From NCBI GenBank assembly GCA_903928895.1, contig CAIYSR010000073.1, positions 1 through 64,000 on the forward strand: a stretch of 64,000 nucleotides of DNA, given 5' to 3'. The notes beneath the pieces were generated by a model. That model saw only the letters and a program-made list of their open reading frames with translations. It was not told the DNA's origin and did no database searches. Below, one piece after another: positions 1 through 64,000 of this stretch (positions within the stretch are counted from its first letter, which is position 1; every line of letters begins with the position of its first letter). The position numbers were made by a program, and so were the translations under genes. The stretch is from an uncultured Rhodospirillales bacterium (GTDB lineage Bacteria; Pseudomonadota; Alphaproteobacteria; Acetobacterales; Acetobacteraceae).

Positions 1-518
1 GGCTGGGGCAAGGCGGGGGCGGGATGAAGGGGATGCGGCGCAGCGCGGGGGCGGCGCGGATTTCGGTGTGATCGGACGGGGTGGCGCTTCCCTGTGGGGG
101 GGCGGATAGGTGTTGATGTTGTGCTGATCGTGCGGCCGGGGGAGGGGGCCGTGCTGGGCGACGAGGGCTGTGCGGTCGCGTGGGGCGACAAGCGCGGGGC
201 GCTTGCGCTGGGCGGGCCGAGAGGGTTCGTGCTGGACTCGTCGGGAGCGCTTGCGCTGGGCGACAAGCGCGCGGCGCTTGCGCTGGGTGGCGAACTGAAA
301 GGGCTCGCGGTGGGCGTTGCGCGTTCTGCGCTCGCTTCGGGTAATGTGCCGGCGCGCCAGAGGATCAGGAGCTGTTCGAGGCGGGCGAAGGCGAGGAGGA
401 TGTGGGTGTCGTCGGGGATGGCGGGCGCGGTGGGGCGGCGCGCGCGGGTCGCAATTCGGGTGAGGGCGGCCTTGAGGCCGGAGAGGAAGCGCCCGAGGCG
501 GGTGGTGCGGACCGTCAT
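1..518 (-). CDS. Hypothetical proline/serine-rich protein, 3' end outside window
   Basis: Reading the minus strand from an ATG at 518, the frame stays open to the window edge (about 172 codons seen). The first 70 residues look like a folded helical segment with a motif reading LLAFARLEQLLILWRAGTLP. The rest is low-complexity Pro/Ser/Ala/Arg with a repeated unit PPSASAxRLSPxA. I do not recognise a named family; a short leucine-rich segment followed by a basic proline tail fits small uncharacterised alphaproteobacterial proteins. No good ribosome-binding site precedes the ATG. The overlapping plus-strand frame at 94-528 is glycine/arginine-rich and looks like a shadow. Confidence 0.4.
   Translation of the reverse strand, partial: MTVRTTRLGRFLSGLKAALTRIATRARRPTAPAIPDDTHILLAFARLEQLLILWRAGTLPEASAERATPTASPFSSPPSASAARLSPSASAPDESSTNPLGPPSASAPRLSPHATAQPSSPSTAPSPGRTISTTSTPIRPPTGKRHPVRSHRNPRRPRAAPHPLHPAPALPQ
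199..287. repeat. Short direct repeats GCGCTTGCGCTGGG (3 copies)
   Basis: The 14-mer GCGCTTGCGCTGGG occurs at 199-212, 247-260 and 274-287. Two copies are flanked by GGCGACAAGCGC, so the unit GCGCTTG...CAAGCGC is itself an inverted repeat. On the minus strand the repeats encode the PPSASAxRLSPxA units of the hypothetical protein. Copy spacing is irregular (48 and 27 bases), which argues against a CRISPR array. Confidence 0.7.
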
Positions 519-590
519 GGGTAGTTAAAATAATTGACGTTTTGAGGCGCGTCAAGAGCGTCCTCGGGGCGTGGCGGTGCCGGGGCGGCG

Positions 591-1277
591 CTAGGCTGTG
601 GCTGCGGCCTGGACTTTCCGGCGAAGCCAGCCAAGACCCAGCAGCGCGGTGGCGAGCACGGCGAGCGAGGCCGGTTCGGGGGCCGCGGTGGTCGAGAGGG
701 TGGCGATCTGGGAGCCGGTCAAAGCGGTGTTGTAGACGGTGAAATTGGCGATACTGCCGACCCAGCGGAACCCGCCGGCGTCGCCGCCGATCGTCAGATT
801 GTTGGCGGGAGCATGGTAGGTGGCGCTGCCGACCAGGGCGCTGTCGTAATACAGCTTGGTGGTCGCGGTGCCGCCATCGACCACCACGGCGTAGCTGTGC
901 ATGGCGCCGTCGTTCATGTTGGTCGGCTGGACGCCGCTGAACGGGCTGCCGCAGGAGTCGTAGATGTTCCAGTAGAGGGTCGCGGCGCCGGTGCAGATGC
1001 CCTGGACCAGGAACAGGTTGGGGCCGGGGCTGCCGCCGCCGGTGTTGAACAGCATCCGCGTCAGGGATGGGGTGCCGGTCCAGCTGGCGGAGGCCTGCAT
1101 GACGTAGGTGGCGGTGGTGCCGGTGAGGCCATAGCCGCCGACGATGACATCGTTGCTGCCGGTGAAGACGAAGGTGCTCAGGTTCTGGTAGATGATGGCG
1201 GACTTGGCGGGCGCGGCGACTCCGCCCAGCAAGGTGCCGATGATCGCGCCAATGGCTGCCGGCCGGTCGATCTGCAT
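591..1277 (-). CDS. PEP-CTERM sorting-domain protein with LamG-like fold
   Basis: This 228-residue protein is probably exported and surface-anchored. An N-terminal hydrophobic segment (about residues 8-26) resembles a signal peptide. The middle (about 30-195) has the pattern of a concanavalin/LamG-like beta sandwich, ending in a GG-rich, VGSIANFTVYNTALTG stretch typical of that fold. The C-terminus has a PEP-CTERM signal: APEPASL, a hydrophobic helix, then a basic WLRRK cluster. In known systems this tail is cut by an exosortase and the protein goes to the envelope or exopolysaccharide matrix. No exosortase gene is in the window. The function of the mature protein is unknown. Confidence 0.82.
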   Translation of the reverse strand: MQIDRPAAIGAIIGTLLGGVAAPAKSAIIYQNLSTFVFTGSNDVIVGGYGLTGTTATYVMQASASWTGTPSLTRMLFNTGGGSPGPNLFLVQGICTGAATLYWNIYDSCGSPFSGVQPTNMNDGAMHSYAVVVDGGTATTKLYYDSALVGSATYHAPANNLTIGGDAGGFRWVGSIANFTVYNTALTGSQIATLSTTAAPEPASLAVLATALLGLGWLRRKVQAAATA

Positions 1278-1661
1278 GAGACAGGTCGCCTTTCCGCGGT
1301 TCAGAAATCGTCGCCACGGGGCGCACGGTATTGCGTTTTTGTGCTGGGTTCAATTCATTTTTGATGGATTTAGGCGGAAAGTCTCGTGATTTGAGACGCG
1401 TGGGGCTGGTGACTTGCTGGGCTCATGCCGGTGGGCGTGTCGTAGGCGGTGAAGCGCGTGGGCTCATGCTTCCCGGGGGTGGTCTGCCTCGTGGTGGGCG
1501 GGGTGGGGGCGGGTGGCTGCGTCGATTTTGTCGGTGTCGATGTCTATGTCGGCCTCGCGGACGGTGGGGGAGCGGCGATGGCGGGAGGGATGCCGGGGTA
1601 TCAAAATATGCCTCGCAACCGGGCTGGTCGATTGCCATATTGCCGGAGGAAGGGGACCAGC
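1278..1661. other. Divergent intergenic region without recognisable gene
   Basis: This 384-base gap separates the minus-strand PEP-CTERM gene from the plus-strand hicBA pair. The 1330-1380 part is relatively A/T-rich and could hold the PEP-CTERM promoter. The 1600-1640 part contains TATCAAAATATG and TTGCCATATTGCC, which could serve hicBA. Several open frames cross it, but they have no ribosome-binding site and shadow-like composition. Confidence 0.4.
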
Positions 1662-1865
1662 ATGTTCACGATCGAAGTTGAGCGCGAGGACGACGGGCGG
1701 TGGCTGGCCGAGATTGCAGCGTTGCCGGGGGCGTTGGCCTATGGAACGACGGAAGCCGAGGCGCGGGCCCGGGTGTCGGCGCTGGCTTGCCGGGTGATCG
1801 CCGACCGGATCGAGCATGGCGAGCCGATTCCGGATGAGGCGCGCGGGATGTTTGCACCGGCGTGA
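1662..1865 (+). CDS. hicB: HicB-type antitoxin
   Basis: This 67-residue protein matches the partial-RNase-H fold of HicB antitoxins: it opens MFTIEVEREDDGRWLAEI, continues with LPGALAYGTTEAEA and ends in a short acidic tail. HicB proteins bind and neutralise the HicA mRNA interferase and often repress their own operon. I chose the ATG at 1662 because GGAGGAAGGGG lies just upstream; a longer frame from 1449 has shadow composition. There is no obvious C-terminal DNA-binding domain, so this is the short HicB form. The stop overlaps the start of the toxin gene by four bases (GTGA). Confidence 0.82.
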   Translation: MFTIEVEREDDGRWLAEIAALPGALAYGTTEAEARARVSALACRVIADRIEHGEPIPDEARGMFAPA

Positions 1866-2074
1866 GTGCGTGGCCGGCGGCGCGTGCTGCGCGGGTGTTG
1901 CGGGCGCTGTTGCGGATTGGTTGGGCGGTGAAGCGGCAGGCGGGGTCGCATCGGGTGCTGTCGCGCGAGGGGTGGGCGGATTATGTGTTCGCTTTTCACG
2001 ATGGCGAGGAGATCGGGCCGCGGATGCTGGCGCGGATCGCGTGGCAGACGGGGCTGACGCCGGGGGATTTGTAG
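1862..2074 (+). CDS. hicA: HicA-type mRNA interferase toxin
   Basis: This 70-residue protein begins at GTG in a 4-base overlap with hicB. It carries the HicA signature GSHRVL (usually GSHxxF), whose histidine is the catalytic residue in this double-stranded-RNA-binding-like fold. The rest also fits HicA: an N-terminal helix RVLRALLRIGWAVKRQ and a C-terminal PRMLARIAWQTGLTPGDL helix. HicA cleaves mRNA and slows growth unless bound by HicB. The antitoxin-first order is less common than hicA-hicB but occurs in this subfamily. Confidence 0.82.
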   Translation: MSAWPAARAARVLRALLRIGWAVKRQAGSHRVLSREGWADYVFAFHDGEEIGPRMLARIAWQTGLTPGDL

Positions 2075-2224
2075 CGGTCGGAGGGCGCGTCGCTCACGCT
2101 GCGGTTGCGGGGGGCCCGGAAGGGGTTGGATTGGCGGCTTGGCGGGAGAGGGAGATTGGGGTCGCGGGGCGGGTGGTCATGGCGGGGGCGGCCTCGGGAC
2201 AGTTTCGAGGGCGAAAATTCAGCG

Positions 2225-2500
2225 CTAATTGGGGGCATCGTCGATGGCGGATGGCGCTGCGCTTATCCGCCCTACGGGGGGGGCGCCGGCTTGGGGGAGG
2301 TCGGCGGTGGCCGTGTTCCAATCCGGGGGGTAGAGGCCGGCAGTGATGGCGAGGGGGAAGGTCGAGTGGAGCCAGTCGGCCGGGGTGGTGACGTGGCCGC
2401 GTTTGCCCGAGTTGAAATGGATGTAGTCGAGGTGGGCGGCATAGTCGCGGTCGTCGCGGATGGTGTGTTCCCCGTAGCGGGGTTGCCAGATGGTGCCGGT
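2225..2500 (-). pseudogene. Remnant of REP-associated tyrosine transposase (RAYT), C-terminal part
   Basis: The minus strand reads GTIWQPRYGEHTIRDDRDY, AAHLDYIHFNSGKRG, then TPADWLHSTFPLAI and GLYPPDWN before a TAG at 2225-2227. This is the characteristic C-terminal half of IS200-like/RAYT transposases (WQxRYxEHxIRDxxD, YIHxNPVKHG, DWxxSSF). The N-terminal half with the HUH motif and catalytic tyrosine is absent. Just upstream, similar residues (KAFTKSLP) sit in another frame, so there is also a frameshift. The element is therefore dead. Confidence 0.8.
2247..2270. repeat. REP-like palindrome inside RAYT remnant
   Basis: GCGGAT at 2247-2252 and ATCCGC at 2265-2270 form 6-base arms around GGCGCTGCGCTT. 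This kind of short GC palindrome is what RAYT transposases mobilise. Here it lies in the 3' end of the transposase remnant, so it could be a genomic REP copy or simply part of the old coding sequence. Confidence 0.5.
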
Positions 2501-2530
2501 TGGGGAGGGATTTGGTGAAGGCTTTCTGTG

Positions 2531-2785
2531 CTACGAGGCGCGGGTGTCGCCCTTTTGGGGCGCTTCGCCGCCGTCGCGGTTGAGGATGGCGCGAAAGGCG
2601 GAGCGGTCGGCCCGGGCGCGGCGTTCCTCGAAGAAGGCTTCGGTGTGCATGGCGGCGAGTTTTTCGGCCGCGGCGATGACGAGGAACTGGTTCATGCTGG
2701 TGCCGTCGCGCGCGCTCAGTTGCTCCACGGCCGCCTTGAGGGAGTGCGGCAGGCGGAGCGGGAAGGTGGAGGTCCGGGTGGTCAT
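2531..2785 (-). CDS. Ribbon-helix-helix antitoxin (HicB/Arc-like)
   Basis: This 84-residue protein starts MTTRTSTFPLRLPHSLKAAV, a ribbon strand followed by a helix, then SARDGTSMNQFLVIAAAEKLAA. That is the layout of Arc/MetJ-type ribbon-helix-helix DNA-binding domains used as antitoxins. The C-terminal 35 residues are charged and probably wrap the toxin. It overlaps the upstream PIN gene by four bases (ATGA), so the two are translated together. The likely role is to neutralise the PIN ribonuclease and repress the operon. Confidence 0.75.
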   Translation of the reverse strand: MTTRTSTFPLRLPHSLKAAVEQLSARDGTSMNQFLVIAAAEKLAAMHTEAFFEERRARADRSAFRAILNRDGGEAPQKGDTRAS

Positions 2786-3219
2786 GGCGGGAGGCTCCTC
2801 AGGGCTTCGGATGGCAGCAGGACAGCGATGCCGAATTGGGCGGCGGCGGCGAAGTCGCGTCGGTTGAAGGTGACGATGATGTCGGCCTGGCCGTTGACCG
2901 CCGCCTCCAGCACCAGTTCGTCGCCGGGGTCACGCAGTTGCGGGCGCCAGCGAAAGCGGGATGCCACGGGGATCGCCATGGCGATGACCTGATCGACGAA
3001 GATCGTCATCTCCGGTTCGGTCAGACCGGCCGCCGACAGATGCCCGGGCCGGCCACAGACCGCCTCGTATTCCAGGGCGAGCGCGACGTTCAGAAGCAGA
3101 CACAGTGCACCGTCGTCGGCACGGCGCAGCAACTCGGCGGAGGCTCCGGTTGGGCTGCGCATCGCCGCGACGATGACGTCGGTGTCCAGCACCAATCGGA
3201 TGAGGGGAGAATATGACAT
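2782..3219 (-). CDS. PIN-domain ribonuclease toxin
   Basis: This is a PIN-domain protein of about 145 residues. It opens LIRLVLDTDVIVAAMRSPTGAS with the first acidic metal ligand, has a central conserved glutamate region (LALEYEAV), and ends DPGDELVLEAAVNGQADIIVTFNRRDF, carrying the distal acidic ligands. This fits the PIN_3-type family of toxin-antitoxin ribonucleases. The start is uncertain: ATG at 3219, or an in-frame GTG at 3234 adding MTSPA; I prefer the ATG because the family starts close to the first strand. The toxin precedes its antitoxin, the reverse of the usual order. Confidence 0.8.
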   Translation of the reverse strand: MSYSPLIRLVLDTDVIVAAMRSPTGASAELLRRADDGALCLLLNVALALEYEAVCGRPGHLSAAGLTEPEMTIFVDQVIAMAIPVASRFRWRPQLRDPGDELVLEAAVNGQADIIVTFNRRDFAAAAQFGIAVLLPSEALRSLPP

Positions 3220-3238
3220 CGCGGGCGATGTCACAAGA

Positions 3239-3281
3239 AGAAAAAGGAGGCCCGGGGCAGCGTCATCGTCGCCGCCCCGGG
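3239..3281 (-). terminator. Intrinsic terminator downstream of DUF35 gene
   Basis: On the minus strand CCCGGGGC (3281-3274) pairs with GCCCCGGG (3258-3251) around a 15-base loop, followed by CCTCCTTTTTC. This perfect 8-bp GC stem with a T-run sits 14 bases past the stop of the DUF35 gene and separates it from the PIN/antitoxin operon. Confidence 0.8.
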
Positions 3282-3294
3282 GTGCGTGTTCAGA

Positions 3295-3669
3295 TCAGGC
3301 GGCGGCGAAGGTGGGCACGGGGGTGCCGTCTTCGGTTACCGTCCATTGTAGTTTGACCGGAGCACCGCAGGCCAACTTGTCGGGGTCGCCGATTATGTTG
3401 GTCAGCATGGTCGGGCCTTCCTTCAGCGTCACGTAGGCGATGGTGTAGCCGGCGCGGCGCATCGGGCTGAAGCTGTAGATGATGCCGTCGCCGCTGGCTG
3501 CTTCCCATTCGGTGTCGCCGAAGCAGAAGGGGCAGAGGGCGCGGGGGTACCAGTGGGGTTTGCCGCAGTCCTTGCAGCGGCGGATCATGAACTTGCCTTC
3601 CTTCGCCGCGGCGTAGAAGGGCTCGCTCTCCGGGGATTGCACCGGGGAGGGGATGATACGGTCAGCCAT
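3295..3669 (-). CDS. DUF35 OB-fold / zinc-ribbon acyl-CoA-associated protein
   Basis: This 124-residue protein has a rubredoxin-like zinc ribbon with two CxxC pairs (CKDCGKPHWYPRALCPFC, about residues 36-53). An OB-fold follows (GIIYSFSPMRRAGYTIAYVTL to the end). DUF35 proteins are small partners of thiolases, often encoded beside them, and help bind acyl-CoA. Here the gene lies five bases downstream of a thiolase-like gene, so the two very probably form a complex. Substrates are unknown. The start ATG at 3669 is supported by the compact gap and family length. Confidence 0.88.
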   Translation of the reverse strand: MADRIIPSPVQSPESEPFYAAAKEGKFMIRRCKDCGKPHWYPRALCPFCFGDTEWEAASGDGIIYSFSPMRRAGYTIAYVTLKEGPTMLTNIIGDPDKLACGAPVKLQWTVTEDGTPVPTFAAA

Positions 3670-3674
3670 GGTGA

Positions 3675-4844
3675 TTACTCCCGCTCCATGATGAGGGTGG
3701 CCGAGCCGTGGCGGCTGCCGATCAGGCCGCCGGTGCCGTGGGCGAGGGCGAGGTCGCAGTTCGGGACCTGGACCTTGGGGTGGGCTTCGCCGCGGAGCTG
3801 GCGGACGGCCTCGATGACCTTGGTGATGCCGCCACGGTTGGCCGGGTGGTTGTTGCACAGGCCGCCGCCGTCGGTGTTGAAGGGCAGCTTGCCGACGCCG
3901 GAGATCAGGTTGCCGTCGGAGACGAAGGCGCCGCCGCGGCCGCGTTCGCAGAAGCCCATGTCCTCGATCTGCTGGAGGACCGTGATGGTGAAGCTGTCGT
4001 AGATCGAGGCGTATTTGATGTCGGCCGGGCGGACGCCGGCTTCGGCGAAGGCCATGGGGCCGGACCAGGCGCCGCCGGAGAAGCGCAGGTCGACTTCGCC
4101 GCCGAACTGGCCCTTGGGGGCTTCGCCGGCGCCCATCACCTTGACGAGGGGGCGCTTGAGGGAGCGCGCGATCTCGGGGCTGGTGACGATGAGCGCGCCG
4201 CCGCCGTCGGAGATGACGCAGCAGTCGAGCCGGTGGAGCGGGTCGGAGACCATGGGGGAGTTCACCACGTCCTCGACGGTCACCACGTTACGGAGCATGG
4301 CGTGCTCGTTGTACTGGGCGTGGTGCGAGGCGGCGACCTTGATCCAGGCGAGCTGTTCGCTGGTGGTGCCGTATTCGTACATGTGCCGCGCGGCGACCAT
4401 GGCGTAGACGTTGGCCGTCACCGGCGCGAAGTGGGTTTCCCACGGGCTGTCCGGGATGGCCGGGTTGCCGGGGCGGGCCGCGGTGCCGGTGGCCTGGCCC
4501 TCGGAGCGGGGACGGCCGGCGAGCGTGATCAGCACGACGTTGGCCTTGCCCATGGCGATGGCCTGGGCGGCGTGGGCGACGTGGGCGATGTAGGAGGAAC
4601 CCCCGACGTCGGTGCTGTCGAAGAAGCGCACCTTGAGGTTCATGTAGTCGAGCATGTTGATCGGGCCCATGCCCGGGGCGTCGCCGGCGCAGATGTAGCC
4701 GTCGATGTCGCTCTTTTTCAGGCCGGCATCGGCGAGCGCGCCCTTGGCGCATTCGGCGTGCAGCTGGGCGACGGACTTGTCCGGTGCCTTGCGAGTCGGG
4801 TGCTCGAATGCCCCGACGATATAAGCTCTGCCTTTGATACTCAT
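3675..4844 (-). CDS. Thiolase-like protein (SCP2-type acetyl-CoA acetyltransferase family)
   Basis: This 389-residue protein belongs to the nonspecific-lipid-transfer/SCP2-like thiolase group. Visible landmarks are the N-terminal YIVGAFEHPTRKAPDKS, VGGSSYIAHVAHAAQAI at the position of the nucleophile loop, CCVISDGGGALIVTS, CNNHPANRGGITKV and the C-terminal LAHGTGG. The usual nucleophilic cysteine at the DVGGSSY position is not present, so it may condense or cleave acyl-CoA differently from classical thiolases, or rely on the DUF35 partner. The start ATG at 4844 follows GGAAGGGGAAACG. It is the first gene of a two-gene operon with DUF35. Confidence 0.85.
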   Translation of the reverse strand: MSIKGRAYIVGAFEHPTRKAPDKSVAQLHAECAKGALADAGLKKSDIDGYICAGDAPGMGPINMLDYMNLKVRFFDSTDVGGSSYIAHVAHAAQAIAMGKANVVLITLAGRPRSEGQATGTAARPGNPAIPDSPWETHFAPVTANVYAMVAARHMYEYGTTSEQLAWIKVAASHHAQYNEHAMLRNVVTVEDVVNSPMVSDPLHRLDCCVISDGGGALIVTSPEIARSLKRPLVKVMGAGEAPKGQFGGEVDLRFSGGAWSGPMAFAEAGVRPADIKYASIYDSFTITVLQQIEDMGFCERGRGGAFVSDGNLISGVGKLPFNTDGGGLCNNHPANRGGITKVIEAVRQLRGEAHPKVQVPNCDLALAHGTGGLIGSRHGSATLIMERE

Positions 4845-4905
4845 CGTTTCCCCTTCCTTGCGGGTCCGTGGACCTCGGGTTCGATCTAAGCCTGTGCGCC
4901 GGGGC

Positions 4906-4940
4906 GTGTAAACGCCCTCGGCCTGCCGGGGTTTTTACAC
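4906..4940. promoter_or_regulatory. Inverted repeat in divergent promoter region
   Basis: GTGTAAA (4906-4912) and TTTACAC (4934-4940) form perfect 7-base arms 21 bases apart, with a further CCC/GGG match inside. The element lies in the 187-base gap between the divergently transcribed thiolase and polysaccharide deacetylase genes. It could be an operator for a dimeric repressor or a hairpin near a transcription start. Confidence 0.4.
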
Positions 4941-5031
4941 AGGCAGGGCATGGAAGCGGGCGCTTTGACAGCGAGCGCCGGGGTGACGATGCTGGGGGGA
5001 CCTTGTTCATCGACCCGCGCGGAGGCTTCGC

Positions 5032-5883
5032 ATGGCTGATCTGTTCGTCTGTCTGACCTTTGACCACGACAACACGTCGGGGTCGATTTCGCGCAACATG
5101 GTGACCCCGACGATGATCTCGCGCGGCGATTTCGGGATTCCGGCGGTGGCGCGGATTCTGCGGCTGCTCAACCAGGAGCGGATCGAGACGACCTGGTTCA
5201 TCCCTGGCCATACCATCGACAGCTACCCGTCCTGCGTGGCGGCGGTGCATGCGGCGGGGCATGAGATCGGCAATCACGGCTGGACGCATCGGGTGCCCTC
5301 GACGCTGGGAGCGGAGGGGGAGGAGCAGGAGCTGGTGCGCGGCAACGAGTCGATCATCCGGCTGACCGGGCGGGCGCCGCGCGGATATCGCTCGCCGGCC
5401 TGGGATTTGAGCCCGCACAGCATCGACCTGCTGCTCAAGCACGGGTTCGTCTACGACACCTCGATGATGGGGCACGATTATCTGCCGTATCAGGCGCGCA
5501 ACGGCGATGTGATCACGCTGCTGGAGCCGCTGAAGTTCGGCGCCGACACGGCGCTGGTGGAGATGCCGATCAGCTGGTCGCTCGATGATTTCCCGCATTT
5601 CGAGTATAGCCGTTCGGACGCCGGGATCCTGCCGGGGAACATGAACGCGCGCCTGGTGATCGAGAATTTCATCAATGAATTCCGGTACATGAAGAAGCAT
5701 TACGATTGGGGTGTGCTGACCTACACGTTCCATCCGCATGTGATCGGGCGGGGGCACCGGATGCTGATGCTGGAGCATATGATCGCCACGCTGCGGGCCG
5801 AGGGGGCGCGGTTCGTGACGATGGAGACGGCGGTGGACGAGTATCGCCGCAAGTTTCCGCATGGGCTGAGCCTGCGGCCTTGA
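5032..5883 (+). CDS. Polysaccharide deacetylase family protein (NodB-like)
   Basis: This 283-residue NodB-fold enzyme probably removes N-acetyl groups from a glycan or hydrolyses a related amide. The motif-1 aspartate pair is in LTFDHDN (about residues 9-15), and the motif-2 metal histidines are in GHEIGNHGWTH (about 80-90). RGYRSPAWDLS is motif 3, and TFHPHVIGR near the C-terminus supplies the catalytic histidine. There is no signal peptide, so it acts in the cytoplasm, like the PuuE/PgdA-type cyclic-imidate or peptidoglycan deacetylase-like group. The ATG at 5032 follows GGAGG. Its stop overlaps the next gene (TTGA). Confidence 0.85.
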   Translation: MADLFVCLTFDHDNTSGSISRNMVTPTMISRGDFGIPAVARILRLLNQERIETTWFIPGHTIDSYPSCVAAVHAAGHEIGNHGWTHRVPSTLGAEGEEQELVRGNESIIRLTGRAPRGYRSPAWDLSPHSIDLLLKHGFVYDTSMMGHDYLPYQARNGDVITLLEPLKFGADTALVEMPISWSLDDFPHFEYSRSDAGILPGNMNARLVIENFINEFRYMKKHYDWGVLTYTFHPHVIGRGHRMLMLEHMIATLRAEGARFVTMETAVDEYRRKFPHGLSLRP

Positions 5884-6899
5884 CGGTCGGGTTTTTCGCC
5901 GAATCGACGCCGGCGGTGACGCGGGACCCGGGCCCGCTGTGCACGGTGGCGATCGATGTCGAGGAGGATTTCGACTGGGACTACCCGATCGAGGGGACCA
6001 GCCATTCGACCCAGCACCTGCGCCATTTCGGCGTGTTGCAGTCGATCCTGTCGGCCTATGGCGCGGTGCCGACCTATCTGGTGACCTATCCGGTGCTGGA
6101 GGACGAGGCGGCGGTGCGGGCGCTGCGTTATCAGGCGGAGCGTGGCGCGTGCGCGCTCGGGATCCAGCTGCATCCTTGGGTGACACCGCCGTTCGACAAC
6201 GTGCGGGAGCATGAGGCGTCCTACTCAGGCAACCTCGACGAGGGGCTGGAGGAGCGCAAGCTGCTGGGGCTGCTGCGACGGTTCGAGGCCAGTTTCGGAT
6301 TCTCGCCCCAGGTCTATCGGGCCGGCCGCTACGGGCTGGGGCGGCATACCGGGATGATCCTCGAGGATAACGGGTTCCGAGTGGATACCTCGATCGCGCC
6401 GCGGACCGATTTTTCGATCGAGGGGGGGCCGGACTACAGCCGCGTGGATTGCCAACCGTTCTGGTTCGGGGTCTCGCGCCATCTGCTGGAGGTGCCGCTG
6501 TGCCGCAGCATCATCGGCTGGGGTGGGGAGCTGGCGCCGTTCCTGTACCGGGCGATGACCGGACCGAATCTGGCGCGTTCGCGCGCGGTGGGCATCTTGA
6601 CGCGCTCGCGCTGCGCCGAACGCGTCACGCTTTCGCCCGAGGGCAACGACACCGCGGCGATGCAACGGCTGGTGCGCAGTCTGGTCGCACGCGGCCAGGG
6701 CGTGCTGCCGGTGAGCTTTCACAGCTCCTCCATTCATCCCGGCCGCAACCCCTATGTGCGGACCATGGCCGATCTGCACCGCTTCTATGACCGGCTTTCG
6801 GCGCTGCTGAGCTTCATCGCCGATGACGTTCGGGCCGAGTTCGTGCGGCTTGACACCTTGCCCGAGCGCTATCTGCCGCCGACCGAGATCGCTGCATGA
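5880..6899 (+). CDS. Second polysaccharide deacetylase-like protein (WalW-type)
   Basis: This 339-residue protein has the signature VAIDVEEDFDW near residue 25, then ALGIQLHPWVTPP, YRAGRYGLG and SFHSSSIHPGRNPYV. These correspond to NodB motifs 1, 2, 3 and the C-terminal histidine motif. The family is often found in capsule/exopolysaccharide loci. I place the start at TTG 5880, which overlaps the upstream stop by four bases; no earlier ATG fits and the upstream frame is shadow. The usual H-x3-H motif is reduced to a single histidine (QLHPW), so activity may be altered. Confidence 0.8.
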   Translation: MTVGFFAESTPAVTRDPGPLCTVAIDVEEDFDWDYPIEGTSHSTQHLRHFGVLQSILSAYGAVPTYLVTYPVLEDEAAVRALRYQAERGACALGIQLHPWVTPPFDNVREHEASYSGNLDEGLEERKLLGLLRRFEASFGFSPQVYRAGRYGLGRHTGMILEDNGFRVDTSIAPRTDFSIEGGPDYSRVDCQPFWFGVSRHLLEVPLCRSIIGWGGELAPFLYRAMTGPNLARSRAVGILTRSRCAERVTLSPEGNDTAAMQRLVRSLVARGQGVLPVSFHSSSIHPGRNPYVRTMADLHRFYDRLSALLSFIADDVRAEFVRLDTLPERYLPPTEIAA

Positions 6900-8137
6900 A
6901 CAACGGGCGCAAGGTGGTGCTGATCGCCAACAATTTTCCGCCGACGCTGGGCGGTTCGGCGGTGGTCTATGGCAATCTCGGCCGGCACAGCCTCGGCCGG
7001 CTCGTGGTGATCGCGCCGCGCGCCTATTATTTCGACGGGTTGCCGATCGTCGGCTGGCGCGAGCACGACCGGCGGGCCTCCTACCGCATCATCCGCACCT
7101 GGCTGCTGCGTACTGTGCTGGCCACGGGTGACGCGCGCGGGCTGCTGCGGCGGCTGCGCTTCGTCGCCAATGATCTGCGCCAGCGCCTGCAGCTGTTGCT
7201 CGTGCTTCTGCGGGCGCTGCGTACGGAGGATGTCGGCGCGGTCTGCATCGGCGAACTGGTCGCAAGCGGCTGGATCGTGCAGTTGCTGCACCGGTTCACC
7301 CGGATCCGCACGGCGATCTATGTCCATGGCGAGGAAATCCTGACCGAGGAGGAATATGATCCGGGCCACCGACGCGCCGCGCGCGCATTGCGGGTGGCGG
7401 ACCGGATTTTCGTCGTCAGCCGGTTTTCGGGCGAGGCGGTGCGCGACCTGATCGGGCCGGGTTTCGCCGGACGCATCCAGCTGATCGAGAACGGGGTGGA
7501 TACCGGGCGTTTCAGGCCTGGACCGAAGCGACCAGACCTGATGGAGACCTATCGGCTGGGCGACTGCTTCGTTTTCGTCACTGTTTGCCGGCTGCTGGAA
7601 AAGAAGGGGGTCGATACGGCAATTCGTGCCATGGCCGCGGTCGGGGCGCGGCACCCGGAGACGCGGCTGCTGGTGGTGGGCAGCGGGCCGTACGAGGAGG
7701 ACCTGCGGCGGATCACCGCGGAGACCGGGGTGGGGGAGCGGGTGGTGTTCGCTGGCAACGTGCCGGAGGCCGATCTGGTGGACCATTATCGGCTCGGCGA
7801 TGTGTTCGTGATGGCCAACAGGGCGTTGCCGAACGGCGATACCGAGGGGTTCGGGCTGGTGTTCCTGGAGGCCAATGCCTGCGGCATCGCGGTGATCGGG
7901 GGCACCGATGGCGGCATCCGCTCGGCGGTGACGGATGGCGACAACGGGCTGCTGGTGGATGGGCAGTCGGTGGCGGCGGTGATCGGCGCCATGCTGGCGT
8001 TGCGCGAGGATGCCGTGCTGCGTGAGGCGATGGGGCGGCGTGGCCTCGAGGTGGCCGCGGCCTCAGGCTGGGAGCGCAAGACCGAGGCTTTCCTGGCCGG
8101 GTGTCTCGGCGAGGGTATGGCGGAGGGTGGGGGCTGA
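6896..8137 (+). CDS. Glycosyltransferase family 4
   Basis: This 413-residue GT-B glycosyltransferase uses an NDP-sugar donor. The N-terminal Rossmann half begins VVLIANNFPPTLGGSAVVYG with the GG acceptor-side loop. The C-terminal half has IENGVDTGRFRPG, VTVCRLLEKKGVDTAIRAM and the E-x7-E donor motif in TEGFGLVFLEANACG. It overlaps the upstream deacetylase by four bases (ATGA), so the three genes 5032-8137 are one translationally coupled operon. Together they plausibly build and trim a surface or storage glycan. The acceptor cannot be told from sequence. Confidence 0.88.
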   Translation: MNNGRKVVLIANNFPPTLGGSAVVYGNLGRHSLGRLVVIAPRAYYFDGLPIVGWREHDRRASYRIIRTWLLRTVLATGDARGLLRRLRFVANDLRQRLQLLLVLLRALRTEDVGAVCIGELVASGWIVQLLHRFTRIRTAIYVHGEEILTEEEYDPGHRRAARALRVADRIFVVSRFSGEAVRDLIGPGFAGRIQLIENGVDTGRFRPGPKRPDLMETYRLGDCFVFVTVCRLLEKKGVDTAIRAMAAVGARHPETRLLVVGSGPYEEDLRRITAETGVGERVVFAGNVPEADLVDHYRLGDVFVMANRALPNGDTEGFGLVFLEANACGIAVIGGTDGGIRSAVTDGDNGLLVDGQSVAAVIGAMLALREDAVLREAMGRRGLEVAAASGWERKTEAFLAGCLGEGMAEGGG

Positions 8138-8183
8138 TATAAGACGGATCGAGTCGCCCCCATTTTTGGCAGTCCCCCCGCGC

Positions 8184-10367
8184 ATGTCCGATCATCTCGC
8201 CCGCCTCAATCCCGAACAGCGTGAGTCCGTCGAGACCATCGACGGGCCGCTGCTGGTGCTGGCGGGGGCGGGAACCGGCAAGACGCGGGTGCTGACCACG
8301 CGGTTTGCCCATATCCTGCTGAGCCGCAAGGCGTTTCCGAGCCAGGTGCTGGCGGTGACCTTCACCAACAAGGCGGCGCGCGAGATGCGCGAGCGGGTGG
8401 CGGCGATCCTGGGACAACCGGCGGAGGGGCTGTGGCTCGGCACGTTCCACGCGCTGGCGGCACGGATGCTGCGACGTCATGCGGAGCTGGTGGGGCTGAA
8501 TGCGAGCTTCTCGATCCTCGACACGGACGACCAGATGCGCCTGCTCAAGCAGGTGATGGAGGCGGCGCGGATCGATACCAAGCGCTTTGCCCCGCCGGCG
8601 CTGATGGCGATCATTCAGCGCTGGAAGGATCGCGGGCTGCCGCCGGGGCGGATCACCGCCGCCGAGGACTCCGATTTCGTGGCGGGGCGGGCCAAGGAGT
8701 TGTACGCGGCCTATCAGGACCGGCTGCGGACGCTCAATGCGTGCGATTTTGGTGATTTGCTGATGCATGTCACCGAGATTCTGCGCGGGTATCCGGAGGT
8801 GCTGGCGGAGTATCATCGGCGGTTTCGCTATATTCTGGTCGATGAGTACCAGGATACGAACCTGGTGCAGTATTTGTGGCTGCGGCTGCTGGCGCAGGGG
8901 CACCAGAACATCTGCTGCGTCGGCGACGACGACCAGTCGATCTATTCGTGGCGGGGGGCGGAGGTGGAGAACATCCTGCGCTTCGAAAAGGATTTCCCGG
9001 CGGCACGGATCGTCCGGCTGGAGCGCAACTACCGTTCGACCGAACAAATCCTGGGTGCGGCGGCGGGGCTGATCGCGCACAATACGGGGCGGCTCGGCAA
9101 GACCCTGCGCTCCGGACGCAACGACGCGAGGGGCGACAAGGTGCAGGTCCACGGGTTGTGGGATTCCGACGAGGAGGCCCGCATGGTGGGCGAGCGGATC
9201 GAGGCGTTGCGGCGGGAGGGGCATGCTTCGGCCGAGATGGCGATCCTGGTGCGGGCGAATGCGCAGACGCGGGCTTTCGAGGAGCGGCTGATCACGCTGG
9301 GCATTCCCTACAAGGTGATCGGGGGGCTGCGGTTCTACGAGCGGCAGGAGATTCGCGATGCGGTGGCGTATGCGCGGGTGTTGAACCAGCCGTCGGATGA
9401 TCTGGCGTTCGAGCGGATCATCAATTTGCCGCGTCGGGGCGTGGGCGAGCAGGGGTTGCGGGCGATGCATGCGCGGGCGCGGGAGCGTTCGATCCCATTG
9501 ACGGCGGCGGTGATGTCGCTGGTGGAGGATGGCGGGTTGCGCGGCAAGGTGCGCGACGCGATGCGGGGGTTGCTGGAGGGGTTCGCGCGATGGCGGGCGG
9601 GGATTTTGCAGGAGGGGCATATCACCACCATGGCGGTGATGCTCGACGAGAGCGGCTACATGGAGATGTGGAAGCAGGACAAGTCCGTCGAGGCGCCGGG
9701 CCGGATCGAGAATCTGAAGGAGTTCGTGCGCGCGCTGGCCGATTTCGAGAGCATCGGCGGGTTTCTGGAGCATGTCGCGCTGGTGATGGACAACGAGCAG
9801 AACGCCGACGGCGATCGGGTCAATCTGATGACGCTGCATGCGGCGAAGGGGCTGGAGTTCGACACGGTGTTCCTGCCGGGCTGGGAGGAGGGGGTGTTTC
9901 CGAGCCAGCGGACGATGGACGAGAGCGGGCTGAAGGGGCTGGAGGAGGAACGGCGGCTGGCCTATGTCGGGCTGACCCGGGCGCGGCAGCGGGCGATTGT
10001 CAGCCACTGCGCCAACCGGCGGATCTACGCGAACTGGCAATCCAGCGTGCCGAGCCGGTTCATCGAGGAAATTCCGGCGGAATTCGTGGAAATGGGGGGG
10101 GCGGGGAGCCTGGAGCGGGAGCGGTTGCTGCGGGCGCCGTCGTTCGGCGCGCAGTTTCCGATGATGGCGCGGCGGCCGCAGGTGCAGGAGGCGTGGGAGC
10201 AGCCGGCGCGGGCGGCGCGCGCGGATGCCATTCCGGTCGGCACCCGTGTGTTTCATCAGAAATTCGGCTACGGGCGGGTGACCGCAAGCGAGGACGACAA
10301 GTTGGACATCGAATTCGAGAAGGCCGGTGCCAAGCGCGTGCTCGACCGCTTCGTGGAGCGCGCCTGA
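8184..10367 (+). CDS. uvrD: UvrD/PcrA-type DNA helicase
   Basis: This 727-residue superfamily 1A helicase unwinds DNA 3'-5' in nucleotide excision and mismatch repair and removes obstacles at forks. The motifs run in order: Q-motif LNPEQRESV, Walker A AGAGTGKTR (about 30-38), Ia AVTFTNKAAREM, II VDEYQDTN, III DDDQSIYSWRGA, IV VRLERNYRS, V LMTLHAAKGLEFDTVFLPGWEEG (given in parts), VI LAYVGLTRARQ. The C-terminal tail VFHQKFGYGRV is the RNA polymerase-binding Tudor-like segment of PcrA/UvrD. I chose ATG 8184; the longer frame from 8010 lies inside the upstream GT gene. The prmA start overlaps its stop. Confidence 0.93.
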   Translation: MSDHLARLNPEQRESVETIDGPLLVLAGAGTGKTRVLTTRFAHILLSRKAFPSQVLAVTFTNKAAREMRERVAAILGQPAEGLWLGTFHALAARMLRRHAELVGLNASFSILDTDDQMRLLKQVMEAARIDTKRFAPPALMAIIQRWKDRGLPPGRITAAEDSDFVAGRAKELYAAYQDRLRTLNACDFGDLLMHVTEILRGYPEVLAEYHRRFRYILVDEYQDTNLVQYLWLRLLAQGHQNICCVGDDDQSIYSWRGAEVENILRFEKDFPAARIVRLERNYRSTEQILGAAAGLIAHNTGRLGKTLRSGRNDARGDKVQVHGLWDSDEEARMVGERIEALRREGHASAEMAILVRANAQTRAFEERLITLGIPYKVIGGLRFYERQEIRDAVAYARVLNQPSDDLAFERIINLPRRGVGEQGLRAMHARARERSIPLTAAVMSLVEDGGLRGKVRDAMRGLLEGFARWRAGILQEGHITTMAVMLDESGYMEMWKQDKSVEAPGRIENLKEFVRALADFESIGGFLEHVALVMDNEQNADGDRVNLMTLHAAKGLEFDTVFLPGWEEGVFPSQRTMDESGLKGLEEERRLAYVGLTRARQRAIVSHCANRRIYANWQSSVPSRFIEEIPAEFVEMGGAGSLERERLLRAPSFGAQFPMMARRPQVQEAWEQPARAARADAIPVGTRVFHQKFGYGRVTASEDDKLDIEFEKAGAKRVLDRFVERA

Positions 10368-11257
10368 TGCGCCCGCATCGCCGGCACGCGGTGGCGCTGG
10401 AGACGGTCAGTGTGACCGTTCCTGAACAGGCGCTCGAGGCCTTTGAGGCGGCGCTGCTGACGGCCTGCGGCACGGTCGGCTTCTTCCTCGATGAGGAGAA
10501 GTGGCTGTGGACGGTGGAGGGGGTGAAGGACCAGGGGGCAGATGAGGCGGCGTTGGAGGGGGCGCTGGCGCTGGCGGCATTGGTGAGCGGGGTGACGGTG
10601 CCGCTGGTACGCCACGCCACGGAATCGGAAGGCTGGCTGGCGCGGACTTATGCCGGGTTTCCGGAGCAGCTGGTGGGACGGCGCTTCGCGATTCGCGGGA
10701 CGCATCTGACCGAGGCCGGGGCGCCCGGCCGGATCGCGATCGTGCTGGATGCCGGCATCGCCTTCGGCTCGGGCGAGCATGGCTCGACCCGGGGCTGTCT
10801 GCGGGCGCTGGAACTGATGGCACATCGGCGGCCGCGGCGCATTCTCGATCTCGGTACCGGCTCGGGCGTGTTGGCGATGGCGGCGGCGCGGCTGCTGCAT
10901 CGCAAGGTGACCGCGAGCGATATCGATCCGTGGTCGGTGCGCACGGCACGCAACAATGCGGTGCTGAACGGGCTCGCGGGCATGCTGCATTGCGTGCGGG
11001 CGGATGGCTGGTCGTCGCCGTCGATCCGCCGGCCGGGACCGTATGACTTGATTTTCGCCAATATCCTGGCCCGTCCGCTGTGCCTGCTGGCACAGCAGAC
11101 TGCCCACAACCTGGCGCCTGGTGGCACGCTGATCCTGGCGGGGCTGCTGCGGACCCAGGCGAACTGGGTGTTGGCCGCGCATCGGCGGCAGGGATTGCGG
11201 CTGGAGCGGCGGATCAACGAGGCGCAATGGACCACACTGACGCTGCGCCGGCCGTGA
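10367..11257 (+). CDS. prmA: Ribosomal protein L11 methyltransferase
   Basis: This 296-residue class I methyltransferase trimethylates ribosomal protein L11. The N-terminal substrate-recognition domain (about 1-110) precedes the catalytic domain. That domain has AFGSGEHGSTRGCL, the SAM-binding ILDLGTGSGVLAMAA, the acidic ASDIDPWSV, and NILARPL at the N-P-P-Y-like motif IV. The ATG shares one base with the stop of the helicase gene, so the two are co-translated. It ends before a strong bidirectional terminator. Confidence 0.92.
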   Translation: MRPHRRHAVALETVSVTVPEQALEAFEAALLTACGTVGFFLDEEKWLWTVEGVKDQGADEAALEGALALAALVSGVTVPLVRHATESEGWLARTYAGFPEQLVGRRFAIRGTHLTEAGAPGRIAIVLDAGIAFGSGEHGSTRGCLRALELMAHRRPRRILDLGTGSGVLAMAAARLLHRKVTASDIDPWSVRTARNNAVLNGLAGMLHCVRADGWSSPSIRRPGPYDLIFANILARPLCLLAQQTAHNLAPGGTLILAGLLRTQANWVLAAHRRQGLRLERRINEAQWTTLTLRRP

Positions 11258-11271
11258 ACGGCGGGCGCGAA

Positions 11272-11316
11272 AAAAGGGCCTGCCCGGAGGTTTTCACCGC
11301 CGTGGCAGGCCCTTTT
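11272..11316. terminator. Bidirectional intrinsic terminator
   Basis: AAAAGGGCCTGCC (11272-11284) and GGCAGGCCCTTTT (11304-11316) form a perfect 13-bp stem with a 19-base loop. Because the arms end in A-runs and T-runs, it can stop transcription of prmA (plus) and of the DUF1127 gene (minus). Confidence 0.9.
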
Positions 11317-11352
11317 GACCGGTCTGCGTCCGCGCGAGCCGCGCGGCGAAGC

Positions 11353-11679
11353 TTACATCGAAGCCGGGCGACCGGCCGACATCAGGTCGCGCTCGATGTT
11401 GCGGTCGGCCATGAAGCGCTGGCCGAACACCTGGCCGAGTTCGCTGCGGCTCAGGCCGATGTCGGACAATTCGTGGTCGGTCAGCGAGCCGAGTTCGTCC
11501 AGCACCGCGCGGCGGCGGGGGATTTCGATGACCCACTGCACCAGGGAGGCGATCCTGGCGAGAACGCCGCGACCTTGTTCGGTGGTCGAGGGCAGGTATT
11601 CAGGGTCATCCTGGAAGTAGTGGGCGAGCCGCTCCGGCATCAGGAGGGCGATTTCTTCCTTGGCGACATGGCCAGACAT
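11353..11679 (-). CDS. DUF1127 domain protein
   Basis: This 108-residue protein has the C-terminal DUF1127 motif LGSLTDHELSDIGLSRSEL (about 70-88), preceded by a tryptophan-containing basic helix WVIEIPRRRAVL. Small DUF1127 proteins in alphaproteobacteria are linked to stress responses and RNA or phosphate/carbon regulation. The longer N-terminus (about 50 residues, PERLAHYFQDDPEYLPS) is not typical of the roughly 45-residue short forms. I chose the ATG at 11679, which follows AAGGATTG; in-frame starts at 11718 and 11772 would add residues without better signals. Confidence 0.8.
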   Translation of the reverse strand: MSGHVAKEEIALLMPERLAHYFQDDPEYLPSTTEQGRGVLARIASLVQWVIEIPRRRAVLDELGSLTDHELSDIGLSRSELGQVFGQRFMADRNIERDLMSAGRPASM

Positions 11680-11886
11680 GACAGGCAATCCTTTATGGTG
11701 AACCGTGGTGGGCGTCATGCTTTCCTGCACTTCGCCGCGCGGTCTTGATGCAGTGCAACATAATCGCTCCAAGGCTGATTTTTATCCGCGAGTTTCCCCC
11801 GCCAGATATGCGTGAAATGCATGAATGAAGCCTTAGTTATGCCTAAATCGTTAACCAGCTTTGAAACCAGCCGAAGGGCCCCGCCG

Positions 11887-13644
11887 ATGCATGCTGAACG
11901 TCTGGCCGATCTGCGTGCCGAACTGGCCCGAACCGGCCTCGATGGCTTCATCGTGCCGCGGGCCGATGAGCATCTCGGCGAGTATGTGCCGGAGAATGCC
12001 GAGCGCCTGACCTGGCTGACCGGGTTCACCGGCAGCGCCGGGCTGGCGGTCGTACTTGCCGATGTTGCCGCGGTGTTTTCCGACGGGCGCTATGTCTTGC
12101 AACTCGCGGCGCAGACCGATGCGGCGCTGTGGGAGCGGCGCCACATCATCGACGAGCCGCCGCCGGCGTGGCTGGCTGCACGGGCGGCGGGCGCGCGCAT
12201 CGGCTATGATCCGCTGCTGACCGCTGAGGACGGGTTGCAGCGGTTCGTCGAGGCCGGGGTGACGATGGTGCCGGTCGAGCAGAACCCGCTCGATGCGGTG
12301 TGGCGCGATCGTCCGGCCCCCCCGATGGCGCCAGCGGTGCCGCATCCGCTGGCGTTTGCAGGGGTGTCGTCGGCGGACAAGCGCGCGGAAATCGGGGCGA
12401 CCCTGCGCCAGGACGGCCAGGATGCCGCAGTGATCACCGATCCGGCCTCGATCGCCTGGCTGCTCAATGTCCGAGGCGGGGATGTCGGGTTCAATCCGGT
12501 GGCGCTTGGCTTCGCGGTGCTGCACGCCGACGGCGGCTGCGAACTGTTCATGGCGCCGGCCAAGGTGCCGCCGGCGACGCGAGACTGGCTCGGCAATGCG
12601 GTCTCGGTGCAGGATCGCGCCGGGCTGCCGGCGGCGCTGGCCGCGCTGGCCGGGCGCAAGGTGCGGGTGGATGCGGCGGGCGCGCCGGCTTGGTTTGCGC
12701 AGACGTTGCGTGCCGCTGGGGCCACGGTGGTGGCGGGGATGGACCCCTGCCTGCTGCCCAAGGCGCGCAAGAACCCGGTGGAGCAGCAGGGCAGCCGCGA
12801 TGCCCATGCGCGGGATGCGGTGGCGGTGTGCCGGTTCCTGCACTGGCTGGAGAGCGCGGTGGGCGAGACCGAGATGTCGGCGGCCGAGCGGCTGCTGGCG
12901 TTCCGGGCGGAGGGCGAGAGGTTTCGCGGCGAGAGCTTCCCGGCGATCTCGGGGGCAGGGGAAAACGGCGCGATCATCCATTATCGGGTGACACCGCAGA
13001 GCAATCGGACGATCGGACCGAACGAGGTGTATCTGTGCGACAGCGGCGCGCAGTACGAGGACGGCACCACCGATGTCACCCGCACCGTCTGGACCGGCCC
13101 GGATGCGCCGCCCGCGGAGTTGCGGGAGCGCTTCACCCGGGTGCTGAAGGGGCATATCGCCTTGTCGACGCTGGTTTTTCCGCGCGGCGTTGCGGGCGCT
13201 CATATCGATGCTTTCGCGCGGGCGGCATTGTGGCAGGCCGGGCTCGACTACGATCATGGCACCGGCCACGGCGTGGGTTCATATTTGTCGGTGCACGAGG
13301 GGCCGGTCAGCATCTCGCGGGCGGCGCGGCCGATCCCGGTGGAGGCCGGGATGATCCTGTCGAACGAGCCTGGATACTATCTGCCCGGCGCCTACGGAAT
13401 CCGGCTGGAAAACCTGATCCTGGCGCAGCCGGCCGATTTTCCGGCCGCGCGCAAGCCGTTCCTGCGCTTCGAGACCTTGACCTGGGCGCCGTTCGATCGG
13501 CGGCTGATCGCTTCCTACCTGCTCACCCGCGCCGAGGTGGACTGGCTTGATCGCTACCATGAGGACGTGGCGCGAATGGTGGCGCCGCATCTGAGCGGGG
13601 CGGCGGAGGCGTGGCTGCGGGGGGCGTGCGAGGGGTTGGGGTAG
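11887..13644 (+). CDS. pepP: Xaa-Pro aminopeptidase (M24B family)
   Basis: This 585-residue metallopeptidase removes N-terminal residues preceding proline. Two creatinase-like N-terminal domains (about 1-300) precede a pita-bread catalytic domain. Metal ligands are visible: YLCDSGAQYEDGTTDVTRT (two aspartates), the histidine in GTGHGVGSYLSVHEGP, and the glutamates in NEPGYY and IRLENL. The length fits the long eukaryote-like APP1 form common in alphaproteobacteria, not the 440-residue E. coli PepP. I chose ATG 11887 from family length; an in-frame ATG at 11812 would add 25 residues that look untranslated. Confidence 0.9.
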   Translation: MHAERLADLRAELARTGLDGFIVPRADEHLGEYVPENAERLTWLTGFTGSAGLAVVLADVAAVFSDGRYVLQLAAQTDAALWERRHIIDEPPPAWLAARAAGARIGYDPLLTAEDGLQRFVEAGVTMVPVEQNPLDAVWRDRPAPPMAPAVPHPLAFAGVSSADKRAEIGATLRQDGQDAAVITDPASIAWLLNVRGGDVGFNPVALGFAVLHADGGCELFMAPAKVPPATRDWLGNAVSVQDRAGLPAALAALAGRKVRVDAAGAPAWFAQTLRAAGATVVAGMDPCLLPKARKNPVEQQGSRDAHARDAVAVCRFLHWLESAVGETEMSAAERLLAFRAEGERFRGESFPAISGAGENGAIIHYRVTPQSNRTIGPNEVYLCDSGAQYEDGTTDVTRTVWTGPDAPPAELRERFTRVLKGHIALSTLVFPRGVAGAHIDAFARAALWQAGLDYDHGTGHGVGSYLSVHEGPVSISRAARPIPVEAGMILSNEPGYYLPGAYGIRLENLILAQPADFPAARKPFLRFETLTWAPFDRRLIASYLLTRAEVDWLDRYHEDVARMVAPHLSGAAEAWLRGACEGLG

Positions 13645-13649
13645 GCGCG

Positions 13650-13680
13650 GTAGGACGGCGCCTTCGGTCGCCTGTCCTAC
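13650..13680. terminator. Hairpin between convergent genes
   Basis: GTAGGAC (13650-13656) and GTCCTAC (13674-13680) pair and extend through GGCG/CGCC with one bulge. It sits between the convergent pepP and sulfotransferase genes and overlaps the latter's stop codon. There is no T-run, so it is a weak or factor-assisted terminator at best. Confidence 0.45.
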
Positions 13681-16205
13681 GCGACGCCCAACAGGGAGAG
13701 AATCACTTGGATTGCGTCGCCAGGCGCAAGTTCAGTCGGGTCCGCGACTTCCGGGAGGCGCTCCCAGTTTACGTCGAAGAGTTCCTTTTGATGAGGGAAC
13801 CACTCTTTGCGAACGTACTCGTTAGAGGCTTTGAAGCTCTCGAAAAATGATCGCGCTTCCGCGCGCGACGGGCGCATTCCTCGAGAGTCGCTGGCTATTA
13901 GTGCTAGAGCATCAACGACTGCATTTCGTTTGGTTCGCGCGATCTCCTCGGGGACAGTAAGAAGCATTTTGTTGAGGAAGAGCAGGAGACGCGCTCCGAT
14001 CAAGGTCAGGCCGACATTCTCGCGGCCTTCGAGTGGAATGAGGCCCACGTCGTCGATTAGGAGGGTCTGGAAGAAATCTGCGACGATATCGCCGTCGATC
14101 AACGTGTGTGGACCGAACAGTCTGACCTTCATCGCATCATGGCCAAATACGTCGACCCACGCGCGCAGAAGGTCTCCATATTCGAAAAACTGGCGATCAA
14201 TTGGGCTTTGCCCATTGCCAACCTGATCGGTCAGCAAGAAGGGCGAGGGCGTTGTCCATCCATTGCGCAATGCGGTTGAATGCAAAGACATTGCGACCTC
14301 ATGTTGAGGCCTTAGGTAAACCACGACATCTATATTATTACTAAATATTCTTAGCCAGTCTCGCAAATAATAAATCTCTTCCGCTGTTCTCAGTTGGCTG
14401 AACATATGTTCATTCGTCAATATTATTGTATCGACTGAATCGGAGAGTTCGGTAATTTCTTGTTCGAATTTTCTTGTGATATCAAATCGATGTCGGATCA
14501 ATGAACGTCTATCTGATATGCCATTCTGGACGCGAATTTCATCGTCCAATCTGTCCGACTTCATGGAACATGTTGTCAGGTAGGTATGATTGAACAAGGG
14601 TGGGGCGGCGACGGGGGCAAATGACGATGGCACGAAGTAGCCGCGCGCTCTGAGATCGTCCTGATTGACTGTGAGGAAGCGTTGCAGGCTGGTGCTTCCG
14701 GTTTTCTCAATTCCGATATGGAGGATGATTCTAGCAAAGCGGCGTAAGCGATGGATTGAAAACGGCCGCTCAACGGCACTGCCGATTCGGGGGAGTTCGT
14801 GACGGATATTGTTTATATCAATCGCAAAAATAACCAGCCCTGCGACCTCCGCGTCGTCCAACTCCCTGATGGTGAACATCACGAATCGATGATTACCGTC
14901 AGTCCCGTATTTGGCTTGCAGGTCGGCCCTGAACTCATCGGCCCAGCCCTGGCCAACGAGTTCGTCGTCCAGCATCGCCTGGATCAACAGTGGGCTGGCA
15001 TCGGCCTTGTCAAGCGCCCATCCGCTCATCTCGTTCGTTGAGATCGTTTCGACGAAGCCAACCACCTTCCTAGATTCGAGATTGGCTTGGTCGGACTGAG
15101 GTGGAGGAATCCGTTGTATCGGAATCAGGCTTCGCGGGACCGTAACGGCTGTATAGGTGTTACCCGACTCCGGGTGTTTCTCGCCAACCGGAACCTCGGC
15201 GGCAAAATTGCTTTCAGACTGCTCAAGGCCGAAAGCCCCGCGGGGCGTGGTATCCGAAGGGGCGTCAATTTTTATCCTGGGTGATCCGGCACTGATGTTC
15301 GCTCTGTCAGGTCCATCATTTGGTGCCTCACGTACAGGGAGCTCTGCCGCGCACAAGATTTCGGCAACTTGGTTCTCGTTGCGACTTGTGGGCCCGCTGA
15401 TGGGCGCTGCGGCGGTATCAATATTCCCGGGGCTGTCAACCTGAGAACGGGGGACGGAGGCAACGGATGGGGCTATCTCCAAGGTTACATCTGTCAGCGC
15501 TTCGAAATCACGCTCCACTTGAGCGGCATGCGCAACGTCATCCTGCCGAGGGCCTGCCATGCCGGCCGAGGAAAGAGGTGCATCTTCGGTAGTGGTCAGG
15601 TCGGCCCGTGCTGGCTCGCGCGGCGCGGACGTTTCGCGAAAGTTGGTATCGGACGCCTCCAACGCCTGAGCAGCAAGGGAAGCTCTGTTCTCTATAGATA
15701 GGGGCGATGGCGCCTCAATGGGTGCTGGCAGCACTTCAGGCGGCCGCAGTTCGACATGACCATCGGTGATGTCGGCGAAATCGCGCTCGGCCTGTTCCGC
15801 GCGGGCAACCGGATCGTGGCGCTCGGTCGCGTCATTGGATTCCGATGCGGACGCCGCGTCGGCTGTTATGTCGACCGCTGGCTTTGGCGCCGGCATATCG
15901 GGTGTGCCGGAGGGACGAAGTTCAAGCGTATGGGCATCGCCGTCCGGTCCGATGGCCATGATATCGATAAGATCGAGATCGTCCGCACTCACGGGAATAT
16001 CGAACGCGATGGTGAACCCATGGTCGCCCTGACCGAATCCGAGCAACAGCAGGTCTTCGCGGAATTCGGAGGCCAGACCGGCGCCGATTACCATGTCATC
16101 GAGCGAGGCGCGGATGGTGAGGCGCAGGTTCTCCGCGTCGGGCGCGTAGGCCCAGCCGTGCATCTCACTTGGACCGAGGTATTCTACGAAACCTAGTATT
16201 TTCAA
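13677..16205 (-). CDS. Sulfotransferase-fold protein with two GWA domains
   Basis: This 842-residue protein has three parts. Residues 3-95 and about 380-465 are two copies of one domain (GFVE....EMxGWA, a DD..IG.G.A.EFR.DL stretch, then a beta-rich tail). I know this module from N-termini of alphaproteobacterial glycosyltransferases. Between them lies about 280 residues of acidic, disordered linker. From about 500 a P-loop-like ILHIGIEKTGSTSLQRFL opens a sulfotransferase-type domain that would bind PAPS. The TTG start is set by GGAGA seven bases upstream. Part of the catalytic domain (14290-14560) is strikingly A/T-rich. It lies downstream of two glycosyltransferases, so it probably sulfates a surface glycan. 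Confidence 0.75.
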   Translation of the reverse strand: MKILGFVEYLGPSEMHGWAYAPDAENLRLTIRASLDDMVIGAGLASEFREDLLLLGFGQGDHGFTIAFDIPVSADDLDLIDIMAIGPDGDAHTLELRPSGTPDMPAPKPAVDITADAASASESNDATERHDPVARAEQAERDFADITDGHVELRPPEVLPAPIEAPSPLSIENRASLAAQALEASDTNFRETSAPREPARADLTTTEDAPLSSAGMAGPRQDDVAHAAQVERDFEALTDVTLEIAPSVASVPRSQVDSPGNIDTAAAPISGPTSRNENQVAEILCAAELPVREAPNDGPDRANISAGSPRIKIDAPSDTTPRGAFGLEQSESNFAAEVPVGEKHPESGNTYTAVTVPRSLIPIQRIPPPQSDQANLESRKVVGFVETISTNEMSGWALDKADASPLLIQAMLDDELVGQGWADEFRADLQAKYGTDGNHRFVMFTIRELDDAEVAGLVIFAIDINNIRHELPRIGSAVERPFSIHRLRRFARIILHIGIEKTGSTSLQRFLTVNQDDLRARGYFVPSSFAPVAAPPLFNHTYLTTCSMKSDRLDDEIRVQNGISDRRSLIRHRFDITRKFEQEITELSDSVDTIILTNEHMFSQLRTAEEIYYLRDWLRIFSNNIDVVVYLRPQHEVAMSLHSTALRNGWTTPSPFLLTDQVGNGQSPIDRQFFEYGDLLRAWVDVFGHDAMKVRLFGPHTLIDGDIVADFFQTLLIDDVGLIPLEGRENVGLTLIGARLLLFLNKMLLTVPEEIARTKRNAVVDALALIASDSRGMRPSRAEARSFFESFKASNEYVRKEWFPHQKELFDVNWERLPEVADPTELAPGDAIQVILSLLGVA

Positions 16206-16532
16206 TCCCGTTCTCCGAAGGCGTCGCGATTCTCAAGGCCAGGCTTCGTGAGCGTACCTCTCCGTGCGGCCTGATTACCACACGTGCAAGCGCTCTCAAC
16301 GTCTGTTACAGAGCGAAGGCAATGCAACCACCGCATAGACAAGGTGGGCCTGGTAATATTCCCTTCTCGGCGCGCTATAAACGCATGGCTGGCAGATAAA
16401 CGGTGCTCTAAAAAATAAACCTTTACAGAAAGTTATGTGCCCGGCGCGGCAATCGACCAGGTGACTTTGTGTGAAGCGGGAGACGGCACAGGGACGTTCA
16501 ATTCCCTGTCAACAGGACGCCCGGCGGAAGGC
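16206..16532. other. Intergenic region, probable promoter of the sulfotransferase gene
   Basis: This 327-base gap lies between two minus-strand genes. It is A/T-richer than its surroundings near 16380-16440. On the minus strand a weak CTTT-CTGT-AAAG stem followed by TTTATTTTTT could end transcription of the upstream GT4. A GGAGA ribosome-binding site precedes the TTG start at 16205. No coding frame looks real here. Confidence 0.45.
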
Positions 16533-18242
16533 TCAGCGTTTCTTGCGGCGTTGCGACTTACCTCGGGGGCTGGAGAGTGCCGCTTTTGCCTCTGCGGCAG
16601 CCATCGGTGGGTTTGTCTCCGCAATATCAGGCGCCGAAGGGGCGGGCGCCGTGTCCGGATCAGCAGATGGGGACTCACTCGTTTCAGCCGCTGCGGCTGA
16701 TGGAGCGGGCGGCTGCTCCGGGGGCGGCGGTACGGCCACGGGCGCCGCCTCGAAGGCCACGATCGCCTCGAATCCGATTTCGATGAAGGGCTCGGGTGCC
16801 GGTGCCGGTGGCGGTTGGGTGTAGCGTACCGGTTCGACCCGCGGGCTCAACTGGGCGAGGAAGGTCTCCGGGTCAAATTCGCTTGGCTCCGCTGGCGCCG
16901 GCGGCGGCACTGGGATCGGCACTGGCCGCGCCGCGGGCACCACTGGTGCCCGCGCGGGGGTGGGACGCGACGCGATCGCTGCCGGCGGCTCGGCGTAGAC
17001 GGCGCGGTAGCCGTCGACCATCACTTCGCGTGACGGCGCCAGGCGGACGCCCTCGGCGAGCCGGTCCCAGATGCCCTCCTCGGTGCAGGCGCGGCGCATG
17101 GTGTCGGCGAGCGAGCGGGAATCGCCGACCGCGAACAGCAGCCCATCCACGTCGTGCCGGATGCGTTCCTTGGGGCCGCCGACATTGGAGGCGATCACCG
17201 GGCGGCCGAACATCCAGGCTTCGGAAATCACCAGGCCGAAAATCTCCCACCAAGTCGATGGCACCATGCACCAGTCGATCCGGCGCATGCGCTGCGGCAG
17301 TTCGTCGACGTGGTAGGACCCGTTGAAGAAGACGATCTGCTCGCTGAAGGGACGTTCCTTCTCGGCGGCGAGGAAATCCTCGACCTCCTTGCGGCGTTCC
17401 TCGCTGGCATAGCGCAGATTGTCGCCGTTGATCTCGACGATGAAGTCGGTAAAGCCCTCGGCGCGGAGCTGCTCGACCGCGCGCAGGATCACCCAGACGC
17501 CTTTGTTGTCGACTAGCTGCCCGAAAAAGCCGAAGCGGTTGCGCTTCGCGCGTACGTCCTGCAGTCCGGAGCCGCCGGAATAGTCGCGCTGGCCGTTGGT
17601 GACGTAGCGGATCTTCTCGCGCGGCAGGCCCCAGGTGACAAAATGCTCGATCATGAAGCGGCTGGGACAGGTGAAGACGTCGACCACCCCGAGATGCCGC
17701 TTCATCCACAATTCGCGCATGAAGAAGAAGTCGGGCCCGAGTTCGGGAAAGCACTGGTGGCAGCGCACGTTGGAGGCGCGGGTGCACAATGCGTTGTCGT
17801 TGCGGCGCAGCATCTGCCCGTTGGCGTGGCAGATGGTCAGGAACTCATGGAAGGTGAAGACGATCTTGGCGTGTGGCAGGACCTTGCGGGTGACGGTCAA
17901 CAGGTTCATGCCGAAGAGCAGGAAGTGGTGGAAATGCACCACGTCCGGCTTCACGGTTTCGAGGAACTCGGCGAAGCTGTCGATCAGCAGCGGGTTGGTC
18001 GCCTTGTGCCAGAGATAGTCGTAGTCGCGGCTCAGGAAGACGTATTCGTTGGGCCGCTTGTCGAAGCCGGTGATGCGGGCGCCGGACTTGTATAGCGCGG
18101 CGAAGCGCGGCTCGATCGCGGCGAGCAGCACCGGTTCGGCATCATCGCGCGCCTGCAGTCCCTCGAACAATTCGTAGCAGATTTGCTGTGCGCCGCCGCG
18201 CACCAGTTCCGGGTGGAACAGGCTGAGCAGAAGGACCTTCAT
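16533..18242 (-). CDS. Glycosyltransferase family 4 with long Pro/Ala-rich tail
   Basis: This 569-residue GT-B enzyme covers residues 1-415: MKVLLLSLFHPELVRGGAQQ with the acceptor loop, VVHFHHFLLFG, TFHEFLTICHANGQM, FGFFGQLVDNKGVWV and the E-x7-E donor motif in WWEIFGLVISEAW. A cysteine-bearing insertion, CTRASNVRCHQCFPELGP, is typical of GT4 enzymes in O-glycan loci. The last 150 residues are Pro/Ala/Glu-rich and disordered and end in a basic SPRGKSQRRKKR. It starts three bases after the stop of the upstream GT2, in an operon with it. Confidence 0.86.
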   Translation of the reverse strand: MKVLLLSLFHPELVRGGAQQICYELFEGLQARDDAEPVLLAAIEPRFAALYKSGARITGFDKRPNEYVFLSRDYDYLWHKATNPLLIDSFAEFLETVKPDVVHFHHFLLFGMNLLTVTRKVLPHAKIVFTFHEFLTICHANGQMLRRNDNALCTRASNVRCHQCFPELGPDFFFMRELWMKRHLGVVDVFTCPSRFMIEHFVTWGLPREKIRYVTNGQRDYSGGSGLQDVRAKRNRFGFFGQLVDNKGVWVILRAVEQLRAEGFTDFIVEINGDNLRYASEERRKEVEDFLAAEKERPFSEQIVFFNGSYHVDELPQRMRRIDWCMVPSTWWEIFGLVISEAWMFGRPVIASNVGGPKERIRHDVDGLLFAVGDSRSLADTMRRACTEEGIWDRLAEGVRLAPSREVMVDGYRAVYAEPPAAIASRPTPARAPVVPAARPVPIPVPPPAPAEPSEFDPETFLAQLSPRVEPVRYTQPPPAPAPEPFIEIGFEAIVAFEAAPVAVPPPPEQPPAPSAAAAETSESPSADPDTAPAPSAPDIAETNPPMAAAEAKAALSSPRGKSQRRKKR

Positions 18243-18245
18243 CGC

Positions 18246-19958
18246 TCAGAAATCCTCCAGGTCGAGATCGAGCGGGGCCGCGCCTGACGCGAAGGCTGGA
18301 TGGCGCGGTGACGGGCCCAGCAGGTCCCGGCTGACGAAGCTGTTCCACCGGCGCGAGAACAACCAGCGGTTGACCGCCGAACCCCCCTCGTGCGGCGGCA
18401 GGCGGGTCGAGCCCTTGCCTTCGAGATGCCACAGGCGGATGTCCTGCATCCAGGCGGGCACGCCGAGCTCAAGACTCTTGAGGCACAAATCGGCGTCCTC
18501 GTAGTGGCCGAAAACGAAATCCTCGGTGAAGCCGCCGAGCCGCTCGAACCAGGAGCGCTCCGACGAGATGAACGCCCCGGTCACCGCCGGCACCGGCCGG
18601 GCGCGGACGAATGCGGTGCCCTCGGGCGGCGCGCCCTTGCCATAGTGTTCCACCCGCAGCATGCGCCGGCTGCTGAACTTGCCGTCCACCACGGAGAGCA
18701 TGTCATCGGCCTCGAAGAACATGCCGCCATGCATCAGCGAACCGTCGTCGTAGTAGAGCGGCGCGCCGAACAGCTCGGTGCCGGGGCCGCCGGCGTTGAT
18801 GATGGCGGTGTGGGTGGCGGCCCAGTCGGGATCGCGCGGGAAGACGTCGGGGTTGACGTTCATCACCCGGCCGCTGCGCATGGCGGGCACGGCGACGTTG
18901 TTGGCGGCGCCGAAGCCGGCATTGCCGGGCAGGATCATGACGGTCTGGTTCACGCCATAGACTGAGCTGCCGATCTTCGCCTCACGCAGCAGGGTCTCGC
19001 CGAGCTCCGGGCTGTTGGAGACATAGATGAACTCATAGTCCTCGATGCCGGGCAGTCCGGAATACAGGGCGTTCTGGACGTGCAGGTACTCGGCCTTGCC
19101 GTAGAGCGCCACGATGATGGAGCCGCGGTAGTTGCGGTGCTGGTCGCCGAAGCGCTCCATGTAGGGATTGGCGGTGATGCGCCGCGTGATGGCGCGGTTG
19201 AAGGCGATGATCTGATCGCCGATACCGCCATCGAGGGCGGCAATGCGCTCGACGCCTGGGTTGCCGTGGAATTCGGCCGCGGCGATGCGGGTGAGCAGCG
19301 TGTTGCGCAACTCGATCTCGTCCATCGCGATGCAGTTCACCTGGGTTTGCATCTGCGCGCCGTTCTCGAGCCAGGCCTGCACCACGCAGACGCCGGTGTT
19401 CACCAGCGGTTCGTCGGCATGCATGAAACCGATATAGCCGAAGCGGTGGACGATCGGCTTGTTCAGGGCATTCTCGACATCGCCGCGGCGCAGCCGGATC
19501 ATCGCGGAGGGATCGAGCGAAACGCGCCATTTGGCGTTGCCGATGCGCAGCAGCTTCAGCGGCGCCGTGCTGTCGTCAACCCAGCCGACGATGAAGACCG
19601 CCCCTTTGGTGGTGGCGATCACGGCCTCGACGATAAACGGGATTTCCGCCGTCGGCCCGACCTCGGCGACGACGTGGACCACCGGGCGCAGGATCCGGTT
19701 GCGCGGCTCCGTCGGCGTGCCCGGCACGTTGCGGCCTTCGCCGAAGCCGTGCCGCATGTAGTGATCGTAGCCCGACGGGAACTCCCCACGGGCGACGGAC
19801 TCCGCCACGTCGGGGTTCAGGCGGAGGTAACCGCTCTCGTCGAAGCTACCCTCCTCGACCATCGTTCCGGCACCCGCCGCGGACCGGGCTCCCCCCCCCG
19901 CGGGGGACGGCATCGCTCCCGCCATTTCGGCCAGAATTTGGGCGACTTCGTCACTCAT
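18246..19958 (-). CDS. Glycosyltransferase family 2-like protein with N-terminal YL-NPDV repeat
   Basis: This 570-residue protein has one short repeat at residues 41-77 (YLRLNPDVAES...GYDHYMRHGFGEGR), the same type found twice in the neighbouring small protein. A roughly 170-residue domain of unknown type follows, then a GT-A glycosyltransferase domain. In that domain SIIVALYGKAEYLHVQNA is the nucleotide-binding strand, VMNVNPDVFPRD the D-x-D region, and VTGAFISSERSWFERLGGFTEDF the catalytic acceptor loop, with EDADLCLKSLELG after it. It probably adds sugars to a surface glycan. The gene lies upstream of, and nearly touches, the GT4 gene. Confidence 0.85.
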   Translation of the reverse strand: MSDEVAQILAEMAGAMPSPAGGGARSAAGAGTMVEEGSFDESGYLRLNPDVAESVARGEFPSGYDHYMRHGFGEGRNVPGTPTEPRNRILRPVVHVVAEVGPTAEIPFIVEAVIATTKGAVFIVGWVDDSTAPLKLLRIGNAKWRVSLDPSAMIRLRRGDVENALNKPIVHRFGYIGFMHADEPLVNTGVCVVQAWLENGAQMQTQVNCIAMDEIELRNTLLTRIAAAEFHGNPGVERIAALDGGIGDQIIAFNRAITRRITANPYMERFGDQHRNYRGSIIVALYGKAEYLHVQNALYSGLPGIEDYEFIYVSNSPELGETLLREAKIGSSVYGVNQTVMILPGNAGFGAANNVAVPAMRSGRVMNVNPDVFPRDPDWAATHTAIINAGGPGTELFGAPLYYDDGSLMHGGMFFEADDMLSVVDGKFSSRRMLRVEHYGKGAPPEGTAFVRARPVPAVTGAFISSERSWFERLGGFTEDFVFGHYEDADLCLKSLELGVPAWMQDIRLWHLEGKGSTRLPPHEGGSAVNRWLFSRRWNSFVSRDLLGPSPRHPAFASGAAPLDLDLEDF

Positions 19959-20055
19959 GCGCGATCCTCGCTCCGCCAGACCGGCCGGGAACCCGGCACG
20001 GCCGGCACCATGTCACTCGCCGACGCGGCGCGGCCGGCGGCCGCGCCCGGCCGGA

Positions 20056-20511
20056 TCAGACGATCTCGCGGTCGTCGAACAGGTTGAAGCCGGCATAGGG
20101 CAGCCGCCCTTCGCGGAACCCGGCGATTTCGTAATGCTCCTGCGGCGAGGCGTAGACCTTCTTGTTGATCGCGTCCCGCACGTCGGGGTGGGCTTCGAGG
20201 TACCACACCGGGTCGACCACGATGTTGCGCGGCATGCGATGCTCGAAATAGCCGAAGCGGGCGTAGTGATTGGCCGCGCTGCTCACCGCGCCGGAGGTGA
20301 TGGCATCCTTGATGTCGGTGTAGGTCTGCAGGTACCAATCCTCGTCGACCGGAACATCGACCAGACGGCGGGCCATGAGTTCGAAGAACAGGAACTGGTC
20401 AACCGCAATGTAGCCGGTACGGGTCGAGGGGACGACCATCTTGCGGCCCAGCAGCGAGCCGTAGATCGGCAGCTGAAGGTCTTGTTCCGAGGCTTTGCTG
20501 GATCCGGACAT
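20056..20511 (-). CDS. Small protein of two YL-NPDV-type repeats
   Basis: This 151-residue protein consists of a 55-residue N-terminal segment and two roughly 40-residue repeats: DWYLQTYTDIKDAITSGAV...HYARFGYFEHR and VWYLEAHPDVRDAI...HYEIAGFREGR. The same repeat occurs in the adjacent GT2. Such repeats are common at the ends of glycosyltransferases in surface-polysaccharide loci, where they are thought to mediate protein contacts. Standing alone, this may be a scaffold or subunit for the enzymes encoded downstream. It is the first gene of the minus-strand cluster. Confidence 0.72.
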   Translation of the reverse strand: MSGSSKASEQDLQLPIYGSLLGRKMVVPSTRTGYIAVDQFLFFELMARRLVDVPVDEDWYLQTYTDIKDAITSGAVSSAANHYARFGYFEHRMPRNIVVDPVWYLEAHPDVRDAINKKVYASPQEHYEIAGFREGRLPYAGFNLFDDREIV

Positions 20512-20743
20512 CGCGTGTCACCATCTCTCAAACGTTGATCGTATTCGTCGGCGACGAAAATGAATACAGCATAAATGAACGTATTTTTGTAACATCTATG
20601 CCGAACACCCGTCGCATTCGCCGTCTCTTACCACAGTGCTCGGGCGGCGCCAGGGTGGAAAATGTGAGAAAGTTTGGCTGGTTGCGGCATCCCGGCGCGC
20701 CATGGTGAAGTCCGTATGCGACACGCATGATGGAGTCCGCGAC

Positions 20744-21211
20744 ATGTCCAGGCCGACCCGCTGGTTCGAGGATCTCACCGAAGGCAGCGTCTACACCTTC
20801 GGCGACCACGAGATGACGGAGGCCGAAGTGATCGGCTTCGCCACCCGCTTCGACCCGCAGCCGTTTCACATTGATGCCGCGGCCGCGCAAGCGAGCATCT
20901 TCGGTGGTCTCATCGCCAGCGGCTGGCACACCGGCTCGGTGGTGATGCGGATGATGGTCGATCATTATTTGTCGCCTGAGAGCAGCCTCGGCTCGCCCGG
21001 AATGGATGAAATCCGCTGGCTCGTGCCGGTGCGCCCGGGGGATCGGCTGCGCGTGCGCATCACGGTGCTGCGCACGGTGGCCTCGCGCAGCAAGCCGGAC
21101 CGCGGCATTGTCCATTCGCTCACCGAGGTGCTCAACCAGCACGATCAGGTGGTGATGACGATGAAGGGGATGGGGATGATCCGCTGCCGCCCGGTGACGG
21201 GCGCCTTGTAG
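20744..21211 (+). CDS. MaoC-like hydratase (hot-dog fold)
   Basis: This 155-residue protein is a MaoC/R-specific enoyl-CoA hydratase-type hot-dog protein. The dyad motif FDPQPFHID (about residues 36-44) carries the catalytic aspartate and histidine, followed by FGGLIASGWHT, the substrate-lid segment. ITVLRTVASRSKPDRG in the second half is also typical. It probably hydrates short or branched 2-enoyl-CoA thioesters. I chose ATG 20744 because GGAG lies eight bases upstream; an ATG at 20702 is a longer alternative. It is transcribed divergently from the glycan cluster. Confidence 0.87.
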   Translation: MSRPTRWFEDLTEGSVYTFGDHEMTEAEVIGFATRFDPQPFHIDAAAAQASIFGGLIASGWHTGSVVMRMMVDHYLSPESSLGSPGMDEIRWLVPVRPGDRLRVRITVLRTVASRSKPDRGIVHSLTEVLNQHDQVVMTMKGMGMIRCRPVTGAL

Positions 21212-21378
21212 CGCGGCCGACCGCGTGGTGGCGATGCCTCGGGTTGCGGCAGGAACACGGGTGCACGATCGCCGAAGGTGGGATCGCGGCAGGACGGAAT
21301 CATGTATCAGGACCAGGAACGGGAACGCGCGTCCATCGGGCGGTGTCGCGCTCCCATGTCGCAAATGAGGAGAGCGCG

Positions 21379-22383
21379 ATGATCCGGCGCACCAGACTGG
21401 CCCCGCTTGCCTTCGCCATTGTCATTGCCATCGCTGGCCTTGGCGCCCCCGCGGCCCGGGCGCAGGTGCCGGGGCGGACCTACCATGTCGGCTTCTCCCA
21501 GCTCGTCGACCACCCCGCGCTCAATGCGACCCGCCAGGGGTTTCTCGACGGGTTGAAGGAGGCCGGGTTCGTGGAGGGGCGCAACCTGAAGTTCACGATT
21601 GTCGATGCCCAGGGCGATGCGGCGAAAACCCGGGGCATTTCCGAGAAGCTCGTTGCCGACAAGGTCGACCTGCTGGCCCCCTGCACCACGCCCAATGTGC
21701 AGGCCGCCATCGCCGCCGCGCGGGGCACCGCTGTGCCGGTCGTGTTCGGCTGCGTCAACAATCCGCTTGAAAGCGGCATTCTCGCCAGCCTCGACAAGCC
21801 CACCGGGCGCAATCTCAGCGGGGTCTATGGCGTGGCGCCGGTGGAGCGCATGTGGGATCTGCTGGTGCAGCTGCATCCGCGGGCCAAGGTGATCGGCACG
21901 ATCTACAATCCCGCCGACAGCAACGCCCTGGCGAGCAACGAGGCCAACAAGGCGGCTGCGGTCAAGCGCGGCTTCACCTGGGCCGAAGTGCAGGTAACCT
22001 CGCCGATTGAGGTGATGCCGGCGGCGCGGGCGCTGGCGGAGCGGGTGGATGGTTTGCTGATGCTTCAGGACGCCACCGTCGCGGCCGCCTTCGACGCGGT
22101 CGTTCTTGCCGCGCGGGACCTCAGGCGGCCGCTGTTTTCCTATGATCCGAGTGCGGTGGAGCGTGGCGCAATCGCCGCGCTCGCGCTCGATCAGCACCAG
22201 GCCGGGCTCGACTGGGCGCGGCTGATCGCGGTGCCGGTGCTGCTGGGCAAGCCGGCGGGAACGATTGTGCCGGTTGCGTACCAGGCCTATGCGCTGGTGC
22301 TCAACAAGACCGCCGCCCAGTCGGCCGGCATCGTGCTCGCGCCGGACCTGCTCAAGGGCGCGTTGAAGGTCTGGGACGAATAG
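21379..22383 (+). CDS. ABC transporter substrate-binding protein (TrpX-like, ABC_sub_bind family)
   Basis: This 334-residue periplasmic binding protein has a signal peptide (basic MIRRTRL, hydrophobic core, cut near AARA-Q at about 28). It belongs to the PF04392 group: VGFSQLVDHPALNATRQGF, GDAAKTRGISEKLVADKVDLL, PVVFGCVNNP and GTIYNPADSNALASNE. Family members bind aromatic amino acids or related small ligands. The ATG follows AGGAGAG. No permease or ATPase genes lie beside it, so it is an orphan component. Confidence 0.86.
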   Translation: MIRRTRLAPLAFAIVIAIAGLGAPAARAQVPGRTYHVGFSQLVDHPALNATRQGFLDGLKEAGFVEGRNLKFTIVDAQGDAAKTRGISEKLVADKVDLLAPCTTPNVQAAIAAARGTAVPVVFGCVNNPLESGILASLDKPTGRNLSGVYGVAPVERMWDLLVQLHPRAKVIGTIYNPADSNALASNEANKAAAVKRGFTWAEVQVTSPIEVMPAARALAERVDGLLMLQDATVAAAFDAVVLAARDLRRPLFSYDPSAVERGAIAALALDQHQAGLDWARLIAVPVLLGKPAGTIVPVAYQAYALVLNKTAAQSAGIVLAPDLLKGALKVWDE

Positions 22384-22387
22384 CGGG

Positions 22388-23203
22388 TCAGGTCGCGAGC
22401 CAGACCCCGCCGTCCTCGCGGGCGGCGCCGTCGTCGCGCAGCTTGTGCAGATGGGCCAGCACCGAGCGCTCGGCGGCGGGACGCAAGGCGGGCTTGAGGT
22501 CGACATAGAGTGCCATCACCAGCTCCGCCGGGGTCTGGGGGCCGGTGGCGAGCGCCGCGGCGATGGCGGCTTCGCGTTGCAGGCGATGGGTGAGCAGGAA
22601 GGCGCCGTAGCGCTGCGGGTCCGGCACGGCGGGGCCGTGACCGGGCAGATAGAGGGTGTCGTCGCGCCCCAGCATCCGGCGCAGCGAGGCGAAATACTGG
22701 GTCATGTTGCCCTGCGGCGGCGAGACGATGGAGGTCGACCAGGACATGATGTGGTCGGCGGTCAGCACCAACCGATCACGGGCGAAGCAGAGATGATCGG
22801 AGGCGTGGCCGGGGGTGTGGAGCGCGGTCCAGCCGGCGACGATGTCGTTGTCGTCGAGCGGGATGTCGGGGGCGAAGGCGGAGCTGGCGGAGACGCGATA
22901 ACCGTAGGTGGGCGCGCCGGTGGCCGATTTCAGCGCGGGCAGACCATCGATGTGGTCGGGATGGGTGTGGCTCACCAGGATGCGGGTGATCTTGCCGCCG
23001 GTGGCGTGCAGGATGGCGGCGAGATGGTCGGCGCTGTCCGGTCCGGGGTCGAGCACGGCGAAGCCGTCGGGTTCGGCGATGAGGTAGGTGTTGGTGCCCC
23101 AGTAGGTGAAGCCGCCGGGGTTGGGCGCGACGATCCGCTGAATTCCGGGCGCAGCGTCCAGCACGGCGCCGCGGACGGGCTCGGCTTCGGTGTAGAAACT
23201 CAT
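22388..23203 (-). CDS. Metallo-beta-lactamase-fold hydrolase
   Basis: This 271-residue MBL-fold hydrolase resembles the LACTB2/RNase-Z-like group. The metal motif SHTHPDHIDG (about residues 76-85) is followed by HTPGHASDHLCF, LTADHIMSW and the terminal LPGHGP histidine. A C-terminal winged-helix-like segment (YGAFLLTHRLQREAAIAAAL...) fits LACTB2-type proteins. Its ATG overlaps the stop of the upstream permease gene by four bases. The substrate could be a thioester, a lactone or RNA; sequence does not decide. Confidence 0.86.
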   Translation of the reverse strand: MSFYTEAEPVRGAVLDAAPGIQRIVAPNPGGFTYWGTNTYLIAEPDGFAVLDPGPDSADHLAAILHATGGKITRILVSHTHPDHIDGLPALKSATGAPTYGYRVSASSAFAPDIPLDDNDIVAGWTALHTPGHASDHLCFARDRLVLTADHIMSWSTSIVSPPQGNMTQYFASLRRMLGRDDTLYLPGHGPAVPDPQRYGAFLLTHRLQREAAIAAALATGPQTPAELVMALYVDLKPALRPAAERSVLAHLHKLRDDGAAREDGGVWLAT

Positions 23204-24135
23204 GCGGCGTGCTTCTCCCTGTGGTGACGGCGCTGTTCGCCATAGAGAGAGTAGAGCCCGGCTGCGGCAATCACCACTGCCCCCTGCATCGCGGCGGCGT
23301 GCGGCATCTCGCCGAAGACGAGCCAGCCGAAGGTGACCGCCCACAGCATGGAGGAATAGTCGAACGGCGACAGCGCGGAGACCGGGGCGAGCGCGTAGGC
23401 GCGTGCCATCATCATCTGCGACACGCCGCTCAGGGCCCCGAGCGCGACCAGTGCGCCGAGCGCAGCCCAGGTGAGGCCGGCCATCGGCAGCCAGGGCAGC
23501 ATCAGGGCGCCGGCCCCGATATGAGCGATCAGCAGCGCGAGCGCGAGGCATTCCGGGGGTTCGGTGGTGGAGAGTTGACGCGTCATCAACCGCGCGAAGG
23601 CGGAGCAGGTGACGCCCGCCAGCAGGAAGCCGAGGGCGGGGCTCCACAGGTCGCCGCCGGGGCGCAGCATCAGCAGAACGCCGGCGAATCCGAGCAGGGT
23701 GGCGATGAGGCGCCGCCGATCGAGCCGTTCGCCGATCAGCACGGTGGCGAAGACGGTGGCGAGCAGCGGCGTGGTGAAGCCGACGGCATAGGAATCGGCC
23801 AGCGTCATGCTCTGCCAGGCGGCGAACCAGGTAATGCCGACCACAACCTGCAACAGGCTGCGCAGCACCACCGCCCAGAGCCGCTGCGGACGAAGCCGGG
23901 CGAGGCCCGCGCGCCCGTTCCAGCCGGCGATTGCCACCACCGTGCCGGCGCCGAAGAGGCCACGGAACAGGATCGCGGCGGCAACCCCGGTCATCGGCAG
24001 GGCGAATTTCACCGATACGTCGGCCAACGCCATGATGGCGTAGGTGGCGGTGATGAGCACGATGCCGCGCACCGTGTCGGCGCCGTTGTCGCGCAGGGCG
24101 CGCGGCAGGCGAAGGGTGGCGACGGTCGCGGACAT
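23200..24135 (-). CDS. EamA/DMT-family transporter
   Basis: This 311-residue membrane protein has ten predicted hydrophobic helices in two EamA repeats (drug/metabolite transporter superfamily). Helix 1 is GIVLITATYAIMALADVSVK, and a typical ERLDRRRLIATLLGFAGVLL marks the repeat end. These carriers export amino acids, nucleosides or metabolites. It is the first gene of a two-gene operon with the MBL hydrolase, so the two may share a metabolite. Confidence 0.88.
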   Translation of the reverse strand: MSATVATLRLPRALRDNGADTVRGIVLITATYAIMALADVSVKFALPMTGVAAAILFRGLFGAGTVVAIAGWNGRAGLARLRPQRLWAVVLRSLLQVVVGITWFAAWQSMTLADSYAVGFTTPLLATVFATVLIGERLDRRRLIATLLGFAGVLLMLRPGGDLWSPALGFLLAGVTCSAFARLMTRQLSTTEPPECLALALLIAHIGAGALMLPWLPMAGLTWAALGALVALGALSGVSQMMMARAYALAPVSALSPFDYSSMLWAVTFGWLVFGEMPHAAAMQGAVVIAAAGLYSLYGEQRRHHREKHAA

Positions 24136-24256
24136 CTCTCACCTCGAATCCAGAGGCAGCGAATCTGAACCTGCGTTGTGGCCAAATCGTGCCGCATGGA
24201 TGCGCTGGACGAATGCCGGCCATGTTTCTGCCCGGCACACTGTGCCACAAGGCGTC

Positions 24257-24976
24257 ATGGACGAAGCCGAATATGCGTTGATGGACGAAGCCGAGAGCCG
24301 GATGTGGTGGTATCGGGCGCTGCATGCGCGGCTCGCCGAGGCGCTGGCAGGCGTGCGCGGCCCGATCCTGGACGCTGGCTGCGGCACCGGCGGGCTGCTC
24401 GCGCGGCTTGGTTCGGGCTATCCGGAGCGGCACGGGCTGGAATTCAACGCCGCCGCCGCGGCGCTGGCAGCGGCCAAGTCGGGCGCGCGGATCACACGGG
24501 GCAGCATCAACGCGATGCCATACGCCGACGCCAGTTTCGCGGCCGTGGTCAGTGCCGATGTCCTGTGCCATGCCGCGGTGGACCCGGCGGCGGCGCTGGC
24601 CGAACTGCGCCGGGTGCTGCGGCCCGGCGGGCGTCTGCTGCTCAATCTGCCGGCCTACGGGTGGCTGCTCTCGACCCATGACCGGCGGGTGCACAACACG
24701 CGGCGCTTCACTGCCAGGGCGGCGCAGACGATGGTCGCAGCGGCCGGGTTCGGCGGGGTGCGCGCGCGCTACTGGAACAGCCTGCTGTTCCCTCTGATGG
24801 TGGTACAGCGCAAGCTGTTGGCCAATAATGACCATGCCGCGTCCGACGTTGCCGCGTTTTCGCCATGGCTCGATGCCAGTTTGCATGGCATCACCCGGGC
24901 TGAACGCCTGTTGCCGGCACTGCCCTTCGGAGGCTCCGTGCTGGTGACCGGCCACCGCCCGGGGGCCACCCCATGA
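24257..24976 (+). CDS. Class I SAM-dependent methyltransferase
   Basis: This 239-residue methyltransferase has motif I ILDAGCGTGGLLARL (about 38-52), an acidic motif II region GLEFNAAA, motif III FAAVVSADVLCHA and the post-motif LRRVLRPGGRLLLNLPAYG. It looks like the UbiE/Methyltransf_11 group that modifies lipids or glycolipids. The start ATG at 24257 is chosen by family length; the Shine-Dalgarno is weak. It overlaps the downstream GT2 by four bases, so its substrate is probably the polyprenyl-linked sugar or lipid made by that operon. Confidence 0.85.
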   Translation: MDEAEYALMDEAESRMWWYRALHARLAEALAGVRGPILDAGCGTGGLLARLGSGYPERHGLEFNAAAAALAAAKSGARITRGSINAMPYADASFAAVVSADVLCHAAVDPAAALAELRRVLRPGGRLLLNLPAYGWLLSTHDRRVHNTRRFTARAAQTMVAAAGFGGVRARYWNSLLFPLMVVQRKLLANNDHAASDVAAFSPWLDASLHGITRAERLLPALPFGGSVLVTGHRPGATP

Positions 24977-25980
24977 CCGAGGATGACGAAATGCCCCCGA
25001 CCCTTGCCGCCGCGCAGCCGCCGACCGCGTTCGGCCTGTCCATCGTCGTGCCGGTGTATCGCGGTGCGGCCACGGTGGCGGCCTTGGTCGAGGCGCTGTC
25101 GGCGCTGCGGCCGGAGGGAGGGCTTGAAGTCATCCTGGTCAATGACGGCAGCCCGGACAATTCGGGCGAGGTCTGCCGCGAGATCGTCCGCAACGCGGCA
25201 ATTCCGGTGACCTATATCGAGCACATGCGCAACTACGGCGAGCACAACGCGGTGATGACCGGGCTGCGCCAGGTGCGCGGGCGCTACGTGATCACGATGG
25301 ACGATGATCTGCAGAACCCGCCGGAGGAGGTGGTGCGGCTGTACGACCATGCGAGGCTCGGCGGCTGGGATGTCGTCTACACCCGGTATGCCGAGAAGAA
25401 GCACGCCGCCTGGCGCAATCTCGGCAGTCGCTTCGCCAACAAGGTGGCGGACTGGCTGTTGGACAAGCCGCCGGGGCTGTATTTGTCGTCGTTCCGCTGC
25501 ATGTCGGCGGCCGTGGTGCGGCTGGTGACGCGCTATCGCGGGCCGTACCCGTATATCGACGGACTGATCATGCAGATCACGCAGCGCATCGACAGCATCG
25601 AGGTGCGCCATCTGCCGCGTGCCGAAGGGCGGTCGAACTACACGATGCGGCGGCTGATCCGGCTGTGGCTGAACCTCGCGACCTCGTTCTCGCTGGCGCC
25701 GCTGCGCTTCGCCATGCTGATGGGGATGGCGATGGCGGTGCTCGGCGGCATCGGCGTGGTGGTCACCCTGGCGGAGGCCTTCTTCAGCCCACGCACGCCG
25801 TCGGGCTGGGCCTCGACGATGACGGTGATCCTGCTGGTCTCGGGCGTGCAGTCGATGGTGCTCGGGGTGATGGGCGAATATATCGGGCGCACCTTCCTCT
25901 CCGCCAACGGCAAGCCGCAGGGCACGGTGCGGCTGGTGGCGCGCTCGGCCGAGGCTGCGATCCGCTCGGACGTCGCGTGA
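24973..25980 (+). CDS. GT2 polyprenyl-phosphate glycosyltransferase (ArnC/GtrB-like)
   Basis: This 335-residue enzyme has a GT-A catalytic domain (LSIVVPVYRGAATVAALVEAL, VILVNDGSPDNSGEVC, ITMDDDLQNPPEEVVRL with the D-x-D metal site). Two C-terminal membrane helices follow (about 245-270 and 278-300). This is the layout of ArnC, GtrB and DPM1-like enzymes that load a sugar onto undecaprenyl phosphate. It is the middle gene of a coupled trio with a methyltransferase and an EamA half-transporter, so a lipid-A or O-antigen sugar modification is plausible. Sugar identity is unknown. Confidence 0.88.
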   Translation: MTEDDEMPPTLAAAQPPTAFGLSIVVPVYRGAATVAALVEALSALRPEGGLEVILVNDGSPDNSGEVCREIVRNAAIPVTYIEHMRNYGEHNAVMTGLRQVRGRYVITMDDDLQNPPEEVVRLYDHARLGGWDVVYTRYAEKKHAAWRNLGSRFANKVADWLLDKPPGLYLSSFRCMSAAVVRLVTRYRGPYPYIDGLIMQITQRIDSIEVRHLPRAEGRSNYTMRRLIRLWLNLATSFSLAPLRFAMLMGMAMAVLGGIGVVVTLAEAFFSPRTPSGWASTMTVILLVSGVQSMVLGVMGEYIGRTFLSANGKPQGTVRLVARSAEAAIRSDVA

Positions 25981-26309
25981 GCCTGCACTGGGTCGTCCTG
26001 GCGCTGGCCATCGCGACTTCGATGGGCGGGCAGACGCTGCTCAAGGCGGGGGCGAGCGCGCCCGCGTTCATCGATCAGTTGCTGGATTGGCGGACCATTG
26101 TCGGGCTTGGACTCTACGGCGGCGCGGCGATCCTCTACATCGTCGCGCTGCGGAAAATCCCGATGTCGGTGGCGCTGCCGAGCACCGCGGTCAGCTACAT
26201 CGTGGCCGCGCTGATCGGGCATTTCATGTTCGGCGAGGTGTTGACCTGGACCCATCTCGGCGCCCTGGCACTGATCGGCGCCGGCGTGGTGGTCCTGGCG
26301 CTGGCCTGA
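25977..26309 (+). CDS. Small EamA/SMR-type membrane protein (ArnE/F-like half transporter)
   Basis: This 110-residue protein has four hydrophobic helices and the EamA-type motif IPMSVALPSTAVSYIVAALI followed by LGALALIGAGVVVLAL. Single-repeat EamA proteins beside ArnC-like GT2s act as flippase subunits that move sugar-phosphate undecaprenol across the inner membrane. The GTG start at 25977 overlaps the stop of the GT2 gene by four bases, which decides this start over later ATGs. It probably works as a dimer. Confidence 0.85.
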   Translation: MSLHWVVLALAIATSMGGQTLLKAGASAPAFIDQLLDWRTIVGLGLYGGAAILYIVALRKIPMSVALPSTAVSYIVAALIGHFMFGEVLTWTHLGALALIGAGVVVLALA

Positions 26310-26333
26310 AGGGATGCGGCGCGCCGACGCGCC

Positions 26334-27506
26334 TCAGATTGCCTGCCCGGCGCACCAGCCGCTGGACCAGGCCCACTGGAAGTTGTAGCCGCCGAGCCAG
26401 CCGGTGACGTCGACCGCCTCGCCGATGACGAACAGCCCGGGCACGGATTTGGCTTCCATGGTGCGCTGCGACAGCGCGGCGGTGGCGACGCCGCCGAGTG
26501 TGACTTCGGCTTTGGCGTAGCCCTCGGTCCCGACCGGGACAAGGCGCCAGACTTTCATCGCCGTTGCCGCTTCGGCCAGTACCTTGTCCGGCTTCTGGCC
26601 GATCCTGCCGTCGCCGAAGCGCAACGCTAGCGCACCGGCGAGGCGCTGAGGCAGGAACTCGGCCAGCACGGTGCGCAACTCGGCGTTGGGGCGGGCGTGC
26701 TTGCGGGCGATCAACTCCGCCCCGGCGTCGAGTCCTGGGATGAGATCGAGCGTGATGGGCTCTCCTGCGCGCCAGTAGGACGAGATCTGCAGGATGGCGG
26801 GGCCGGACAGGCCGCGATGGGTGAACAGCATGGCCTCGCGGAACCGCGCCTTGCCGGCGGAGGCCTGCACTTCGAGCGAGACGCCACTCAGCGGCTGCAT
26901 CAGCGCGAGCTCATCTGCCCCGAAGGTGAGCGGCACCAGGCCGGGGCGGGGCGCAACGATGGGCAGCCCGAAGCGGGCGGCGAGATCATGGGCGAAGCCG
27001 GTCGCGCCCATTTTCGGGATCGACAGGCCGCCGGTGGCGAGCACCAAGGCCGGGGCGCTAAAGCTGCCGTGATCGGTCTCGACCCGGAAGCCGGCGCCGC
27101 AGGTCACATCGGTGACGCGGTGGGCGAGGCGGAGATCGACGTGGCCCGCAACGCATTCGTCGAGCAGCATACGCAGGATGTCGCGGGCGGAGCCGTCACA
27201 GAACAACTGGCCGAGCGTCTTCTCGTGCCAGGAGATGTGGTGCCGGCCGACCAGACCGAGGAAGTCGTGCTGGGTGTAGCGGGCCAGGGCGGCGCGAGCG
27301 AAATGCGGGTTGGCCGAGATGAAGCGCTCGGCGGCGATTTCGGTGTTGGTGAAATTGCAGCGGCCTCCGCCGGAAATCAGGATTTTCTTGCCCGCACTCT
27401 CGGCGTGATCGAGCAGCAGGACGCGGCGGCCGCGGGCGCCGGCGGTCAGCGCGCACATCAGACCGGCGGCCCCGGCACCGAGGATGATGGCGTCGTAGGG
27501 TTTGAT
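26334..27506 (-). CDS. HI0933/BaiN-family flavoprotein oxidoreductase with non-standard start
   Basis: This protein of about 390 residues binds FAD. The dinucleotide motif AIILGAGAAGLMCAL lies at the N-terminus, then KKILISGGGRCNFTN (family signature), LVLATGGLSIPKMGATG and GLFVIGEAVDVTGWLGGYNFQWAWSSG. The odd feature is the start: the GAGAAG motif lies upstream of the first in-frame ATG (27458). No ATG, GTG or TTG occurs between there and the in-frame TAG just before 27540. Initiation would need ATC (27506) or a mutated codon. The gene begins five bases after the GATase gene, so reinitiation is possible. Confidence 0.83.
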   Translation of the reverse strand: MKPYDAIILGAGAAGLMCALTAGARGRRVLLLDHAESAGKKILISGGGRCNFTNTEIAAERFISANPHFARAALARYTQHDFLGLVGRHHISWHEKTLGQLFCDGSARDILRMLLDECVAGHVDLRLAHRVTDVTCGAGFRVETDHGSFSAPALVLATGGLSIPKMGATGFAHDLAARFGLPIVAPRPGLVPLTFGADELALMQPLSGVSLEVQASAGKARFREAMLFTHRGLSGPAILQISSYWRAGEPITLDLIPGLDAGAELIARKHARPNAELRTVLAEFLPQRLAGALALRFGDGRIGQKPDKVLAEAATAMKVWRLVPVGTEGYAKAEVTLGGVATAALSQRTMEAKSVPGLFVIGEAVDVTGWLGGYNFQWAWSSGWCAGQAI

Positions 27507-27510
27507 CGTC

Positions 27511-28377
27511 CTAGCCTTTTTCGGCCATGCGCGGTGCTACTTCGACGCGGAGCCAGTTGGCGAATTCGACGCGGTGGCGGTCGGGGTCGATGATGTCGGC
27601 GCTGATGCCGTAGCGCCAGGCGATGTCGCGGCGCGTCGGTTCGTCGTGCAGTGCGCGCAGGTCAGCGGCGAAGCCGTGTGCGACCTCGAGGCTCGGCATC
27701 AGGCCGCGATCGACCATCCGCTGCGCGCTGCGCCTGAACATCGCCGAAATCTGCAACAAATCGTATTCTGGATGGTATTGGACACCCCAGAACGAGCGGG
27801 GGCCGTCGTGCAGGCTGACCGCCTGCACCTCGCTCACCGCATTGCCGGCGAGCACGACGGCGCCGTCCGGGAGTTCGCAGACCTCGTCCTGATGCACGCA
27901 GAGGGCGTCGAACACGGGACGCTTGCCCTGGTACATCGGATGTGCCCCCCCCTCGCCGGTCAACAGGATCGAACGTGCGACCCCCATCTCGGCGCCGCGC
28001 GGGTTGAGGCGGACCTTGCCGCCGAGGGCGACCATCATCACCTGCAACCCCCAGCAACTGCCGAAACAGGGAACGCCGGACTCGAACGCCGTGCGGGCGA
28101 AGTCGATCTGGCGATTGACCTCCGGCGTGTCGTGGTAGGCATTCAAGGGCGAGCCGGTCCAGGCGATGCCGTCGAAGTCGGCGAGCGCCATGCCCTGGGG
28201 CAGATTCTCTCCATCGGCCGCGCCGAGGACGTAGGTTTTGATGTCGCGCACGCCATCCCCGGCCTGGGACGCCAGCGCCGCACCGTAGTTAGGTCCGTGG
28301 CGGCGGCCCCCGCTGGCAACCAACTGGTCCTGCGAGGCGGAGGGAGCACCGTCGACGATGAGGATATGGGCGGTCAC
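27511..28377 (-). CDS. Class I glutamine amidotransferase-like protein
   Basis: This 288-residue protein has the GATase1 triad: the nucleophilic cysteine in FGSCWGLQVM (about residue 110), and the histidine and glutamate in GVQYHPEYD (about 200). It lacks a synthase domain, so it resembles stand-alone YvdE/GuaA-like glutaminases and gamma-glutamyl hydrolases used in polyamine or glutamine-derivative catabolism. It is long for the family (about 240 is usual) because of a helical C-terminus. The next gene downstream is the HI0933-type flavoprotein. Confidence 0.85.
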   Translation of the reverse strand: MTAHILIVDGAPSASQDQLVASGGRRHGPNYGAALASQAGDGVRDIKTYVLGAADGENLPQGMALADFDGIAWTGSPLNAYHDTPEVNRQIDFARTAFESGVPCFGSCWGLQVMMVALGGKVRLNPRGAEMGVARSILLTGEGGAHPMYQGKRPVFDALCVHQDEVCELPDGAVVLAGNAVSEVQAVSLHDGPRSFWGVQYHPEYDLLQISAMFRRSAQRMVDRGLMPSLEVAHGFAADLRALHDEPTRRDIAWRYGISADIIDPDRHRVEFANWLRVEVAPRMAEKG

Positions 28378-28545
28378 GAGAGGGTTCCGGCGCTGTGGCG
28401 GGGCACCACCATAGCGCAGCGCGCAAGCGCGCCAAGCCGGACGTAAGAACGTTGCAAAATTGCCGGGATGTTGTGAAGCTGATCATAGCATCGCCGCGGC
28501 TGCAGCCTATGGTGCCGCACCAATAATGCCTCACGGGGGATCGTC

Positions 28546-31500
28546 ATGCCGGACAATACTTTAGCCACAGGGTCTGGTCCGTCGGACGCGAAGCACGCAT
28601 GGCTGGCGGCGCTCGGCATCGACCTGCGTGCCTCCCGGCCGGTTATGCCGGGCAGTGCGGCCCCAGCCGGTGCGGAGCCGCCGATGGTGGCGCTCGAACA
28701 GGTGGAGGTGACGCCGCCGCCCTTGCCGCTTTCGGCGCTGGTGCCGCCGAAGGCGAAACCACCGATTGCCGCGCCGTCGGGCAATCTGCCGGAGGCGCCG
28801 TCGGTTGCAACCCTGGCACCGGTCGGCCCGGCGGTTCCGAAGCCGGCCAAGCCCGTCGCAGTGACGCCCTATGACCCGAACGCGGCGGCGGTGCCGGCGC
28901 CGGAGAAGCCGAAGCCTGATCCGACGACGAGCGCGCTGGCGCCGGCCACGACGAAATCGCCGCTGGAGAACCGGGCCGATCTCGAACGCCGTCTCGCCGC
29001 CGCGCAGCCGGTCTACGACACCTTCGGCAAAGCGGTGGGTGACGATGCCCATGCCATGGCCGACCGGTTGAGCGGGGCCGAGCAGAAGATCGGCAAGGTG
29101 ATTTCCGAGAGCGGCAGCAAGGTGGTTGTCACGTCCGCACAGGGGACGACGACCAACCAGGTCTCGCTCGACGGCTCCGACAGCACGCGCACGCTGGACG
29201 AGAGGGGCTATACGGTTGCGACCAAGCGCAGCGTCAGCAGTGCCGAAATCGGCGCCGACGGCAAGGTGGCGGAGAACTCGACCGAGCACAGCCGCACCCA
29301 GAATTTCGGCGTCGGCAGCTACAGCGATACCGATCAGACCAAGCACACCGAGAGCCGCGAGGGCACCACCACGGTGACCTCGCGGCAGTCGAGCCTGTCG
29401 GTCGATGCGCTGAAGGGGGAGGCCAGCTTCGGGCGCACCAACGCCATCGACATCAAGGGGCCGCTGCAGACCCAGAAGGCATCCGAGTCGGTCACGGCCA
29501 CCGTCGGGCTTTCCGGCATCAGCGGCACCCAGGAGACGACGCAGCAGGTGGGCAAGGATTTCACCACCACCACCACCACCGCCGGGCTCGCCCGTTCGGC
29601 CGGCCAGCTCGGGCTGAGCGGCGGGGTGACGGAGAAGAGGGGGCTCAAGGGCGGCACCGAGGAGGCGGAGACCACGATCCACGCCCGCGAGTTGTCGGCC
29701 AAGGGCAATGCCGGGATCGTCTCGGACGAGAAGGGCACCGGGCTCGGCGGCGGCGCCAACATGGGCGCCAAGGCCAACAACGAATATGCCTCGATGGCCG
29801 GCAGCTATTCGGCCGGCGGCAAGCTGCAATCCACGGTCAAGGAGGTGCCGAACAGCAATCCGCCGAAGTTCAAGATCACCACGACGATCTCTTTCGACCT
29901 CAGCGTCGGCCACACCGGGGGGCTCGAAGTTGCCAAGCAGGACGCGCTCGATCCCAGCAAGGACGCGGCGGGGCAGGCGACCGGGAAGCTGCACAAGTCC
30001 GACGCGATGAAGGCCTCCGCGACCGCTTCGGCCACCGCCGGGTTCGGCAAGTCGGCCTCGTTCAGCCATGTGATGGAGGACAGCGAGACCAAGGCCTACA
30101 TCGAGGCGATCAAGAACAACGGTCGCGGCAGCAAGTTGCCGGAGCATCAGATCCTGTGGTCCGGCATGAAGGACGGCTGGGACAAAGCGGCGGAGCTTTG
30201 GCATGAGATCAGCGGCAACCACAAGGCGATCCTGGACATGCCGGTGGGCACCGAGATCGAGCGCACCACCAAAGGTTCGGCCGGGCTCAAGGGCGGGGTC
30301 AATGCTGGCGAGCGCGCGCCCACGGGGGTCGGTTTTGGCATCGAGGGCGGCGTCGGGGTCACCGGCAGCGTGACGGTGAAACTTGCCAAGCTCGAAGGCG
30401 GCATGGTCAAGGTGACGGCCTCGGTCGACGGTACGCGGGACAGCAACTGGGGCGTCAGCGGCACCGCGCAGGGCATCACCGCGGGGCACAAGGAGAGCCA
30501 CAGCTCGGGTGCCGGCGAGGAGGTGGTGTTCATGCTCGACGGCAACAACCAGAAGTTGTTCGAGGCCCAGCTCGACGAGATCGACGGCTGCTATACCGCC
30601 GCCGCGCTGCTGAAACTGGCCAAGAAGCCCGGCTTCGTGGTGCAGGAGACGACGGATCGGACGAGCGAGTCGGACAGCGATAGCAGCAGTCTCGGCGCCG
30701 CGCGTGTCTCGCTGGGGGTGAGCGGGCAGAGCGCACTCAGCACCGAGACCAAGCGGGATGCACAGGGCAACGTCATTACCTCGAAGGTGAACGCCACCAA
30801 CGAGGTCGGCGGCACATTCGGCACGGATGACATCAAGATCGCCGCCTCCGAGGCCGAGGGCCTGGCCGGTGAAGTGACGGGCGACAAGGCCAAGGTCGAA
30901 CTCAGCCAGACCAGCAAGCAGAGCGATCTCGGCAAGACTCTCGACAACATTGCCGCCGCCGCCTCGGACCCGTTGGGAACGCTGCTCAATCCGGGCAAGG
31001 TGGTCGGCAGCCGGGCCGATGTGAAGGCGATCGACCTCAACGACGAGGAAATCACGGCGCTGGCCACCAAGGCGCTGGACAAGTCGAAATGGGACAGCCA
31101 GGTCGGCGGGCGGCGGCGCGATGCCTGGGTCGAGGCCGGCAACAAGATCCGAGCGGCGATCACGGCGCAGGACGGGGTGGTGGTCAAGACCGACAAGACC
31201 GCCATCAATCTGGCCCTCGGCGGCTGGGTCAAGGGCAATGATGGCGAGCGGGTGGCGGTGTTGCGCCGGATGGTACGGCCGGAGCGGAGCAACGGGCCGC
31301 CGATGGGCAAGGATATCGCCTTCCCCGACGGCACCCAGCAGTTCAAGCCGGTGTGGGACGCGCTGATGGTGGACGACGTGCTGGCCGCGCCCAAGGCGCT
31401 GATCGCGACCAAGCCGAAAGACGCGCTCGACCAGTTGCAGGACCTCAACGCCAAACTCAACGATCTGCGCTTCGATCTGCGCGACCTTGAGGCGAAATGG

Positions 31501-32016
31501 GCCAAGGCCGAGGGGCAGCATGCTGAGATGATGGGACATATCCTGGACCGTGTGCATGCCTGCGACCAAGCAATCCTGCAGGCCAAGAAGGCGGCGAAGG
31601 ACGCGGCCAAGCCGCCGCGCAAGCCGATGAAGCCGGCAAGTGCTCGCACCGAGGAGATCATGCAGGCCTTCGCCGCCGACGAGGCCCAGGCCGAGCAGGA
31701 CCCGATCGACCTGCGCGCCTATCAGGAGAACCTGGAGCAGCTCCAGGTCTATTTCGATGCAGTGTTCGACCTGCTCAAGAAGGCGCGTGCGATCGGCAAG
31801 CACGCCAATATCGAGGAGGTCAAGCAAGCCGATGCGCTGTTCCGCAGCGCGCGCGAGCGGATCGCGCACTGGAAGGCGCTCTACGATCCGACCTATAAGC
31901 TGTGGGAGAAGCTCTCGCCCCGCCATGAATTGAAGAAGGCGGATATGGAAAAACTCCATCCCCACGGGGCGCAGGAATTCTACGACCAGGTGCATAAGGA
32001 GGTAGCGATCGCGTGA
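28546..32016 (+). CDS. Giant protein of unknown family (1156 aa)
   Basis: I recognise no family. Residues 1-130 are Pro/Ala-rich and disordered with no signal peptide. About 130-170 are helical (ENRADLERRLAAAQPVYDTFGK). About 175-760 form a Ser/Thr/Gly-rich beta-prone region with loosely repeated amphipathic strands (SLSVDALKGEASFGRTN, ATVGLSGISGTQETTQ, VGFGIEGGVGVTGSVTVKL). About 770-930 are mixed, and about 950-1140 are long charged helices (LQDLNAKLNDLRFDLRDLEAK, YQENLEQLQVYFDAVFDLL) likely to coil. Only two cysteines are present. ATG 28546 follows GGGGGA. Its stop overlaps a GTG for an acyl-CoA dehydrogenase. Resemblance to scaffold or contractile-system cargo proteins is only a guess. 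Confidence 0.82.
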   Translation: MPDNTLATGSGPSDAKHAWLAALGIDLRASRPVMPGSAAPAGAEPPMVALEQVEVTPPPLPLSALVPPKAKPPIAAPSGNLPEAPSVATLAPVGPAVPKPAKPVAVTPYDPNAAAVPAPEKPKPDPTTSALAPATTKSPLENRADLERRLAAAQPVYDTFGKAVGDDAHAMADRLSGAEQKIGKVISESGSKVVVTSAQGTTTNQVSLDGSDSTRTLDERGYTVATKRSVSSAEIGADGKVAENSTEHSRTQNFGVGSYSDTDQTKHTESREGTTTVTSRQSSLSVDALKGEASFGRTNAIDIKGPLQTQKASESVTATVGLSGISGTQETTQQVGKDFTTTTTTAGLARSAGQLGLSGGVTEKRGLKGGTEEAETTIHARELSAKGNAGIVSDEKGTGLGGGANMGAKANNEYASMAGSYSAGGKLQSTVKEVPNSNPPKFKITTTISFDLSVGHTGGLEVAKQDALDPSKDAAGQATGKLHKSDAMKASATASATAGFGKSASFSHVMEDSETKAYIEAIKNNGRGSKLPEHQILWSGMKDGWDKAAELWHEISGNHKAILDMPVGTEIERTTKGSAGLKGGVNAGERAPTGVGFGIEGGVGVTGSVTVKLAKLEGGMVKVTASVDGTRDSNWGVSGTAQGITAGHKESHSSGAGEEVVFMLDGNNQKLFEAQLDEIDGCYTAAALLKLAKKPGFVVQETTDRTSESDSDSSSLGAARVSLGVSGQSALSTETKRDAQGNVITSKVNATNEVGGTFGTDDIKIAASEAEGLAGEVTGDKAKVELSQTSKQSDLGKTLDNIAAAASDPLGTLLNPGKVVGSRADVKAIDLNDEEITALATKALDKSKWDSQVGGRRRDAWVEAGNKIRAAITAQDGVVVKTDKTAINLALGGWVKGNDGERVAVLRRMVRPERSNGPPMGKDIAFPDGTQQFKPVWDALMVDDVLAAPKALIATKPKDALDQLQDLNAKLNDLRFDLRDLEAKWAKAEGQHAEMMGHILDRVHACDQAILQAKKAAKDAAKPPRKPMKPASARTEEIMQAFAADEAQAEQDPIDLRAYQENLEQLQVYFDAVFDLLKKARAIGKHANIEEVKQADALFRSARERIAHWKALYDPTYKLWEKLSPRHELKKADMEKLHPHGAQEFYDQVHKEVAIA

Positions 32017-33077
32017 CCCATCAAGCCGAACACTGCCTCGCCTTCGCCCGCCGCCATGTCGCCGGCCGTGATCTCGGCGCCAGCATGCCGGCGGAGCTGT
32101 GGCGGGCGATGGCCGCGGCCGGGCTGTTCCGCATCGGACTGCCGCTGGCCCATGGCGGCGACGGGGCGAAGTTGTCCGTGGTTGCGGCGGCCGAACGGGC
32201 GCTGATCGCCGGCGGCGGGAGCCCTGGGCTGGGGACGGTGTGGGCGGCGCATCAGATGATTGCCCGGCATTTTCTGGCGGGATTCGGAACCGAGGCGCAG
32301 CAGGCTATGTGGCTGCCGCGGATTGCGTCGGGGGCGAGCACGGCCTCGATCGCGATTTCTGAGCCGAAGGTGGGGGCACATCCGAAGTTGTTGACGACGC
32401 GGGCCACGCGGACGGCGACAGGGTGGCGGATCGAGGGGGAGAAGTCGTTCCTGACCAACGGGCCGATCGCGGATTTGTTCATCGTGCTGGCCATCACCTC
32501 GGAGGAAGCGGGGCGAAAGCGGTACTCCTTGCTGCTCGTACCCGAGAGCACGCCGGGACTGAGCCGGACGGTGGCCGCGGATTATCCGGCGCTGCATCCG
32601 GCGGGGCATTGCGGGGTGCGGCTCGACGGGTGCGAGGTCTCTTCCGATGCGGTTCTGGGGGTGGAGGGGGACGCCTACGCGGCTATGGCCCTGCCGTTCC
32701 GCGATGCCGAGGATGCGCTCGGGGTCTCGGGGACTGCTGGGAATATCGCGCATATGGTTGAGTTGTTGGCGGCCGCGCTGCCGGCGGATGCTGGGACCGA
32801 TCTGGCGGCGCCGGTCGGCCGGTTACTGGGGTTGTCGGCGCTGCTGGACCTGGCGGCGACGCAAGTGGCTGCTGCCCTGGACGAAGGGCGGATCGAGCAA
32901 GGGTTGATGATCGGCATCCGGACGTTGGCGGCGCATATCGCTGGGGAAATTCGTGTCATGGGGCCGCTTCCCGAGGTGGCGGCGGGGCTCGCGGCGCTGG
33001 ATGTGGGGCTGTCCGTGGCACGGGGGCCGCGGGCGGTGCGGGCGGCAAGGTTGGCGATGGGGGGAGGCCGCATATAG
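32013..33077 (+). CDS. Divergent, shortened acyl-CoA dehydrogenase
   Basis: This 354-residue protein has the N-terminal and middle domains of FAD-dependent acyl-CoA dehydrogenases: WAAHQMIARHFLAGFGTEAQQ, ASIAISEPKVGAHPKLLTTRA and GWRIEGEKSFLTNGPIADLFIVLA. The C-terminal four-helix domain is reduced. The usual RxxFGxxxxxxQ stretch and the catalytic-glutamate motif are not recognisable, so it may be a binding or redox-inactive member. The GTG start at 32013 overlaps the giant gene's stop by four bases (GTGA), implying shared translation. A palindromic repeat follows its stop. Confidence 0.82.
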   Translation: MTHQAEHCLAFARRHVAGRDLGASMPAELWRAMAAAGLFRIGLPLAHGGDGAKLSVVAAAERALIAGGGSPGLGTVWAAHQMIARHFLAGFGTEAQQAMWLPRIASGASTASIAISEPKVGAHPKLLTTRATRTATGWRIEGEKSFLTNGPIADLFIVLAITSEEAGRKRYSLLLVPESTPGLSRTVAADYPALHPAGHCGVRLDGCEVSSDAVLGVEGDAYAAMALPFRDAEDALGVSGTAGNIAHMVELLAAALPADAGTDLAAPVGRLLGLSALLDLAATQVAAALDEGRIEQGLMIGIRTLAAHIAGEIRVMGPLPEVAAGLAALDVGLSVARGPRAVRAARLAMGGGRI

Positions 33078-33082
33078 GCGAC

Positions 33083-33107
33083 GCTTCCATTTTTGAAAAA
33101 AAGAAGC
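33083..33107. repeat. Dispersed palindromic repeat, copy A
   Basis: GCTTC (33083-33087) and GAAGC (33103-33107) flank TTTTTGAAAAAAA. The stretch TTTTTGAAAAAAAGAAGC is identical to part of copy B at 35705-35760. It follows the stop of the acyl-CoA dehydrogenase gene and could act as a terminator. Confidence 0.6.
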
Positions 33108-33135
33108 GCCGCCGTTCCTGACTCTCAGCCGCCGA

Positions 33136-33639
33136 TCAGCCTGGGTCCGCGCCCCGCTCACGCTTGGCGAGGGGCACCGAGAACTGGGGTTCGGTGTCCC
33201 ACGGGAACATGATCCAGGTACTCTGGCTGACTTCGGTGATGAAGGTGTCGACCAAAGGTTTGCCGGCCGGCTTGGCATAGACGGTAGCGAAATGGGCCTT
33301 CGGCAGGAGGGCGCGGACGACTTTGGCGGTGGTGCCGGTATCCACCAAGTCATCGATGATGAGGAAGCCCGTGCCGTCTCCGGCGGCAACCGGGGCCTTG
33401 ATCACCTCGGGCGCGCCGATCTCGGTCCAGTCCTTTTCGTCGCGCCCGTAAGTGACGATGGACACGGTTTCGACCAGGCGGACTTCAAGTTCGCGCGCGA
33501 TGATGGCCGCCGGGATCAGACCGCCGCGGGTGATGGCGACGACGCCCTTGAACGGGCCGGCATCGATCAGGCGCCAGGCCAGCGCGCGGGCGTCACGATG
33601 GAGCTGGTCCCAAGTGACGGCGTAGGTGCGCTGCGGCAT
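33136..33639 (-). CDS. gpt: Xanthine-guanine phosphoribosyltransferase
   Basis: This 167-residue type I phosphoribosyltransferase salvages xanthine and guanine to nucleotides using PRPP. The PRPP-binding signature [18 protein letters not shown] is at about 92-109, with an N-terminal [20 protein letters not shown] and C-terminal [10 protein letters not shown], the base-binding hood of the Gpt group. The length fits E. coli Gpt (152) plus a short tail. Its ATG shares one base with the stop of the upstream CsaA-like gene, so they are coupled. Confidence 0.92.
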
Positions 33640-33971
33640 CAGAACATCCTTCCGCCGTCCGCCACCTTCAGGTCCGGCCGCAGGAGGACGACCGCGCCCT
33701 CGTCGTCGGGTACGCCGAGGGTGAGAACTTCGCTGATGAAAGGGCCGATCTGGCGTGGCGGGAAGTTCACCACGGCCATGACCTGGCGGCCGAGGAGCTG
33801 GTCCATCTTGTAGTGGACGGTGACCTGGGCGGACGAGCGTTTGATGCCGAGGTCGCCGCCGAAGTCGATCCAGAGCTTGTAGGCTGGCTTGCGCGCCTCG
33901 GGGAAGGGCTGCACGTCCACCACGGTGCCAACCCGAATGTCGAGCCGGTCGAAATCTTCGATGGTCGCCAT
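33639..33971 (-). CDS. csaA: CsaA-like tRNA-binding domain protein
   Basis: This 110-residue OB-fold protein matches the CsaA/tRNA_bind family: [63 protein letters not shown] (in parts) and VLLRPD near the end. CsaA dimers have chaperone-like or tRNA-binding activity linked to protein export. The length equals that of the Bacillus CsaA. I chose ATG 33971; another ATG six bases upstream would add MI. It lies upstream of and coupled to gpt. Confidence 0.88.
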
Positions 33972-34077
33972 GATCATGTCCGGGTTGTTGCAGCCGCTGT
34001 TATTGCGTGCCCCGGCCGGGTTGCCAATGGGGAGCAGCGATGCGAGCAATACATCCGTCATAAACCGAGGGCCTTCG

Positions 34078-35679
34078 ATGCGCGATTTCCATTTCCCGGG
34101 CCGCAGCCCGGTTCTCGCCACACGCGGCATGGCCGCGACCTCGATGCCCGGCTCGACCGTGGCGGCGCTCGATGTGTTGCGTGCCGGGGGCAATGCGCTC
34201 GATGCAGCGATCGCGGCGGTGGCGGTGCAATGCGTGATCGAGCCGGCTTCGACCGGGATCGGCGGGGATTGCTTCTGTCTGTATGCGCCGGCGGGGGAGA
34301 AGAAGGTCTATGCGCTGAACGGGTCGGGCCGGGCGCCGGCGGCGGCGAATATCGACTGGTTCGAGCAGCATCAGATTTCGGCGCTGGAGAACACGTCGGC
34401 GTTGTCGGTGACGGTGCCGGGGGCGATTTCGGCGTGGGAGACGCTGCTGGGGCGGTTCGGGACCAAGGGGCTCGACGAGTTGTTGCAGCCGGCGATCTGG
34501 TTTGCCGAGAACGGGCATCCGATCCATCCGCGGGTGGGCAATGACTGGGCGAACAGCGTGGCGAAGCTGGAGAAGAACGGGACGACGAAGTTCCTGCCCA
34601 ATGGCGGCGCGCCGAAGGTGGGGGACATGTTCGTGCAGGCCGAGTTGGGCGCGACGCTGCGCAAGATCGGCAAGCAGGGGTCGCGGGCGTTCTACGAGGG
34701 GGAGGTGGCGGCCGATATCGTGGAGACGCTGCGGGCCAAGGGCGGGCTGCACACCGAGGAGGATTTCGCCAACGGGCGGACGGCCGCGCAGTTCGTCGAT
34801 CCGATCAGACTGGATTATCGCGGACGGACGGTGTGGCAGTGCCCGCCGAACGGGCAGGGGATCATCACGCTGATGATCCTGGGGCAGTTGGCCAATATCG
34901 ATCCGTCGAAGGACGGGCCGCTGTCGGTGCAGCGGTTGCATCGGCATATCGAGGCGGCGCGGATGGCGTATCGGGATCGCGATGCGTTCCTCGCCGATCC
35001 CGGCCAGGTGGATGTGCCGGTGGGGAAGATGCTGGACCCGGCGTATCTGAAGGCGTTGGCCGGGTTGATCCGCGATGATGCGGCGATGCCGGTGTTGCCG
35101 GCGCCGGGCGAGAGCGACATGGCGCGGCACAAGGACACGGTTTATTTGTGCGTGGTCGACAAGGACGGCAATGCGTGTTCGTTCATCAACTCGCTGTTCG
35201 AGGGGTTCGGATCCGGCATTCTGGCCGAGAAGTCCGGCGTGATGTTGCAGAACCGGGGGTTCGGCTTCCGGCTGGAGCGCGGGCATCCGAACTGCATCGC
35301 GCCGAACAAGCGGCCGATGCACACGATCATACCGGGCATGGTGACGGATGGGTCGGGCGAGGCGATCATGCCGTATGGCGTGATGGGCGGGCATTTCCAG
35401 CCGATGGGGCATTCGCTGTTCCTGACCAACCATTTCGACTACGGGCTTGATATCCAGGAGGCGATCGATCTGCCGCGTCTGATGCCGTTGAAGGGCAAGG
35501 TGCAGGTGGAGCGGGGGATTCCGATGGAGGTGGTGGAGAAGCTGACGCGGATGGGGCATAGCCCGGAACCGATCAGCGGGCCGCATGGCGGGGGCCAGGC
35601 GATCTATATCGACCGCAAGCGCGGCATCCTGGTGGGCGGCTCCGATCCGCGCAAGGACGGGCTGGCACTGGGTTATTGA
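34078..35679 (+). CDS. ggt: Gamma-glutamyltransferase family protein
   Basis: This 533-residue Ntn-hydrolase precursor cleaves gamma-glutamyl compounds or related amides. Visible are GGNALDAAIAAVAVQCVIEPASTGIGGD (in parts) of the large subunit, and the autoprocessing site DTVYLCVVDKDGNACSF. The threonine there becomes the small-subunit nucleophile. PMHTIIPGMV and the GGHFQPMGH loop follow. I chose ATG 34078. No strong signal peptide is seen, unlike the periplasmic E. coli enzyme. It precedes an amidase and a peptide-binding protein on the same strand, suggesting uptake and breakdown of an amide or gamma-glutamyl substrate. Confidence 0.88.
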   Translation: MRDFHFPGRSPVLATRGMAATSMPGSTVAALDVLRAGGNALDAAIAAVAVQCVIEPASTGIGGDCFCLYAPAGEKKVYALNGSGRAPAAANIDWFEQHQISALENTSALSVTVPGAISAWETLLGRFGTKGLDELLQPAIWFAENGHPIHPRVGNDWANSVAKLEKNGTTKFLPNGGAPKVGDMFVQAELGATLRKIGKQGSRAFYEGEVAADIVETLRAKGGLHTEEDFANGRTAAQFVDPIRLDYRGRTVWQCPPNGQGIITLMILGQLANIDPSKDGPLSVQRLHRHIEAARMAYRDRDAFLADPGQVDVPVGKMLDPAYLKALAGLIRDDAAMPVLPAPGESDMARHKDTVYLCVVDKDGNACSFINSLFEGFGSGILAEKSGVMLQNRGFGFRLERGHPNCIAPNKRPMHTIIPGMVTDGSGEAIMPYGVMGGHFQPMGHSLFLTNHFDYGLDIQEAIDLPRLMPLKGKVQVERGIPMEVVEKLTRMGHSPEPISGPHGGGQAIYIDRKRGILVGGSDPRKDGLALGY

Positions 35680-35704
35680 GAGTACACGGCCGATTGCACA
35701 GGCA

Positions 35705-35760
35705 TGGATGAAAGTTTTTTGTTTCTTTTTTGAAAAAAAGAAGCAAAAAACTTTTGTCCA
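35705..35760. repeat. Dispersed palindromic repeat, copy B (long A/T hairpin)
   Basis: A long near-perfect inverted repeat runs from TGGA (35705) to TCCA (35760): AAAGTTTTTTG and CTTTTTT arms pair with AAAAAAAGAAG and CAAAAAACTTT. It follows the stop of ggt and ends well before the amidase, so it can serve as a bidirectional terminator. It shares TTTTTGAAAAAAAGAAGC with copy A, and a degenerate relative lies at 41019-41050. Confidence 0.75.
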
Positions 35761-35815
35761 TTTCGTGCCGCATCGGCACCGAGGGACTGCAATTGGCATT
35801 ATTGGGGTATGGGAT

Positions 35816-37309
35816 ATGAGCGAGCCTTGTGAACTGACGGCGGTTAAGGCGCGGGCGCTGATCGGGCGCAAGAAGTTGTCGCCGGTGGAGCTGCTGGAGA
35901 GCTGCATCGCGCAGATCGAGGCGGTCGATCCGGCGGTGAATGCCATGGTGGCGCGGGATTACGAGGGCGCGCGGGCGGGGGCGAAGGCGGCGGAGGCGGC
36001 GGTGATGAGCGGGGCGGCGCTCGGGGCGCTGCACGGGTTGCCGGTCGGGATCAAGGATTTGAGCGCGACCAAGGGGCTGCGCACGACCTGGGGCTCGCCG
36101 ATTTTCGCGCAGCATGTGCCGACCGAGGATGCAGGGTTTGTGCGGCGGATCCGGGCGGCGGGCGGGATCATTCTGGGGAAGACGAACACGCCGGAGTGGG
36201 GGGCGGGGGCCAATACGCGCAATTCGGTGTATGGGGCGACGGGCAATCCGTTCAATCCGGTGCTGTCCTGCGCGGGTTCGTCCGGCGGGTCGGCGGTGGC
36301 GTTGGCGACGGATATGGTGCCGCTGGCGAGTGGCTCGGATATGGGCGGGTCGCTGCGCAATCCGGCTGGGTTCTGCGGGATCGTCGGGTTTCGTCCGACG
36401 CCGGGGGCGGTGCCTTCGGAGACGCGGGGACTCGGCTGGTCGGGCCTCGGGGTCGAGGGGCCGATGGGGCGGAATGTGGCGGATACGTGCCTGCTGATGT
36501 CGGTGATGGCGTCCGACGATGCGGGCGATCCGCTGGCGACGACGGTTTATGGGAAGACGGTTCGGGCGCCGGGGGATTTCTATCCGGCGGCGGGGATCGA
36601 TCTGGCGTCGATCAGGGCGGCGTTTACGCCCGATTTCGGGTTTACGCCGACGGAGCGGTTGATCCGGGAGAGTTTTGCCGAGAAGACCGGGTTGTTTCGC
36701 GGGCTGTTCGGGCGTGCGGAGGATGCGAGCCCGGATTGCAGCGGGACCAATGAGGCGTTCGAGGTGCTGCGATCCGTTGGGTATCTGACCACGCAGCTGG
36801 AGCGGTATCGGACGCGGCCGCAGGATATCGGGCCGAATATCCGGGTCAATGTCGAGGAGGGGCTTCGCTACTCCGGCGCCGACATTGCTCGCGCGCAGGA
36901 GACGCAGACCCAGATCTACCGGCGCTGGCAGAGTTTCTTCCGCGACCATGACGTCATCATCACGCCCACCATCACGCTCTCGCCTCGGCCGTGGCGCGAG
37001 CTGTACCCGGCCGAGATCGACGGGGTGCCGACGCGGACCTATTTCCACTGGCTGTCGCTGGCCTATGCGGTGACGGTGCCCGGCCATCCCGCCGTCAGCC
37101 TGCCGGTCGGACTGGACCGCAACGGGATGCCTTTTGGCTTGCAGATCGTCGGGCCGCGAGGCGGGGATGCGTTTGTCCTCGCAGTGGCTGCGGCGCTGGA
37201 GGCGGCGCTGGCGGGGGATGCGCGGACAGCGCGGCCGGTGCCCGATATCGCCAGGCTCAAGACGGCGAGCCCGATCTCGGCGATGCCGAACTTCATCGGC
37301 TTCGACTGA
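35816..37309 (+). CDS. Amidase (amidase-signature family)
   Basis: This 497-residue amidase-signature enzyme has the Ser-cisSer-Lys triad: lysine in GLPVGIKDLSA (about residue 80) and the serine region PVLSCAGSSGGSAVALATDM with its GSSGGS core, plus GSDMGGSLRNPAGFCG around the nucleophile. The C-terminus has DVIITPTITLSP and GMPFGLQIVGP. It hydrolyses carboxamides. The ATG at 35816 follows GTATGGGAT; the Shine-Dalgarno is weak. It probably acts with the peptide-binding protein just downstream. Confidence 0.9.
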   Translation: MSEPCELTAVKARALIGRKKLSPVELLESCIAQIEAVDPAVNAMVARDYEGARAGAKAAEAAVMSGAALGALHGLPVGIKDLSATKGLRTTWGSPIFAQHVPTEDAGFVRRIRAAGGIILGKTNTPEWGAGANTRNSVYGATGNPFNPVLSCAGSSGGSAVALATDMVPLASGSDMGGSLRNPAGFCGIVGFRPTPGAVPSETRGLGWSGLGVEGPMGRNVADTCLLMSVMASDDAGDPLATTVYGKTVRAPGDFYPAAGIDLASIRAAFTPDFGFTPTERLIRESFAEKTGLFRGLFGRAEDASPDCSGTNEAFEVLRSVGYLTTQLERYRTRPQDIGPNIRVNVEEGLRYSGADIARAQETQTQIYRRWQSFFRDHDVIITPTITLSPRPWRELYPAEIDGVPTRTYFHWLSLAYAVTVPGHPAVSLPVGLDRNGMPFGLQIVGPRGGDAFVLAVAAALEAALAGDARTARPVPDIARLKTASPISAMPNFIGFD

Positions 37310-37331
37310 TCGGCCCGCCGAGGAGGTCCCC

Positions 37332-38909
37332 ATGAAACGCCGCCAGTTCCTCGCCAGCACGGCCGCCGCCCTGGCCGCCCCCGCGATTGCGTCAGCACAG
37401 GGCCGGCGTGTCCTCAAGGTGATCCCCGAGGCCGATTTGTCGATGCTCGACCCAGTTTGGACCACGGCCACCAACGCCCGCAATCACGGCTACATGGTTT
37501 ATGACACGTTGTGGGGCCAGGCTGCGGACTACACGATGCAGCCGCAGATGGTGGCTGGCCGGGTCATTGAGAACGATGGCAGGCAATGGACCGTCACGCT
37601 GCGGGACGGCCTCAGGTTCCACGACAACGAACCGGTGCGGGCGCGCGACGTGGTTTCATCGATCCGCCGTTTCGCCGCGCGCGACGCGTTTGGCCAGGCG
37701 CTGATGGAAGCCACCGACGAATTGGTCGTGGTGGATGACAAGACGTTCCGCTTTCGCCTCAAGCGCCCCTTCCCGCTGCTGCCGAACGCGCTGGGCAAGA
37801 CCGGCACGCCGATGCCCTGCATCATGCCCGAGCGGCTGGCGCTGACGGATCCGGCCAAGCAGGTCACCGAGATGGTTGGCTCCGGCCCGTTCCGCTTCAA
37901 GGTCGACGAGCGGGTGCCGGGCTCGCGCGTGGTCTATGAGCGGTTCGACGGCTACGTGCCGCGCGTCGATGGCCCCGCGAGCTTCACCGCCGGGCCGAAG
38001 CAGGTGCATTTCGACCGGGTGGAGTGGCTGACGATTTCCGATCCGGCTACCTGCGCCTCGGCGTTGATGAATGGCGAAGTCGACTACTGGCAGTCGCCGA
38101 CGCCGGATCAGCTCGGGCTGCTGCGCAAGGGCGGCAAGCTCGCCATCGAGGTGCTCGACCCCGCCGGTGGCATCGGCTGCCTGCGCTTCAACCATTTGTT
38201 CGCGCCGTTCAACAACCCGGCGATCCGCCGTGCCTTGCTCGGCGCTATCGACCAGGCGGATTTCATGCAGGCGGTGAACGGCGACGAGCGGGCATTGTGG
38301 AAGGACCGGGTTGGCGTGTTTTGTCCCGGCGCACCCATGGCCAACGAGGCCGGCATCGAGGTGCTGACCGGAAAACGCGATTTCGACAAGGTCCGGCGCG
38401 AACTGGCCGAGGCCGGCTACAAGGGCGAGAAAATCGTCATGCTCGGCGCCTCGGACTATCCGAGCACCAACGCGATCGCGCTGGTCGCCGCCGACGTGTT
38501 TCGCCGGGTCGGCCTGAACGTTGATTTTCAGGCGATCGATTGGGGCACCGTGGTGCAGCGCCGCGCCAGCCGCAAGCCGCCGACGGAGGGCGGATGGCAC
38601 GTCTATTTCACCTACCTCAACGGCACCAACAACTTCGACCCAGCCGCCCAACTCGGCATTCGCGGCAACGGCGACAAGGCCTGGTTCGGATGGCCCGACC
38701 TGCCGCGGCTCGAGGCACTGCGGGCGGACTGGTTCAATGCGCCGGACCTCGCGGCACAGCAGCGCGTGTGCGCGGACTTGCAGCGCCAGTTCTGGCTGGA
38801 TGTGCCGTATATACCGCTCGGCGTGACCTATTTCCCGAGTGCCTGGCACCGCGGCCTGACCGGGGTACGGACCGGCTTTCCGCAATTCTACGATATCCGC
38901 AGGGGGTGA
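37332..38909 (+). CDS. ABC transporter peptide/opine-type substrate-binding protein (SBP_bac_5)
   Basis: This 525-residue periplasmic binding protein starts with a twin-arginine-like MKRRQFLASTAAALAAPAIASA signal (cut near ASA-Q). Family motifs are SMLDPVWTTATNARN, YDTLWGQAADYTMQPQMVAG, WTVTLRDGLRFHDNEPVRARDVV (in parts) and VGSGPFRFK. These proteins feed oligopeptides or related solutes to ABC permeases, which are not encoded here. AGGAGG at 37321 gives a strong ribosome-binding site. Its last 22 bases overlap the convergent flavoprotein gene. Confidence 0.9.
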   Translation: MKRRQFLASTAAALAAPAIASAQGRRVLKVIPEADLSMLDPVWTTATNARNHGYMVYDTLWGQAADYTMQPQMVAGRVIENDGRQWTVTLRDGLRFHDNEPVRARDVVSSIRRFAARDAFGQALMEATDELVVVDDKTFRFRLKRPFPLLPNALGKTGTPMPCIMPERLALTDPAKQVTEMVGSGPFRFKVDERVPGSRVVYERFDGYVPRVDGPASFTAGPKQVHFDRVEWLTISDPATCASALMNGEVDYWQSPTPDQLGLLRKGGKLAIEVLDPAGGIGCLRFNHLFAPFNNPAIRRALLGAIDQADFMQAVNGDERALWKDRVGVFCPGAPMANEAGIEVLTGKRDFDKVRRELAEAGYKGEKIVMLGASDYPSTNAIALVAADVFRRVGLNVDFQAIDWGTVVQRRASRKPPTEGGWHVYFTYLNGTNNFDPAAQLGIRGNGDKAWFGWPDLPRLEALRADWFNAPDLAAQQRVCADLQRQFWLDVPYIPLGVTYFPSAWHRGLTGVRTGFPQFYDIRRG

Positions 38910-40516
38910 TCGAGCAGACGCAGGGCCACCGCCTCTGCCACGCGGATGCCGTCGACGCCGGCCGAGAGAATGCCCCCGGCGAACCCCGCACCCTCGCCAG
39001 CCGGATAGAGGCCGCGCACGTTCTCGCTTTCGTACCCCGCATCGCGCGGAATGCGCAGCGGCGAGGAGGTGCGAGTCTCGACCCCGGTCAGCACCGCGTC
39101 GTCCATGGCGAAGCCTTTGATCTGGCGGTCGAACGCCGGTAGCGCCTCGCGGATCGCGGCGATGGCATAGTCGGGCAGGCAGGAGGACAGGTCGGTCCAG
39201 TGCACGCCCGGCTTGTACGACGGCACGACCGTGTCTGCTGCCACCGATGGGCGCCCGGCCAGAAAATCGCCAACCCGCTGGGCCGGCGCGGCATAGGTGC
39301 CGCCGCCGGCGGCGAAGGCCATCTCCTCCCAGTGGCGCTGGAAGGCAATCCCGGCGAGCGGGCCGCCCGGGTAGTCCGCAGGGGTGATGCCGACGACGAT
39401 GCCGGCATTGGCGTTGCGCTCGGCCCGCGAATATTGGCTCATCCCGTTGGTGACGACGCCTCCGGGCTCGGAGGCCGCGGCGACCACGGTGCCGCCAGGG
39501 CACATGCAGAAACTATAGACCGAGCGGCCGTTGCCGGCGTGATGCACCAGCTTGTAGTCCGCCGCGCCAAGCAGCTTGTGCCCGGCGAAGGGGCCGTAGC
39601 GGCAGCGGTCGATCAGCCCTTGGGGATGCTCGATGCGGAAGCCGATGGAGAACGGCTTGGCTTCCATGTGGATGCCGCGCTGATGCAGCATGGTGAAGGT
39701 GTCGCGCGCGCTGTGCCCCACCGCCAGCACCACGTGTTCGGCCGCAATCCGCTCGCCGCTCGCCAGCACCACGCCGCGCATCGCCAGGCCGCCGGCGGTC
39801 TCGGCCAGATCGAGGTCCACCACCTGCTGGCCGAAGCGGTATTCGCCGCCCAGCGCCTCCACCTCGGCGCGGATGCTTTCGACCATCGAGACCAGCCGGA
39901 AGGTGCCGATATGGGGGTGGGCGACGGTCAGGATTTCTTCGGGCGCGCCGGCCTTGACGAATTCGCTCAGCACCTTGCGGCCGCGGTGGGCGGGGTCCTT
40001 GATCTGGCTGTAGAGCTTGCCGTCCGAGAACGTGCCAGCGCCGCCTTCGCCGAACTGCACGTTTGATTCCGGGTTCAGCACTCCCCGGCGCCACAGGCCC
40101 CAGGTGTCCTTGGTGCGTTCGCGCACCACCTTGCCGCGTTCGAGGATGATCGGGCGGAACCCCATCTGCGCCAGCAGCAGCCCCGCGAGCAGCCCACACG
40201 GCCCGGTGCCGATCACCACCGGGCGGCGGGTGAAACCCTCGGGCGCGCGGGCGGCGAAGCGGTAAGAGGAGTCCGGCGTTGGCCGGATATTGATGTCCCC
40301 GGCGTGACGGGCGAGGATCGCGGGCGCATCCGTTACGTCGGCATCGATCGTGTAAGTGAAGCGGATATCGGATTTCCGCCGCGCATCCACCGCGCGGCGG
40401 AATACCACGTGGCGCAGCAGCGCGTCGGGCGCGATGCCGAGGCGGGCGATCACCGCTGCTGTGAGGTCCGGCACAGTATGGTCGAGCGGAAGCTTCAGTT
40501 CGGTCAGACGGATCAT
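38888..40516 (-). CDS. FAD-dependent oxidoreductase (COG2509-like)
   Basis: This 542-residue flavoprotein has an N-terminal domain of about 95 residues before the FAD motif VVIGTGPCGLLAGLLLAQMG. It continues with NVQFGEGGAGTFSDGKLYSQI (family signature), VVLAVGHSARDTF, YSFCMCPGGTVVAAAS, and the C-terminal GLYPAGEGAGFAGGILSAG with the conserved glycines. This matches the COG2509 uncharacterised FAD-dependent dehydrogenases, whose substrate is unknown. I chose ATG 40516; an in-frame start at 40549 would add 11 residues. It overlaps the convergent binding-protein gene at the 3' end. Confidence 0.87.
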   Translation of the reverse strand: MIRLTELKLPLDHTVPDLTAAVIARLGIAPDALLRHVVFRRAVDARRKSDIRFTYTIDADVTDAPAILARHAGDINIRPTPDSSYRFAARAPEGFTRRPVVIGTGPCGLLAGLLLAQMGFRPIILERGKVVRERTKDTWGLWRRGVLNPESNVQFGEGGAGTFSDGKLYSQIKDPAHRGRKVLSEFVKAGAPEEILTVAHPHIGTFRLVSMVESIRAEVEALGGEYRFGQQVVDLDLAETAGGLAMRGVVLASGERIAAEHVVLAVGHSARDTFTMLHQRGIHMEAKPFSIGFRIEHPQGLIDRCRYGPFAGHKLLGAADYKLVHHAGNGRSVYSFCMCPGGTVVAAASEPGGVVTNGMSQYSRAERNANAGIVVGITPADYPGGPLAGIAFQRHWEEMAFAAGGGTYAAPAQRVGDFLAGRPSVAADTVVPSYKPGVHWTDLSSCLPDYAIAAIREALPAFDRQIKGFAMDDAVLTGVETRTSSPLRIPRDAGYESENVRGLYPAGEGAGFAGGILSAGVDGIRVAEAVALRLLDHPLRIS

Positions 40517-40608
40517 CGGTCGTATCCAGCGGCTCGCGGCACGGGGCATCGCGCCACCGCATGGTTTCTGCGCTAGGCTGGCGGTCTGTTCAACCGGAGG
40601 AATACGAG

Positions 40609-40989
40609 ATGTCCGCCTTCGCCTTCGACCACATCCATCTGCGCAGCACTGACCCCGAGGCGACCGCGGCCTTCTACGAACGCATGTTCGGCGCCGAGAT
40701 CATCCGCAGCGTGCAGAACGGGGCGACGCGGATCGACATGAAAGTCGGCGGGCTCGACATCTTCATCCTCAACTCGCCCCCCGGCAAAGCCGCCGAGGCA
40801 CCGTCCTCGCCCTATCTCGGGCTCGACCATTTCGGCCTGAGCGTGACCGGCATCGACGCTGTGGTGGCGGAACTGAAGGCCAAGGGAGCCACCTTCACCA
40901 TGGAGCCCAATACGATCCGCCCCGGCGTGCGGATCGCGTTCCTGAGCGGGCCCGAGGACGTGTCGATCGAACTGCTGGAGCGGACATAG
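40609..40989 (+). CDS. VOC-family metalloenzyme (glyoxalase/bleomycin-resistance fold)
   Basis: This 126-residue protein has the vicinal-oxygen-chelate fold: AFDHIHLRSTDPEATAAFYE with the first metal histidine, LGLDHFGLSVTGIDAVVAEL with the second, and a C-terminal DVSIELLE glutamate. Members include glyoxalase I, methylmalonyl-CoA epimerase and dioxygenases; this one is too generic to assign. The ATG follows GGAGG. A degenerate palindromic repeat follows the gene. Confidence 0.83.
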   Translation: MSAFAFDHIHLRSTDPEATAAFYERMFGAEIIRSVQNGATRIDMKVGGLDIFILNSPPGKAAEAPSSPYLGLDHFGLSVTGIDAVVAELKAKGATFTMEPNTIRPGVRIAFLSGPEDVSIELLERT

Positions 40990-41018
40990 GCCGCAGGTGG
41001 CACCGGCGATTAGGATCG

Positions 41019-41050
41019 AAGTTTTGGCGTCTCTTTTCAAACAGGAGCGC
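41019..41050. repeat. Dispersed palindromic repeat, degenerate copy C
   Basis: AAGTTTTGGCGTCTCTTTTC followed by AAACAGGAGCGC resembles a diverged version of the AAAGTTTTTTG...CTTTTTT...AAAAA...GAAGC element at 35705-35760. Pairing is only partial. It lies between the VOC gene and the convergent endonuclease-like gene. Confidence 0.4.
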
Positions 41051-41765
41051 TTGCTTCCCCGCCTGACACAAGCCGGCGTCCCAGGCTCAGGCGCATGGCC
41101 GCGTGATCGGACAGGCCGGATATCCGTTCCGCCTGGCTGTACTCCACCGCCCGCACCGGCACGCCCGACGAGACGAAGGCGTGATCGAGGCGGAAGCCAT
41201 TGCGGCGGTGGCTGAACCAGGTCGGCTCGATCCGTGTGCCATGGCGGCGGCGCCAGGCATCGTGGAAGCCGATGGTCTCCACCCGGTCCATGAAATGGGC
41301 GCAGCGGTCGGTCGCGCCGGTTTCGTCGAGGAAGTGGCGGCACGTGTTGAAATCGCCAGCCGCCAGCGCCGGTGTGGCGCCGCGCGGGGCGAGATGGGCG
41401 AGCAGGGCCTCCCAGTACGGAACCTTGGCCAGCAGGTTCGGCATATAGACGCCGACCACATGCACCCCGCCGATCTCCGCCGTGACCAGTTTCCATGGCT
41501 CCGGCAGCGCCTCCGTCACCGGCCCGTGGTCGCGCAGCCGGTTCCGGGCGGCGATCAACACGCCCTTTCGCCCGGCGTCGGGCTCGGCCGCCGTCATGTG
41601 ACGGTACCCGAGCCCGTGCAGCGTCGCGCGCAGCCGCGCGCCGGCGGCGCCGCCGTGATATTCGCTCAGCACCAGCACATCGGCCGCATGACCCGCGATC
41701 GCCGCGGCGATCCCGGCCAGACGCGAGCCGCCGCCAGCCCGGATGTTCCAGGCGAGGAGCTTCAC
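41037..41765 (-). CDS. Endonuclease/exonuclease/phosphatase family protein
   Basis: This 242-residue protein has the EEP fold: KLLAWNIRAGGG at the start, DVLVLSEYHGG with the metal glutamate, ALAAGDFNTCRHF with the D-x-N pair, FRLDHAFVSSG and LSDHAAMRL with the terminal histidine. Members cleave DNA, RNA or phosphoester lipids; this short form has no localisation signal. The GTG start at 41765 overlaps the stop of the upstream MBL gene by four bases and fits the family N-terminus; a longer frame to 41849 lies inside that gene. Confidence 0.86.
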   Translation of the reverse strand: MKLLAWNIRAGGGSRLAGIAAAIAGHAADVLVLSEYHGGAAGARLRATLHGLGYRHMTAAEPDAGRKGVLIAARNRLRDHGPVTEALPEPWKLVTAEIGGVHVVGVYMPNLLAKVPYWEALLAHLAPRGATPALAAGDFNTCRHFLDETGATDRCAHFMDRVETIGFHDAWRRRHGTRIEPTWFSHRRNGFRLDHAFVSSGVPVRAVEYSQAERISGLSDHAAMRLSLGRRLVSGGEASAPV

Positions 41766-42637
41766 CCGGTAACCGGCTCGCAGCGGAACCCATCCTCCCA
41801 GCGCCGCACCCGCATGCGCGACGGCGAGGGGAAATGTGCTGTGCAGCACTGGGTATCGGTATCGCAGTAGCGTTCGAGAAAGGCGTGCCTTGTGGCCGCG
41901 GACTGCACCCGGTCGAAATCGCCCTTCATCGACAAGCCGGTATGCCGCGCCTGGATCGGCGAATGGATGAGGTCCCCGGTGATCACCGCCGCGTCGCGGC
42001 CGCGGCCGATCGCCACCGCGTAATGGTCCAGCGTGTGGCCGGGCGTGGGCAGCAGTCGGATATGGTCGTTGAGCACGAGGGAACTGCTCACCAACTCGTG
42101 CCGCCCGGCCTCAACGATCGGCAGGACCGAATCGGCGAAGGGATATACCGTCTTCTTCGCGTTCTCCGCCTCCCAATAGGCGTATTCCTGGTCGGCGAAG
42201 AGGTAGCGTGCGTTGGGGAACGTCGGCACCCAGCGCCCGTCGACCAGCCTGGTGTTCCAGCCGACATGATCGACATGCAGATGGGTGCACATGACGTAGT
42301 CGATATCCTCGACCGCGAGCCCGGCGACGGCGAGGGCCTGCATGTAGGTGTCGTCGGTCTTGAGGTGCCAGAACGGCCGATTCGGGCGCTGCTTGTCGTT
42401 GCCGACGCAGCTATCGACCAGGATGGTGTGATGCGGCGTGCGGATGACATAGGACTGCATGCACATTACCAGCCAGTCGCGTGCGTCCAGCGCCCCCATC
42501 GCCTGCATCCAGCCGCGGGCCTCGGCCAGCATCTGATCGGTCAGCCCGGCGAGGAAATCCTGCGCCGCGATGAATGGGTATTGGCCCTCGATGATGCGAT
42601 CCACCCGCATGCCGTCAACGTCGAAGCTGGTCGCCAT
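41762..42637 (-). CDS. MBL-fold metallohydrolase (quorum-quenching lactonase-like)
   Basis: This 291-residue protein has the metal motif CTHLHVDHVGWNTRLV (HxHxDH at about 111-116), PNARYLFADQEYAYWE, LLPTPGHTLDHYAV and ITGDLIHSP, and ends with HFPSPSRMRV. This layout fits AttM/AiiB-like lactonases and related hydrolases. The family often opens lactone rings such as acyl-homoserine lactones, but no LuxI/LuxR is seen here. It is the first gene of a coupled pair with the EEP protein. Confidence 0.86.
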   Translation of the reverse strand: MATSFDVDGMRVDRIIEGQYPFIAAQDFLAGLTDQMLAEARGWMQAMGALDARDWLVMCMQSYVIRTPHHTILVDSCVGNDKQRPNRPFWHLKTDDTYMQALAVAGLAVEDIDYVMCTHLHVDHVGWNTRLVDGRWVPTFPNARYLFADQEYAYWEAENAKKTVYPFADSVLPIVEAGRHELVSSSLVLNDHIRLLPTPGHTLDHYAVAIGRGRDAAVITGDLIHSPIQARHTGLSMKGDFDRVQSAATRHAFLERYCDTDTQCCTAHFPSPSRMRVRRWEDGFRCEPVTG

Positions 42638-42738
42638 GGCGCATTCTCCCTATTCGGGGTGATGCTAGAGTCGCATCGCGGGCCTGACAAACCCCGAAGC
42701 CCTTTACTTTCCCATGCCGGCTTGTTGCAATCACTGCC

Positions 42739-43251
42739 ATGACCCCCGAGCTCATCATCCGCGCCGTCCGCCCGACCGACGCCGAGGCCATTGCGGCGAT
42801 GCACTGCCTGCCCGGCTTCCGCCATGGCACGCTGCGGCCGCCATTCGTCGCGCCCGAGCAGGTGCGCCGGTATCTCGAGACCCCGCGGCCCGGGCACATG
42901 CTGGTGGCCCTGGTGGGCGAGTTGCTGGTGGGGCAGGTCGATGTTCAGCAGTACAGCGGCCGGCAGGCCCATGCTGGCAGGATCGGCATCGGCATTCATG
43001 ACGACTGGACAGGGCGGGGCATCGGCGGGCGGCTGATGACGGAGATCATCACCGTGGCCGATCGCTGGATGGGGCTGCGGCGGCTCGCACTCACGGTGCA
43101 GACCGACAACGCGCGGGCGATCGCTCTCTACCAACGCCACGGCTTCGTCATCGAGGGTACCCATCTCGCGGATTCGCTCCGCGACGGCGTGCTGATTGAC
43201 GTCCACAGCATGGCCCGGCTGGTGCCGGCGCCGGAGCGGGTGCGCCCCTGA
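42739..43251 (+). CDS. GNAT-family N-acetyltransferase
   Basis: This 170-residue GNAT acetyltransferase has an N-terminal IRAVRPTDAEAIAAMH, the acetyl-CoA-binding stretch IGIHDDWTGRGIGGRLMTEII (motif A, RGIGGRL, in parts) and motif B VQTDNARAIALYQRHGFVIEG. It acetylates an amine on a small molecule or protein; the substrate is unknown. It is transcribed divergently from the MBL gene. Confidence 0.88.
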   Translation: MTPELIIRAVRPTDAEAIAAMHCLPGFRHGTLRPPFVAPEQVRRYLETPRPGHMLVALVGELLVGQVDVQQYSGRQAHAGRIGIGIHDDWTGRGIGGRLMTEIITVADRWMGLRRLALTVQTDNARAIALYQRHGFVIEGTHLADSLRDGVLIDVHSMARLVPAPERVRP

Positions 43252-43260
43252 GCGTGGGCG

Positions 43261-44079
43261 TCAGCAGCCCTTGCGGGTCAGCGTGAGGGCCTTCAGCCGA
43301 CCGCGCATCACGAAATCGCCGAAATCCATGGTCAGCTCATCAGCCACGCCGTTTTCCCAGTAGCGCATCGAGACCTCGTATTCCGGCTGCTGCGCGCCGT
43401 TGCCACGCTCGAAGAAGGCGACATGAACGCGCCCGCTGGCCAGCGGCGCGAGGTCCGGCCATTTCGAGGCGAGCGGGCCGTTCCATGAGGTGATGCTCAC
43501 TGTGCTGTCCTGGGCGCCATCGGGACCGGTGCCGTCGAACAGCGGCAGTTCCAGGAATTTCTTGCCCGCGATGGCAGCGGCGATGATGGCCTCGGTATGG
43601 GCCATGGGGAAAAGGGTCCCCTTGGGCAGCGCCTTGGTCTCCGCCTTGGGCTGGGTGTATCGCACCTCGCCGCCGCCCTGGGTCCCATTGGCATCGCCGT
43701 TGACCTCGGAGGTGACGGCGCCGTCGGTGCTCTGGCGCGAGCGGAAGCGCAGCGTCGCCCCGTCCTTGCTCTCGTAGGTGGTGTAGTCCGAAAGCATGTC
43801 GACATCCTGACCGTCGCGGTTGGTGACGGTCATGGCAAGCTGCTGGTGTGCGGTCCAACCCTCGCAGGCGTCACCGACATCGTAGGACATGGTGCCGGTG
43901 GCCCCGGTCACGTCCCCGCGGGCGGAGGCGAGGGTGAGCTCGTAGAGCGCGCGATGAGCCACCAAGTCGACCGCGCCGGCCGAGACAAGGGGGGTGCCGA
44001 CGAAGCCCGCGGCCAGGAAGCAACCGGCTGATAAACGGAGGGCAAGGAATAGGCGGGGCGACACGCCGCGGAAAAGCAT
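43261..44079 (-). CDS. eipB: EipB-like periplasmic envelope-integrity protein (DUF1849)
   Basis: This 272-residue protein has a signal peptide ending near residue 35. It matches EipB (DUF1849), an alphaproteobacterial beta-spiral protein needed for cell-envelope integrity in Brucella. Signature parts are LVAHRALYELTL at the mature N-terminus, GTMSYDVGDACEGWT, RFRSRQSTDGAVTSEV and DELTMDFGDFVMRG. Cysteine 72 and the terminal cysteine 272 are placed as in EipB, where they form a disulfide. Length and start agree with the family. Confidence 0.88.
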   Translation of the reverse strand: MLFRGVSPRLFLALRLSAGCFLAAGFVGTPLVSAGAVDLVAHRALYELTLASARGDVTGATGTMSYDVGDACEGWTAHQQLAMTVTNRDGQDVDMLSDYTTYESKDGATLRFRSRQSTDGAVTSEVNGDANGTQGGGEVRYTQPKAETKALPKGTLFPMAHTEAIIAAAIAGKKFLELPLFDGTGPDGAQDSTVSITSWNGPLASKWPDLAPLASGRVHVAFFERGNGAQQPEYEVSMRYWENGVADELTMDFGDFVMRGRLKALTLTRKGC

Positions 44080-44183
44080 GCGTCAAAGTCTCCTCAGAGC
44101 GAGATCGCATACATAGGAACTGTCCGGCCGCAACGCCAGCGTGGCGGCGCGGCCGGTTCTATCACGATGCATGACCCCTCGTT

Positions 44184-45833
44184 TCAGCCGGCTCCGATCG
44201 CAAGCTGCACCACCCGCAGCACCACCATTGCGCAGGCGACCAGAAGATAGAGCCACATAACTGCCATCCACACCCGCCGCGTGCCGCCAAGCTCGGCCGG
44301 CGCCAGCTGGTCCAACGGCGGCATGCGCCAGGCCGCCTTGCGCGCGCGCGACGGCCGCGGCGCAGCCGCGGCGGGACGGCGCAGCCCGCCCACGAGCTGC
44401 GCCAACACGCCGGCCAAGGTGACGATACCGCCGCCGCCTAGGATGACGAGCATCGCGGTTTCGGATAGCTCGGGGAACAGCACCGAGGCGGTGAGGATAA
44501 CGGAGAGCAGAACCAGGGTGCCGATCACCGCGGAGGTGAACACATTGAGCCACAGCCCGTTCACCCAGGGCCCCAGTACCGCGCGGTCGTTGCACAGCAG
44601 CAGCAGGAACACCGTGGCACTCGGCAGCAGTACGCCGGCCAGGGTTTGCACGCCCACGGTAATGAGGCCGAGCGGGGCGTCGGGGATCAGCACCAGGGCG
44701 GCAGCGGTGGCGATGATGCCGGCATAGATAAGATGGAACAGCTTGGCCTCGGCCGGCTTGCGGTGCAGCGAGTGCCGCACCGCGAGCATGTCGCCGACCG
44801 CATAGGCCGTCGACAACGAGACCGCCGCGGTGCCGATCATGCTGGCATCGAGCAGCGCGATGGAGAACAGCACCGAGGGCACCTGACCGACATATTTGGC
44901 AAGGCCAGCCGCGACGCCGCCGGCATCGCTGAACTGCCCGAACTCCGGCGTGCCGGCGAACGTGGCGGCGGCGAAGCCCATCATCGCCACCGCGCCGACG
45001 ATAACGACGACGATGCCGAGCCAGAGGTCGATCTTCTCGTAGGGGATGAAGCGCGGGGTGATGCGCTTGTCGATCACGTAGCTCTGCTGGAAGAACAACT
45101 GCCATGGCGCCACCGTGGTGCCGACGATGGCGATGATCAGCAGCATGATGTCGGACAGCTTGCCGTCCGGCATCTGCGGCACCAGCAGCCCGTGCGCCAC
45201 CTGTGCCAGCGGCGGATGGGCGGCGACAAGCACCGGGATCAGCAGCAGGCTGCCGAACACCAGCGCCATCGCGAAACGTTCGAAGCGGCGAAAATCACCG
45301 GTCGAGGCAGCGATGATGGTCAACACCGCGGCGACGCCGACGCCCCAGACCCGGGGAATGCCGAGCTGGTCGAGCGCCAGGCTGATGCCGATGAACTCGG
45401 TCACCACCGTCAGCCCGTTGAGGATTACCAGGTCGATCACGCTGAATGCGCCCCAGAAGCGGCCGAACCGCTCCAGGATCAGCCGCGCATGGCCCACCCC
45501 AGTCACCGCGCCGAGACGCAGCACCATCTCCTGGTTGACATAGAGCACGGGGACGAGAAGCAGCAGCGTCCACATCAGGCCGGTGCCGTAGTTCTGGCCG
45601 GCCTGGGTGTAGGTGGCGAAGGCGCCGGCGTCGTTGTCGCCGACCATGACGATGAGGCCGGGGCCGACGATAGCGAGCAGCGTGCGCAGCTTGTTGCGCC
45701 AGCCGCGACGGTTGCGCGCGTGGCCGGTGCCGCCCCGGCGGGCGACGGACCCGAAGGCGCCGTGGATGTCGCCGACATGGGCGGTGTCGAGCACGGCGGA
45801 CCGGATGGCAGTCTTGGGAGAGATGGCGTTCAT
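44184..45833 (-). CDS. NRAMP-family divalent-metal transporter, divergent (NRMT-like)
   Basis: This 549-residue membrane protein has 11-12 helices of the NRAMP/LeuT fold plus a 40-residue N-terminal and a long loop near residue 480. The TM1 metal site, normally DPGN, reads DAGA (in MVGDNDAGAFAT). The TM6 motif, normally ATVMPH, reads TTVAPWQLFFQQS. So the aspartate is kept but the methionine, asparagine and histidine are lost. This pattern is like the NRAMP-related magnesium transporters (NRMTs), which lack the methionine. The gene has a leader of over 400 bases with a manganese-riboswitch-like element and a leader ORF, so expression is metal-responsive. Confidence 0.88.
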   Translation of the reverse strand: MNAISPKTAIRSAVLDTAHVGDIHGAFGSVARRGGTGHARNRRGWRNKLRTLLAIVGPGLIVMVGDNDAGAFATYTQAGQNYGTGLMWTLLLLVPVLYVNQEMVLRLGAVTGVGHARLILERFGRFWGAFSVIDLVILNGLTVVTEFIGISLALDQLGIPRVWGVGVAAVLTIIAASTGDFRRFERFAMALVFGSLLLIPVLVAAHPPLAQVAHGLLVPQMPDGKLSDIMLLIIAIVGTTVAPWQLFFQQSYVIDKRITPRFIPYEKIDLWLGIVVVIVGAVAMMGFAAATFAGTPEFGQFSDAGGVAAGLAKYVGQVPSVLFSIALLDASMIGTAAVSLSTAYAVGDMLAVRHSLHRKPAEAKLFHLIYAGIIATAAALVLIPDAPLGLITVGVQTLAGVLLPSATVFLLLLCNDRAVLGPWVNGLWLNVFTSAVIGTLVLLSVILTASVLFPELSETAMLVILGGGGIVTLAGVLAQLVGGLRRPAAAAPRPSRARKAAWRMPPLDQLAPAELGGTRRVWMAVMWLYLLVACAMVVLRVVQLAIGAG

Positions 45834-45896
45834 CGTCTGATATCCTGCTGGTAACTCACGATTCCTGGCGTGAACGGCGCGCGCGGGTGCGCCGGA

Positions 45897-45995
45897 TCAG
45901 CTAGATCGCGGGCCGGCAGGGTCGAACGGCACGGGGCGATGCCGCAAAATGATGCGGCATCGCCGAGCAGTATAAATCGTATGACAGGCAGCCAT
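45897..45995 (-). CDS. Putative 32-residue leader peptide upstream of NRAMP-like gene
   Basis: A complete short ORF starts at ATG 45995 and stops at TGA 45897-45899. GAGGAGG lies seven bases upstream, a better ribosome-binding site than most genes here. The peptide reads MAACHTIYTARRCRIILRHR, then PVPFDPAGPRSS. It has two cysteines, several arginines and a proline-rich end like the MgtL leader, whose stalled translation regulates a magnesium transporter. A perfect 12-bp hairpin lies inside it. It ends 63 bases before the NRAMP-like start. It is too short to be sure it is translated. Confidence 0.55.
   Translation of the reverse strand: MAACHTIYTARRCRIILRHRPVPFDPAGPRSS
45935..45964 (-). promoter_or_regulatory. 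Perfect 12-bp hairpin within the leader ORF
   Basis: On the minus strand GGCGATGCCGCA (45964-45953) and TGCGGCATCGCC (45946-45935) pair completely around a 6-base loop. It lies in the middle of the 32-codon leader ORF, so ribosome position would decide whether it folds. There is no T-run after it, so it is more likely an attenuator or anti-anti-structure element than a stand-alone terminator. Confidence 0.7.
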
Positions 45996-46048
45996 CGGCG
46001 CCTCCTCGAACTCGAACCTGTTTGGTAAGGCCCGGGAGGCGCGTGGCG

Positions 46049-46080
46049 GTCCTGGGGGCTAGTGCAGTCCCCCCAGGGCC
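46049..46080 (-). promoter_or_regulatory. GC hairpin between riboswitch and leader ORF
   Basis: On the minus strand GGCCCTGGGGG (46080-46070) and CCCCCAGGACC (46058-46049) form a stem of about 10 bp (one G-U) around an 11-base loop. It lies between the riboswitch-like aptamer and the leader ORF and may be part of the expression platform. It has no downstream T-run. Confidence 0.55.
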
Positions 46081-46187
46081 GGCTGCGGATCCCGGGCAAC
46101 GGAGCAGCCCGGTCGGGGTGTCATGGTCGGCGCAATGCGCGGACGATGGCTCTCCGTGGGCTGGTTGCTAGATCGCGGTTCCATGAT

Positions 46188-46297
46188 GTCCCTGAAGGTG
46201 GTTGCGGGGGCGCCGGAGCGGCAACGTCGCGTCGCCGGGGCAGCGTCGGTTCACCGAACAGTGATGAGCCTTGCTCGCAGTTACTCCCCTCTTCCGG
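46188..46297 (-). ncRNA. Candidate yybP-ykoY (Mn2+) riboswitch aptamer
   Basis: The minus strand begins GAAGAGGGGAGTAAC, which contains the conserved yybP-ykoY opening GGGGAGUA(G/A)C. It continues with CTCATCAC, TGTTCGGTGAACCGAC and CCCCGGCGAC, comparable to the conserved CAUCA and CCGGC elements. It ends GCAACCACCTTC, comparable to the 3' GCAAGACCUU. GAAG (46294-46291) pairs with CTTC (46197-46194) and GG with CC to close P1. In known cases this RNA binds Mn2+ and switches on manganese-homeostasis genes. Here it precedes an NRAMP-like gene. Its 5' strand overlaps the end of trmO, whose TAA lies in GGGGAGTAAC. Confidence 0.7.
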
Positions 46298-46763
46298 CCC
46301 GATCAAGTCCTGTTGCGTGGGGGCTCAACCACCCCATGGTTGCCGCCGGTTCGCAGTCGGTACTGCGGAGATAGGGCTTGATGTCGAGCAGCGGGGTGCC
46401 GTCGAGGCAGTCCAGAAAGCGCACGCGCAGCACACCAGGGGCGGCAAACCCGTCGAAGGCGACGACGGACAGGCCGATCGGGTTGGGCCGCCGCGGCCCG
46501 CGGGTGGCGAACAGGCCTGCCGGTTCGCTGGCGAAGGGAGGGGTGAACCGCATCTCCGGCCGCGCAGCGGGGCCAAGCCAGTAGAGCAGGATCAGATGGC
46601 TGAAACCGTCCAGCCGGAGCAGCCCGTCGTGGAACTCGGGCTCGATCTGTGCCAGGCAGATTGGCGCCGGGTCAGGCTGGCGGCCGTTGCGCGGACATTC
46701 GCGCACGCTGCTCCATGGGGTCGAGAGGCGGCCGATCGGGCGCAGGCTCATGGGATCGGACAT
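46281..46763 (-). CDS. trmO: TrmO-type tRNA (t6A37) methyltransferase
   Basis: This 160-residue protein matches the TrmO/YaeB (UPF0066) family that methylates t6A37 in tRNA-Thr: LRPIGRLSTPWSSVRECPRNG, HDGLLRLDGFSHLILLYWL (in parts), TRGPRRPNPIGLSVVAF and LDIKPYLRSTD. It has only the catalytic beta-barrel domain, without the C-terminal domain of the E. coli protein (235 residues). The ATG at 46763 follows AAGGAG. Its last codons and TAA stop lie within the conserved 5' part of the riboswitch candidate for the next gene. Confidence 0.88.
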   Translation of the reverse strand: MSDPMSLRPIGRLSTPWSSVRECPRNGRQPDPAPICLAQIEPEFHDGLLRLDGFSHLILLYWLGPAARPEMRFTPPFASEPAGLFATRGPRRPNPIGLSVVAFDGFAAPGVLRVRFLDCLDGTPLLDIKPYLRSTDCEPAATMGWLSPHATGLDRAGRGE

Positions 46764-46875
46764 CTGCGGGCTCCTTGCTGCACGGTCGAGTGTGGCCCAT
46801 CCCGCCCGCCTTGACACCTGGCGCGGGCGGACAGCACGGTTGGGGCAAGCCCATTGGGGCATCAGGGAGCACGTC

Positions 46876-48042
46876 GTGTCCGCACCGACCACCGCTAAAC
46901 GCAAGCCGCCGCTCGACGGCATCCGCGTGATCGACCTCACCCAGGTCTATAACGGCCCCTATGCGACCTACATGATGGCCCGCAACGGCGCCGAGGTGAT
47001 CAAGATCGAACCGCCCGGCGGCGAGCATCTGCGCAAGCGGGCCGGCGGCTCGGCGCTGCCCTTTGCCATGCTCAACGGCAACAAGCGCAGCATGGAACTC
47101 GACCTCAAAACCCCCGAGGCGATCGAGGCCGTCCTGAAGCTGGCCGACAGCGCCGATGTCATCGTCGAGAACTTCACCCCCGGCGTGATGGCCCGGCTCG
47201 GCCTCGGCTACGAGGTGTTACAGGCGCGCAATCCGCGGCTGATCTATGCCTGCTCCTCCGGCTACGGCATCGACGGCCCCTACCGGGACTATCCGGCGAT
47301 GGACCTGTCGATCCAGGCGATGAGCGGGATCATGGGCGTGACTGGCTTCCCCGACGGCCCGCCGGTGAAATCGGGCTCGACCGCATGCGACTTCATCGCC
47401 GGCACCCATGTCTATGCCGGCGTGATGACGGCGTTGTTCGAGCGCGAGCGCTCCGGCCTCGGCCAGATGGTGGAGATCGCCATGCTGGAGGCGGCCTACT
47501 TCACCCTCACCTCCAATATCGGCGCCCTGTTCAGCGAAGGCGGCGGCCCGCCGGGGGGGCGGACCGGCAACCGCCACGGCGGGATGTCGATTTGTCCCTA
47601 CAACGTCTATCCCGCGGCCGACGGGTTCATCGCAATCCTGTGCAGCAACGACAAGCACTTCGTCTCCCTGATGAAGGCACTCGAGATGCCGGAGCTCGGC
47701 AATGATCCGCGTTATGCGCTCAACAAGAACCGGGTGGCGGCGATGGACAGCATCGATGCCCAGATCGCGGCGCGGACGGCGCAGTTCAGCAAGGCGGACC
47801 TGTTCGCGCGGATCATGCGCCACCACGTGCCCTCGGCCCCGGTGCGCGGGTTGCAGGAGGTGATCGACGATCCGCATTTACATGCGCGCGGGGCGCTGCG
47901 CTGGTTCGACCATCCCCAGCACGGTCGTCTGGTGCTGGCGGAGAGCCCGCTGCGGCTGCATGGCAATGAGCGGCCGGACTATACGCCGAGCGTGCCGATC
48001 GGGACCGACACGCAGGCGATCCTGGATAGTCTGATGGGATAG
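46876..48042 (+). CDS. CaiB/BaiF-family (family III) CoA transferase
   Basis: This 388-residue enzyme moves CoA between carboxylates. The N-terminal GIRVIDLTQVYNGPYATYMM and NGAEVIKIEPPGGEHLR bind the nucleotide. YPAMDLSIQAMSGIMGVTG carries the catalytic aspartate that forms the aspartyl-CoA intermediate. SDKHFVSL-like and VPSAPVRGLQEV segments follow. The GTG start follows GGGAG. The substrate cannot be named; neighbours (amidase, aminotransferase, amidohydrolase) suggest a small catabolic cluster. It is divergent from trmO. Confidence 0.88.
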   Translation: MSAPTTAKRKPPLDGIRVIDLTQVYNGPYATYMMARNGAEVIKIEPPGGEHLRKRAGGSALPFAMLNGNKRSMELDLKTPEAIEAVLKLADSADVIVENFTPGVMARLGLGYEVLQARNPRLIYACSSGYGIDGPYRDYPAMDLSIQAMSGIMGVTGFPDGPPVKSGSTACDFIAGTHVYAGVMTALFERERSGLGQMVEIAMLEAAYFTLTSNIGALFSEGGGPPGGRTGNRHGGMSICPYNVYPAADGFIAILCSNDKHFVSLMKALEMPELGNDPRYALNKNRVAAMDSIDAQIAARTAQFSKADLFARIMRHHVPSAPVRGLQEVIDDPHLHARGALRWFDHPQHGRLVLAESPLRLHGNERPDYTPSVPIGTDTQAILDSLMG

Positions 48043-48082
48043 TCGAGATGCTGGGCCGTAAACTCGCGGCCCGCCCGCACGG

Positions 48083-49492
48083 TTACAGCGCCGGCCGCTT
48101 GTGCGCCCAGGGCAGCGCCCGCTCGAAGGCGCGCGAGGCCTGGAACACGCCGAGATCGTCGAACCGCTTGCCCACGATCTGCATCCCCACCGGCAGCCCG
48201 GCTTCGGTGAAACCGCAGGGCACAGTGGCGGCTGGGTTGCCGGACATGTTGAACGGATAGGAGAACTCCGCCCACTGCAACCAGTCCCACGGATGCTGCG
48301 GCCAGTGCGCCGGGATAATCCGCTCGGCCGGGAAGGCGGCGACCGAGACGGTGGGGGTGATGAGGAAGTCCCAGTTCTCGAACCAGTGATGGATCTGGGC
48401 GATATAGTCATACTTGCGCGCCCGCATCGCCTGGTAGGTCGGCATCGTAACCACCGCGCCCTCCTTGATGCAGGCCACGAGATGCGGGTCCATCTGGTTT
48501 TCCCACTGCGGCAGATGGACCGACAGGCGCGACATATGGGCCGCCCAGAACTCGCGGGCCAGCGCCGGGCCGAGCGTGCCCCAGGGTGGCGTCACGTCAA
48601 TCAGTTCGACGCCCGCGTCCCTTGCCCAATCCTCCGCCCCTTTGCGCACCAGGGCCGCTACGTCGGGATCGACGCGGGCATGGCCGAGATCCATGCTGAA
48701 CGCCGCCCGCTTGCCGCGCACGCCGTCATCGAGGCGGCCGAGATAATCGGCGGGGCCGGCCTCCATCGTGGTGTGATCGAGCGGATGGGGGCCGGACATG
48801 ACCGACATCATCAGCGCCGAATCGGCCACCGTGCGCGTCATCGGCCCGATATGGCTGGTGTAGTCGCCGGCGCCCACGGGATGGTAGGGAACCCGTCCGT
48901 AGGTCGGCTTGAGGCCGAAGATCCCGCAGAAATGTGACGGCATCCGCACCGAGCCTGCGCCGTCGCTGCCCTGGTGCAGCGCGCCATAGCCCGCCGCCGC
49001 CGCCGCCCCGGCCCCGGCCGAGGAGGCCCCGGCGTTGTAGCCGTGCTTCCACGGATTGTGCGTGATCCCGGTCAGCGGACAGTTCGAAATCCCGGACCAG
49101 CCGAATTCCGAGGTCGTCGTCTTGCCGAGGTTGATCGCCCCCGCGTTTTGCAGGCGCTCCACCATCGGCGAGTCCTCGGCAACGCGATGGCCCGCCTGCG
49201 TCCTGCTGCCCGACTGCACCGGCATATCCTTGGTCCAGGATAGGTCCTTGATCGTCACGGTCAGGCCATGCAGGGGCCCCAGGGTGCGGCCGGACATCAA
49301 CTCGGCCTCGGCCTTGCGGGCCAGGTCCATGGCGCGATCGGCGGCCAGATACGCGAAGGCGTTGACCTTCGGCTCCAGCCGCTCGATCCGCTTCAGCACG
49401 GTGCCCACCACCTCGACCGGCGAGATCTTCTTCTGCCGGATCATCGGCGCAAGTTCGGTGGCCGGCAGAAAGCCGAGGTCCTCGTCGGTCAT
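48083..49492 (-). CDS. Amidase (amidase-signature family)
   Basis: This 469-residue amidase-signature enzyme has the catalytic lysine in LTVTIKDLSWTKD (about residue 83), the serine-rich core NAGASSAGAGAAAAAGYG (normally GGSSGGS; here GASSAGAG) and GSDGAGSVRMPSHFCG around the nucleophile serine. The C-terminus has DFLITPTVSVAAFP and GLPVGMQIVGKRF. Replacement of glycines in the core by alanines is unusual but seen in related enzymes. It lies just downstream of the aminotransferase gene in the same direction, a likely operon. Confidence 0.88.
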   Translation of the reverse strand: MTDEDLGFLPATELAPMIRQKKISPVEVVGTVLKRIERLEPKVNAFAYLAADRAMDLARKAEAELMSGRTLGPLHGLTVTIKDLSWTKDMPVQSGSRTQAGHRVAEDSPMVERLQNAGAINLGKTTTSEFGWSGISNCPLTGITHNPWKHGYNAGASSAGAGAAAAAGYGALHQGSDGAGSVRMPSHFCGIFGLKPTYGRVPYHPVGAGDYTSHIGPMTRTVADSALMMSVMSGPHPLDHTTMEAGPADYLGRLDDGVRGKRAAFSMDLGHARVDPDVAALVRKGAEDWARDAGVELIDVTPPWGTLGPALAREFWAAHMSRLSVHLPQWENQMDPHLVACIKEGAVVTMPTYQAMRARKYDYIAQIHHWFENWDFLITPTVSVAAFPAERIIPAHWPQHPWDWLQWAEFSYPFNMSGNPAATVPCGFTEAGLPVGMQIVGKRFDDLGVFQASRAFERALPWAHKRPAL

Positions 49493-49503
49493 GGTCGTGT
49501 TCC

Positions 49504-50901
49504 TCAGGCCGGGAGTTCGTTCTCGGCGCGCAGCATGTGGAGCGATTCCTTGAAGGCGGCCACGGTGGCGTCGATGTCCGCCGTGGTGTGGGTGCAGGAG
49601 GTGAATCCGCCCAGCCGCGGGTTGAGGTCGACTCCGTTGACCAGCATCGCCAGGCGCATGCGGTTGATGGTGTGCTGCGGCGGGGATTTCAGTTCTTCAA
49701 AGCTGGCGGCGAAGGGGTCGAACTGGCGCGGGTCGATGGCGCGGTTCTGCGGGTTGAGGAAAAGGTGGAAGCCCGAGGTGGTGCCGTAGGCCGCCCACGG
49801 CACGCGCTCGGCGGCTAAGAGTTCGTTGAGCTTGGCCCGCAGGTCACCGCAGACCGCGTCGGCGGTTTCGTTGACCGGGGTTTCCGCGATGATGGTCAGC
49901 GCCGCGATGCCGGCGGCGGCCGAGATCGGGTTGGCGTTGAAGGTGCCGGGGTGACCGATCTTCTCGCGGCCGAGGGCGGCGGAGACCTTGAAGTCGAGCA
50001 GGTCGAGGATGTCCTTGCGCCCGGTGATGGCCGCGCCCGGCATGCCGCCAGCAACGATCTTGGCAAAGGAGGAGAGGTCGGGGGTTATGCCATAATGCAT
50101 CTGGGCGCCGCCCTTTGAGGTGCGGAAGCCGGTGACGACCTCGTCGAACATCAGGATCACGCCGTGCTTCGTGGTGAGCTCGCGCAGGGCGTGGACGAAT
50201 TCGTCGGTCAATGGCAGCTGGCCGAACGAGGAGCCGGTCGGCTCGAGGATCACCACCGCGATGTCCTTGTTGGTCTCCAGCGCGGCGGTGACGCCGGCGG
50301 TGTCGTTTGGCATGCACAGCACCGTCTTGTCGGCGATGCCCTGGATCACGCCCGGGGTGGGGGTGCCGTCGAAGTGGTTGGAATAGCCGGCAGCCATATG
50401 GTCGTGCCAGCCGTGGAAATGGCCCTTCAGGCGCAGGATGGTGCCTTTGCCGGTGAAGGCGCGGGCGAGTCGTACGCCCATCAGCGTCGCCTCGGTGCCG
50501 GACGAGGTGAAGCGCACGCGCTCGGCCGACGGGATCAGGCGCTGGATCGCCTTGGCCCAGCCGATCTCGCGCGGGTGGGAGGCACCGAACTGCGAACCGT
50601 CGGAGGCCGCCGCGGCGATGGCAGCGGCGACCTTGGGGTGGCCATGGCCAAGGATGAGGGCGCCGTGGCCGCCGAAATAGTCGATGTACTTGTTGCCGTC
50701 GACATCCCACTTGTGCGGGCCCTGGGCGCGGGCGATGTAGACGCCGTAGGGGTCGACGTGGCGCGCGTCATGGGCGATGCCGGACGGCATCAGGTCCTGT
50801 GCCTGGGCCGAGAGGTCAGCCGAGCCGGGCGTCTTCTGGCGGTAGGCGGTGACGATCCGGGAGTTGATCCGCGGGTCTTCGAGCACTGTTGCGCTGGACA
50901 T
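49504..50901 (-). CDS. Class III PLP aminotransferase (glutamate-1-semialdehyde aminomutase-like)
   Basis: This 465-residue fold type I enzyme resembles HemL-like aminotransferases: YGVYIARAQGPHKWDVDGN, DYFGGHGALILGHGHPKV, TSSGTEATLMGVRLARA (cofactor phosphate loop), HFHGWHDHMAAGY, ILMFDEVVTGFRTSKGG with the PLP-ring aspartate, and SSFAKIVAGGMPGAA with the Schiff-base lysine. The true hemL is usually shorter (about 430). With the amidase and amidohydrolase next to it, a catabolic omega-transaminase is equally plausible. The ATG follows AGGAGG. It is divergent from the amidohydrolase gene. Confidence 0.88.
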   Translation of the reverse strand: MSSATVLEDPRINSRIVTAYRQKTPGSADLSAQAQDLMPSGIAHDARHVDPYGVYIARAQGPHKWDVDGNKYIDYFGGHGALILGHGHPKVAAAIAAAASDGSQFGASHPREIGWAKAIQRLIPSAERVRFTSSGTEATLMGVRLARAFTGKGTILRLKGHFHGWHDHMAAGYSNHFDGTPTPGVIQGIADKTVLCMPNDTAGVTAALETNKDIAVVILEPTGSSFGQLPLTDEFVHALRELTTKHGVILMFDEVVTGFRTSKGGAQMHYGITPDLSSFAKIVAGGMPGAAITGRKDILDLLDFKVSAALGREKIGHPGTFNANPISAAAGIAALTIIAETPVNETADAVCGDLRAKLNELLAAERVPWAAYGTTSGFHLFLNPQNRAIDPRQFDPFAASFEELKSPPQHTINRMRLAMLVNGVDLNPRLGGFTSCTHTTADIDATVAAFKESLHMLRAENELPA

Positions 50902-51022
50902 CGATGCCTCCTGAGCGTGATGACGCAGCATGCGACGGTTTGACGGGCTTGGGGAGGGGTTGCGCAAATCTTTTGCCGGCCCGACCATCGTCCTTCGATC
51001 GGGAGCGGGGCAGGGGGTTGGC

Positions 51023-52150
51023 ATGTTCGATCTGGTTCTCAAAGGCGGCCGCGTGGTGGATCCGGCGCAGGGCATCGATGCCGTGCTCGATGTCGGCTTT
51101 GCCGAGGGCAAGGTGGCGGCGCTGGGGACGGACCTTGGTGAGGCCGCCCAGATGCGTGATGTCGGCGGCCGGATGGTGGTGCCGGGGCTGATCGACCTGC
51201 ATACCCATGTCTACTGGGGCGGCACCTCGCTCGGCGTCGATCCTGACGACTACGCACGATTTTCCGGATGCACCACCCTGATCGACGCGGGTTCGGCCGG
51301 GCCAGGCAACATCCACGGCTTCCGCCGCCATGTGATCGAGCGGGCCGATGTGCGCATCTTGCCGTTCCTCAACATCGCCTTCCCCGGGATTTTCGGACTG
51401 CACTGGGACCTCAATTTCGGCGAGGCGTCGGACCTGCGGCTGCTCAATTCGCGCGTCGCACTGGCTGTGGCAAAGGAGCATGCCGATCTCGTGGTCGGCA
51501 TCAAGGTGCGGGTCGGCGGTGGCACCTCGGGCGCCACCGGCATCGTGCCAATGCAGATGGCGCTGGAGGTGGCCGATGCCATGGGCCTGCCGCTGATGGG
51601 CCATCTGGATGCGCCGCCGCCGCCGCGCCATGAAGTGATGAAGCTGCTGCGCAAGGGCGACATCCTGACCCATTGTTTCCGGCCCTGGCCCAATGCCCCG
51701 GCGGCATCCGATGGCGGCGTCGAGCTCGACGTGCTGGAGGCCCGCGCCCGCGGTGTGATTTTCGATATCGGCCACGGCCGCGGCAGCTTCGGCTATCAGA
51801 CCGCGGTGCAGATGATGCGCAACGGCTTCCTGCCCGACGTGATATCGTCGGACGTCCATCTCACCTCTATCGGCGGCCCCGCCTTCAACATGCTGGTGAC
51901 GATGTCGAAATTCCTCGCCCTTGGCATGCCGCTGGCCGAGGTGATCCGCGCCGGCACCAGCAACGCCGCCTCCGCGGTGCGGCTGACCGATCGCGGCAGC
52001 CTGCGGCCGGGCATGCTCGGCGACGCCACCGTGCTCGAACTCGAAAAGGGTCGCTTCAGCTTCCACGACGTGATGGGCGAGGCGCTGGAGAGCGATACCC
52101 AGCTGGCCTGCCGCGGCATCGTGCTGGGCGGACGCTGGTGGCACGGCTGA
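51023..52150 (+). CDS. Amidohydrolase/deacetylase (dihydroorotase-like metallohydrolase)
   Basis: This 375-residue amidohydrolase has the HxH metal motif VVPGLIDLHTHVYWGGT (about 54-70), VVGIKVRVGGG, whose lysine may be carbamylated as the bridging ligand, PLMGHLDAPPP and ILTHCFRPWPN with later histidines, and VISSDVHLTSIGG with the aspartate. It fits the EF_0837/AHA_3915 group of predicted deacetylases. N-acetyl or hydantoin-like substrates are possible. The ATG follows CAGGGGG. It is divergent from the aminotransferase gene. Confidence 0.88.
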   Translation: MFDLVLKGGRVVDPAQGIDAVLDVGFAEGKVAALGTDLGEAAQMRDVGGRMVVPGLIDLHTHVYWGGTSLGVDPDDYARFSGCTTLIDAGSAGPGNIHGFRRHVIERADVRILPFLNIAFPGIFGLHWDLNFGEASDLRLLNSRVALAVAKEHADLVVGIKVRVGGGTSGATGIVPMQMALEVADAMGLPLMGHLDAPPPPRHEVMKLLRKGDILTHCFRPWPNAPAASDGGVELDVLEARARGVIFDIGHGRGSFGYQTAVQMMRNGFLPDVISSDVHLTSIGGPAFNMLVTMSKFLALGMPLAEVIRAGTSNAASAVRLTDRGSLRPGMLGDATVLELEKGRFSFHDVMGEALESDTQLACRGIVLGGRWWHG

Positions 52151-52166
52151 GGGGCGCGGCGGGAGG

Positions 52167-54023
52167 TCAAGCCTCCAACACGTCAAGCTGGCGGGCGAAA
52201 TCCTCCAGTTCGCGGCCGCTGGTGGCGGCGAACCAGGCCAAGCCGTCCGGGTTGGCCTTGGCCATGGATTTGAGCCGGGCGATCATCGGATCGAGGGTGA
52301 GCTGCCCGGAGCCGTCGATCTCCACCGTGGGGCCAAGGGCGATCACGGCGCAGCTCGCCCGCAGCAGCGGAAAGCGGCGAAGCTCACCATATCGGTCGCG
52401 GGTTTCGTAGCATTGCGCCTGGCGGTCGCGCAGTGTGTGCAGCCTTGCGGCGCCGGCGGCGAAATCGCCGAGCAACTGGGCGATCCCGGCACGCATGGTC
52501 GAGGGCGCCACGCCGTGCAGAACGGCCACGAAATCGTCGCCGCCGACATGGCCGATGAAATTGCGCTCACCCTCGGGCAAAGCGCGCCGCAGGGTCTCGG
52601 CGAACAGGGTGATCGCCCGGTCCCCGACGCGGAAGCCGTTGACGTCGTTGAACGGCTTGAAGTTGTCGAAATCGAAGTAGCAGACATGGCGCCACAGCCC
52701 GCGGGCCTGGGCTGCCTCGCCGAGGGCGGCCTGGACCTGGAGATTGCCGGGCAGCGCGGTGAGCGGGTTCTGCGCCGAGGCGTCGGCCAGCCGGCGTTCC
52801 ACCGAGACCGCGAGCAGCACCGCGGGCAGCAGCACGCCGGCATAGCGACCGCTCTCGGTCACCAGCAGGCAGTGCGCGTCGTCCTGTGCGGCGAAGGCTT
52901 CAAGCGCGGTGTCGAGCGCGGTTTCCATATCCACCACCGGGCAGGGTTGCATGAAATCCCGTGTCGCCCGGCGCGAGGCGGCGTTGCGCAGCAGGTCACG
53001 GCCGAAAGCATGGTAGACCACCGGGCGCAAGGCCTGCTCCGGCACCACGCCGACCGGCGTGCCCATGGCATCCAGCACTGGGCAGAGCGTGAGTGCTGCG
53101 TTCTCGCGGAACAGGTCGAACACCTGCTCCACCGCCGAGTCGGCCCGAGTCGGCTTGGTGCGGATGATCCGGTCCGCCAGGCTGGCGACCGCACCGTCCC
53201 CCACGCGGCGGCGGCGCAGGCGGGCGCCGAGCGCGGCCACATCGGGATAGAATGGCACGAACGCCCCGCCGGCCGGCAGCGGGCGGCTGATGCACCAGCC
53301 CTGAGCATAGTCGCAGCCGAGTTCGCGGCAGGCCAGCAGGTCCTCCTCGGTCTCGACGCCCTCGGCCACGACCTTGAGCCCCAGCACATGGGCGAAGCCG
53401 GCGAGCTTGCTGACGAACAGGCGGCGCCGGCCGGAGACCGCGAGGTCCTGGATGAAGAACTTGTCGAGCTTGATGTAGTCGACACGCTGGTCGAACATCA
53501 GCTTCAACTCGGAGTGGCCCTGGCCGAAATCATCGGCGGCGAAGCGCACCCCGCGCTCGCGCATCTCCTCCAGCAGCCCGGTGGTAGCCGCATCGGTGAT
53601 GATGCGGTGCCGCTCCGACAACTCCCAGCACAACCGCCCGGCCGCGAGGCCGTGGCGGGCCATGAGGTCGACGGTGCGCTGCATCAGCGCCACGGCACCC
53701 GGCTCATCGGCCAGCACCCTGGTGTCGATGTTGAGAAACAACCGCGCGGTGCCGCCGGGCAGGGCGGCGCAGGCGGCGGCGAACGCCTCCACCGCGCGGC
53801 GGTGCAGGAGGGTTTCGAGTGCGACGATCAGGCCGCGATCGGCAAAGGCATCAAGCAGATCAGGCGGGTCGGCGAAGCCGAGAGCAGCATGGCCGCGCAG
53901 CAGCGCCTCATAGGCGTGTGGCACGCCGGTCTGCACATCCACGATCGGTTGCAGCACGACGACCAGATGCTGTTCGGCGAGGGCGAGAAGGGCTTCGGGC
54001 GAATGGGGCGAGGTCGGTGCCAT
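52167..54023 (-). CDS. EAL-CBS-GGDEF cyclic-di-GMP protein
   Basis: This 618-residue protein controls cyclic di-GMP. The EAL domain (about 15-245) has YEALLRG, FLNID, the ELSER glutamate, AADDFGQGHSELKL (metal pair), YIKLDKFFI and VVAEGVETEEDL, so phosphodiesterase residues look intact. Two CBS-like repeats (about 285-400) may sense adenine nucleotides. The GGDEF domain (about 420-580) has GHVGGDDFVAVL, where GGDEF is GGDDF, and no RxxD inhibitory site upstream, so its cyclase is doubtful. The ATG at 54023 is chosen over a TTG three codons upstream. It has no membrane segment, so it is cytoplasmic. Confidence 0.87.
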   Translation of the reverse strand: MAPTSPHSPEALLALAEQHLVVVLQPIVDVQTGVPHAYEALLRGHAALGFADPPDLLDAFADRGLIVALETLLHRRAVEAFAAACAALPGGTARLFLNIDTRVLADEPGAVALMQRTVDLMARHGLAAGRLCWELSERHRIITDAATTGLLEEMRERGVRFAADDFGQGHSELKLMFDQRVDYIKLDKFFIQDLAVSGRRRLFVSKLAGFAHVLGLKVVAEGVETEEDLLACRELGCDYAQGWCISRPLPAGGAFVPFYPDVAALGARLRRRRVGDGAVASLADRIIRTKPTRADSAVEQVFDLFRENAALTLCPVLDAMGTPVGVVPEQALRPVVYHAFGRDLLRNAASRRATRDFMQPCPVVDMETALDTALEAFAAQDDAHCLLVTESGRYAGVLLPAVLLAVSVERRLADASAQNPLTALPGNLQVQAALGEAAQARGLWRHVCYFDFDNFKPFNDVNGFRVGDRAITLFAETLRRALPEGERNFIGHVGGDDFVAVLHGVAPSTMRAGIAQLLGDFAAGAARLHTLRDRQAQCYETRDRYGELRRFPLLRASCAVIALGPTVEIDGSGQLTLDPMIARLKSMAKANPDGLAWFAATSGRELEDFARQLDVLEA

Positions 54024-54097
54024 GCGGAACAAGCTGCGGCCGGGAACCTTAATAGCAGGTTACGAAACGTGTGACGGTTCGATGACACGCCAGGCTG

Positions 54098-55294
54098 CTA
54101 TTCCGCCGGAACCACTTCCGCCGTCAGCGCTGCTGCCCGGGCGGTGCCGGCACAGAGCAGGCTGAGCAGCAGCAGCGCCGCCACCACGATCAACACCAGC
54201 TCGGGGTGGCCGCTGTCGATCAGGTAGCCGAACGGCACCGGCGTGATCGCGCCACCCAACGGCAGCCCGGCGCTGACGAAGCCGAACACCTTGCCGATCT
54301 GCCCCGGCGGCGCCGCATCCTTGACCATGATATCGCGCGGCGTGCGGCTGGCCCCGAGTGCCAGGCCGGAAGCGAACAGCAACCCGATCACCGCGGCATC
54401 GGGCAACCGCAGCAGCGCCACCCCGAGGATCAGCACCGCCGAGACCACCGTCAGCGCGGAGGCGAAGGTCAGGTGCCGGGTGATCCGGTCCGCCACGTAG
54501 CCCCCCACCAGGGTTCCGGCGGTGGCGCCGGCCATGTAGCCGGTCAGCGCCGAGGCCGCCGCCGCCAGCGCCACGCCCTGGACCTGATGCAGCACCGTGA
54601 TCAGCCAGGACTGCACCCCCGCGCCCGCCATCGAGGACAGCATGAAGAAGGCGAAGAACATCAGCATCGGCCGTGTCATCAGCAGCGCTCGGCCCGAGAT
54701 CGCGGCGCCGGTATAGGCATGTGCCGGTCGGGTCTGGTCGTTGAGGATGCGCGACTGCCACAGTATGGTCGCCACCAGCGGGATGCCGATGCCCCCCACT
54801 AGCAGCAGGCTCGAGCGCCACCCCATCGCCAGCAGCAGCGCGGCCATCACCGGCGGCGCGGCGGCGAAGCCGAGATTGCCGTTGAAAGTATGCAGCGCGA
54901 AGGCGCGGCCCATGCGCTCCTTGTTCACCGAACCTGACAGGATCGCGTAGTCGGCCGGATGGATCACCGAGTTGCCGATGCCGGAGATCACCGCCAGCGC
55001 CAGGATCTGCCAATATGCGGTGGCGAGGCCCATCGCCGCCATCGCCAGCGTCATCAGCAGGGTGCCGCCGACCAGGAAGCGGCGCGCCCCGTGGCGGTCG
55101 ACCAGGAAGCCGACGGGGGTCTGCAACACCGCGGTCACGCCGGACATCAGTGCCGGCGCAAGACCGAGCAGGGCGTAGGAGACCTCGAATTCGTCGCGCC
55201 AGACCACGATCAGCGGCGGCAGGCAGAGCACGTAGAAATGGGACAGGAAATGCCCCGTCCCGATCAGCAGGTTCACTCGAGCGTCCCGACCCAT
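54098..55294 (-). CDS. MFS transporter (fosmidomycin-resistance/FsR-like)
   Basis: This 398-residue major facilitator protein has about 12 hydrophobic helices. The loop 2-3 motif GFLVDRHGARRFLVGG is typical, as is VADRITRHLTF in the second half. GIGNSVIHPADYAIL and HTFNGNLGFAAAP resemble Fsr-type antibiotic or metabolite exporters. The ATG at 55294 follows GGGGGA. It is separated by 82 bases from the upstream acyl-CoA ligase on the same strand. Confidence 0.87.
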   Translation of the reverse strand: MGRDARVNLLIGTGHFLSHFYVLCLPPLIVVWRDEFEVSYALLGLAPALMSGVTAVLQTPVGFLVDRHGARRFLVGGTLLMTLAMAAMGLATAYWQILALAVISGIGNSVIHPADYAILSGSVNKERMGRAFALHTFNGNLGFAAAPPVMAALLLAMGWRSSLLLVGGIGIPLVATILWQSRILNDQTRPAHAYTGAAISGRALLMTRPMLMFFAFFMLSSMAGAGVQSWLITVLHQVQGVALAAAASALTGYMAGATAGTLVGGYVADRITRHLTFASALTVVSAVLILGVALLRLPDAAVIGLLFASGLALGASRTPRDIMVKDAAPPGQIGKVFGFVSAGLPLGGAITPVPFGYLIDSGHPELVLIVVAALLLLSLLCAGTARAAALTAEVVPAE

Positions 55295-55376
55295 GCCATC
55301 CCCCGGGGATAATGCCCGCCGCACTATATCCCTGTCCTGCGATTGCGCGAGGGGCGAGGAAGGGGCGCCGGTCCTG

Positions 55377-56960
55377 CTACTCCCATCCGCCGCGCGCCAA
55401 GAGTGCGTCGCGGATGAGGGCTTTGGGCACCTTGCCGTAGGCCGATTTCGGCAGCTCGTCCCAGAACACAACCCGGCGCGGCAGCTTGTAGCGGGCGACC
55501 AATGGCGCCAGGAAGGCGATCAGCGCCGCCTCCGTCAGCGCCGTGCGCGTGACGCAGACGGCGACGCCGACCTCGCCCCAGACGGCGTCCGGCATGCCGA
55601 CGATGGCGATCTCGGCGACGGCGGGATGTTCCAGCGCCCGTTCCTCGATCTCGCGCGGATACACGTTGGACCCGCCGGAGATGTACATGTCGGACGCCCG
55701 GCCCGTGATGTAGAGGAACCCCTCCGCATCCATGTGGCCGAGATCGCCGGTGCGGAACCAGCCATCGCGGAACGCCTTGGCGTTGGCCTCGGGGTTGTCG
55801 TGGTAGCCCGCGAACACGGCGGGGCCGCAGACGCAGATTTCGCCGGTGATCCCGTCTTCGACCTCGCGCCCGGCTTCATCCTGGATCGAAACCTGCATCG
55901 CGGTACGCTCGATGCCGCAGGTGCCGATGCGGGCGTGAGGACCGTCATCAAGCCGGTGCAGGGCGGGGGGCAGCACGGTGATGTTGCCGGTGACTTCGCC
56001 GAGCCCGAAATACTGCACCAGCACCGGACCGAGTTTCGCCAGGGCGTATTTCTGGTCAGCCCGGTACATCGGCGCCCCGGCGTAGATCACATGGCGCAGC
56101 GAGCAATGATCATGCGCGTCCACCGTCGGATGCTCGACCAGCAGCTTGAGGATGGTCGGCACGGTGAACATGTTGCTGATCTTCCAGCGTTCCACCATCG
56201 CCCAGGCTTCGGCCGGATCGAACCGCTCGCCGCCGGGCAGCACGGTCTTGACCGCGCGGGCGACCTGCACGAGCTGGTGGATGCCCGCCCCGTGGGACAG
56301 CGGCGCCACCACCAGCGAGGCATCGTCTGGCCCCATGCCTGGCATCAGGTCGGCGAGGTGGTTGGTAATGACGAAGCCCATCTGCCCATGCGTCAGAACC
56401 GCTGCCTTCGGCCGCCCGGTGGTGCCGGAGGTGAAGAAGAACCAGCACGGATCGTCGTGCTCCACGTCCGCAACCGGCACTGCCGCCCCGCGGTGACGCG
56501 CCAGCCAGGCATCGTAGCCGTCGCCACCGATCGCGATCGACACCCGCAGCGACGGGCAGGCGGCCCGCGCGGCGGGCGCGTGTTCGGGAAAGTCGACATG
56601 GCACAGCATCGCCACCGCTCCACTGGCGTGCGCCAAGTAGGCGACCTCGCCCGGGGTCTGGCGGAAATTGGTCGGCACCCAGACCGCGCCGAGCCGGAAA
56701 CAGGCGAACATCGAGAGGAACATGGCGAGGCAATTGCGCGACTGCACCAGCACCCGGTCGCCCTTGCCGACCCCCTCGGCGGCGAGCCCGGCGGCGAGGG
56801 CGATGGCATGCGACTCCATCTCGGCCCAGCTCCAGGTGGCCGCACCATGCACGAAGCCGATGCCGCCGCCGTGCCGTCGCGCCGCGTTGCGCAGCTGATG
56901 CGCGAGGTTCATCACCCGGCGACTCTGCCGCGCCATTCCAGTCGCCGGTGTTTGGTTCAT
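55377..56960 (-). CDS. Acyl-CoA synthetase (AMP-forming)
   Basis: This 527-residue adenylate-forming ligase activates a carboxylate as acyl-AMP and then acyl-CoA. It has the P-loop FFTSGTTGRPKAAVLTHGQM (A3), YFGLGEVTGNIT (A5), DGWFRTGDLGHMD (A7), GFLYITGRASDMYISGG (A8) and the C-terminal lysine in LPKSAYGKVPK (A10). The N-terminal domain fits short- or medium-chain and benzoate-like ligases; the acid is not predictable. The ATG follows GGGAGGA. Confidence 0.9.
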   Translation of the reverse strand: MNQTPATGMARQSRRVMNLAHQLRNAARRHGGGIGFVHGAATWSWAEMESHAIALAAGLAAEGVGKGDRVLVQSRNCLAMFLSMFACFRLGAVWVPTNFRQTPGEVAYLAHASGAVAMLCHVDFPEHAPAARAACPSLRVSIAIGGDGYDAWLARHRGAAVPVADVEHDDPCWFFFTSGTTGRPKAAVLTHGQMGFVITNHLADLMPGMGPDDASLVVAPLSHGAGIHQLVQVARAVKTVLPGGERFDPAEAWAMVERWKISNMFTVPTILKLLVEHPTVDAHDHCSLRHVIYAGAPMYRADQKYALAKLGPVLVQYFGLGEVTGNITVLPPALHRLDDGPHARIGTCGIERTAMQVSIQDEAGREVEDGITGEICVCGPAVFAGYHDNPEANAKAFRDGWFRTGDLGHMDAEGFLYITGRASDMYISGGSNVYPREIEERALEHPAVAEIAIVGMPDAVWGEVGVAVCVTRTALTEAALIAFLAPLVARYKLPRRVVFWDELPKSAYGKVPKALIRDALLARGGWE

Positions 56961-57214
56961 CGCGGTTCCTCCCGTCGTGCATTCGCATGATAGGCGTGAC
57001 ACCGCGATCGCCAATCCCGGCCCGATCCGTCGCCATTCCTGCGGAGCGTCACAAAAGCTTCAAACTGCTGCCGCCATCCGGGTGCAAATAACGTCGTTTC
57101 CTGCCGCGCCGGGCTCGCCCTACGCGCGCCGGTCCGGTATATTGTGTGACACTTCGCCTGCATCGGCGTGACCAAACCATTCGAGGCGATCCCAGCGTGG
57201 TCTTCCCAGAGAGC

Positions 57215-58150
57215 ATGATGTTCGACGACAATCCGCCGCTGTCCTATGCCGATCCGTCGATGACCCCGGCGCAGCGCGCCGTGGTTTGGGCGGTCGAGCG
57301 GATCAGCGGTCAGCGCGGCCTCAAGCGGGTCTATGACCGGTTCCGAGCCGAGGGCGGCACCACCGAGGGGTTCTGGAACGACATGCTGCGCCGGATCGGC
57401 ATGGCGGTGGACCTCAACCCCGGGGCGCTCGGGAACATCCCGTCCAGCGGCCCATTGCTGGTGGTGGCGAACCATCCGTACGGATTGATCGACGGATTCC
57501 TGCTGTGCTGGATGCTCAGCCAGGTGCGCAAGGATTTCCAGCTGCTGATCAACTCGGTGCTGATCCAGGCGCCGGAGACCAAGCCTCATATGCTGCCGAT
57601 CGACTTCGCTGGCACCCGTGACGCCCAGGCCACCAACCTGCATTCCCGTGCCGAAGCCCGCCGCACGCTCGAACGCGGCGGCGCGGTCCTGGTGTTCCCG
57701 GCCGGCGGCATTTCCACCTCGCCCGACCGGCTCGGCCGGCTGCCGGCGATGGATGTGCCGTGGCAGGCGTTTGTCGGGCAATTGCTGCAACGCGGCCGCT
57801 GCCCAGTGCTGCCGGTGTGGTTCGAGGGGCAGAACAGCCGGCTGTTCCAGGTGGTCAGCCACATGAGCCAGACGGCGCGGCTGGCGCTGATGGCCGGCGA
57901 AATCCGCCGCCGCTTCAATACCACGGTCAAAGCAGTGGTGGGTACCGCGATCCCGTATAGCGAGTTCGCCCATATCTCCGACCGTACTGCGCTGTCGGCC
58001 GAACTCTGCCGCCGCACCTATGCGCTCGGCGGCATCGACACCACGGTTCCAGGCCTCCAGGTGGATTGGCCCGCCGCCTTGCAGGCGAAGGTCTACAAGC
58101 CGTCGGAACAGCGCAAGCGCAGCCTGCTCGGGTCCAAACAGATCGCCTGA
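57215..58150 (+). CDS. Lysophospholipid-type 1-acyltransferase (PlsC-like)
   Basis: This 311-residue protein has an acyltransferase core. LVVANHPYGLIDGFLL holds H-x5-D (rather than the standard H-x4-D), then LPIDFAGTRDAQATNLHSRA, and VLVFPAGGISTSPD is the FP-x-G block. CPVLPVWFEGQNSR is the fourth block. It resembles OlsA and hemolysin-related acyltransferases that make ornithine or other membrane lipids. There is no obvious membrane helix. Tandem ATGs at 57215 and 57218 are alternatives, with AGAGAG upstream. Confidence 0.86.
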   Translation: MMFDDNPPLSYADPSMTPAQRAVVWAVERISGQRGLKRVYDRFRAEGGTTEGFWNDMLRRIGMAVDLNPGALGNIPSSGPLLVVANHPYGLIDGFLLCWMLSQVRKDFQLLINSVLIQAPETKPHMLPIDFAGTRDAQATNLHSRAEARRTLERGGAVLVFPAGGISTSPDRLGRLPAMDVPWQAFVGQLLQRGRCPVLPVWFEGQNSRLFQVVSHMSQTARLALMAGEIRRRFNTTVKAVVGTAIPYSEFAHISDRTALSAELCRRTYALGGIDTTVPGLQVDWPAALQAKVYKPSEQRKRSLLGSKQIA

Positions 58151-58162
58151 GGCGCTGTACGC

Positions 58163-60214
58163 CTAGCTTGCGCCTATCGCTTCGAGCACGATCGAGGGGG
58201 TGAGGATTTGCGGCAGGATCACCCCGGGTTTGCCGCCCGCCGGATAGAACACGTAGAGCGGCACCCCTTCGGCCCCGTTGGCGCGCAGATAGGCGGTGAG
58301 CGCCGGGTCCTGCCGGGTCCAGTCGCCTTTGAGGTAGACGATGCCGCCGCGCGCGAACGCCGCCTGCACCGGGGCACGCGAGATGGCCACCCGCTCGTTG
58401 ACGAGGCAGCTCACGCACCAGGCCGCGGTGATGTTGACGAACACCGGCCGACCCGCCGCGCGCAATTCGGCCAGCCCCGCGGCCGAGAAACGTCCGGCCG
58501 CGGCGGCCGGGTATTGTCCGGCAGCGCCCTGTGTCGGCGCGGCGGTCTCCCCCCCTTCGGCGAGCGTCAGCCCGGCCACGGCGCCCAGCGACGCGAGCGC
58601 AAACGCCGCCGCGAGCGCCCATGCGAGTCGCCGCCCGGCCCCGCGCTGGGCCAGACCGAGCAGCCAGCCCGCCACCGCAGCCAGTCCGAGCGCGCTCAGC
58701 GCGGCCAGCACGCCGGACGGCCCGCTCTCGATGCTGACCACCCATACCAGCCAGATCGCGCCGCCATACATCGGGAACGCCAGCGCCTGGCGTAGTACCT
58801 CCATCCAGGGTCCCGGCTTGGGCAGCAGGGTGGCGGTGAGCTGCGGCAGGCTTGCGAGCAGCACATAGGGAGCCGCCAGCCCGGCGCCGAGGGCGGCGAA
58901 CACGCCCAAGGTTACCGGCGGCGTGCCCGCCAGCCCCGCCGTCAGTGCCACGCTCATGAACGGCGCGGTGCAGGGGGTTGCCACCAGCACCGCCAGCATC
59001 CCCGAACAGAAACAGCCGAAGGGTCCGCGCCGTGCTGCGAGGGACTGCCCGGCGCCGATGCTGCCGCCCATGGCAAACACCCCGGACAGGTTCAGCCCGA
59101 CTGCAAACAGTACGAGCGCCATCGCGGTGACGAATACCGGGGACTGGAACTGGAACCCCCAGCCGGCCGAAACGCCGGCCGCACGCAGCGCCAGCAGGCC
59201 GAAGGCCACCGCGAGAAAGGTCGCCATCACGCCCGCCGCATAGGCCGCCGCATGGCGCCGCCCCTCGCGCCGGGCGGCTCCGGCCAGCCTGGTCAGTCCC
59301 ATCGCCTTCATCGCCAGGACCGGAAAGACGCAGGGCATCAGGTTCAGCACGAGGCCGCCGAGGAAGGCGAGTCCGAGCAGTTCGAGCCAGCCGGGCGCGG
59401 CCGCTGCGGTCTCCAGAGGTCCCGGCGCGGCGGCGACGTCGAATGCGGTTTGCGCGCCGCCGGGCTCGCGCAAGACCAGCACCCCGGCCAGACCGTCGGC
59501 GGGCTTGAAGGCGCCGCCCGGGGTCAACCTCAGCGCCAGCACGCCGCCCTGCACGCCCACGGGCTGCGGTGCCGGGGCGGCGATGCTGTCGTTCAGCGCC
59601 GGCATGAACCAGGCCTCCGCGACGGCCTCCGCTGCAAGCCCCTTGGCTTCGATCCGCAGCACCCCGTCCGGTGCGATTCGCGCCTGCCAGGGCAGGGGGC
59701 GCGGCATGGCGGCGTCGGTGGCGGCGAACAGCGGTGCCTCGGGCGCGGCGCGCGGCGTCCCCTCGGGCAGATCGAGGCTGAAGCTGCCTTCCTCCGGCAC
59801 GCACAGCTTCTCGCATACCAGCCAGGTCGCTTCGGCCGCGATCCGGCCCGGGCCGCCTGATACGGTGACGGGAAGAACCACCTCGCCATCGTAGCCGTAG
59901 GTCATCAGCGTCGCTTCCGGCTGGCGCTTCGGCACCGGCCAGGCGATCGGGCCAGAGGTGACGCCGGGGGGCAAGCGCAGCGCGAGCGCCGGCGGCACCC
60001 CGGCATCGCCGGGGTTGCGCCAATAGGTGTGCCAGCCTGGTGCCATGCGGATGCGCAACGCGAGGCGGTAGGGTTGCCCCGGGGCGACGCGGTCTGTCTC
60101 GGAGATCAGCGTCACGGTCGCGCGCGGGCTGGTCACCGGCGCGCTCTCGGCGGCCCGCGCGCCGGAGGCGGGGGCGACGACGAGGAATAGCAGGGCGGCC
60201 AGGTAACGGTGCAT
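58163..60214 (-). CDS. DsbD/ScsB-type transmembrane thiol-disulfide reductase
   Basis: This 683-residue protein carries electrons from cytoplasmic thioredoxin to the periplasm. It has a signal peptide (about 1-22). An N-terminal immunoglobulin-like domain has ATWLVCEKLCVPEEG with a reactive cysteine pair. Eight or so helices carry LNLMPCVFPVLAMKAMG and VATPCTAPFMS (the CcdA-like pair). A C-terminal thioredoxin domain has AAWCVSCLVNE (CxxC). The large N-terminal domain fits ScsB more than DsbD. Reduction of periplasmic thiols is the likely role. It is convergent with the acyltransferase gene. Confidence 0.9.
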   Translation of the reverse strand: MHRYLAALLFLVVAPASGARAAESAPVTSPRATVTLISETDRVAPGQPYRLALRIRMAPGWHTYWRNPGDAGVPPALALRLPPGVTSGPIAWPVPKRQPEATLMTYGYDGEVVLPVTVSGGPGRIAAEATWLVCEKLCVPEEGSFSLDLPEGTPRAAPEAPLFAATDAAMPRPLPWQARIAPDGVLRIEAKGLAAEAVAEAWFMPALNDSIAAPAPQPVGVQGGVLALRLTPGGAFKPADGLAGVLVLREPGGAQTAFDVAAAPGPLETAAAAPGWLELLGLAFLGGLVLNLMPCVFPVLAMKAMGLTRLAGAARREGRRHAAAYAAGVMATFLAVAFGLLALRAAGVSAGWGFQFQSPVFVTAMALVLFAVGLNLSGVFAMGGSIGAGQSLAARRGPFGCFCSGMLAVLVATPCTAPFMSVALTAGLAGTPPVTLGVFAALGAGLAAPYVLLASLPQLTATLLPKPGPWMEVLRQALAFPMYGGAIWLVWVVSIESGPSGVLAALSALGLAAVAGWLLGLAQRGAGRRLAWALAAAFALASLGAVAGLTLAEGGETAAPTQGAAGQYPAAAAGRFSAAGLAELRAAGRPVFVNITAAWCVSCLVNERVAISRAPVQAAFARGGIVYLKGDWTRQDPALTAYLRANGAEGVPLYVFYPAGGKPGVILPQILTPSIVLEAIGAS

Positions 60215-60282
60215 GATGCGGCTTTATAGGCATCTCGCCGTCGCGGGTCGAATGCTGGTGCGAAGGATGGTAGGGCAGGGGG

Positions 60283-62727
60283 ATGGTTACCCCGTCATCC
60301 GAGCTTCCCATCACCGCAGATCTTCCCGTCACCGCGAGCCTGCCCGCATTGCTGGCCACGCTCGCCGCCGGGCGCAATGCGGTGCTGGTCGCGCCGCCTG
60401 GCGCCGGCAAGACCACGCTGGTGCCGCTCGCGCTGCTGCACGCGCCCTGGGTGGATGGGCAGAAGATCGTCATGCTCGAACCCCGCCGCCTCGCTGCCCG
60501 GGCCGCGGCCATGCGCATGTCGGCGCTGTTGGGCGAGCCGGTCGGCGGCATTGTCGGCTATCGCACCCGGCTCGACTCGGCGGTCTCCGCGCTGACGCGG
60601 ATCGAGGTGGTCACCGAGGGGCTGCTGGTGCGCCGGTTGCAATCGGACCCCGGGCTCGACGGCACGGCCATCGTCATCCTCGACGAGGTGCACGAGCGGG
60701 CGCTGGAGGCGGATCTGGCGCTGGCGTTCTGCCGCGACCTGCAAACCAGCCTCCGCCCAGAGCTGCGCCTGCTCGCGATGTCCGCCACTGCCGATGGGGC
60801 GCGGCTTTCGGCGCTGCTGGAGGCGGACGTGGTGGAGAGTGCGGGGCGGGCCTATCCCGTCGCCGTGACGCATGCCGCGCGCGACGTCGCGGATGCGCGC
60901 GATCTGCCTGAGGCCATGGCCAAAGCGATCCGTGGCGCATTGGCGGCCCACCAGGGCGATATCCTGGCCTTCCTGCCCGGCATGGGCGAAATCCGCCGCA
61001 CCGAGACGGCGCTGTCCGGCTGCGGCGCGCTGGTGTTGGCGCTGCACGGCGACCTGCCGCCGGCCGAGCAGGACCGCGCACTGCGTCCGGCCGAAGGGCG
61101 GCGGGTGGTGCTGGCGACCTCGATCGCCGAGACCTCGCTGACTGTGCCGGGGGTGCGGATCGTGGTCGACGGTGGCTGGCGCCGGGCGCCGCGGCTCGAT
61201 CCGGCGACCGGGCTGACCCGCCTCGCCACCTTGCGGATCAGCCGGGCGGCGGCCGAGCAGCGGGCCGGGCGGGCCGGGCGCGAGGCGCCGGGGGTCGCGA
61301 TCCGGCTCTGGACGGCGGCGATGCATCGCGGCATGGCCGTGTTCGACCGGCCGGAGATCCTGGAGGCCGAGTTGTCCGGCCTGTGCCTGGACTGCGCCGC
61401 CTGGGGCGCGGCGCCGGCCGACCTGCCGTTCCCCGATGCGCCGCCGCCCGGGGCGTTGGCGGCCGGGGGGGCGCTGCTGCGCGATCTCGGAGGGCTCGAC
61501 GAAGCCGGCCGGATCAGCGATCTCGGCCGCCGCATGGCCCGCCTCGGCGCCCACCCCCGTCTGTCCGCCATGATGCTGGCCGCTGAAACCGAGGCCGAGG
61601 GCTCGCTGGCCTGTGACCTCGCCGCGATCCTCGAGGAGCGCGATCCGCTGCGCGCGCCCGACGCACCCGCCGATATCGGCCTGCGCGTCCAGGCCCTGGA
61701 GGACGGCTACGGCGCCGATCGTGGCGCCATCTCCCGCATCCGCCGCGCCGCCCAGCAATACCGCCGCCGCCTCGGGGTCTCCACCGGCAACACCGGCGCC
61801 GACGCCGGCCGCCTGCTTGCCGCCGGCTTCCCCGACCGCATCGCTCAGCGCCGCGGCGAACCTGGCAGCTTCCGCCTCTCTGGCGGCGGCGGCGCCCGCA
61901 TCCCGCTCGCCGACCCGCTCTCCAAGGCCCCCCTCCTCGTCATCGCCGCGCTCGAACTCAAGGCCGGCGCCCGCATCAAGCTAGCAGCTCCCCTCGACGC
62001 CGCCACCCTCCCCGCCACCCTCGCCGCCCGCGTCACCGAGGTCGTCGAAAGCGGGCTCGACCCGGTCACCGGATCCGTTCTCGCCCGCCGCCGCCGCCGC
62101 CTCGGCGCGCTGATCCTGGAGGACCGAACCGAGCCGGCCGACCCCGCCGAAACCGCCGCCGCGCTCGCCCGCGCGGTCGATATCGCCCGCCTGCCCTGGA
62201 CCGAGGCGGCCCGCCAGTTGCAGGCCCGCGTCGGCTGGATGCGTGGCCTTGACCCGACAGCCTTCCCCGACCTCACCGACACCGCCCTCGGCGCCGATCG
62301 GGCTTGGCTCGCGGCCAATCTGCAGGGCGCCTCACGCCTGGCCGAAGTCGAGAAGCTTGACCTCCACAACGTGCTTCGCGCCACGCTCGACTGGTCGGCC
62401 GCCGCCCGGCTCGACCGCGCGCTGCCGACTCATATCGAGTTGCCCGGCGGCGTGGCGCGTGTCGATTACACCCAGCCGGTGCCGCTCGCCGAGGGGCGCG
62501 CGCAGCATTTCTATGGCCTCAAATCCACCCCCCGCCTCGCCGACGGGCGCATCGAGCTGCGGCTCGCGCTGCTCTCCCCGGCCGGCCGCCCGATTGCCAT
62601 CACCGGCGACCTCGCCGCCTTCTGGACCGGCGCCTGGGCTGATGCCCGCAAGGACATGCGCGGGCGCTACCCCAAGCATCACTGGCCCGAGGACCCTGCG
62701 ACCGCCTCGCCACACAAGCCGCGCTGA
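60283..62727 (+). CDS. hrpB: ATP-dependent helicase HrpB
   Basis: This 814-residue DEAH-box helicase matches HrpB. Walker A is APPGAGKTT (about 38-46), then MLEPRRLAARAAA (Ia), ILDEVHERAL (DEVH, about 135), AMSATADG (III), and FLPGMGEIRRTE with TSIAETSLTVPG and QRAGRAGREAPG in RecA domain 2. The C-terminal HrpB domain has the HA2-like DLAAILEERDPLR and a tail reading KDMRGRYPKHHWPEDP. HrpB is a predicted RNA helicase with little known function in E. coli. The ATG follows GCAGGGGG. Confidence 0.92.
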   Translation: MVTPSSELPITADLPVTASLPALLATLAAGRNAVLVAPPGAGKTTLVPLALLHAPWVDGQKIVMLEPRRLAARAAAMRMSALLGEPVGGIVGYRTRLDSAVSALTRIEVVTEGLLVRRLQSDPGLDGTAIVILDEVHERALEADLALAFCRDLQTSLRPELRLLAMSATADGARLSALLEADVVESAGRAYPVAVTHAARDVADARDLPEAMAKAIRGALAAHQGDILAFLPGMGEIRRTETALSGCGALVLALHGDLPPAEQDRALRPAEGRRVVLATSIAETSLTVPGVRIVVDGGWRRAPRLDPATGLTRLATLRISRAAAEQRAGRAGREAPGVAIRLWTAAMHRGMAVFDRPEILEAELSGLCLDCAAWGAAPADLPFPDAPPPGALAAGGALLRDLGGLDEAGRISDLGRRMARLGAHPRLSAMMLAAETEAEGSLACDLAAILEERDPLRAPDAPADIGLRVQALEDGYGADRGAISRIRRAAQQYRRRLGVSTGNTGADAGRLLAAGFPDRIAQRRGEPGSFRLSGGGGARIPLADPLSKAPLLVIAALELKAGARIKLAAPLDAATLPATLAARVTEVVESGLDPVTGSVLARRRRRLGALILEDRTEPADPAETAAALARAVDIARLPWTEAARQLQARVGWMRGLDPTAFPDLTDTALGADRAWLAANLQGASRLAEVEKLDLHNVLRATLDWSAAARLDRALPTHIELPGGVARVDYTQPVPLAEGRAQHFYGLKSTPRLADGRIELRLALLSPAGRPIAITGDLAAFWTGAWADARKDMRGRYPKHHWPEDPATASPHKPR

Positions 62728-62866
62728 GGTCAAAGCGCTGAACTCAGCCCACAGACATCAAAGGTGACGACAGTTTCACCCCCGCGCCACTCACCGCAAT
62801 CTTGTTGCGCGCCGCCGGAGCGACCATTTTGTTTCCTCGACGCGCCGAGTCCACGGAGCCCTTGCC

Positions 62867-63922
62867 ATGACCAGCCTCACCCGCCGCGCGAGCTTCGCCG
62901 CGGCCCTGCTGCCCCTGTTGCCCGCCGCACCCGCGCTGGCACGTAGCGGGCCCGACAGTTTCGCCCCGCTCGTCAAGCGGGTGATGCCGAGCGTGGTCAA
63001 CATCGCTGTCACCGAGACCGTCGCCGGGCCTGATCCGCTGGCCAACTTCCCGCCCGAACTGCGCCGCCAGTTCCGCGACCGTTTCCGTCAGCGCCGCGAG
63101 CAGGTCTCGGGCGCGGGCTCGGGCTTTATCATCGATCCATCCGGCTACATCGTCACGAACAACCACGTCGTCGGCAGCGCCGACACCATCGTCGTCGTGC
63201 TCTCCGACGGGACCGAACTGCCCGCCAAGCGCGTCGGCACCGACGATCTCACCGATATCGCGCTCATCAAGGTCAACCCTGCCAAGCCGCTGCCCACCGT
63301 CGCCTGGGGCGACAGCAAGGCGATGGAGGTGGGGGACTGGGTGCTGGCCGCCGGCAACCCGTTCGGGCTCGGCGGCTCGGTCACCGCCGGGATCATCTCC
63401 GCACTCGGGCGCGACATCAACGCCGGCGTGTTCGACGATTTCCTGCAGATCGATGCTCCCATCAACCCCGGCAATTCCGGCGGCCCCCTGTTCAACATGG
63501 ACGGGTTGGTGGTGGGGGTGAACTCGGCGATCTATTCGCCGTCCGGCGGCTCGGTCGGCATTGGTTTCGCCATTCCGGCCGATCTGGCGAGCCGCATCGT
63601 GGCCGACCTGCGCGCCAATGGCCGCATCGAGCGCGGCTGGCTCGGCGTCTCCGTCACCGAGGTGCCGGCCACGCCACGCGGCCCGGCCGGGGTCGGCATC
63701 GCCGAACTCGACCGCCGCGGCCCCGCCCTGAAGGCAGGACTGCGGCCGGGCGACGTGGTGACCGCGCTGAATGGCCAGCCGGTCGACTCGACTCGCCATC
63801 TCATCAAGTCGATCGCCCTGACCAGCCCCGGCAGCACCGTGCGCGTCAGCTTCCGCCGCCAGGGCCGCGAGCTCGAAATGACCATCCCCGTCGGGCGCCG
63901 CCCGCTATCCGAGGAGAACTGA
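62867..63922 (+). CDS. DegP/HtrA-like periplasmic serine protease with one PDZ domain
   Basis: This 351-residue protease has a signal peptide (about 1-26) and a trypsin-like domain with the triad in VTNNHVVGSAD (His), DDLTDIALIKV (Asp) and INPGNSGGPLF (Ser). One PDZ domain follows (about 255-340, RGWLGVSVTEVP, GLRPGDVVTALNG). The single PDZ makes it DegS- or HhoB-like rather than DegP. It degrades or processes misfolded or signalling envelope proteins. The next gene is a response regulator one base downstream, suggesting a protease/two-component unit. Confidence 0.9.
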   Translation: MTSLTRRASFAAALLPLLPAAPALARSGPDSFAPLVKRVMPSVVNIAVTETVAGPDPLANFPPELRRQFRDRFRQRREQVSGAGSGFIIDPSGYIVTNNHVVGSADTIVVVLSDGTELPAKRVGTDDLTDIALIKVNPAKPLPTVAWGDSKAMEVGDWVLAAGNPFGLGGSVTAGIISALGRDINAGVFDDFLQIDAPINPGNSGGPLFNMDGLVVGVNSAIYSPSGGSVGIGFAIPADLASRIVADLRANGRIERGWLGVSVTEVPATPRGPAGVGIAELDRRGPALKAGLRPGDVVTALNGQPVDSTRHLIKSIALTSPGSTVRVSFRRQGRELEMTIPVGRRPLSEEN

Positions 63923-63923
63923 C

Positions 63924-64000
63924 ATGCGCATCCTGGTGGTCGAGGACGACAAGGATGTCGGCGCCTTTATCGTCAAGGGCCTCAAGGAGGCCGGCCATGT
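63924..64000 (+). CDS. Response regulator, N-terminal fragment (cut by window end)
   Basis: The last 77 bases encode MRILVVEDDKDVGAFIVKGL followed by KEAGH. This is the start of a receiver domain: the VVEDD pair holds the metal-binding acidic residues, and the phosphorylated aspartate would lie beyond the window. Length and output domain cannot be seen; the opening is typical of OmpR-type regulators. The ATG follows GAGGAGAAC. It lies one base after the DegP-like gene. Confidence 0.88.
   Translation, partial: MRILVVEDDKDVGAFIVKGLKEAGH

Follow-up and report, generated by a model that had tools for sequence, protein, structure and literature searches.

A conserved upstream ORF leader, probably a ribosome-controlled attenuator, precedes an NRMT-type transporter gene in an uncultured member of the Acetobacteraceae

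The window analyzed here comprises 64,000 nucleotides of contig CAIYSR010000073.1 (assembly GCA_903928895.1) from an uncultured Rhodospirillales bacterium of the family Acetobacteraceae, and the features described below lie on its minus strand. A preliminary description, based on the letters of the sequence, had proposed an NRAMP-like gene in this region, and the gene is real: positions 44184-45833 encode a protein of 549 amino acids that matches PF01566 with 265 bits. The further proposal of an NRMT-like carrier also holds, as the protein is, judged by its sequence, an NRMT-type (SLC11/NRAMP) transporter. TM1 carries NDAG and TM6 carries APW, with TVAPWQLFFQQ in the window aligned to TIAPWMMFFNQ in EleNRMT, which is the best solved match (7qia, E=1.7e-49; next match 1e-23). 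Orthologues were drawn from genomes of the family, from relatives and from a set of named proteobacterial and actinobacterial genomes, and the APW site (Met replaced by Ala, His by Trp), known as the NRMT signature (PMC8806188), is present in 112/112 of them. In covariance-model searches, five actinobacterial orthologues of 62-66% identity have an M-box immediately before them, with scores of 112-126 bits (from Leifsonia, Arthrobacter, two Sinomonas and one actinobacterial MAG; L096:3601-3770, L107:3350-3526, L110:3536-3706, L114:3523-3693 and L125:3495-3668). M-box Mg2+ riboswitches before nrmT genes were described by Shin et al. in 2014 (PMC4072509), so the link between a metal-sensing RNA and an NRMT, which the preliminary description did not recognize as described, had already been reported. 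The NRMT signature, together with the M-boxes before orthologues, makes Mg2+ the likely substrate and signal of the window system; it should be noted that one NrmT tested behaved as a Mn2+ transporter (PMC4072509), which calls for caution regarding the substrate.

Upstream of the transporter gene lies a leader that could be aligned with those of relatives (alignment A2, 57 leaders). A probable sigma70-type promoter at 46279-46306 was recognized by eye in the window and in the congeners L002 and L003. It consists of a -35 element TTGATC (46306-46301), a 16-nt spacer and a -10 region GTAACT (46284-46279), and related leaders carry TTGA(C/T)C-N16-TATATC at the same place. Automatic best-score selection missed this site in L001 and L002, and we infer the promoter position in the window from the alignment with relatives. 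The gene for a TrmO-type tRNA methyltransferase (46281-46940, minus strand) ends over this promoter, and the same neighbor is found in L003. About 20 of the 57 promoters contain a TATACCC-N-GGGTATA palindrome of the CsoR/FrmR/RcnR type, often between the -35 and -10 elements. Divergent genes for repressors of the CsoR/FrmR/RcnR family are found in L006, L008, L036, L042, L044-L046, L051, L068, L090, L180-L188, L193 and L196. The presence of the palindrome and of a divergent FrmR/RcnR-like gene at many promoters therefore suggests a second input in those lineages, and hints at a transition metal or an aldehyde acting at the promoter, which counts against the reading proposed below.

The promoter region bears directly on an earlier interpretation of positions 46190-46297 as a yybP-ykoY Mn2+ riboswitch. 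The motif strings on which that interpretation was built are all on the minus strand in the expected order: GAAG (46294-46291), GGGGAGTAAC (46289-46280), CATCAC (46266-46261), CCCCGGC (46240-46234) and GCAACCACCTTC (46205-46194). The likeness to yybP-ykoY is limited to these few short motifs, and the window holds no conserved aptamer core. The RF00080 covariance model, proposed in the preliminary description as a check, gave no match at the gathering score in the whole window, none at E<=10 when 45800-46400 was searched with the filters relaxed, and none genome-wide, while the same search was positive in the control genomes of E. coli, B. subtilis and Caulobacter. The region folds like its dinucleotide shuffles (z = +0.35). 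The P1 and CAUCA/CCGGC positions, whose conservation was another proposed check, are not kept in relatives: CATCAC and the GAAG/CTTC pairing are missing in L002 and L003, the two closest orthologous leaders, and none of the other leaders examined has the conserved yybP-ykoY L1/L3 motifs and P1. The alignment of the upstream region accounts for two of the strings, since it places GGGGAGTAAC in the -10 region of the relatives and CCCCGGC in a variable GC-rich hairpin of the 5' UTR. We have rejected the yybP-ykoY assignment on these grounds and regard it as extremely improbable. A regulatory leader before the transporter gene is nevertheless present, as had been claimed, but it starts where the claimed element ends and has the build of an attenuator based on an upstream ORF (uORF), not of a yybP-ykoY RNA.

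The conserved element is absent from Rfam and extends from 46193 to 45993. It contains a uORF of 41 codons together with two helices that exclude each other. The Shine-Dalgarno sequence of this uORF, AGGGA (46189-46193), occupies conserved columns 14-18 of A2 and is followed by uORF1 (46059-46184; 41 codons and a stop, MEPRSSNQPTESHRPRIAPTMTPRPGCSVARDPQPALGGLH), which is conserved in the 57 leaders with the consensus MNPRSSSQPTESHSRR and a looser part containing GW and AR. uORF1 measures 35-46 codons, and its frame is open throughout the 57 leaders, with frame 1 closed in 57/57 and frame 2 in 56/57; this pattern marks it as a conserved leader ORF that is predicted to be translated. Its peptide profile finds the copy in the window organism's own genome with E=3e-15. 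Peptide conservation is strongest in the first 16 codons, where the motif comprises P3, P9, E11, D/H13 and S14-R-R along with the low-usage codons CGA, TCT and AGT, and two codons, CGA at codon 4 and AGT at codon 14, are nearly fixed at all three positions. Proline, aspartate and glutamate make up 27% of codons 2-14 compared with 13% of the rest, which is below the content of mgtL, a leader in which proline and acidic residues make elongation dependent on Mg2+ (PMC11552253). Synonymous change in uORF1 is barely above that of frame 1 (0.386 vs 0.354), a result that counts against reading the leader as an attenuator. The weak synonymous enrichment is attributable to the overlap of RNA structure with coding sequence, and the peptide sequence of uORF1 may matter less than the RNA.

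Helices were scored in A2 by the proportion of paired cells, by double-sided changes, and against 500 shuffles, a control that leaves the kinship among the leaders in place. The segment GCCCGGGA (46090-46097), which spans codons 30-32 of uORF1, pairs with UCCCGGGC (46037-46030) to form the ON helix. Across the 57 leaders, 90% of its cells are paired and seven of its eight pairs show double-sided changes, with a score reached in 0/500 shuffles and far above that of slid controls; in L005, for example, the helix reads GCTCGGGA/UCCCGAGC, and Dyella (L068), a gammaproteobacterium, has GCTCAGGG/UCCUGAGC. The downstream strand belongs to a switching arm, CCTCCCGGGC (46030-46039), whose CCTCC (46039-46035) can instead fold over GGAGG (46005-46001) in an OFF hairpin (46001-46039). 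This Shine-Dalgarno helix has 92% of its cells paired in the 57 leaders and, taken jointly with the apical helix, 81% of cells are paired with 37 double-sided cells and 0/500 shuffles reaching the score. An RNAalifold consensus that paired the Shine-Dalgarno sequence with GCC after the ATG was set aside, as the CCTCC/GGAGG helix is better supported. Because columns 194-196 and 200-201 are common to both structures, the ON and OFF helices cannot coexist, and the covariation thus describes a leader predicted to alternate between two mutually exclusive helices, one of which would sequester the downstream ribosome-binding site.

In energy calculations, the whole leader is more stable than its shuffles (z = -3.7), and the OFF region (45995-46053) folds with -27.9 kcal/mol. 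When the 5' part of uORF1 is treated as occupied, the two states are balanced over the 57 leaders: the difference E(ON)-E(OFF) has a median of -0.5 kcal/mol and lies within 5 kcal in 39/57, and a nascent RNA ending before the Shine-Dalgarno sequence forms the ON helix in 51/57. In the window copy, OFF keeps an advantage of 5.9 kcal/mol even when part of uORF1 is taken as occupied; this counts against the attenuator reading, and the ON state in this copy would therefore need to be kinetic.

Two further structures lie inside uORF1. Helix B, CAGCCC (46163-46158) with GGGCTG (46110-46105), joins the Gln8-Pro9 codons with the Gly-Trp codons, and has 87% of cells paired and 26 double-sided changes, with 0/500 shuffles reaching its covariation score. 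A small hairpin at codons 14-20 (46125-46145) has 84% of cells paired, 18 double-sided changes and 0/500 shuffles, and is imperfect in the window (4/6 pairs). An all-pairs covariation scan with no preset structure ranked 113-199, 67-78, 45-102 and 47-100 near the top, and thereby recovered pairs of the ON helix, of the codon 14-20 hairpin and of helix B. Such covarying helices inside a coding region raise the question of whether they form a true aptamer that binds Mg2+, another cation or a metabolite, with binding choosing between ON and OFF and translation of uORF1 acting as a second layer. The codons nearly fixed at all positions likewise point to a constraint on the RNA beyond what a leader peptide would require, and for mgtA itself, sensing by RNA versus elongation on the uORF is still debated (PMC11552253). 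However, a ribosome translating an ORF that runs through the aptamer would tear the aptamer open, and the uniformly open frame with its conserved Shine-Dalgarno sequence, flanked by closed frames, indicates that ribosomes are expected there; in addition, peptide conservation peaks at the start of the ORF, as nascent-chain effects predict. We consider the aptamer an unlikely explanation and favor control by the translating ribosome.

The start codon gated by the OFF hairpin is usually that of a second ORF, uORF2, which in the window occupies 45897-45995 (32 codons and a stop, MAACHTIYTARRCRIILRHRPVPFDPAGPRSS). Most leaders encode a uORF2 of about 50-70 amino acids with the motif RPxLxxxWxxxxxGRLxCxW; in the genus of the window organism it is shorter and degenerate. 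No Pfam or NCBIfam family matched uORF2. Inside it, at 45930-45970 on the minus strand, GGCGATGCCGCA..TGCGGCATCGCC forms a strong, perfectly paired hairpin, which is not followed by a T-run. Six leaders (L004, L005, L039, L043, L192 and L197) have no uORF2, and in these it is the NRMT gene's own ATG that is gated. This arrangement is the clearest sign in the comparison that the hairpin serves the control of transporter synthesis.

In erm- and trp-type attenuators, the position of the ribosome on a leader ORF selects between a helix that frees and one that sequesters a downstream initiation site. The same ribosome-position logic would apply here, with a different leader and a different target. 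Transcription would start near 46270, and a ribosome would begin to translate uORF1. If it ran freely to the stop codon, it would cover codons 30-32, leaving the arm CCTCCCGGGC to fold over the GGAGG of the next start codon, which is that of uORF2 here and of the transporter in some relatives, and expression would be off. If instead it slowed down or fell off within the first 16 codons, GCCCGGGA would remain free to pair with UCCCGGGC, the ribosome-binding site would be open, and uORF2 and the transporter would be made. The signal that slows translation of uORF1 would most likely be low cytosolic Mg2+, as for enterobacterial mgtL. The effect on uORF2 would be passed on to the transporter either by translational coupling, which opens the transporter start, or by protection from Rho. 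Sequence comparison supports the architecture well, namely the uORF, the helices that exclude each other, a start codon under their control and a transporter of the NRMT type. The Mg2+ trigger and the stalling or abortion of ribosomes at the N-terminal motif of uORF1 are inferred. Taken as a whole, the reading of this mRNA leader as a translation attenuator that is governed by the ribosome and serves a magnesium transporter of the NRMT type, with low Mg2+ as the likeliest signal, is in our judgment somewhat more probable than the other explanations combined, and the leader would probably turn on a magnesium transporter under magnesium scarcity.

The distribution of the leader and the genes that follow it bear on the nature of this signal. 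The transporter is present in 43/397 genomes of the family, a patchy distribution that counts against the attenuator reading, and the peptide profile detects uORF1 in 55/299 family genomes. A class-wide search with the uORF1 peptide is weak given the very short query, and was replaced by R1, a covariance model built on the uORF1 region, which finds the leader in 39/299 genomes of the order and seldom outside it. The leader also occurs in single members of other families of Alphaproteobacteria, Dyella, Sphingobium, Rhizobium, Magnetospirillum and Telmatospirillum. All matches with good R1 scores outside the training set (L215, from another family, and L221-L224) have the hairpin and a downstream NRMT gene. 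Two others, L218 and L220, keep a hairpin and an altered uORF and have no NRMT within 4 kb. Matches at the level of the phylum scoring about 28 bits (L216 and L217), with neither a uORF1 of the usual length nor an NRMT, were taken as chance. The same leader stands before three NRMT subfamilies, which are 100-60%, 44% and 36% identical to the protein of the window and carry APW in every case checked, and the gene behind it is almost always an NRMT. A weak match in L219 (31.7 bits, about 350-890 on the reverse strand) precedes a gene of the MgtC family, and L188 has an MgtC gene behind its NRMT gene. Full leaders with uORF1, hairpin and uORF2 also occur without the transporter in L177-L179, which are three species of a single genus whose genomes measure 2.7 Mb, and one genus (L172 and L173) has a second copy ahead of the gene for a secreted CarboxypepD_reg-domain protein.

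An attenuator of the same build could also respond to something else, such as translation capacity, an amino acid or tRNA (through the Ser, Arg and Pro codons), an antibiotic, or a transition metal in concert with the CsoR/RcnR-type repressor. The conserved Ser-Arg-Arg with its rare codons, the divergent FrmR/RcnR-like genes and palindromes, the copy before the CarboxypepD_reg protein and the orphan copies without a transporter would all fit such a signal. Nonetheless, NRMT genes are almost invariably the downstream partner, their orthologues elsewhere carry an M-box that senses Mg2+, and the one weak copy mentioned above precedes MgtC. A different signal therefore appears to us improbable, at about the level of the aptamer, and low Mg2+ is retained as the likeliest input of the proposed attenuator.

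Several known systems resemble the window leader in part. For the mgtL-mgtA and corL-corA leaders of Salmonella and E. coli, a magnesium transporter is reported to be turned off when a short uORF is translated efficiently (PMC11552253). As in the window, there are two exclusive RNA folds; Pro and acidic residues stand near the start of the uORF, at a higher content in mgtL than in uORF1. The window leader is not homologous to these and differs in that its sequence and transporter class are unrelated, its Mg2+ response is predicted, gating takes place at a Shine-Dalgarno sequence and is not known to involve Rho termination, and a second uORF is often interposed. The M-box (RF00380) before nrmT genes shares the transporter family and presumably the Mg2+ signal with the window leader, whereas the latter contains a uORF and different helices, and neither the window nor 18 leader loci matched the RF00380 model. 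In the M. tuberculosis pe20 M-box, for which involvement of Rho has been reported, a translational platform gates a conserved small uORF before the operon, much like uORF2 here (PMC12810186); its sensor is the M-box aptamer, in contrast to the translated leader ORF proposed as the sensor in the window. No other family of Rfam release 15 was found in the leader across the window and the 18 leader loci. Weak plus-strand matches to Scr4115 and ncS035 in 45800-46400, far below gathering scores, were taken as chance matches of GC-rich sequence. Likewise, our literature search found no description of an NRAMP, alphaproteobacterial or uORF leader of this type, which is weak evidence as few subscription papers were covered. 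Neither Rfam release 15 nor the literature found contains the leader, and annotation pipelines therefore miss it. The leader with its sequence appears to be new, as does its connection to NRMT; attenuators of the leader-peptide kind are already known for magnesium transporters.

Orthologues in other proteobacterial groups carry different small ORFs. In Rhizobiales (L064, L076, L079, L083, L085, L094, L095, L098, L113 and L054), an unrelated short uORF (MGSSxSG...) precedes the NRMT gene, and after it comes a CTCACC/GGTGAG hairpin that may cover the ribosome-binding site of a small ORF similar to uORF2; the build is that of the window leader on a different sequence. Burkholderiales orthologues (L093, L099, L101, L115, L118, L121, L124 and L128) are preceded by a very short 'DSDSCPLCR' uORF of the form M(N/P)D(S/C)DS(C/Y)P(L/I)C(R/P). 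On their sequences, both types look like parallel solutions. We give just under an even chance to the broader proposal that a Mg2+-responsive attenuator replaces the M-box for NRMT in Proteobacteria, with ribosome-based control being general and achieved via different leader peptides.

If the attenuator reading is true, magnesium control of the mgtL kind would exist outside the enterobacteria, with an unrelated sequence, another transporter class and another step of control, the gated ribosome-binding site. The leader would also provide a compact system for studying how the nascent chain or the stability of the ribosome reads cellular Mg2+. NRMT genes would then be wired to Mg2+ in two ways: Gram-positives would use an aptamer, the M-box, and Proteobacteria the translating ribosome.
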